NCBI GenBank assembly: GCA_030618495.1
Contig: JAUXDE010000018.1
Location: forward strand, 1 to 19,991
DNA: 19,991 nucleotides
Source: Clostridia bacterium
Lineage (GTDB): Bacteria; UBA6262; WVXT01; JAUXBS01
Direction: 5' to 3'
Below, in pieces: positions 1 to 19,991 of the stretch (the stretch's first letter is position 1; each line of letters begins with the position of its first letter). Below the pieces are notes generated by a model. It had not been told where the DNA came from and did not search any database. It saw only the letters and a program-made list of their open reading frames with translations. Position numbers and translations under genes: made by a program.

Positions 1-3000
1 CTGACCGCTTCCACCCAGAACCCTGTGTTTAACGTGTCTATCCAGTAATCAAGCTCGCTGGTTCCGTCCTCTCCCGTGGCAAACCTGGCGTCCTCAAATA
101 ACGACTTCAGTTTGCCTCCTGATACCAGGGCGGCAGTGCCCAGATTCTCGTTGCTTATGTACACGGGGTAACCGGTCTGTACAGAACCGCTTTGCACAGT
201 TACTTCTTTCCTGTACAGCCATGTACCTAAATTGGCGTTCCTGAACGTATCCCACGCCGACCCCGCACCTGCGGTTTCGTTGACAGTAGTTACTATATTG
301 TTATAACTATCGCATACCTTTGCCGTTACCAGGCTCGTAGCCGCATTGTCCGCGAGGATGCTGATAGGTTGAGCGATGTTTACCAGTTTAACGGGAGTTC
401 CCGGTACCGTTTCTACCTCAACAGTTCCATCCGTAAGCACTGTTGATTCTGAAGTAACGACTGCCGTGCCAACACTTGTCGTTGACTGCATCATTACCGT
501 TCCAAACCCCGACACTGCCGACACTGCCGTCGGCGCCTGTAATGTTCCCGGCCCCGATATGTTAAATGTAATGCTATTTGTACAGTAACCCAGTACGTTA
601 TCACCGCTGTCACAAAGGAATGCTGTTATCAGGGATGTTTCCGAACCGTTCGCTTCTATTGATAACGCGGTTGCCGTGTTTATCAGTTTCGTCGGCGCAG
701 GTAACGAGGTATGAAAGTTCTGTTCCGAGCAGTATGTGCCTGATGAGTTCCTGTTGTCCCATACAAGTACTTTCCAGTAATAGTCTGTTTCATTATTCAA
801 TGTAGAACCCGCGTATACCGAAGTGGACGATGAGGTCGTTACCTTGCCTGAATTCCACATATCGCCTATATTAGATGATAAGTTTGCCGAACTGCCCGCC
901 ACCAGTAACTGGTACGCTAACTGCGTGTCACCGCCGTCAGGGTCTGAGAACGTCCAGGCGAAAGCAGGAGTGCCGTTTGCCACATTCGCCGGGTTTGTAT
1001 CACCTTCGCATAACGGGTTCATTGGCGCGTTCGGCGGGGTGTTACTCCCCCCTGTAGTTATTTCAACCGTTCCCTGCGTGAAGTTTTCTGACGTTGCCGT
1101 TACCGTTGCTGTCCCCGGAGCACCTGTTGACTTCAGCATCACCGTTGATACTCCATCTACTACATCTACAAACGTCGTTGTTATCAGGCTGCCTTCACCT
1201 GATACACTGAACGTTACTCCGCCTGCCTGGCTTTCCACCTCTGAACCCACAGAAGATACCGATGGTTCTGAGGAAATATATTTACGAATAAAGATATTGT
1301 CCACATAGAAAGGAAAACCATATCTCACTGTAACCCTGTCAAAGGTTGAATGGTTTGAATCAGGAGCTGTCTGGTTTAATATCATTGTCTGACCGGTACC
1401 GAGATATTGAATTTCTTTGTTCCCCCCGGATGTATGTATGAACCTGAAGCCATACCATGTATTCTCAGGAGGGTCCAGCACTGTTGCCGTTCCCAGTCCG
1501 GTTCTGGCCCCAGCATCCCTTCTACTTGCCGAAAAGTTGTTATCATTATGGGCAAAATGGAAATTATAGCCATTATAACTACTGTCCTCCAGTCCCAGCC
1601 CCTGCCAGTTTACCCCGGTAACTCTCTGTAGCCTTCCTTCAAATGCGTATCCGTCAGCAAAATCCAGAGTCTGTCCAATTGATTTCCAGCCACCGTTAGG
1701 GTCACCGTTAGTATCCTTTAAGAGGCTGTTGGAGCCGCCATAGGAAACGGCACTGCTCTGGCTGAGGGTGCCTGAATCTATATCAGTCCATCCGCTCCAG
1801 GTTTCAAAATCATCAAAGAAAACAAATGTATCGGAACCGCTGGTTACCGGACCGGCGGAAGAATTCCCATAATAAACGTATATAGTTGTATCTCCTGAGG
1901 CATTAACGGTTGATACTCGTACCCAGAAACCGGTAGCGCCAGCAGCATCCGGGGCAATCCAATAGCTGAATTCAGAATCATTAGTATCGGCAAACCTTAT
2001 CTCAGCATAATCCGCCTGCAGCTTTCCCAGGCTTACCAGCAAAGCTGTATCAATATCCGTTGTCGTGACATATATCTGATAATCATTTGCCATACTACCG
2101 GTATTATTTACCGTTATCTCTTTCCTGTACTGCCAGGCGCCTCCACCGGAATCTGAGAATCCGTTCCAGCTGGAACTGCCCGCTGTTTGCTGTACCGTAG
2201 TTACCGGATTATCGTTCACATCGAATACCCTTGTCGTCACCAGGCTCGTTGCCTCGCCGTCTGCCAGGATATTGATAGGATTCGCGGTGTTTACCAGTTT
2301 AACAGCAGGTCCCGTTACCGTTTCTATCTCAACAGTTCCATCGGTAAGCCCTGTTGATTGGGACGTTATTGTTGCCGTACCCAACGTTATAGTTGACTGC
2401 ATCATTACAGTCACTTCTCCTGCCGAGGCGGCCTTAACAGTAGTATCCAGCAGTATCCCCTCACCGCTTATATTGAAAGTTACCGTGTTCGTTGCGCCTG
2501 TTACGGTATTATTCCCGCTATCGCATAATATTGAAGTTATTATTGAAGTTGTCACACCGTCTGCGGTTATTGTAGCCGGTAATGCGGTTGATATTATTTT
2601 TTCCGGATTCGGAGTCACCTCAATTCCCACAGCACCTTCAACAAGGCTTCCGCTCTGGGAAGTTACTATGGAAGTGCCTACAACTATCCCCGACTGTAAT
2701 TCCACAGTTGCTATTCCTCCCGATGCCGCCATTGTTGTAATACCGAGTAATGTACCGCCACCCGTTACGCTGAATGTTACACTATCTACAGCTGTATCAA
2801 CAAACTGGTTAAAACTGTCACATATCCTTGCGGTTACCAGTGATGTTGCTGAACCGTCCGCCCTCATGGATAGCGGCGCCGCTGTGTTTATGAGTTTTAC
2901 CGGCCCGGTTGATGTGAACACCGTGTATATAGCTACAGTATCCTCTGTGTAGGCATTTGACGTAGCCGTTACTATTGCTGTCCCCTCGGATACTGTTGAC

Positions 3001-4922
3001 CGGAGCATTACAGTTGATAATCCGTTTACTATATCCGCCAGCGTTGTCGTTATAAGCGTGCCTTCTCCCGATACGGTAAATTCAATGCCATTTACTCCCG
3101 TTTCGTTGACTGTGGTTATAATACCATAGTTGGAATCACACACATAAGAACTTATAAGCGAAGTGCTGGTTCCATCCGGCTGTATTGTTACCGGGTCAGC
3201 AGTATTTAACAGCTTGACAGGGGCTCCAAAAGGTGTCATCTCAATATCGCCCCACTGGTCAGGCTGGGTAAACGCGCTGAGCATACGCCAATCATAGAAC
3301 TGGTACCCGTCAGCAACTTCGTCCTTGTCCCCTGCCGCAAAATCAATGCCTATATGATCAAGGTCCCCGGGAACGCCTCCCAGCGCCGTCCAGGCTATGG
3401 CTGCCTCAATTTTGTAACCGTAATCGGTATCGCCGTTATCATTAACAGTCCCGCTTGAAACAACCGCGCTCAAGAAATCCACTCCTAACGCTTCACCGTA
3501 GTCTTCCCTTATATTATTAAGGTTTATTGCATAGCGGTGATCATCCGCTCCCTGCCACGCGCCGTGGTCATTCAGCCTGTCAATAAAGAATTCAATACAA
3601 TCGTCTTCATGAATGATGCCGGAACCGGTTGAGTTTACAACGGAATTTAACTGGGTATCCGTAACATCGCAGGAGAAATAAAGGTAATTATCATCCCACA
3701 AAACTCTTACTATAGCGAAATTGTCTTTGTCCCCGCGGTCCGACAGGTCTTTCATCCGGATGGTGTCGCAATAAGCGAATTCCGATAGGTCACCGTCTAT
3801 ACTGATGGTGCCTGGCTCTCTTTTATAACAGCCTATTACTTTATCCGTAACCCTTATCATCATCTCGCACAACGGCTGGTTAATATGCTCTGTTGTGTCC
3901 TGTCCCAACGTCCAGTTCATTACGCCTAAAAGCCCCTGGTCCAATGCATATTCGCACTTAAACCTTATAGATTCGGGATTATCATAGCTTACAATCGACC
4001 GTAATGTCGTATTCTGTAGCCAGGGAACTTTACAGAAATCGTCCCAGTTTTCAGTCCAGTCGCCACCGTTTATAATGTCAATTACGCCTGGATAATTCGG
4101 TGCGGAGTTACCCCCGGGAACGGGGGCAATGTCACCTAAATTGTCTACTTCATCATACCTGCGTCCGTAAAAAGGCAGTCCTAAAACGAGTTTATTCTTG
4201 GCAATATTCCTGTTATTGGCTCCGCAATAACTGGTTCCCCCGCTGGTGTTAAACATATAAACAGTCCTATCGCAGGATGAGTATGTTGCCCCCGCGTCCT
4301 GGTATAACGGGGAATTATGCCCTACATAGGTCCAGGCCAGGTCATACGTCATCAGGTTAAACCAGTCAAGGTACTGTGGTAGTACTGCCCAGTCAAATCC
4401 CGTATCACCCCAGCATGAACCCGGAAAAGCTCCTGTCAAAAGATATTCCGGATTAACACCGTCCAGAGCATTTCTCATTGCAATAACTAACTGCGTAAAA
4501 TTATCACGGTTCCCTGCGCTGGGCACTTCCCAGTCAAAATCCACTCCGTCATATTCATAATTAACCACAAAGTTAGTGGTGTTTCTCACGAGGTTCGCCC
4601 TTAATGCGGGGTCAGCTACAATGATTTCCCAATCCGCAGCATCACCCGGGCCGGCAAGAGATATAAGTACTTTTGTGCCATATTTATGAGCAAGAGTGTT
4701 TAAAGTTGAATTTACGATAGCGCCTTCATTCTCAAGGCTTCCATCGCTGTTGAATTGTAAGAAAGCATGGTTTATATGGGTTAAACCTTCATACCTTAAG
4801 TATTCAGCTGAAATCCTAGTATTTTGATAATAACCTATAACAAGGGGCCTGTCTGCGGCATTGGCAGAAACATGGAATAAGACAATAATAATCGGCAATA
4901 CTATTTTCAATGCTTTTTTCAT
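1..4922 (-). CDS. Secreted multidomain GH18 chitinase-like protein, 3' end beyond the window
   Basis: An uninterrupted frame of 1640 codons runs from an ATG at 4922 to the left edge. A signal peptide (about residues 1-22, MKKALKIV then a hydrophobic core ending ANA) precedes a GH18 TIM barrel (about 25-355). The catalytic motif DGVDFDWE is complete (D125, D128, D130, proton donor E132), followed by MTYD (Y193, D194), LGLPFYGR and the terminal VMNW (W337). A CBM9-like carbohydrate-binding domain spans about 371-562. Invasin/Big-type Ig repeats of about 101 residues follow (about 563, 668, 770, 870). A DUF2341 plus concanavalin-like module (about 912-1237) interrupts the fourth, then come an FN3-like domain (about 1290-1406), another Ig repeat and a second DUF2341 at the edge. 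TAAAGGAG lies 10 nt before the ATG. Family knowledge supports hydrolysis of chitin or related beta-1,4-GlcNAc polymers; substrate and anchoring are unknown because the C-terminus is missing. Confidence 0.93.
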   Translation of the reverse strand, partial: MKKALKIVLPIIIVLFHVSANAADRPLVIGYYQNTRISAEYLRYEGLTHINHAFLQFNSDGSLENEGAIVNSTLNTLAHKYGTKVLISLAGPGDAADWEIIVADPALRANLVRNTTNFVVNYEYDGVDFDWEVPSAGNRDNFTQLVIAMRNALDGVNPEYLLTGAFPGSCWGDTGFDWAVLPQYLDWFNLMTYDLAWTYVGHNSPLYQDAGATYSSCDRTVYMFNTSGGTSYCGANNRNIAKNKLVLGLPFYGRRYDEVDNLGDIAPVPGGNSAPNYPGVIDIINGGDWTENWDDFCKVPWLQNTTLRSIVSYDNPESIRFKCEYALDQGLLGVMNWTLGQDTTEHINQPLCEMMIRVTDKVIGCYKREPGTISIDGDLSEFAYCDTIRMKDLSDRGDKDNFAIVRVLWDDNYLYFSCDVTDTQLNSVVNSTGSGIIHEDDCIEFFIDRLNDHGAWQGADDHRYAINLNNIREDYGEALGVDFLSAVVSSGTVNDNGDTDYGYKIEAAIAWTALGGVPGDLDHIGIDFAAGDKDEVADGYQFYDWRMLSAFTQPDQWGDIEMTPFGAPVKLLNTADPVTIQPDGTSTSLISSYVCDSNYGIITTVNETGVNGIEFTVSGEGTLITTTLADIVNGLSTVMLRSTVSEGTAIVTATSNAYTEDTVAIYTVFTSTGPVKLINTAAPLSMRADGSATSLVTARICDSFNQFVDTAVDSVTFSVTGGGTLLGITTMAASGGIATVELQSGIVVGTSIVTSQSGSLVEGAVGIEVTPNPEKIISTALPATITADGVTTSIITSILCDSGNNTVTGATNTVTFNISGEGILLDTTVKAASAGEVTVMMQSTITLGTATITSQSTGLTDGTVEIETVTGPAVKLVNTANPINILADGEATSLVTTRVFDVNDNPVTTVQQTAGSSSWNGFSDSGGGAWQYRKEITVNNTGSMANDYQIYVTTTDIDTALLVSLGKLQADYAEIRFADTNDSEFSYWIAPDAAGATGFWVRVSTVNASGDTTIYVYYGNSSAGPVTSGSDTFVFFDDFETWSGWTDIDSGTLSQSSAVSYGGSNSLLKDTNGDPNGGWKSIGQTLDFADGYAFEGRLQRVTGVNWQGLGLEDSSYNGYNFHFAHNDNNFSASRRDAGARTGLGTATVLDPPENTWYGFRFIHTSGGNKEIQYLGTGQTMILNQTAPDSNHSTFDRVTVRYGFPFYVDNIFIRKYISSEPSVSSVGSEVESQAGGVTFSVSGEGSLITTTFVDVVDGVSTVMLKSTGAPGTATVTATSENFTQGTVEITTGGSNTPPNAPMNPLCEGDTNPANVANGTPAFAWTFSDPDGGDTQLAYQLLVAGSSANLSSNIGDMWNSGKVTTSSSTSVYAGSTLNNETDYYWKVLVWDNRNSSGTYCSEQNFHTSLPAPTKLINTATALSIEANGSETSLITAFLCDSGDNVLGYCTNSITFNISGPGTLQAPTAVSAVSGFGTVMMQSTTSVGTAVVTSESTVLTDGTVEVETVPGTPVKLVNIAQPISILADNAATSLVTAKVCDSYNNIVTTVNETAGAGSAWDTFRNANLGTWLYRKEVTVQSGSVQTGYPVYISNENLGTAALVSGGKLKSLFEDARFATGEDGTSELDYWIDTLNTGFWVEAV
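1222..2205 (-). other. DUF2341/concanavalin-like module inserted inside an Ig-like repeat
   Basis: Within the chitinase-like protein, the fourth Ig repeat stops after VTTVQQTAG and resumes about 328 residues later at GGVTFSVSGEG, which is exactly the next strand seen in the uninterrupted repeats. The intervening protein begins WQYRKEITV and contains the DUF2341 signature around EIRFADTNDSEFSYWI and YVYYGN. A LamG-like jelly-roll stretch (FFDDFE to VDNIFIRKY) follows. The same arrangement restarts at about positions 240-1, where VTTVNETAG is followed by LYRKEVTV and the window ends. The boundaries are read by eye from the repeat pattern. Confidence 0.75.
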
Positions 4923-4948
4923 GATTGTTTAACTCCTTTATTCAATCA

Positions 4949-4967
4949 ACTGTCGTTCCCTTACAGT
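4949..4967 (-). promoter_or_regulatory. Small hairpin in the chitinase mRNA leader
   Basis: ACTGT and ACAGT pair across a 9-nt loop, ending 26 nt before the start codon and just upstream of the Shine-Dalgarno sequence. A second small hairpin (GCTCY/RGAGC) lies at 5024-5038. Both are short and might arise by chance. They match no riboswitch class I know. Confidence 0.25.
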
Positions 4968-5099
4968 ATTTTTCCACAGACACTTCACTTCCAGCACTTC
5001 TTATTCATTACATTTACAATGTCGCTCTTTCGCGGAGCTTAAAATATCACATTAAACCATAAAAAGAAAGAATTCTATTTACTTTCTTATTATATATAT

Positions 5100-5128
5100 A
5101 TTATACCTTCTCTTTTATCAATTGTCCA
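5100..5128 (-). promoter_or_regulatory. Sigma-70 type promoter for the chitinase-like gene
   Basis: On the minus strand TGGACA (5128-5123, five of six bases of the -35 consensus) is followed by exactly 17 bp and TATAAT (5105-5100, full -10 consensus). The predicted start near 5093 gives a leader of about 170 nt before the ATG at 4922. Direct repeats sit just upstream, where activators often bind. Confidence 0.65.
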
Positions 5129-5131
5129 CAA

Positions 5132-5160
5132 CAAAATCACTAACACAGCAAAATCACTAA
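5132..5160. repeat. Two 12-bp direct repeats upstream of the chitinase promoter
   Basis: CAAAATCACTAA occurs at 5132-5143 and, identically, at 5149-5160 (17 bp start to start). The proximal copy ends 3 bp from the -35 hexamer. The position fits a tandem activator site, but no regulator can be named. Confidence 0.5.
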
Positions 5161-5181
5161 ATGCTGGAAACAGGGATAGAC

Positions 5182-5206
5182 CCCCTCTCTCAATATATTG
5201 AGGGTA
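5182..5206. promoter_or_regulatory. Palindrome/hairpin with perfect 14-bp core
   Basis: CTCAATATATTGAG (5189-5202) is its own reverse complement, and flanking C and G runs could lengthen an RNA stem. It lies about 95 bp beyond the stop of the lamin-tail gene and 55 bp upstream of the chitinase -35. It could be an operator or a weak terminator. No T-run follows on the minus strand, so a classical intrinsic terminator is unlikely. Confidence 0.35.
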
Positions 5207-5299
5207 ACCGAAATATTACATATGGAACAATAGGCAGAAACAATCTCGCAGGAATAGACAAAGAAAAAACAAAATTATTGAAAAATCAGCAGTAATTGA

Positions 5300-6250
5300 T
5301 TATTTAAAAGAGATGTACTTGATTTTTATCGGTTCTGAAAACAGAAATTCCTTTTTACCGGAGTCTTTTGCGAATACTTCAAGAAGAGCCCTGTACTCGC
5401 CCGGCTCCACCATTCCTCCATAGGAGTCCCTCTCGTCCCAGACACAACTCCCCTGCACCCCCTCTTTTGCAGGTTCCCTGTCAGCCATGCCGGACTCTTC
5501 ATTGAGCAAAGTTCTTACCAATTTATCCCTGCCGTAAATCCTTATGGATGCGAACGCCCCGGATGGAACCGAATAATCAATCACCAGGGGCGGAATCATT
5601 GAATTCAGGATTCTCATGCTTACAAGTTCCTTTTTAATCCCAGGCACGCGGCTGTTCTTTGCCCCGGGAGTGCCGTTTATTGATTTTTCTTTTTTGTCAA
5701 TACCGTTTATTACCGCGCCCTTATTGGTATGCCAGTTGTCCCGGGCCCTGCCGGAACAGGCAGGATCCGTTCTCTCCATTGAGTAACACGGCTTTTTCTT
5801 TACTCCCGCATACCACGGCTTTCTTATCCTTCCAACCACATCAATAACCCTTTTGTTTCCGTTCTTCAACGTAAGCTTTTCACCTTTATCATTAAGATCC
5901 ATAATTGGACTGATGAAATCGGCGGGAATATTTCTTATACAGTCATCGTCTTTTTCAATAAGGAAGTACCCCTTTGCGGGGATAATCCCGCTGATACCCG
6001 TAATGAACTGATTGGCGCTCCCGTAACTCTCATCTTCTATTGACCAGTTATCCAGGCAAACCGGATATCCCGTATTGTTAAATAGTTCTATCCATTCATC
6101 GCCGCCCCCCCCTCCAGCCGTGCCCATCCAGGCAATTTCGTTAATAACAACATCCCCTCTTTCTGTTCCGTACGCCCGGTTTAACGGCAGGAAGACAAGC
6201 ATGATACTTGGTATAAATAAGACCGCCAGCAATTTCTTTTTCTTTCGCAT
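5300..6250 (-). CDS. Secreted lamin-tail domain protein with FlgD-Ig-like C-terminus
   Basis: This 316-residue protein starts at ATG 6250, four nt after the HAD stop codon, so the two are probably co-transcribed. A lysine-rich start and hydrophobic segment (residues 1-27) form a signal peptide. Residues about 33-140 match the lamin-tail domain (VVINEIAWMG, DEWIELFNN, then GYFLIEKDD and LTLKNG), a beta-sandwich found in secreted bacterial proteins. The C-terminal 90 residues (SIRIYG, VRTLLNEESG, CVWDERDSYGG, PGEYRALLE) resemble the FlgD-Ig fold used as a terminal module in many surface proteins of related phyla. An 8-base C tract (poly-G in the mRNA) encodes part of the GGGGG run at residues 46-50. 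The function is unknown; a surface-associated role is inferred. Confidence 0.85.
   Translation of the reverse strand: MRKKKKLLAVLFIPSIMLVFLPLNRAYGTERGDVVINEIAWMGTAGGGGGDEWIELFNNTGYPVCLDNWSIEDESYGSANQFITGISGIIPAKGYFLIEKDDDCIRNIPADFISPIMDLNDKGEKLTLKNGNKRVIDVVGRIRKPWYAGVKKKPCYSMERTDPACSGRARDNWHTNKGAVINGIDKKEKSINGTPGAKNSRVPGIKKELVSMRILNSMIPPLVIDYSVPSGAFASIRIYGRDKLVRTLLNEESGMADREPAKEGVQGSCVWDERDSYGGMVEPGEYRALLEVFAKDSGKKEFLFSEPIKIKYISFK
6105..6112 (-). repeat. Poly-G8 tract in the lamin-tail gene
   Basis: Eight consecutive C on the plus strand (G in the mRNA) lie near the 5' end of the coding region, within codons for the glycine run at residues 46-50. Tracts of this length can slip. A one-base change would truncate the protein soon after the signal peptide. 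Confidence 0.6.
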
Positions 6251-6254
6251 TGTT

Positions 6255-6938
6255 TTACTTCCCGTTTTCCTTCTTCACAACGTCTATCAAGTCCATTATA
6301 TCGTTAAATTCATAGTCAGCCCCGGAATCAGTGAGGTTTTTTTCATTACCATAACGCGCAAAAGCAGTCTTTATACCCAGATTTTTTGCTCCATGTATGT
6401 CCCTCTCTACCCAATCACCAAGCATCAACACTTCACGCGGCTTCAACTCCAGGATTTCCAGCGCCATTTTAAAGGGTTTCGGGGAAGGCTTTCTTTCACC
6501 CGTGTCATCATAGGTCAGGACCTGATCGAAATAATGCTGTAAACCCAGGGAACATATTCTCATCCACGCGGGAAGTCTCGGGGCATCCGAAACGATAATC
6601 ATCTTAATCCCCATCTTACCCAGGCTCGTAAGAGTCATATTGACATGCGGGTAAAGAGTCATGCTTCCTTCTTTCGCTTTCCTGTAACCCACAATACCCG
6701 CCGCGAGTATCCGGTAATCAATCTGCCCGAAACTCTTCTCCAGGACTTTATCAAAAACCTGCTGGTCCTCTATTCCTTCCTTATCATAAATATCATATAT
6801 CTTTTTAAGCAGTTCGTCCCTGTCTATGTTCGCGCCTGCATCAATCATCGCGTCCACCGCCGCTTCAACCGATGCGGTTTTAAACTTCACAAAATCCATC
6901 AATGTATTATCAAGGTCAAATATTACCGCTTTAATCAT
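6255..6938 (-). CDS. HAD-superfamily hydrolase (subfamily IA-like phosphatase)
   Basis: The preferred start is ATG 6938, giving 227 residues that begin MIKAVIFDLDNTL, with TAAGG five nt upstream. A GTG at 6965 would add nine unconvincing residues. All four HAD motifs are present: motif I DLDNTL (nucleophile D8, acid/base D10), motif II VSDAP (S117), motif III GERKPSPKPF (K150) and motif IV GDWVERD (D175, D180). A helical cap between motifs I and II fits subfamily IA, which includes phosphoglycolate-phosphatase and PpaX-like enzymes. The substrate cannot be read from sequence. It is a cytoplasmic, Mg-dependent phosphatase, placed between the signalling genes and the lamin-tail gene without an obvious functional link. 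Confidence 0.9.
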   Translation of the reverse strand: MIKAVIFDLDNTLMDFVKFKTASVEAAVDAMIDAGANIDRDELLKKIYDIYDKEGIEDQQVFDKVLEKSFGQIDYRILAAGIVGYRKAKEGSMTLYPHVNMTLTSLGKMGIKMIIVSDAPRLPAWMRICSLGLQHYFDQVLTYDDTGERKPSPKPFKMALEILELKPREVLMLGDWVERDIHGAKNLGIKTAFARYGNEKNLTDSGADYEFNDIMDLIDVVKKENGK

Positions 6939-7039
6939 AAATACCTTATTAGTGCTCTGTGACACAAATTCCCAGAAAAAGGGAACGGCCCAGATTCTTT
7001 TAAAACTTCATCTTACCGGAAAAACCTAGTGTAGTGTTT

Positions 7040-7411
7040 CTACTTTAACCGCTGATTCACATACTCGGAAAGTAAAACCCTTTCTTCCTGTGAGATATCC
7101 TTGAAGAATATTCCAAGAATATCACCACCCTGGTCCTTCCTCATCCACATGATTTCTCCCATGGTTTTAATAGACCTTCCCATGTCGGGTATGTCTATTT
7201 CCACATCAACGCGCCCCTTGCTTTTATACACCTTTTCCATGGCGTCCTCTTGAAGCAAAGACATCTCCATGCAAAGCCCCCCGGCGCTTATATCCCTGCC
7301 CGATGCTTCAAAAACATGCATATCATCCTGCCCGTTTTTAATCTTGAATTTAATTGGGAATTTAACTTCCAACCTTGGATGTTTTCTTCTATTCATACCG
7401 GAATAAGCCAT
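7040..7411 (-). CDS. PilZ domain protein, probable c-di-GMP effector
   Basis: The 123-residue product is essentially a single PilZ domain. It has both c-di-GMP binding signatures: RxxxR within NRRKHPR (R9-R13) and DxSxxG as DISAGG (D40, S42, G45). The remaining beta-barrel includes GEIMWMR and LGIFFKDIS. It starts at ATG 7411 one nt after the receiver gene's TGA, with AAGGAG at good spacing, so translation is probably coupled. No signal peptide or membrane helix is seen, so it is cytoplasmic. In well-studied flagellar systems the PilZ protein YcgR binds the rotor or stator and brakes the motor on c-di-GMP. Its place beside a motor/sensory cluster suggests a comparable role here, by inference. 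Confidence 0.92.
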   Translation of the reverse strand: MAYSGMNRRKHPRLEVKFPIKFKIKNGQDDMHVFEASGRDISAGGLCMEMSLLQEDAMEKVYKSKGRVDVEIDIPDMGRSIKTMGEIMWMRKDQGGDILGIFFKDISQEERVLLSEYVNQRLK

Positions 7412-7412
7412 A

Positions 7413-7811
7413 TCATTCTCCTTTTTTTAGACTTGCAACAATCTTGTCAAGTAACTCCTTCGGGGTAAAAGGCTGGACTATATAGGCGTCAGCCCCTTCC
7501 TGCAGAGCCCTCATCAATTTCAACTCATTCCCCTTACCGGAAACACACAGCACGGGAATTTCCTGAGTTCTTTCCTCCTCTTTTAATTTTGTAATAACAT
7601 CTATAGTATCCATGTTTTCGAGCGCTATGTTCATAACTATTATGCTGGGCCTTCTTTTTTCTATCAGGCTCATCAACTCCACTTCATAGGAAGTAACCTC
7701 CACCCTATAGTAATTTTTTCTCAGCAAAAAAGTTATCAACTTTATTATGCCGGGATCGTCTTCGGCAACCAGCACTCTCAGGGAACTTTCCATTCTATAA
7801 CTTGCAGCCAT
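7413..7811 (-). CDS. Degenerate (pseudo-)receiver protein
   Basis: A stand-alone response-regulator receiver fold of 132 residues, with ATG at 7811 (an internal ATG at 7793, residue 7, is also possible; neither has an ideally spaced ribosome site). The acidic pair (AEDD, residues 17-19), beta3 strand, switch Ser (S91) and the overall alpha/beta pattern are visible. However, the phospho-accepting Asp is Asn (N61 in IIVMNIALENMD) and the invariant Lys is Gln (Q113 in YIVQPF). Both are read directly from AAC and CAG codons. Classical aspartyl phosphorylation is therefore unlikely. It lies between a normal double receiver and a PilZ gene, 12 nt after the former. It may act as a constitutive or allosteric adaptor. 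Confidence 0.9.
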   Translation of the reverse strand: MAASYRMESSLRVLVAEDDPGIIKLITFLLRKNYYRVEVTSYEVELMSLIEKRRPSIIVMNIALENMDTIDVITKLKEEERTQEIPVLCVSGKGNELKLMRALQEGADAYIVQPFTPKELLDKIVASLKKGE

Positions 7812-7823
7812 CCTTTCTTGAAA

Positions 7824-8561
7824 TTATGACTCTTTGATTATTTTAGTTTCCTTATAATCCTCGATGAGCTTCAACAACCGGTCAATATCAACCGGCTTGC
7901 GAAGGTATGCAATTGCCCCCTTGTTTATCGCTCTCCCCATTAAGATATCGTTATTGTGAGCGCTCATAACTATTACTCCCGTACCCGGGCTGATTTCCTT
8001 AATCCACTCCAGCGTTTTAATCCCGTCTATTCCGGGCATCATAACATCAAGAAGAATAATATCAAACTTTGAATGTTGTATCAGTTCCAGCCCTTTATAC
8101 CCATCCTCGGCCTCACTAATTCTATACCCCTTGTTATTAAGAATATCATTTAAAGTGGTTCTGTCATCTTCACTATCATCAACAATAAGTATTGACAACC
8201 TTTTCAGTATTCCTTCTATAAGAATATTGAGTTTGGGAATATTGATGGGCTTATATATTACAGCATAAGCCCCTTCCCTCTTGGCTTCTTCCAGTAATTC
8301 ATCCACGGAATACCCGGTCATCATTATAACTTCGGATGCCGCGCTGACCTTTTTTATCTTCCTGAACGCCTCAACCCCGCTCATCCCGGGCATCTTAACA
8401 TCCATGAGTATAATGTTAAAATACTTTTCCTTTGCCATTTCTATTGCCTTACTCCCGCTGCTCGCCGTAAAAACATTATACTCACCGGCCTCAAATATAT
8501 CTTTCAGGGTTTCCTGTGTATTCAACTCATCATCTACAATAAGAAGATTGAACTCTTCCAT
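7824..8561 (-). CDS. Tandem double-receiver response regulator
   Basis: Two complete receiver domains are joined with no output domain (245 residues). REC1 (about 1-120) has acidic pair D10-D11, phospho-Asp D54 (ILMDVKMPG), T82 and K104 (YKP). REC2 (about 122-240) has D128-D129, phospho-Asp D172 (LLDVMMPG), S200 and K222 (RKP). Both look competent for phosphorylation. AAAGGA lies about seven nt before ATG 8561. Without a DNA-binding or enzymatic module it probably works by phosphotransfer or protein binding, and the histidine kinase upstream is its likely partner. It is the first gene after the promoter at 8694-8722. Confidence 0.93.
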   Translation of the reverse strand: MEEFNLLIVDDELNTQETLKDIFEAGEYNVFTASSGSKAIEMAKEKYFNIILMDVKMPGMSGVEAFRKIKKVSAASEVIMMTGYSVDELLEEAKREGAYAVIYKPINIPKLNILIEGILKRLSILIVDDSEDDRTTLNDILNNKGYRISEAEDGYKGLELIQHSKFDIILLDVMMPGIDGIKTLEWIKEISPGTGVIVMSAHNNDILMGRAINKGAIAYLRKPVDIDRLLKLIEDYKETKIIKES

Positions 8562-8580
8562 TTCAAATCCTTTCGAACAG

Positions 8581-8688
8581 GTCTTTTGGAATTATGGGGA
8601 CACGTACTTAATTATTGATAACTACGGGGAAACTCTGGTTAATACATAATCCAATAATTAAGTACGTGTCCCCATAATTCTCAAAGAC
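8581..8688. repeat. 108-bp near-perfect inverted repeat (MITE/REP-like) in the receiver-gene leader
   Basis: Arms 8589-8617 and 8652-8680 are perfectly complementary over 29 bp (left arm starts GAATTATGGGGACACG). They enclose a 34-nt spacer. After a 2x2 mismatch the pairing continues with GTCTTT (8581-8586) and AAAGAC (8683-8688), so 35 of 37 positions pair. The element fills most of the gap between the kinase and receiver genes. The GGGGACA...TACTTAATT character resembles palindromic repeats associated with Y1/REP transposases from memory; no transposase is in the window. No clear target-site duplication is seen. Confidence 0.88.
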
Positions 8689-8693
8689 ACTCA

Positions 8694-8722
8694 ATTATAA
8701 ATTGATACATATTCAATGTCAA
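8694..8722 (-). promoter_or_regulatory. Full-consensus sigma-70 promoter for the receiver/PilZ genes
   Basis: On the minus strand TTGACA (8722-8717), a spacer of exactly 17 bp, and TATAAT (8699-8694) match consensus at all twelve positions. Initiation six or seven nt downstream would fall at 8688-8687, the outermost base of the long inverted repeat. The mRNA would then begin with the hairpin and continue into the double-receiver gene at 8561. A T-rich stretch (8720-8735) lies between the kinase stop and the promoter without a strong hairpin. Confidence 0.75.
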
Positions 8723-8755
8723 GAAAAAACAAAAACGGGCAAAGGGAATGCATCC

Positions 8756-10564
8756 TCAAACCGGCAGTCTGATTATGAATGTTGCCCCCTTGCCTCCCCT
8801 ACTCTCCGCGCTTATTGCCCCGTTGCACCTGTCAACAATTCTTTGAACAACAGCAAGCCCGAGGCCTGTCCCCTTATTCCTTGTTGTAAAAAACGGCTTG
8901 AATATTTTATTCATATTCTCTTTTGCAATACCTGCTCCTGTATTGGAAATGGTTATCAGCGCCACGCTGTCCCCCTGCTTGAACTTTAAAAGTTCCCTGT
9001 CCCTATCCAGGGCTTCTTTTATGTTATACTTCATTATCCTGGTTTTCTTCGTATTTATCGTAAGCGTGCCCCCATCGGGCATGGACTGGCAGGCGTTATC
9101 AATAATATTTATAAACATTTCTCTCGCCTCATCAGGGTCAACCATCGCAAGCAATTTATCCTTAATATTTTCCTCAAGAGATATATTATCAGGAATACCG
9201 ACTACCTCGACGGATTCTCTTATAATTGCATTAATATCGTTCCTGTTTAGTTTAACAGCCCTTGTCCGCGAATACCCCAGCAGGTCGGAAACAATCTTAT
9301 TTGACGCGGCAACTTCCCTTTCTATAATGCTTAAATGCTTGTCAATCTTGGGATCTGAATGGTCGAGTCTTGTCTTGATATAATAAACAGCATTGTTTAT
9401 TACACCGAGAGGATTACGGATTTCATGGCCCACCACGGAAGCCATCTGCCCAAGCGCCGCCATTTTTTCCTTTGCAACAAGCTCATCCTGTGAACTTCTT
9501 ATGTTTTCCGCCATGAGATTAAAAGTATTTCCAAGGATTAGCAGTTCATCGTGGGTCTTGATATTTACCTTCTGTGACAAATCTCCCTTTCCAAATTTTT
9601 CGACCACAGCCGTTAACTTCCGGATAGGCCTTGTCATGCTGACTGACAGTAATACTGCAACCAGGATGGAAACGATAATCGTAATCAGAATCCAGAAAAC
9701 AGCGCTCCTTTTCATGCGGACAAGGGTTCTATACGCCTCATCTTCTGATTGTTGCACAATAACACCCCACTTCAGGCTATTTGCTTTTGCGAAAGCTCCA
9801 ACCATTTTTTTTCTGTCATCATCATGGTAATCAATGAATTCCATTGAACCCGCTTCATTCCCCCCGAGAATTTCCTTAACAATGTCCATATGGCTTACAT
9901 CTTCGAGGTTCAGGGCCCTGTCGATGTCAGGATGATATATAATTTGACCGTCCCGGTTGACCAGGTACACGAAACCCGTGTTGCCTACCCTGATTGAACT
10001 AATATTTTTCCACAGGGCAGTTAGCGTTACGCTTACAAACACATACTCCTTCTGCCTGTTTAACGGGTAAACGATATTAATGCGCGGAAATTTTTCCTGG
10101 TAGTACAGGGGCCCGACGCTGGGCCTGCGCGTTCGGGCGGTCTTGCTGAAAGCCGGGTCAGCGCCCCGGCTTACCAGCACATTGCTTTCATTACTGAAAT
10201 CAGTATTAACAACCTTGGTCAGTTCCATGCCTTTCTTATCAAGCATTGAAATAATAATAAAATCATCATTCGCCTTGAGCGATGACAACAGGAATCTCGT
10301 CCTGTCTTCCCATGAAAGCTTGGGAAAAAGTTCCATTGCCACGGCAAAATCCATGTTCAGGTTAAGGCCTGCAATGTATTCATCGATATACGAAGCCAGG
10401 GATGAGGCAATGCGGGAGTGAACCTCCTGCTTGATTGTATTCTTAAAAACAGGACTGTTAATACTAATCATCTTTATCCCCTGGAAAGCCAGAGGGACAG
10501 TTGATATTAATATCATTGTTATGATAAACTTGTAGAAGAGTTTGATGGTCGGTCTTTTTCGCAT
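8756..10564 (-). CDS. dCache-HAMP sensor histidine kinase
   Basis: This 602-residue inner-membrane sensor has TM1 at about 12-32, a periplasmic double-Cache ligand-binding region at about 40-280 (GPLYYQEKFPRINIVYPL and TGFVYLVNRDGQIIYHPD are typical), TM2 at about 287-309 and HAMP at about 310-362. HisKA carries phospho-acceptor H380 (GHEIRNPLG). The HATPase has an N box (NIIDNA, N490), a G1 box reading SNTGAG (540-544) and a G2 box GTGLGL (565-570). The G1 Asp is Asn541, a variation seen in some kinases, so activity is probable but not certain. dCache domains usually sense small molecules such as amino or organic acids. It starts at ATG 10564, 13 nt after the second MotB gene, which places sensing next to the motor. 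Confidence 0.93.
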   Translation of the reverse strand: MRKRPTIKLFYKFIITMILISTVPLAFQGIKMISINSPVFKNTIKQEVHSRIASSLASYIDEYIAGLNLNMDFAVAMELFPKLSWEDRTRFLLSSLKANDDFIIISMLDKKGMELTKVVNTDFSNESNVLVSRGADPAFSKTARTRRPSVGPLYYQEKFPRINIVYPLNRQKEYVFVSVTLTALWKNISSIRVGNTGFVYLVNRDGQIIYHPDIDRALNLEDVSHMDIVKEILGGNEAGSMEFIDYHDDDRKKMVGAFAKANSLKWGVIVQQSEDEAYRTLVRMKRSAVFWILITIIVSILVAVLLSVSMTRPIRKLTAVVEKFGKGDLSQKVNIKTHDELLILGNTFNLMAENIRSSQDELVAKEKMAALGQMASVVGHEIRNPLGVINNAVYYIKTRLDHSDPKIDKHLSIIEREVAASNKIVSDLLGYSRTRAVKLNRNDINAIIRESVEVVGIPDNISLEENIKDKLLAMVDPDEAREMFINIIDNACQSMPDGGTLTINTKKTRIMKYNIKEALDRDRELLKFKQGDSVALITISNTGAGIAKENMNKIFKPFFTTRNKGTGLGLAVVQRIVDRCNGAISAESRGGKGATFIIRLPV

Positions 10565-10577
10565 TTTATTCGAATTC

Positions 10578-11255
10578 TTACTTCTTCGTTATGACATTTA
10601 TTTCAATCCGCCTGTTCCTTGCGCGGTTTTCGCTGGTATCATTCGCATACTTTGGACTGTACGCCCCGTACCCTATTGCAGACAGCCCCGCCGGTTCTAC
10701 GCCCAGGCTTATAAAATACCTTACAACGCTGAAAGCGCGAGCCGAGGAAAGCTCCCAATTGGATTTGTATTTACCGTTACCGCTCACCGGTATGTTACAC
10801 GTGTATCCTTCAACAACCACCTCGTTATCCGTCCCTCCTATAAACCCAACCACGTCTTTCAATATGATTTTTGCTTTATAACCGAGTTCCGCCTCGCCAA
10901 GCCTAAAAAGGACAGGATTCCTGAGAGTAATTTTCATGCCTTCTTCATTTATTATCACGTCAACGAATTGTTTCAATCCCTTGTCTTCAAGGGCCTTCTC
11001 CATGTCTCCCACTTTTTCCATCTGAAGGATTTCTTCCAACTTTTCAGTAGTTTTTTCTCCACCGACATCCTCCTGCATGCTCGAAAGCGCCTCTTCGTAC
11101 TGCTTTTTGTCAAGCATGTGCGTGTAACCGTAAAGAACCAGGAACAAAATCATAAGAACCGTCATCAGGTTGCCGTAAGGAACCATCCACGTGCTTTCAA
11201 AGCTTTCTTCGAAGTTTTCAATTAATTTGACTTCTATATTGCTCTGTTTTTTCAT
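10578..11255 (-). CDS. MotB-like stator paralogue lacking the ion-binding Asp
   Basis: The 225-residue protein has MotB layout: a short cytoplasmic N-terminus, a single TM helix (about 25-44), a linker, and an OmpA-like domain (about 105-222). The region is recognisably MotB (SNWELSSARAFSVVRY, ENRARNRRIEIN). At the site where MotB carries its essential ion-carrying Asp, this protein reads PYGNLMTVLM, so the residue is N29. In the OmpA domain the peptidoglycan-contacting Asp of the usual GHTD motif is Cys (GYTC, C153), though the downstream Arg (R173) is kept. Both changes are clear in the codons (AAC, TGT). The gene starts 21 nt after the canonical MotB gene. It may be a structural, non-conducting partner in a mixed stator. 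It is not a pseudogene by reading frame. Confidence 0.9.
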   Translation of the reverse strand: MKKQSNIEVKLIENFEESFESTWMVPYGNLMTVLMILFLVLYGYTHMLDKKQYEEALSSMQEDVGGEKTTEKLEEILQMEKVGDMEKALEDKGLKQFVDVIINEEGMKITLRNPVLFRLGEAELGYKAKIILKDVVGFIGGTDNEVVVEGYTCNIPVSGNGKYKSNWELSSARAFSVVRYFISLGVEPAGLSAIGYGAYSPKYANDTSENRARNRRIEINVITKK

Positions 11256-11276
11256 AATAAAATTCCATTAGGAAAG

Positions 11277-11984
11277 TTAGTGCGATACTCTTATTATATT
11301 AACTTCTATCCTGCGATTTCGTGAACGGTTATCCTCGGAATCATTCGAAACCAAAGGCCTGAATTCCCCGTGGCCAAGCCCTGCCAGCCTTTCAGCATCC
11401 AGGTGTTCCTTGTCCCTTAAATACCGCACGACACTGAAAGCCCTCGCCGCAGATAGTTCCCAGTTTGACTGAAACTCCTCATTATGAATCGGCAGGTTGT
11501 CGGTGTGTCCCTCAACAACTATCCTGTTCGGTATATTTTTGACCAACTTGGCAACTTCATGCAGTATCGGGAAACTTGAGTTCTTAAGCTCGGCTTTACC
11601 CGAGCTAAAAAGCACGGGGCTGCTCAGCATTATGCGTATCTTCTGTTCGTTTATTTCAACCTGGGCATCATCTTTCAGGGTATCCTTCATCTTTTCAGAC
11701 AGTTCTTCCTCGCTTGCCTTGACTGCTTCCTTAGTCTCGGGTTCCTCAACCACTTCACGTTGTTCATATGCATCAACGGCTTTGCCAAACTTATTTTCTA
11801 TAGATTTCATAATTGTTGATTTCTCATCAATTGAAAGGCGGGAAACCGCAAAAAGCATCAGGAAGAAAAGCATGAGGTTTGTCATCAGGTCAGCGTATAT
11901 GGTAAGCCATATACGCTCACCGCTTTCCTTGATTGTCGTAATGAACGAAAGTAATACTTTTTTCTTAGGTTTATCCGCAGCCAT
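11277..11984 (-). CDS. motB: MotB, canonical stator subunit with OmpA-like peptidoglycan domain
   Basis: I choose ATG 11984, four nt after the MotA stop, giving 235 residues. A TTG at 12023 would overlap MotA by 35 nt. With this start the ion-binding Asp falls at D32 (YADLMTNLMLFF), the same number as in E. coli MotB. One TM helix (about 28-49) is followed by a charged linker (about 55-110) and an OmpA-like domain. That domain includes the peptidoglycan-binding GHTDN (D162), NWELSAAR (R181) and NRRIEVN. With MotA it would form the ion-conducting, wall-anchored stator that turns ion flow into torque. It sits between MotA and the Asp-less paralogue, which shares the same domain order. Confidence 0.95.
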   Translation of the reverse strand: MAADKPKKKVLLSFITTIKESGERIWLTIYADLMTNLMLFFLMLFAVSRLSIDEKSTIMKSIENKFGKAVDAYEQREVVEEPETKEAVKASEEELSEKMKDTLKDDAQVEINEQKIRIMLSSPVLFSSGKAELKNSSFPILHEVAKLVKNIPNRIVVEGHTDNLPIHNEEFQSNWELSAARAFSVVRYLRDKEHLDAERLAGLGHGEFRPLVSNDSEDNRSRNRRIEVNIIRVSH

Positions 11985-11988
11985 AGCT

Positions 11989-12756
11989 TTATTTTGTTTT
12001 CTTACTACGCAGTTTGTAGGCAAGAAAAGCTTCTAATTTCTTTTTAACCAGGATGGGTATCTCCCCTTCCTGTATAGAAAGTATTCCTTCAATCACCACT
12101 TCCTTGAGCAGCAACTCATCCTCACTGTGAACGGTTAACTTGGCTGCGACGGGAAGGAAAATGAAATTTGTGCCAAAAATACCGTAGAATGTGGTTGTAA
12201 CGGCAATAGCCATGGACGTACCCATGGCTTCAGGGTCACTCAGGTTCCTGAGAACCTGGACAACTCCTATCAACGTCCCGAGCAAACCGAAAATAGGCGC
12301 ATAGGTCCCCATGGTACGGAAAATACCCGATACCTGCTGGTGCCTCTTCCTTGTGAATATGATTTCCTTCTGCAGGTTCTCACGAATCACCTCGGGGTCA
12401 AGGTTATCAACAACCATCTGTATGCCGTCAATCATGAAACGATCCTTCAGCCTGCCTATCTCATTCTGAAGGCTGTCAATGCCGTTGCGTTTTGCGCTCT
12501 CTGACATCTGCAGCAGGGTGTTAATCGTTTCCGACGGGGTATTGCTTCTTGAAGGAAAAAATATCATCATCAAAGCCTTCGGAGCAATCTTAAGAACCTT
12601 GAAGGGATAACTTATCATCGTCGCCGCAAGGGTGCCGCCAAAAACCAGTATAGCCGCGTTGGGATTAAGAAGCAAAGCCGTTATCCCTCCCGCATTCATT
12701 ACATAATAAACTGTTCCCAATCCTAGTGCTAATCCGATAACGGTCATTAAATCCAT
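11989..12756 (-). CDS. motA: MotA/PomA-type stator subunit
   Basis: The 255-residue protein has the MotA/PomA four-helix layout: TM1 about 4-20, TM2 about 33-51, TM3 about 150-170, TM4 about 182-205. A large cytoplasmic loop lies between TM2 and TM3. Conserved prolines are P154 (YAPIFGLLG) and P202 (FLPVAAKL), matching E. coli P173 and P222. In the rotor-facing loop, AKRNGIDSLQNE aligns without gaps to E. coli KSRQMGMFSLER: R90 becomes K89 (or the adjacent R90) and E98 becomes Q97. TLIGVVQ and TTTFYG keep the threonines found in Na-driven PomA. AGGAG sits nine nt before ATG 12756. An 82-nt gap separates it from the FliF-FliG gene. Confidence 0.95.
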   Translation of the reverse strand: MDLMTVIGLALGLGTVYYVMNAGGITALLLNPNAAILVFGGTLAATMISYPFKVLKIAPKALMMIFFPSRSNTPSETINTLLQMSESAKRNGIDSLQNEIGRLKDRFMIDGIQMVVDNLDPEVIRENLQKEIIFTRKRHQQVSGIFRTMGTYAPIFGLLGTLIGVVQVLRNLSDPEAMGTSMAIAVTTTFYGIFGTNFIFLPVAAKLTVHSEDELLLKEVVIEGILSIQEGEIPILVKKKLEAFLAYKLRSKKTK

Positions 12757-12838
12757 GTTATGTCACTCCTGTTCTGTCTAAAGATTATTTTCTTATAAAC
12801 TCCGCGCCCTTTCCGGTCCGCGGCAAACCATTCAACAA
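12757..12838 (-). other. Short intercistronic gap with weak GC hairpin
   Basis: This gap lies between the fusion gene and motA. CCGCG (12802-12806) can pair with CGCGG (12819-12823) across 12 nt. No T-run follows, so it is not a convincing terminator. It could slow decay or tune expression of the stator genes relative to the rotor. I see no good promoter here. Confidence 0.25.
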
Positions 12839-14500
12839 TTATTTTGATTTCCGCTTTCTCTTTACGGGTTTTCCCTCTTTAATCTCAGCCTTATCCGGGA
12901 CAGGGGCTGATTCTTCTTCATTTTCACTCTTTTTCCTGACTTCGATTTCACCTTCTTTTTCAAGTTTTCTAACCACCCTGACAATTTGATGCTGCGCGTC
13001 TTCTATCTTTTTCTGGGACATGGGCCTTCCCAGTTCAATTTCCTGTTTTATCATTGATGCAGCGCCTTCCGAGATTTTATCGTAAATCTTATCCCTGAAG
13101 TCTTCACTAACATCCCTCAATGCCTCACCTAAAATATCAAGATTGACCTCCCTTAAAACTCTTTGAAGGTCTTCCGTGCCTAAACCAATTACGTTTTCAA
13201 ATGTAAATAATGATTTTTTTATCCTTTCGGCAAGCTCGGGGTCTTTCTTCCTGAGAAACTCAAAGATCTCATTGCGGGTAGCTTTATCCGACTGGTCAAG
13301 TATTGCCGAAAGACGGTCCGTACCGTCAACGATAAAATCGATTTTTTTCTTTATATCCTTGTTAATAACCGCCAGCTGACGGGGCGACATTTCCTTTGAC
13401 ATTGCCAGCATGGTTGTAACCTCGCTTTTCTTCTCGGAAGGAAGCGACGCCAGCACCTGTCTTGCATACTCCGGATCAAGAAAGGCAAGAACCATTGAAA
13501 TGTTTTCTGACGACTCTTTCTGCAACAGGTATACCAGGTGGTTTAAATTCGAAGCATCAATATAATTGAACGGCTCTTTTAGATCCTCTTCATCTCCAAC
13601 CCTCTTCTCAACGATAATTCTTTCAACTTCCTTATATCCTCCGCCCCGGCCGCCGGCCGCCTCGCCGCCCGCTCCGGGTAAAACACCGCCCTGTCCGGGC
13701 AACTGGGCATTGCCTCCTATGTTAACTTTGGTTTCCCTTGGCGGCGCTAATTGCAATACTCTTGCAAGACCCCTTGTGAAGAACCTGATAGGGAAAAAAG
13801 CGAACATGAACAGAAACAGTAATGCCGCTGTCCAGGTAATATACGGCGGGAACTTATTTATTTCGGCCAGAACTTTTTCCACCTGGGTCAGTTCGGGCGG
13901 TGGAGCAGGCTTGGCAAATGCATACTTGCTGATTTCAATGGAATCACCGCGCTTGTAATCAATTCGCAGGACCTTCTCTACCAGCGCCCTGGCTCTACTT
14001 ACATTATCATCACTCGTGGTCTCATCAAGCAGTATTATAACACTTAACTTTTTTACCAGCGATTCAGGAAGCCTTACGGATTTCCTGTGAGTCGTACGTA
14101 CATCTACGTTCTCTTCAACCACGACTTCTGATTCAACTCCGAGTTCCGTTTTAACCGGAACTCCGGGAAGAGTCCATTTCTTCTTTTTTTTCTTCTCCCC
14201 CTTTACGGCTTCACCTATCTTCTCCCTGGTAACCTGTTCCGTTACTATTTCCTCGGTATCGGGTGTAACCGTTACAACCACGTCCACGTTCTCTATTCCC
14301 AGGACCTTTTTCAGTTTTGACCTGAGACTGTCTTCAAGCAGTTTTTCATACTGCATCTTCTCCTTAAGAACAGCCGCATAATCAACTGCCCCGGCCTGCC
14401 TGATTCCGCCCGGGAAACATGCAAACAGGGTTACCGTCAAACTTGCAAGTAAACAATATTTCAAAGAACTTATCAAATATTTCCGGTCACCAATTACCAC
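12839..14500 (-). CDS. FliF-FliG fusion: reduced MS-ring/rotor switch protein
   Basis: A single 553-residue frame joins two flagellar rotor proteins. After an N-terminal signal or anchor (about 12-30), residues about 45-195 match FliF ring-building motif 3: paired strands around a lysine-rich loop (102-108), then KKLSVIILLDE and the diagnostic RGDSIEIS. A TM helix (219-241) and a Gly-rich linker (about 260-288) lead to FliG middle and C-terminal domains (about 315-520: DPELAERIKKSLFTFENV, LQRVLREV, DAQHQIVRVVRKLEKEGEI). FliF RBM1/RBM2 and the FliG N-domain are absent. The FliM-binding EHPQ motif reads ESSE (329-332). Torque positions equivalent to E. coli K264/R281/D288/D289/R297 are R462/G479/Q486/E487/S495. 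The GTG start overlaps the PorV stop by seven nt, with AAGGAG ten nt upstream. Confidence 0.9.
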   Translation of the reverse strand: MVIGDRKYLISSLKYCLLASLTVTLFACFPGGIRQAGAVDYAAVLKEKMQYEKLLEDSLRSKLKKVLGIENVDVVVTVTPDTEEIVTEQVTREKIGEAVKGEKKKKKKWTLPGVPVKTELGVESEVVVEENVDVRTTHRKSVRLPESLVKKLSVIILLDETTSDDNVSRARALVEKVLRIDYKRGDSIEISKYAFAKPAPPPELTQVEKVLAEINKFPPYITWTAALLFLFMFAFFPIRFFTRGLARVLQLAPPRETKVNIGGNAQLPGQGGVLPGAGGEAAGGRGGGYKEVERIIVEKRVGDEEDLKEPFNYIDASNLNHLVYLLQKESSENISMVLAFLDPEYARQVLASLPSEKKSEVTTMLAMSKEMSPRQLAVINKDIKKKIDFIVDGTDRLSAILDQSDKATRNEIFEFLRKKDPELAERIKKSLFTFENVIGLGTEDLQRVLREVNLDILGEALRDVSEDFRDKIYDKISEGAASMIKQEIELGRPMSQKKIEDAQHQIVRVVRKLEKEGEIEVRKKSENEEESAPVPDKAEIKEGKPVKRKRKSK

Positions 14501-15519
14501 CAGTCATCCGCTCCTTCTTCCTGCCCGGCTCCGAAGTTCGCCTTGAATGAAGCCCTTATGAGAGAACCCATTTCCCCCATCAAACCGATCCCGAAATCAA
14601 CCTGGAAACTACTGAAACTGACACCGAAGCCACCGGTAAGCGCTATCGTTTTCGGACCGTCATTAATCCTCATTCCGCCTCTTATCGCAATTCTGACATT
14701 CATTGCTTCAAAGCCCCCCTCCACGCCGAGGTTTGCTTTCATGGAACTGTCATTTGGCAGTACCACGTCACCGGCTATTATTACACTGTTGCTATCTCCG
14801 TAGTATCCCCCAAACCTCTTAGTGAACATCGCCCCCCCCCTGATTGCCATAGGCAGCTCATCCGCATCCTCATCGCTTGTTCCCTCAAGGTATTTCATCT
14901 TATTGCCAATCCTTAAGTTCATCAGGCTCGCGCCGATTGTCAACTCGGTTACGTCCTCATAAATCGGCCTGAACAGCCCCCCGATATCTATCGCGAAACT
15001 GGAAGCGTTGTATGTCTCCACAAGCGTGGAATTAATTATCTTGAACGCAAGCCCCGCTGATATGTTTTCACTGACATCCATTCCATACCCTGCCGTAATC
15101 AAGATAGAACTCTGGGCGCTCTTCGTTTCCGAATTTAAAAAGGAACCGTCATCATGGGTTGTATTAATCTCTATATCACCCGCGCTCAACATGGCAAAGC
15201 TCCCGCCAAAAGTGCCGAGACTCCCCGTAGGCAGAGACGCCCCGAGAAACTGCGAGCTCACGTTCGCCAACCCTATCATGTGCATGGCTACCAACTCTAT
15301 CTTACCCAGGTTCGCCAGTCCCGCCGGGTTGTAGGAAAGCGTATTTATATCGTCCGCGACCGCCGTAAATGCGCCGCCCATGCCAAGCTGCCTCGCGCCC
15401 ATGGTCTGTTTCATGATTATAGCGCCGCTCTTCGACAAAGTTCCTGAAAAGCACGGCGCGGCGGCCGCCGTAATCGCAGCCGTCAGCATAAATAAAATTC
15501 CAATCCTGTTTTTCCTCAT
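14494..15519 (-). CDS. PorV/UPF0164-family outer-membrane beta-barrel protein
   Basis: The 341-residue protein has a signal peptide (about 1-26) and then the family hallmark at residues 41-70: GARQLGMGGAFTAVADD followed by LSYNPAGLANL. Alternating hydrophobic beta strands continue to the C-terminus (for example ITAGYGMDVSENISAGLAFK and ALTGGFGVSFSSFQVDFGIGL). PorV belongs to this family and shuttles cargo in the type IX secretion system; many members in other phyla lack known roles. Its ATG overlaps the TGA of the FN3 gene by four nt and its stop overlaps the FliF-FliG start, so the three are probably translated together. A nine-base G tract lies in the coding sequence. An outer-membrane channel or carrier for the upstream surface protein is a reasonable inference. 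Confidence 0.9.
   Translation of the reverse strand: MRKNRIGILFMLTAAITAAAAPCFSGTLSKSGAIIMKQTMGARQLGMGGAFTAVADDINTLSYNPAGLANLGKIELVAMHMIGLANVSSQFLGASLPTGSLGTFGGSFAMLSAGDIEINTTHDDGSFLNSETKSAQSSILITAGYGMDVSENISAGLAFKIINSTLVETYNASSFAIDIGGLFRPIYEDVTELTIGASLMNLRIGNKMKYLEGTSDEDADELPMAIRGGAMFTKRFGGYYGDSNSVIIAGDVVLPNDSSMKANLGVEGGFEAMNVRIAIRGGMRINDGPKTIALTGGFGVSFSSFQVDFGIGLMGEMGSLIRASFKANFGAGQEEGADDWW
14832..14840 (-). repeat. Poly-G9 tract inside the PorV-like gene
   Basis: Nine consecutive C on the plus strand (G in the mRNA) encode part of AIRGGAMF about two thirds into the protein. It is the longest homopolymer G run I noticed in the window and lies in an outer-membrane protein gene. Slippage would truncate the barrel and could disturb coupling to the downstream FliF-FliG start. 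Confidence 0.6.
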
Positions 15520-18500
15520 TTTACCACCACAATCTTCTTAGTCGCGCTTAACCCCGGAGCTTCTATGTGAACAAGGTAAACTCCGCTGGCAACCATATCG
15601 CTCTCTATATCCCATTCCTGGCTGTAAATCCCCGCATCTTTGCTCTCATCGTCAACCAGCGTCTTCACAAAATCGCCAAGCAGGTTATATATTTTGATTG
15701 TAACGTTCCCCTCATCCTTCAGTCCGTATTTTACCGACGGGTTTAAGTTTGACTCTCCTAATTTGTACACATTGTTCCAGCAGGAAAATTCCGGCTCATC
15801 AACTTCATAAGTAATCGAAAACGCCGAACTGCCCGCCGACTTGTTGCCCGCCGCGTCATAAACATAAATAGTTATGTTCACGGTGCCCACAAGCGGGTAG
15901 TAGTCGGAAATATTTACAATCGTAATCGTTCCGCTGATATTACCGCTACCGCTGTCTATGGTCAGGTCATTCGTATGAGTTGTCGTGCCCGTAGCAAGAG
16001 CCGATACATGTCCCGATGCAATATAACGGTTTATCACGTTGCCGTCCTGGTCCGTGATTACCACGGAATCACTCTTGATTTGAGCTCCGGCTTCCGCCGA
16101 GCCGGTTACCGTAAGCGTGTATCCCCCGTCAGCAAGCCCCTTCTTGGTCATAGATACGTTCTCCGGCTTTGCCGGTACAACAAGGTCAACTGTGATGCCG
16201 TCGCTGTTATCGGAATAATTAGAGTCTTCCGCGTAAAGCCCCATGAAGTTCCTTGCCTTGACACGGGCGTAGTAGGTCTTGCCGTGCACACAGCCGGTAA
16301 TATTATAAGTCAGCGCGCCGTCTCCCGCGTAACTGTTGAACTTTTCGCTGCCCCCCGGCACGGTGCTGACCTGCAGCAAGAATCCTTCAATATGACTCTG
16401 ATCATCAACAGCCGCTCCCACCTGCCAGGTGAAGGTTACCGTGCTGGATTTTGACCACTCGTCGCTTGTCGGCTTTATAGGTTTGCCCGTGGGTTTAGTA
16501 TCATCAACGAGACGTATACCGTTGGAACTTACGACGTAAGTGCTGACAACTTCAAGATAGTTCCTTGCTCTCACGTTAACGTAGTAAGTAGCGCCCCAAT
16601 TCAAAACACCGGGCAGATTAAAAGCGTTAGGAGTAAAAGCAACGCTGGTAGAGATGAAATCATGATAACTCCCCGTCCAGCCGTACACCTTGATGCTGCC
16701 GGGCGCGGTACCGATGGAAAAGTCATAACCGTCTATGCCGCTTTCCTCAACAACCACAGACCAGCTTATATCTAACTGCGAGTCATCGGGTGTTTCAGGA
16801 AGATCAGAACCTAATCCATCATAAACGTTAGACGGGGCGAGGGGAGGAGTTATATCCATGGTTATTCCGTAATTAGAGTGCGTGCTGGAAAACAAACCGT
16901 AAAGCCCGGCACCGTTAAGCGCCGCCACGCGCGAATAGAACGTATTACCGTTGCTTGTTGTGGATATGTATATGTCCTTTGACGTTACATTCCCGACATC
17001 CCCGGAAAACTCTATTCCCGGACCCCAATAATTAACATCCGTGCTTACCTCAAGGTAATAACCTATGACGCCCGATTGACCGTCAGTCGCCCCTGCCGAG
17101 GACCAGCTAAACGGGATGGTACTCTTGCCGATATAATAGTCTCCGTCAACCTTTTTTATGGACGAACTATAATACTGCGGGTCTTTTTCTCCCGGGGTTC
17201 CGTCCGGAACCGTTAAATCAACTAAAACTCCGGCAGTAAAGGTTGTATAATCGACCCCGTACAAATCAGCGCCGTTAACAGCCGTTACACTCGCGTAATA
17301 CGTCTGATTGTGCTCACAGCCCGTTATGGTATATGAACTCACATAAACAACGCCCGACGTTAACATGACATCAAAACCCGGAAACGTTGATACCCTAACA
17401 TGATAACCCGAAATACCGCTCTGGGCATCAATTACCGTGCCTGTTGACCAGCTGAACGTTATGGTGGATTTGCCGATGAAGTAATCCGTGTAGAAATTAG
17501 GATAGGGTATACCCGGTTTACCGCCGGGAGGAGATTCATCCACCTGGATACCGTTTGAGCTTGAATAATCAACCGAATATTGTCCCGCCCCGTTTATAGC
17601 AAATATCCTTGCATAGTACATCACGCTTTCCGTTAATGAAACAGTAATAGTGCCCGAAGAGGTATCCTTGCCGTCATAATAGAAATCCGCGGAGGTAATA
17701 TCATTGATACCCTCAAAACCATTGCTTGAACTGACTATCAGATGATACCCCACGATGCCGCTGATATTATCGGATGAATCCCCTATATTCCATTCAAAAT
17801 CCAGGGTGCTCTTTGAACACCAGTCACCCCCATCATCGAGACCGCCCGGGCTCCCTGTTGGTTTTGATATATCAACTATGATACGCTTGCTTAAGCTGCT
17901 CCAACCATCACCCTCATCACTCTCCAAGCCGGCCCCATTAATGGACTTGATTTTAGCTTGATATTTCTCGCCGTCTACACCTGCGGGGGTACAGGTTGAC
18001 GTTACCGCTCCCGGATAGAAAGTAAACGGGTCTTCTTCAATCTCCAGCTCTATCCGTAATCTATAACCCGTTACCCCGCTCACCGTATCGGTAGCCGCAT
18101 TCCAGCCAAACCATAAAGTTGTTGAACTTGAATAAACAATATCGCCATCAATACCAGTGGGTATGAGCCATATACCAGTGGGTACTGTCGGTGCGGTGAT
18201 ATCTATGGTAACACTGCCCGTTGCCGGGCTCAAATCATATAACCCCGCGTTATTTTTTGCCGTGATTTTGAAGTAATACTGCTGGGTATCGGAGAAACCG
18301 CTAAGTTGTTTTGTGGTCGCATTAACTATGTATGCCGAGGAAACCAGAACGCTGTAACCCGGACCATCATAAACTTCAAGTTTGTAGCCGTTTATTCCGC
18401 TCTCGTCATCCTTTACACCACTTACCGTACCCGTTGACCAGCTAAACTGAACATCATCTTCTGAACTGCTGTAATCCCCGGGAGAAACGATTACAGGCGT

Positions 18501-19991
18501 TCCGAGAGGAGTAGTAGTGTCAACGGTTATACCGTCAGTAACGTTGGTTGAGGTGGTAGTGAAAACCCCGGCGCCGCTCATGGCGCTTACCCGGGCAAAG
18601 TATGTTTTCCCGTTTTCAAGTCCTGCTACGGTTCCTGTTGTCTTTCCAACGACTATTGATTCGCTAGTCGTTAACCATGAAGTGCTGCTCTCACTCACCT
18701 CAAGTTTATAACCTACGATGTCACTCTCAAGGTCTTCCGAATCGCCATTATCCCAGTAAAACTCAGCATCAGCCGAACCAAAAACATGGCCTCCGTCATC
18801 TATGTTGACAGGTCTTCCTGTCGGCGTTGTGGTATCAAGCTTCACGCCGTCGGAACGTGAGTAAGAGGGCTTGAACCAGAGCGTCTGGACATTCGTTAAG
18901 GTATCTGTATTACTGTGAACAATAAGCCAATCATCGCCGTTCTCATTATACCCGTTGGATATCCCGACCGTTGCGGAAAGATTTTCATTTCCCGTTCCGT
19001 AGTTGAACTTTATATACCTGTTCTTATATAGGACAATTTCGAAGTTCACTGCCGTGCCGGAGGGATTCAGATGTCCCTGCCATCGTATAGTTGCTGAATT
19101 AGTATCTGAAGAAACGTATATATCATCCCCTGCTTCGTCAAGAATCAAGTCATCCCATAACGGCGCAATCATAATCCTGTCCTTAAGAACTTCAATACTG
19201 TTAATCCAGCCTGTATAGGAATTTTCAAAAGTAATGAAACCGTTCGTGCATATATAAGCAGTGTCATAGGGTTTGCCGTAGAAATAAAACGTGAACGGCA
19301 GCGAGTATTCATAGTAGCCATTATTGTAGTCCGGGTCCCATGAAGAGTTTTCCGCTATTCCGCTTCCAGAATACCCGTTATCAATGAAGGTCGTAGTGTA
19401 TCTCTCTAGGGATTCCACGTCATTGTTGTCAAATGATTTCACTGTCACATAATAAGTAGTCCCGTAGGAAAGACTCAAACCTGTTTTCACCACGTATGTA
19501 TCGGTATTTACGCTTGTCCAGTCAGCAATATTTGTTGCTCCCGGAGTCAAACTGCCCATTGCATACCAGTAGGAACTCACCCCAGAAACAGGCTGCCAGT
19601 ATGCCTTAAGAGTTGTGCTTGAAGAGTTGAAATCCAGATCCACCGCAGAGCAACCCTCGTTCACAATTATTTTGGTTGAAACCACATATACACCCTCACT
19701 GTTGTTCGAAAAATTACTGTACGTACCGCCAAAACCCCATGCACGGACACGGGCATAGTATGTCTCTCCTTCCTCGCAGTTGGTAATGTCCTTGCTCCTA
19801 ACAAAACCCAGGTACCCGGCATACTTGTCATTGCCGCCTTCTGTCGTTCCAACCTCCAAATGGAACCCTAGAATCTCATCATAGGGCTGAACGTCATCTT
19901 CAGACCAAGTAAAATTTATGGTCGTGGAGTTGGGATACAACGTTCCCTCGGATATTATTGGATTGCCCGTAAAAGCTGCATAAAGGTACAG
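15516..19991 (-). CDS. Giant FN3-repeat surface protein with FlgD-Ig/T9SS-like C-terminus, 5' end beyond the window
   Basis: The frame is open to the right edge (at least 1491 residues). The TTG at 19940 sits inside an FN3 repeat and is not the real start. About ten FN3-like modules are visible, each with a Trp near strand B and a closing pattern such as YYARVxAxNGAGxY. Between the second and third lies a nidogen-like domain (about 18870-19385: LPFTFYFYG, CTNGFITFEN, APLWDDL, IRWQGHL, FEIVLYKN). A further Ig-like domain precedes the C-terminal module (NLNPSVKYGL, VTIKIYNLLGDFVKTL, SGVYLVHIE, KKIVVVK). That module matches FlgD-Ig and type-A T9SS sorting domains in style. It is probably an exported adhesin-like fibre. 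The ATGA overlap with the PorV-like gene, and the motor genes beyond, suggest joint function in surface display or movement. Confidence 0.92.
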   Translation of the reverse strand: MYLYAAFTGNPIISEGTLYPNSTTINFTWSEDDVQPYDEILGFHLEVGTTEGGNDKYAGYLGFVRSKDITNCEEGETYYARVRAWGFGGTYSNFSNNSEGVYVVSTKIIVNEGCSAVDLDFNSSSTTLKAYWQPVSGVSSYWYAMGSLTPGATNIADWTSVNTDTYVVKTGLSLSYGTTYYVTVKSFDNNDVESLERYTTTFIDNGYSGSGIAENSSWDPDYNNGYYEYSLPFTFYFYGKPYDTAYICTNGFITFENSYTGWINSIEVLKDRIMIAPLWDDLILDEAGDDIYVSSDTNSATIRWQGHLNPSGTAVNFEIVLYKNRYIKFNYGTGNENLSATVGISNGYNENGDDWLIVHSNTDTLTNVQTLWFKPSYSRSDGVKLDTTTPTGRPVNIDDGGHVFGSADAEFYWDNGDSEDLESDIVGYKLEVSESSTSWLTTSESIVVGKTTGTVAGLENGKTYFARVSAMSGAGVFTTTSTNVTDGITVDTTTPLGTPVIVSPGDYSSSEDDVQFSWSTGTVSGVKDDESGINGYKLEVYDGPGYSVLVSSAYIVNATTKQLSGFSDTQQYYFKITAKNNAGLYDLSPATGSVTIDITAPTVPTGIWLIPTGIDGDIVYSSSTTLWFGWNAATDTVSGVTGYRLRIELEIEEDPFTFYPGAVTSTCTPAGVDGEKYQAKIKSINGAGLESDEGDGWSSLSKRIIVDISKPTGSPGGLDDGGDWCSKSTLDFEWNIGDSSDNISGIVGYHLIVSSSNGFEGINDITSADFYYDGKDTSSGTITVSLTESVMYYARIFAINGAGQYSVDYSSSNGIQVDESPPGGKPGIPYPNFYTDYFIGKSTITFSWSTGTVIDAQSGISGYHVRVSTFPGFDVMLTSGVVYVSSYTITGCEHNQTYYASVTAVNGADLYGVDYTTFTAGVLVDLTVPDGTPGEKDPQYYSSSIKKVDGDYYIGKSTIPFSWSSAGATDGQSGVIGYYLEVSTDVNYWGPGIEFSGDVGNVTSKDIYISTTSNGNTFYSRVAALNGAGLYGLFSSTHSNYGITMDITPPLAPSNVYDGLGSDLPETPDDSQLDISWSVVVEESGIDGYDFSIGTAPGSIKVYGWTGSYHDFISTSVAFTPNAFNLPGVLNWGATYYVNVRARNYLEVVSTYVVSSNGIRLVDDTKPTGKPIKPTSDEWSKSSTVTFTWQVGAAVDDQSHIEGFLLQVSTVPGGSEKFNSYAGDGALTYNITGCVHGKTYYARVKARNFMGLYAEDSNYSDNSDGITVDLVVPAKPENVSMTKKGLADGGYTLTVTGSAEAGAQIKSDSVVITDQDGNVINRYIASGHVSALATGTTTHTNDLTIDSGSGNISGTITIVNISDYYPLVGTVNITIYVYDAAGNKSAGSSAFSITYEVDEPEFSCWNNVYKLGESNLNPSVKYGLKDEGNVTIKIYNLLGDFVKTLVDDESKDAGIYSQEWDIESDMVASGVYLVHIEAPGLSATKKIVVVK

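Follow-up and report, generated by a model that had tools for sequence, protein, structure and literature searches.

A gene that joins parts of two flagellar rotor proteins in one reading frame, next to genes for a MotA/MotB stator, raises the question of what kind of machine it belongs to and what that machine would move. The gene (positions 12839-14500, minus strand) lies on contig JAUXDE010000018.1 of an uncultured Clostridia bacterium (GenBank assembly GCA_030618495.1), in a stretch of 19,991 nt that was analysed as a whole and is called the window below. An earlier note, made without database searches, had read it as a natural FliF-FliG fusion lacking FliF ring-building motifs 1 and 2 (RBM1/RBM2), the FliF C-tail and the FliG N-domain (FliG-N). 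We found a single uninterrupted frame of 553 codons with GTG as its start codon. Pfam profiles, an AlphaFold2 model and fold search agree on its layout: a signal-like helix, FliF ring-building motif 3 (RBM3), a transmembrane (TM) helix, a Gly-rich linker, and the FliG middle and C-terminal domains.

The N-terminal hydrophobic helix (residues 7-37, positions 14390-14482; all features of the window are on the minus strand) is predicted as helical at residues 7-28, and a small-residue site precedes VDY (QAGA-VDY in the window fusion, AFA-VD in its relatives). Judged by sequence alone it resembles a putative signal peptide more closely than a first TM helix kept from FliF. RBM3 with a collar-type insertion comes directly after it (residues 38-196, positions 13913-14389): YscJ_FliF_C (PF08345) scores 29.7 bits on residues 63-195 (cut-off 23.8), and a sequence profile of the N-half alone matches FliF chains in the PDB with an E value of 1.6e-6. 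No profile for the N-terminal part of FliF (RBM1/RBM2) was matched in the fusion. A TM helix equivalent to FliF TM2 (about residues 219-243, positions 13772-13846) is supported by a hydrophobic stretch and by a model helix at 219-251. The FliF C-tail, which binds FliG-N, is missing; its place and that of FliG-N are taken by the Gly-rich linker (residues 252-308, positions 13577-13747), predicted by AlphaFold2 to be disordered (pLDDT below 50 at 252-305). The Pfam model for FliG-N (PF14842) reached 14.4 against a cut-off of 25, solely where it overlaps FliG_M. The FliG middle domain (residues 309-390, positions 13331-13576) matches FliG_M (PF14841) on residues 321-388 with 42.8 (cut-off 25) and the FliG-M crystal structure 3soh with Z 11.5, and the C-terminal torque-helix domain (residues 416-521, positions 12938-13255) matches FliG_C (PF01706) on residues 416-520 with 113 (cut-off 23.3; E 1.1e-32) as well as by fold.

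The AlphaFold2 model, built from an alignment of 44 fusion proteins, has a mean pLDDT of 74, with values above 90 in most of the domain cores; pTM comes to 0.42, and confidence in the collar insertion is low. Residues 38-193 form a helix-strand-strand-helix-strand core with the low-confidence insertion between strands 1 and 2, like FliF RBM3 and its collar. With a second structural aligner the RBM3 part matches the FliF S-ring at Z 13.7 (rmsd 2.1 over 101 residues), and the next folds outside FliF (OsmC, SpoIIIAG, PrgK) match the N-half at Z 8-9. Residues 300-521 match FliG at Z 19.1, and the FliG-C part matches FliG bound to MotAB (8ucs) at Z 14.5, rmsd 1.4 and 38% identity. Foldseek ranked FliG first (E 7e-12), followed by FliF S-ring chains. 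The domain content claimed by the earlier note is thus supported in what is present and in what is missing, including by the structure prediction of the two halves that it had named as a check.

It had also allowed that an assembly join or a missed stop between separate fliF and fliG genes would refute its reading, and the draft state of the genome (179 contigs) leaves room for this explanation. The same junction, with a conserved TM helix before the linker, occurs in independent assemblies of many species, so the fusion is neither chance nor a join, and we rejected this explanation, which keeps next to no weight. Fusion sequence is present in all six genomes examined from the window's phylum, some copies being cut by contig ends, and in Elusimicrobiota, where 153 of 340 genomes have a fusion-profile match at E 1e-8; 16 of the 153 matches do not reach 1e-45 and could be fragments or plain FliG, leaving about 137 firm ones. 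A scan of species genomes also found the fusion in Elusimicrobia MAGs. Later searches showed that it had picked up only a minor share of the fusion-bearing genomes, which makes the lack of matches elsewhere uninformative; the better guide is a set of 386 genomes that represents about 250 bacterial families, most of them by one or a few members. Within this sample, fusions turned up in the window's phylum, family f73 and one genome each of families f124 and f207; the remaining matches listed were ordinary FliGs of about 340 aa. The f124 and f207 loci carry a second FliG M-C protein beside the fusion together with giant exported proteins, and in f124 also MotA-MotB.

In a tree of FliG M-C domains (88 rows) a branch with 100/100 support parts all 61 fusions from 25 ordinary FliGs. 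The f124 and f207 genomes hold both a fusion and an ordinary FliG, each placed in its own group of the tree; the exact place of the f124 and f207 rows is unsure because of long branches. As the root was not inferred, a single origin of the fusions is the simplest reading and no proof. By these sequence comparisons the fusions form an old family that has two subtypes and spans four lineages or more. The earlier note's view that evolution has produced a covalent rotor stands as regards a natural fusion, with the correction that this is no one-off reduction; ring assembly and rotation remain inferences. Relatives in well over 100 genomes suggest an ancient, undescribed rotary machine, which probably serves to move or export proteins of the cell surface.

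Several side observations concern single loci. The window's own genome has a second fusion copy, split over two contigs (C51 end and C31 start) at an acidic low-complexity linker, with a 775-aa PorV-model match upstream and no MotA or MotB after it on the contig. In the two further lineages the separate FliG M-C protein follows the fusion (L128:7584-8360 and L129:9745-10422), as though FliG of two kinds were built into the ring. A record labelled Candidatus Sumerlaeota (L036, SLGR01000127.1) has a subtype B locus nested among Elusimicrobia in the tree and is likely a mislabelled MAG or contig.

Could the fusion be the remnant of a lost flagellum, or part of one encoded elsewhere in the genome? 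In favour of this, all rotor and stator parts are flagellar homologues. Rod, hook and flagellin genes are absent from the neighbourhood of the window, which bears out the earlier note's claim of no flagellar genes nearby, and FlhA and FliM/FliN were likewise not found genome-wide in any of the six genomes of the window's phylum by searches that recovered their positive controls. The fusion is conserved and duplicated over many genomes, and the two lineages that hold it beside an ordinary FliG keep that FliG among the flagellar ones. We therefore rejected the relict flagellum, to which we leave a very slight chance. FlhA was found in 5 of the 340 Elusimicrobiota genomes, and Elusimicrobiota were earlier noted to be without flagellar genes (PMC7031533). 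The fusion itself, the homology of its two halves to FliF and FliG and the non-flagellar status of the protein can be taken as nearly certain.

The fusion sits in a conserved operon, observed in the order giant sorting-domain protein, PorV-family protein, fusion, MotA and MotB, with overlapping genes in the window. As the earlier note had said, the stators are encoded directly downstream: MotA (11989-12756; PF01618, with the equivalents of P173, P222 and the basic residue 90 kept), a MotB with the ion-binding Asp at the D32 position and an OmpA-type peptidoglycan-binding domain (11277-12023; PF13677 and PF00691), and a second MotB of the same domains with Asn at that position, as also in order-level relatives (10578-11255). 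RNA folding of the gap between the fusion and MotA is unremarkable (z -1.57). Of about 39 loci, 31 have MotA downstream of the fusion and on its strand. Upstream sequence was usable at about 43 loci, and at 31 of them the gene next to the fusion on that side matches the PorV model; this profile includes TPR repeats, and the count may be too high. The window's own genome (98% complete) has a single stator gene of MotA length, which is the one in the fusion operon, and two shorter genes of ExbB/TolQ size.

Two subtypes can be told apart. In subtype A, to which the window belongs, the fusion is followed by MotA, MotB and a second MotB. The paired motB genes occur in the window and at loci L013, L014, L029-L031, L103 and L104. 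In all pairs but one it is the first MotB that retains the ion-binding Asp, the exception being L027, whose second MotB carries it; the second MotB has Asn, Ser or Asp at this position depending on lineage. The pairs suggest a mixed MotB dimer, or axle, with one ion site, which is inferred from these residues. Subtype B has the giant sorting-domain protein, a PorV with a TPR tail, a fusion with C-terminal TPRs, a proline-rich protein, MotA and MotB. The proline-rich proteins between fusion and MotA are 800-2100 aa long (for example L017:11042-14407 and L035:11106-15008), those of L017 and L027 have no Pfam family match, and they are probably cytoplasmic coiled-coil proteins, which we take to be reminiscent of AglZ of Myxococcus.

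Are the residues needed for torque retained? All 37 MotA sequences have Pro at the counterparts of E. coli P173 and P222, position 90 is Lys or Arg in 32 of 37, and the E98 position is Gln in 21 of 37. On the rotor side, the D289 position of FliG-C is Glu in 40 of 44 fusions, the R281 position is Gly in 36 of 44 and R297 is also lost; E125 of the EHPQ motif is kept in all 44 and the remainder of the motif is not. The charged residues of the torque helix of E. coli FliG are R281, D288, D289 and R297, and in E. coli motors the FliG/MotA charge pairs are rotor-stator contacts. Going by the aligned residues, one of the two known charge pairs is kept, and R281-E98 is mostly lost on both sides. That the fusion and MotAB form a functional ion-driven rotor appears very probable to us.

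What the motor drives is pointed to by conserved outer partners which the earlier note had overlooked: a PorV-family protein, a giant protein with a type IX sorting domain and an SprA homologue. The PorV/PorQ-family outer-membrane protein (14494-15519; NF033709, 109 bits, cut-off 90) overlaps the fusion gene. Upstream of it lies the giant protein (15516-19940), with fn3 repeats and a C-terminal type A sorting domain of the type IX system (TIGR04183, 29.9 bits, cut-off 23); its open frame of 1491 aa runs to the contig end, so it is probably cut at the N-terminus. TIGR04183 is above cut-off in 9 of 10 other giant proteins adjoining fusions. An SprA homologue, mostly of 1700-1900 aa, was found in 6 of 6 genomes of the window's phylum and 289 of 340 Elusimicrobiota genomes. 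The one in the window's own genome lies outside the operon, is 1759 aa long and scores 28.5 bits with PF14349 (cut-off 27); the SprA matches in the window's phylum fall below the curated NCBIfam cut-off.

Regulatory genes follow the stators. A dCache-HAMP histidine kinase, probably a sensor, lies directly downstream (8756-10564; Pfam) and has the same place and make-up in the relative at L013. Next come a tandem receiver protein with two Response_reg domains (7824-8561), a single receiver protein (7413-7811; Response_reg) and a PilZ-domain protein (7040-7411; PF07238, 50.8 bits), which we would guess to be a c-di-GMP brake like YcgR. A PilZ gene also adjoins the subtype B operon of L131. In the order-level relative, a receiver-GGDEF protein (L013:2441-4099) lies in the fusion gene cluster near the equivalent place of the PilZ gene, which suggests c-di-GMP control. 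Two further genes of the window encode a large exported protein of GH18 (chitinase-like) type, which also has CBM9 and Ig-like repeats and is truncated where the contig stops (3-4922), and a secreted protein with a lamin-tail domain (5300-6250; LTD, 51 bits).

We propose, with a probability of about 0.6, a non-flagellar, ion-driven MotAB motor with a rotor in one piece, which would act on a type IX-like surface system, most likely for gliding or attachment. The evidence that this is a motor is strong, though wholly computational and without experiment: it consists of the domain architecture, the operon, the distribution, the conserved motor residues and the lack of those flagellar genes that were searched for. 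Ring formation, rotation and output are inferred. Many copies of the fusion would form one ring, with RBM3 and the collar on the periplasmic side, a single TM helix from each subunit and FliG M-C on the cytoplasmic side. The MotA/MotB stators, anchored in the peptidoglycan through the OmpA domains, would push the FliG C-terminal helices and the whole ring would turn as one covalent MS/C ring. Its periplasmic face may hand the torque to a complex at the outer membrane, with the PorV-family protein and the giant type IX-exported protein among its members, a coupling that is inferred as well, and for which no part linking the ring to PorV was identified. The torque would most likely move the giant surface protein for gliding or attachment, and the neighbouring kinase, receivers and PilZ protein would supply control. 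In the MS ring, RBM1/RBM2 form the inner portion, which encloses the export gate; a rotor without them is in keeping with genomes in which no such gate (FlhA) has to be housed. Natural FliG rings sit on FliM/FliN; the loss of these proteins fits the absence of CheY switching, and it also leaves the stability of a fusion ring uncertain. Movement of an adhesin or gliding as the actual output, itself an inference, has in our judgement an even chance.

The same partners could serve export. If the motor mainly powered type IX protein export in place of GldLM, without moving adhesins, one would expect sorting-domain cargo, PorV and SprA to accompany the fusion, as they do, and the GldM profile had no match in 17 fusion-bearing genomes; that search found none in any control either and so lacks a positive control. 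In Bacteroidota, moving periplasmic tracks pull outer-membrane proteins, and export and gliding share one energisation mechanism (PMC12635249). SprA is present in 144 of 153 fusion-positive Elusimicrobiota genomes, but also in about 145 of the 187 without a fusion match, where export needs no such motor. The link to type IX export is therefore not exclusive, an obligatory type IX engine is weakened, and the motor probably draws on type IX export as a dedicated user, not as its general engine. A dedicated partner is also suggested by the giant protein that many fusion operons encode, and we consider export as the main task unlikely without setting it aside. An envelope machine derived from a rotor could also have a different output; it might, for example, sense load, serve as a polarity scaffold or position peptidoglycan or the outer membrane. 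This would account for the sensor kinase, the receivers and the PilZ/GGDEF genes found within the operon or next to it and for the large, probably cytoplasmic partner and TPR tails of subtype B. Against it, the stators are complete, their channel prolines are conserved and one MotB bears the Asp, all of which speaks for a motor that does work, and we hold such a machine to be improbable.

The proposed surface motor can be set beside four known systems. With the flagellar rotor and MotAB it shares RBM3, a TM helix, FliG M/C, the MotA prolines and the plug and peptidoglycan-binding domains of MotB; it differs in being one polypeptide without RBM1/RBM2, FliF C-tail, FliG-N, FliM, FliN and FlhA, in the changed charges of its torque helix, and in genes that sit with type IX-like surface genes. 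The Bacteroidota type IX/gliding machine likewise has a PorV-family protein, a sorting-domain giant protein, SprA and an ion-driven inner-membrane motor of the 5:2 class, which is GldLM there and MotAB with a FliF/FliG rotor here. A rotating FliF-type ring could do work similar to that of the Bacteroidota periplasmic tracks, with no connecting part identified. The Agl-Glt gliding motor of Myxococcus also ties a MotA/ExbB-class motor to the envelope and surface adhesion; to our knowledge it has no FliF/FliG rotor, and we know of the FliG-MotA gear from flagella only. Engineered FliF-FliG deletion fusions of Salmonella without most of FliG-N gave motile motors with smaller C rings (PMC7355467, PMC9389320). 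These are laboratory constructs in a complete flagellum with FliM/FliN, whereas the natural fusion, alike in joining FliF to a FliG without this part, also lacks RBM1/RBM2 and a flagellum. We found no published description of a natural FliF-FliG fusion rotor in full-text literature, laboratory fusions apart; subscription papers and preprints were outside this search. Whether type IX gliding is rotary in mechanism is still debated (PMC9389320).

We tentatively suggest, at slightly under even odds, a separate class of ion-driven rotary machine in several phyla, in which a one-piece FliF/FliG rotor and MotAB drive type IX-exported surface proteins; in one subtype the MotB pair would be mixed, with the ion-binding Asp missing from one of its subunits. 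A widespread non-flagellar user of FliG and MotA would show which parts suffice for rotation, namely RBM3, one TM helix and FliG M-C. It would provide a natural counterpart to the Salmonella deletion fusions and make the reasons for RBM1/RBM2 (export gate) and FliM/FliN (switching) testable. It would also link the flagellar motor to type IX gliding, if true as a functional merger of the flagellar motor with gliding/type IX machinery, and would offer a motility or export hypothesis for Elusimicrobiota.
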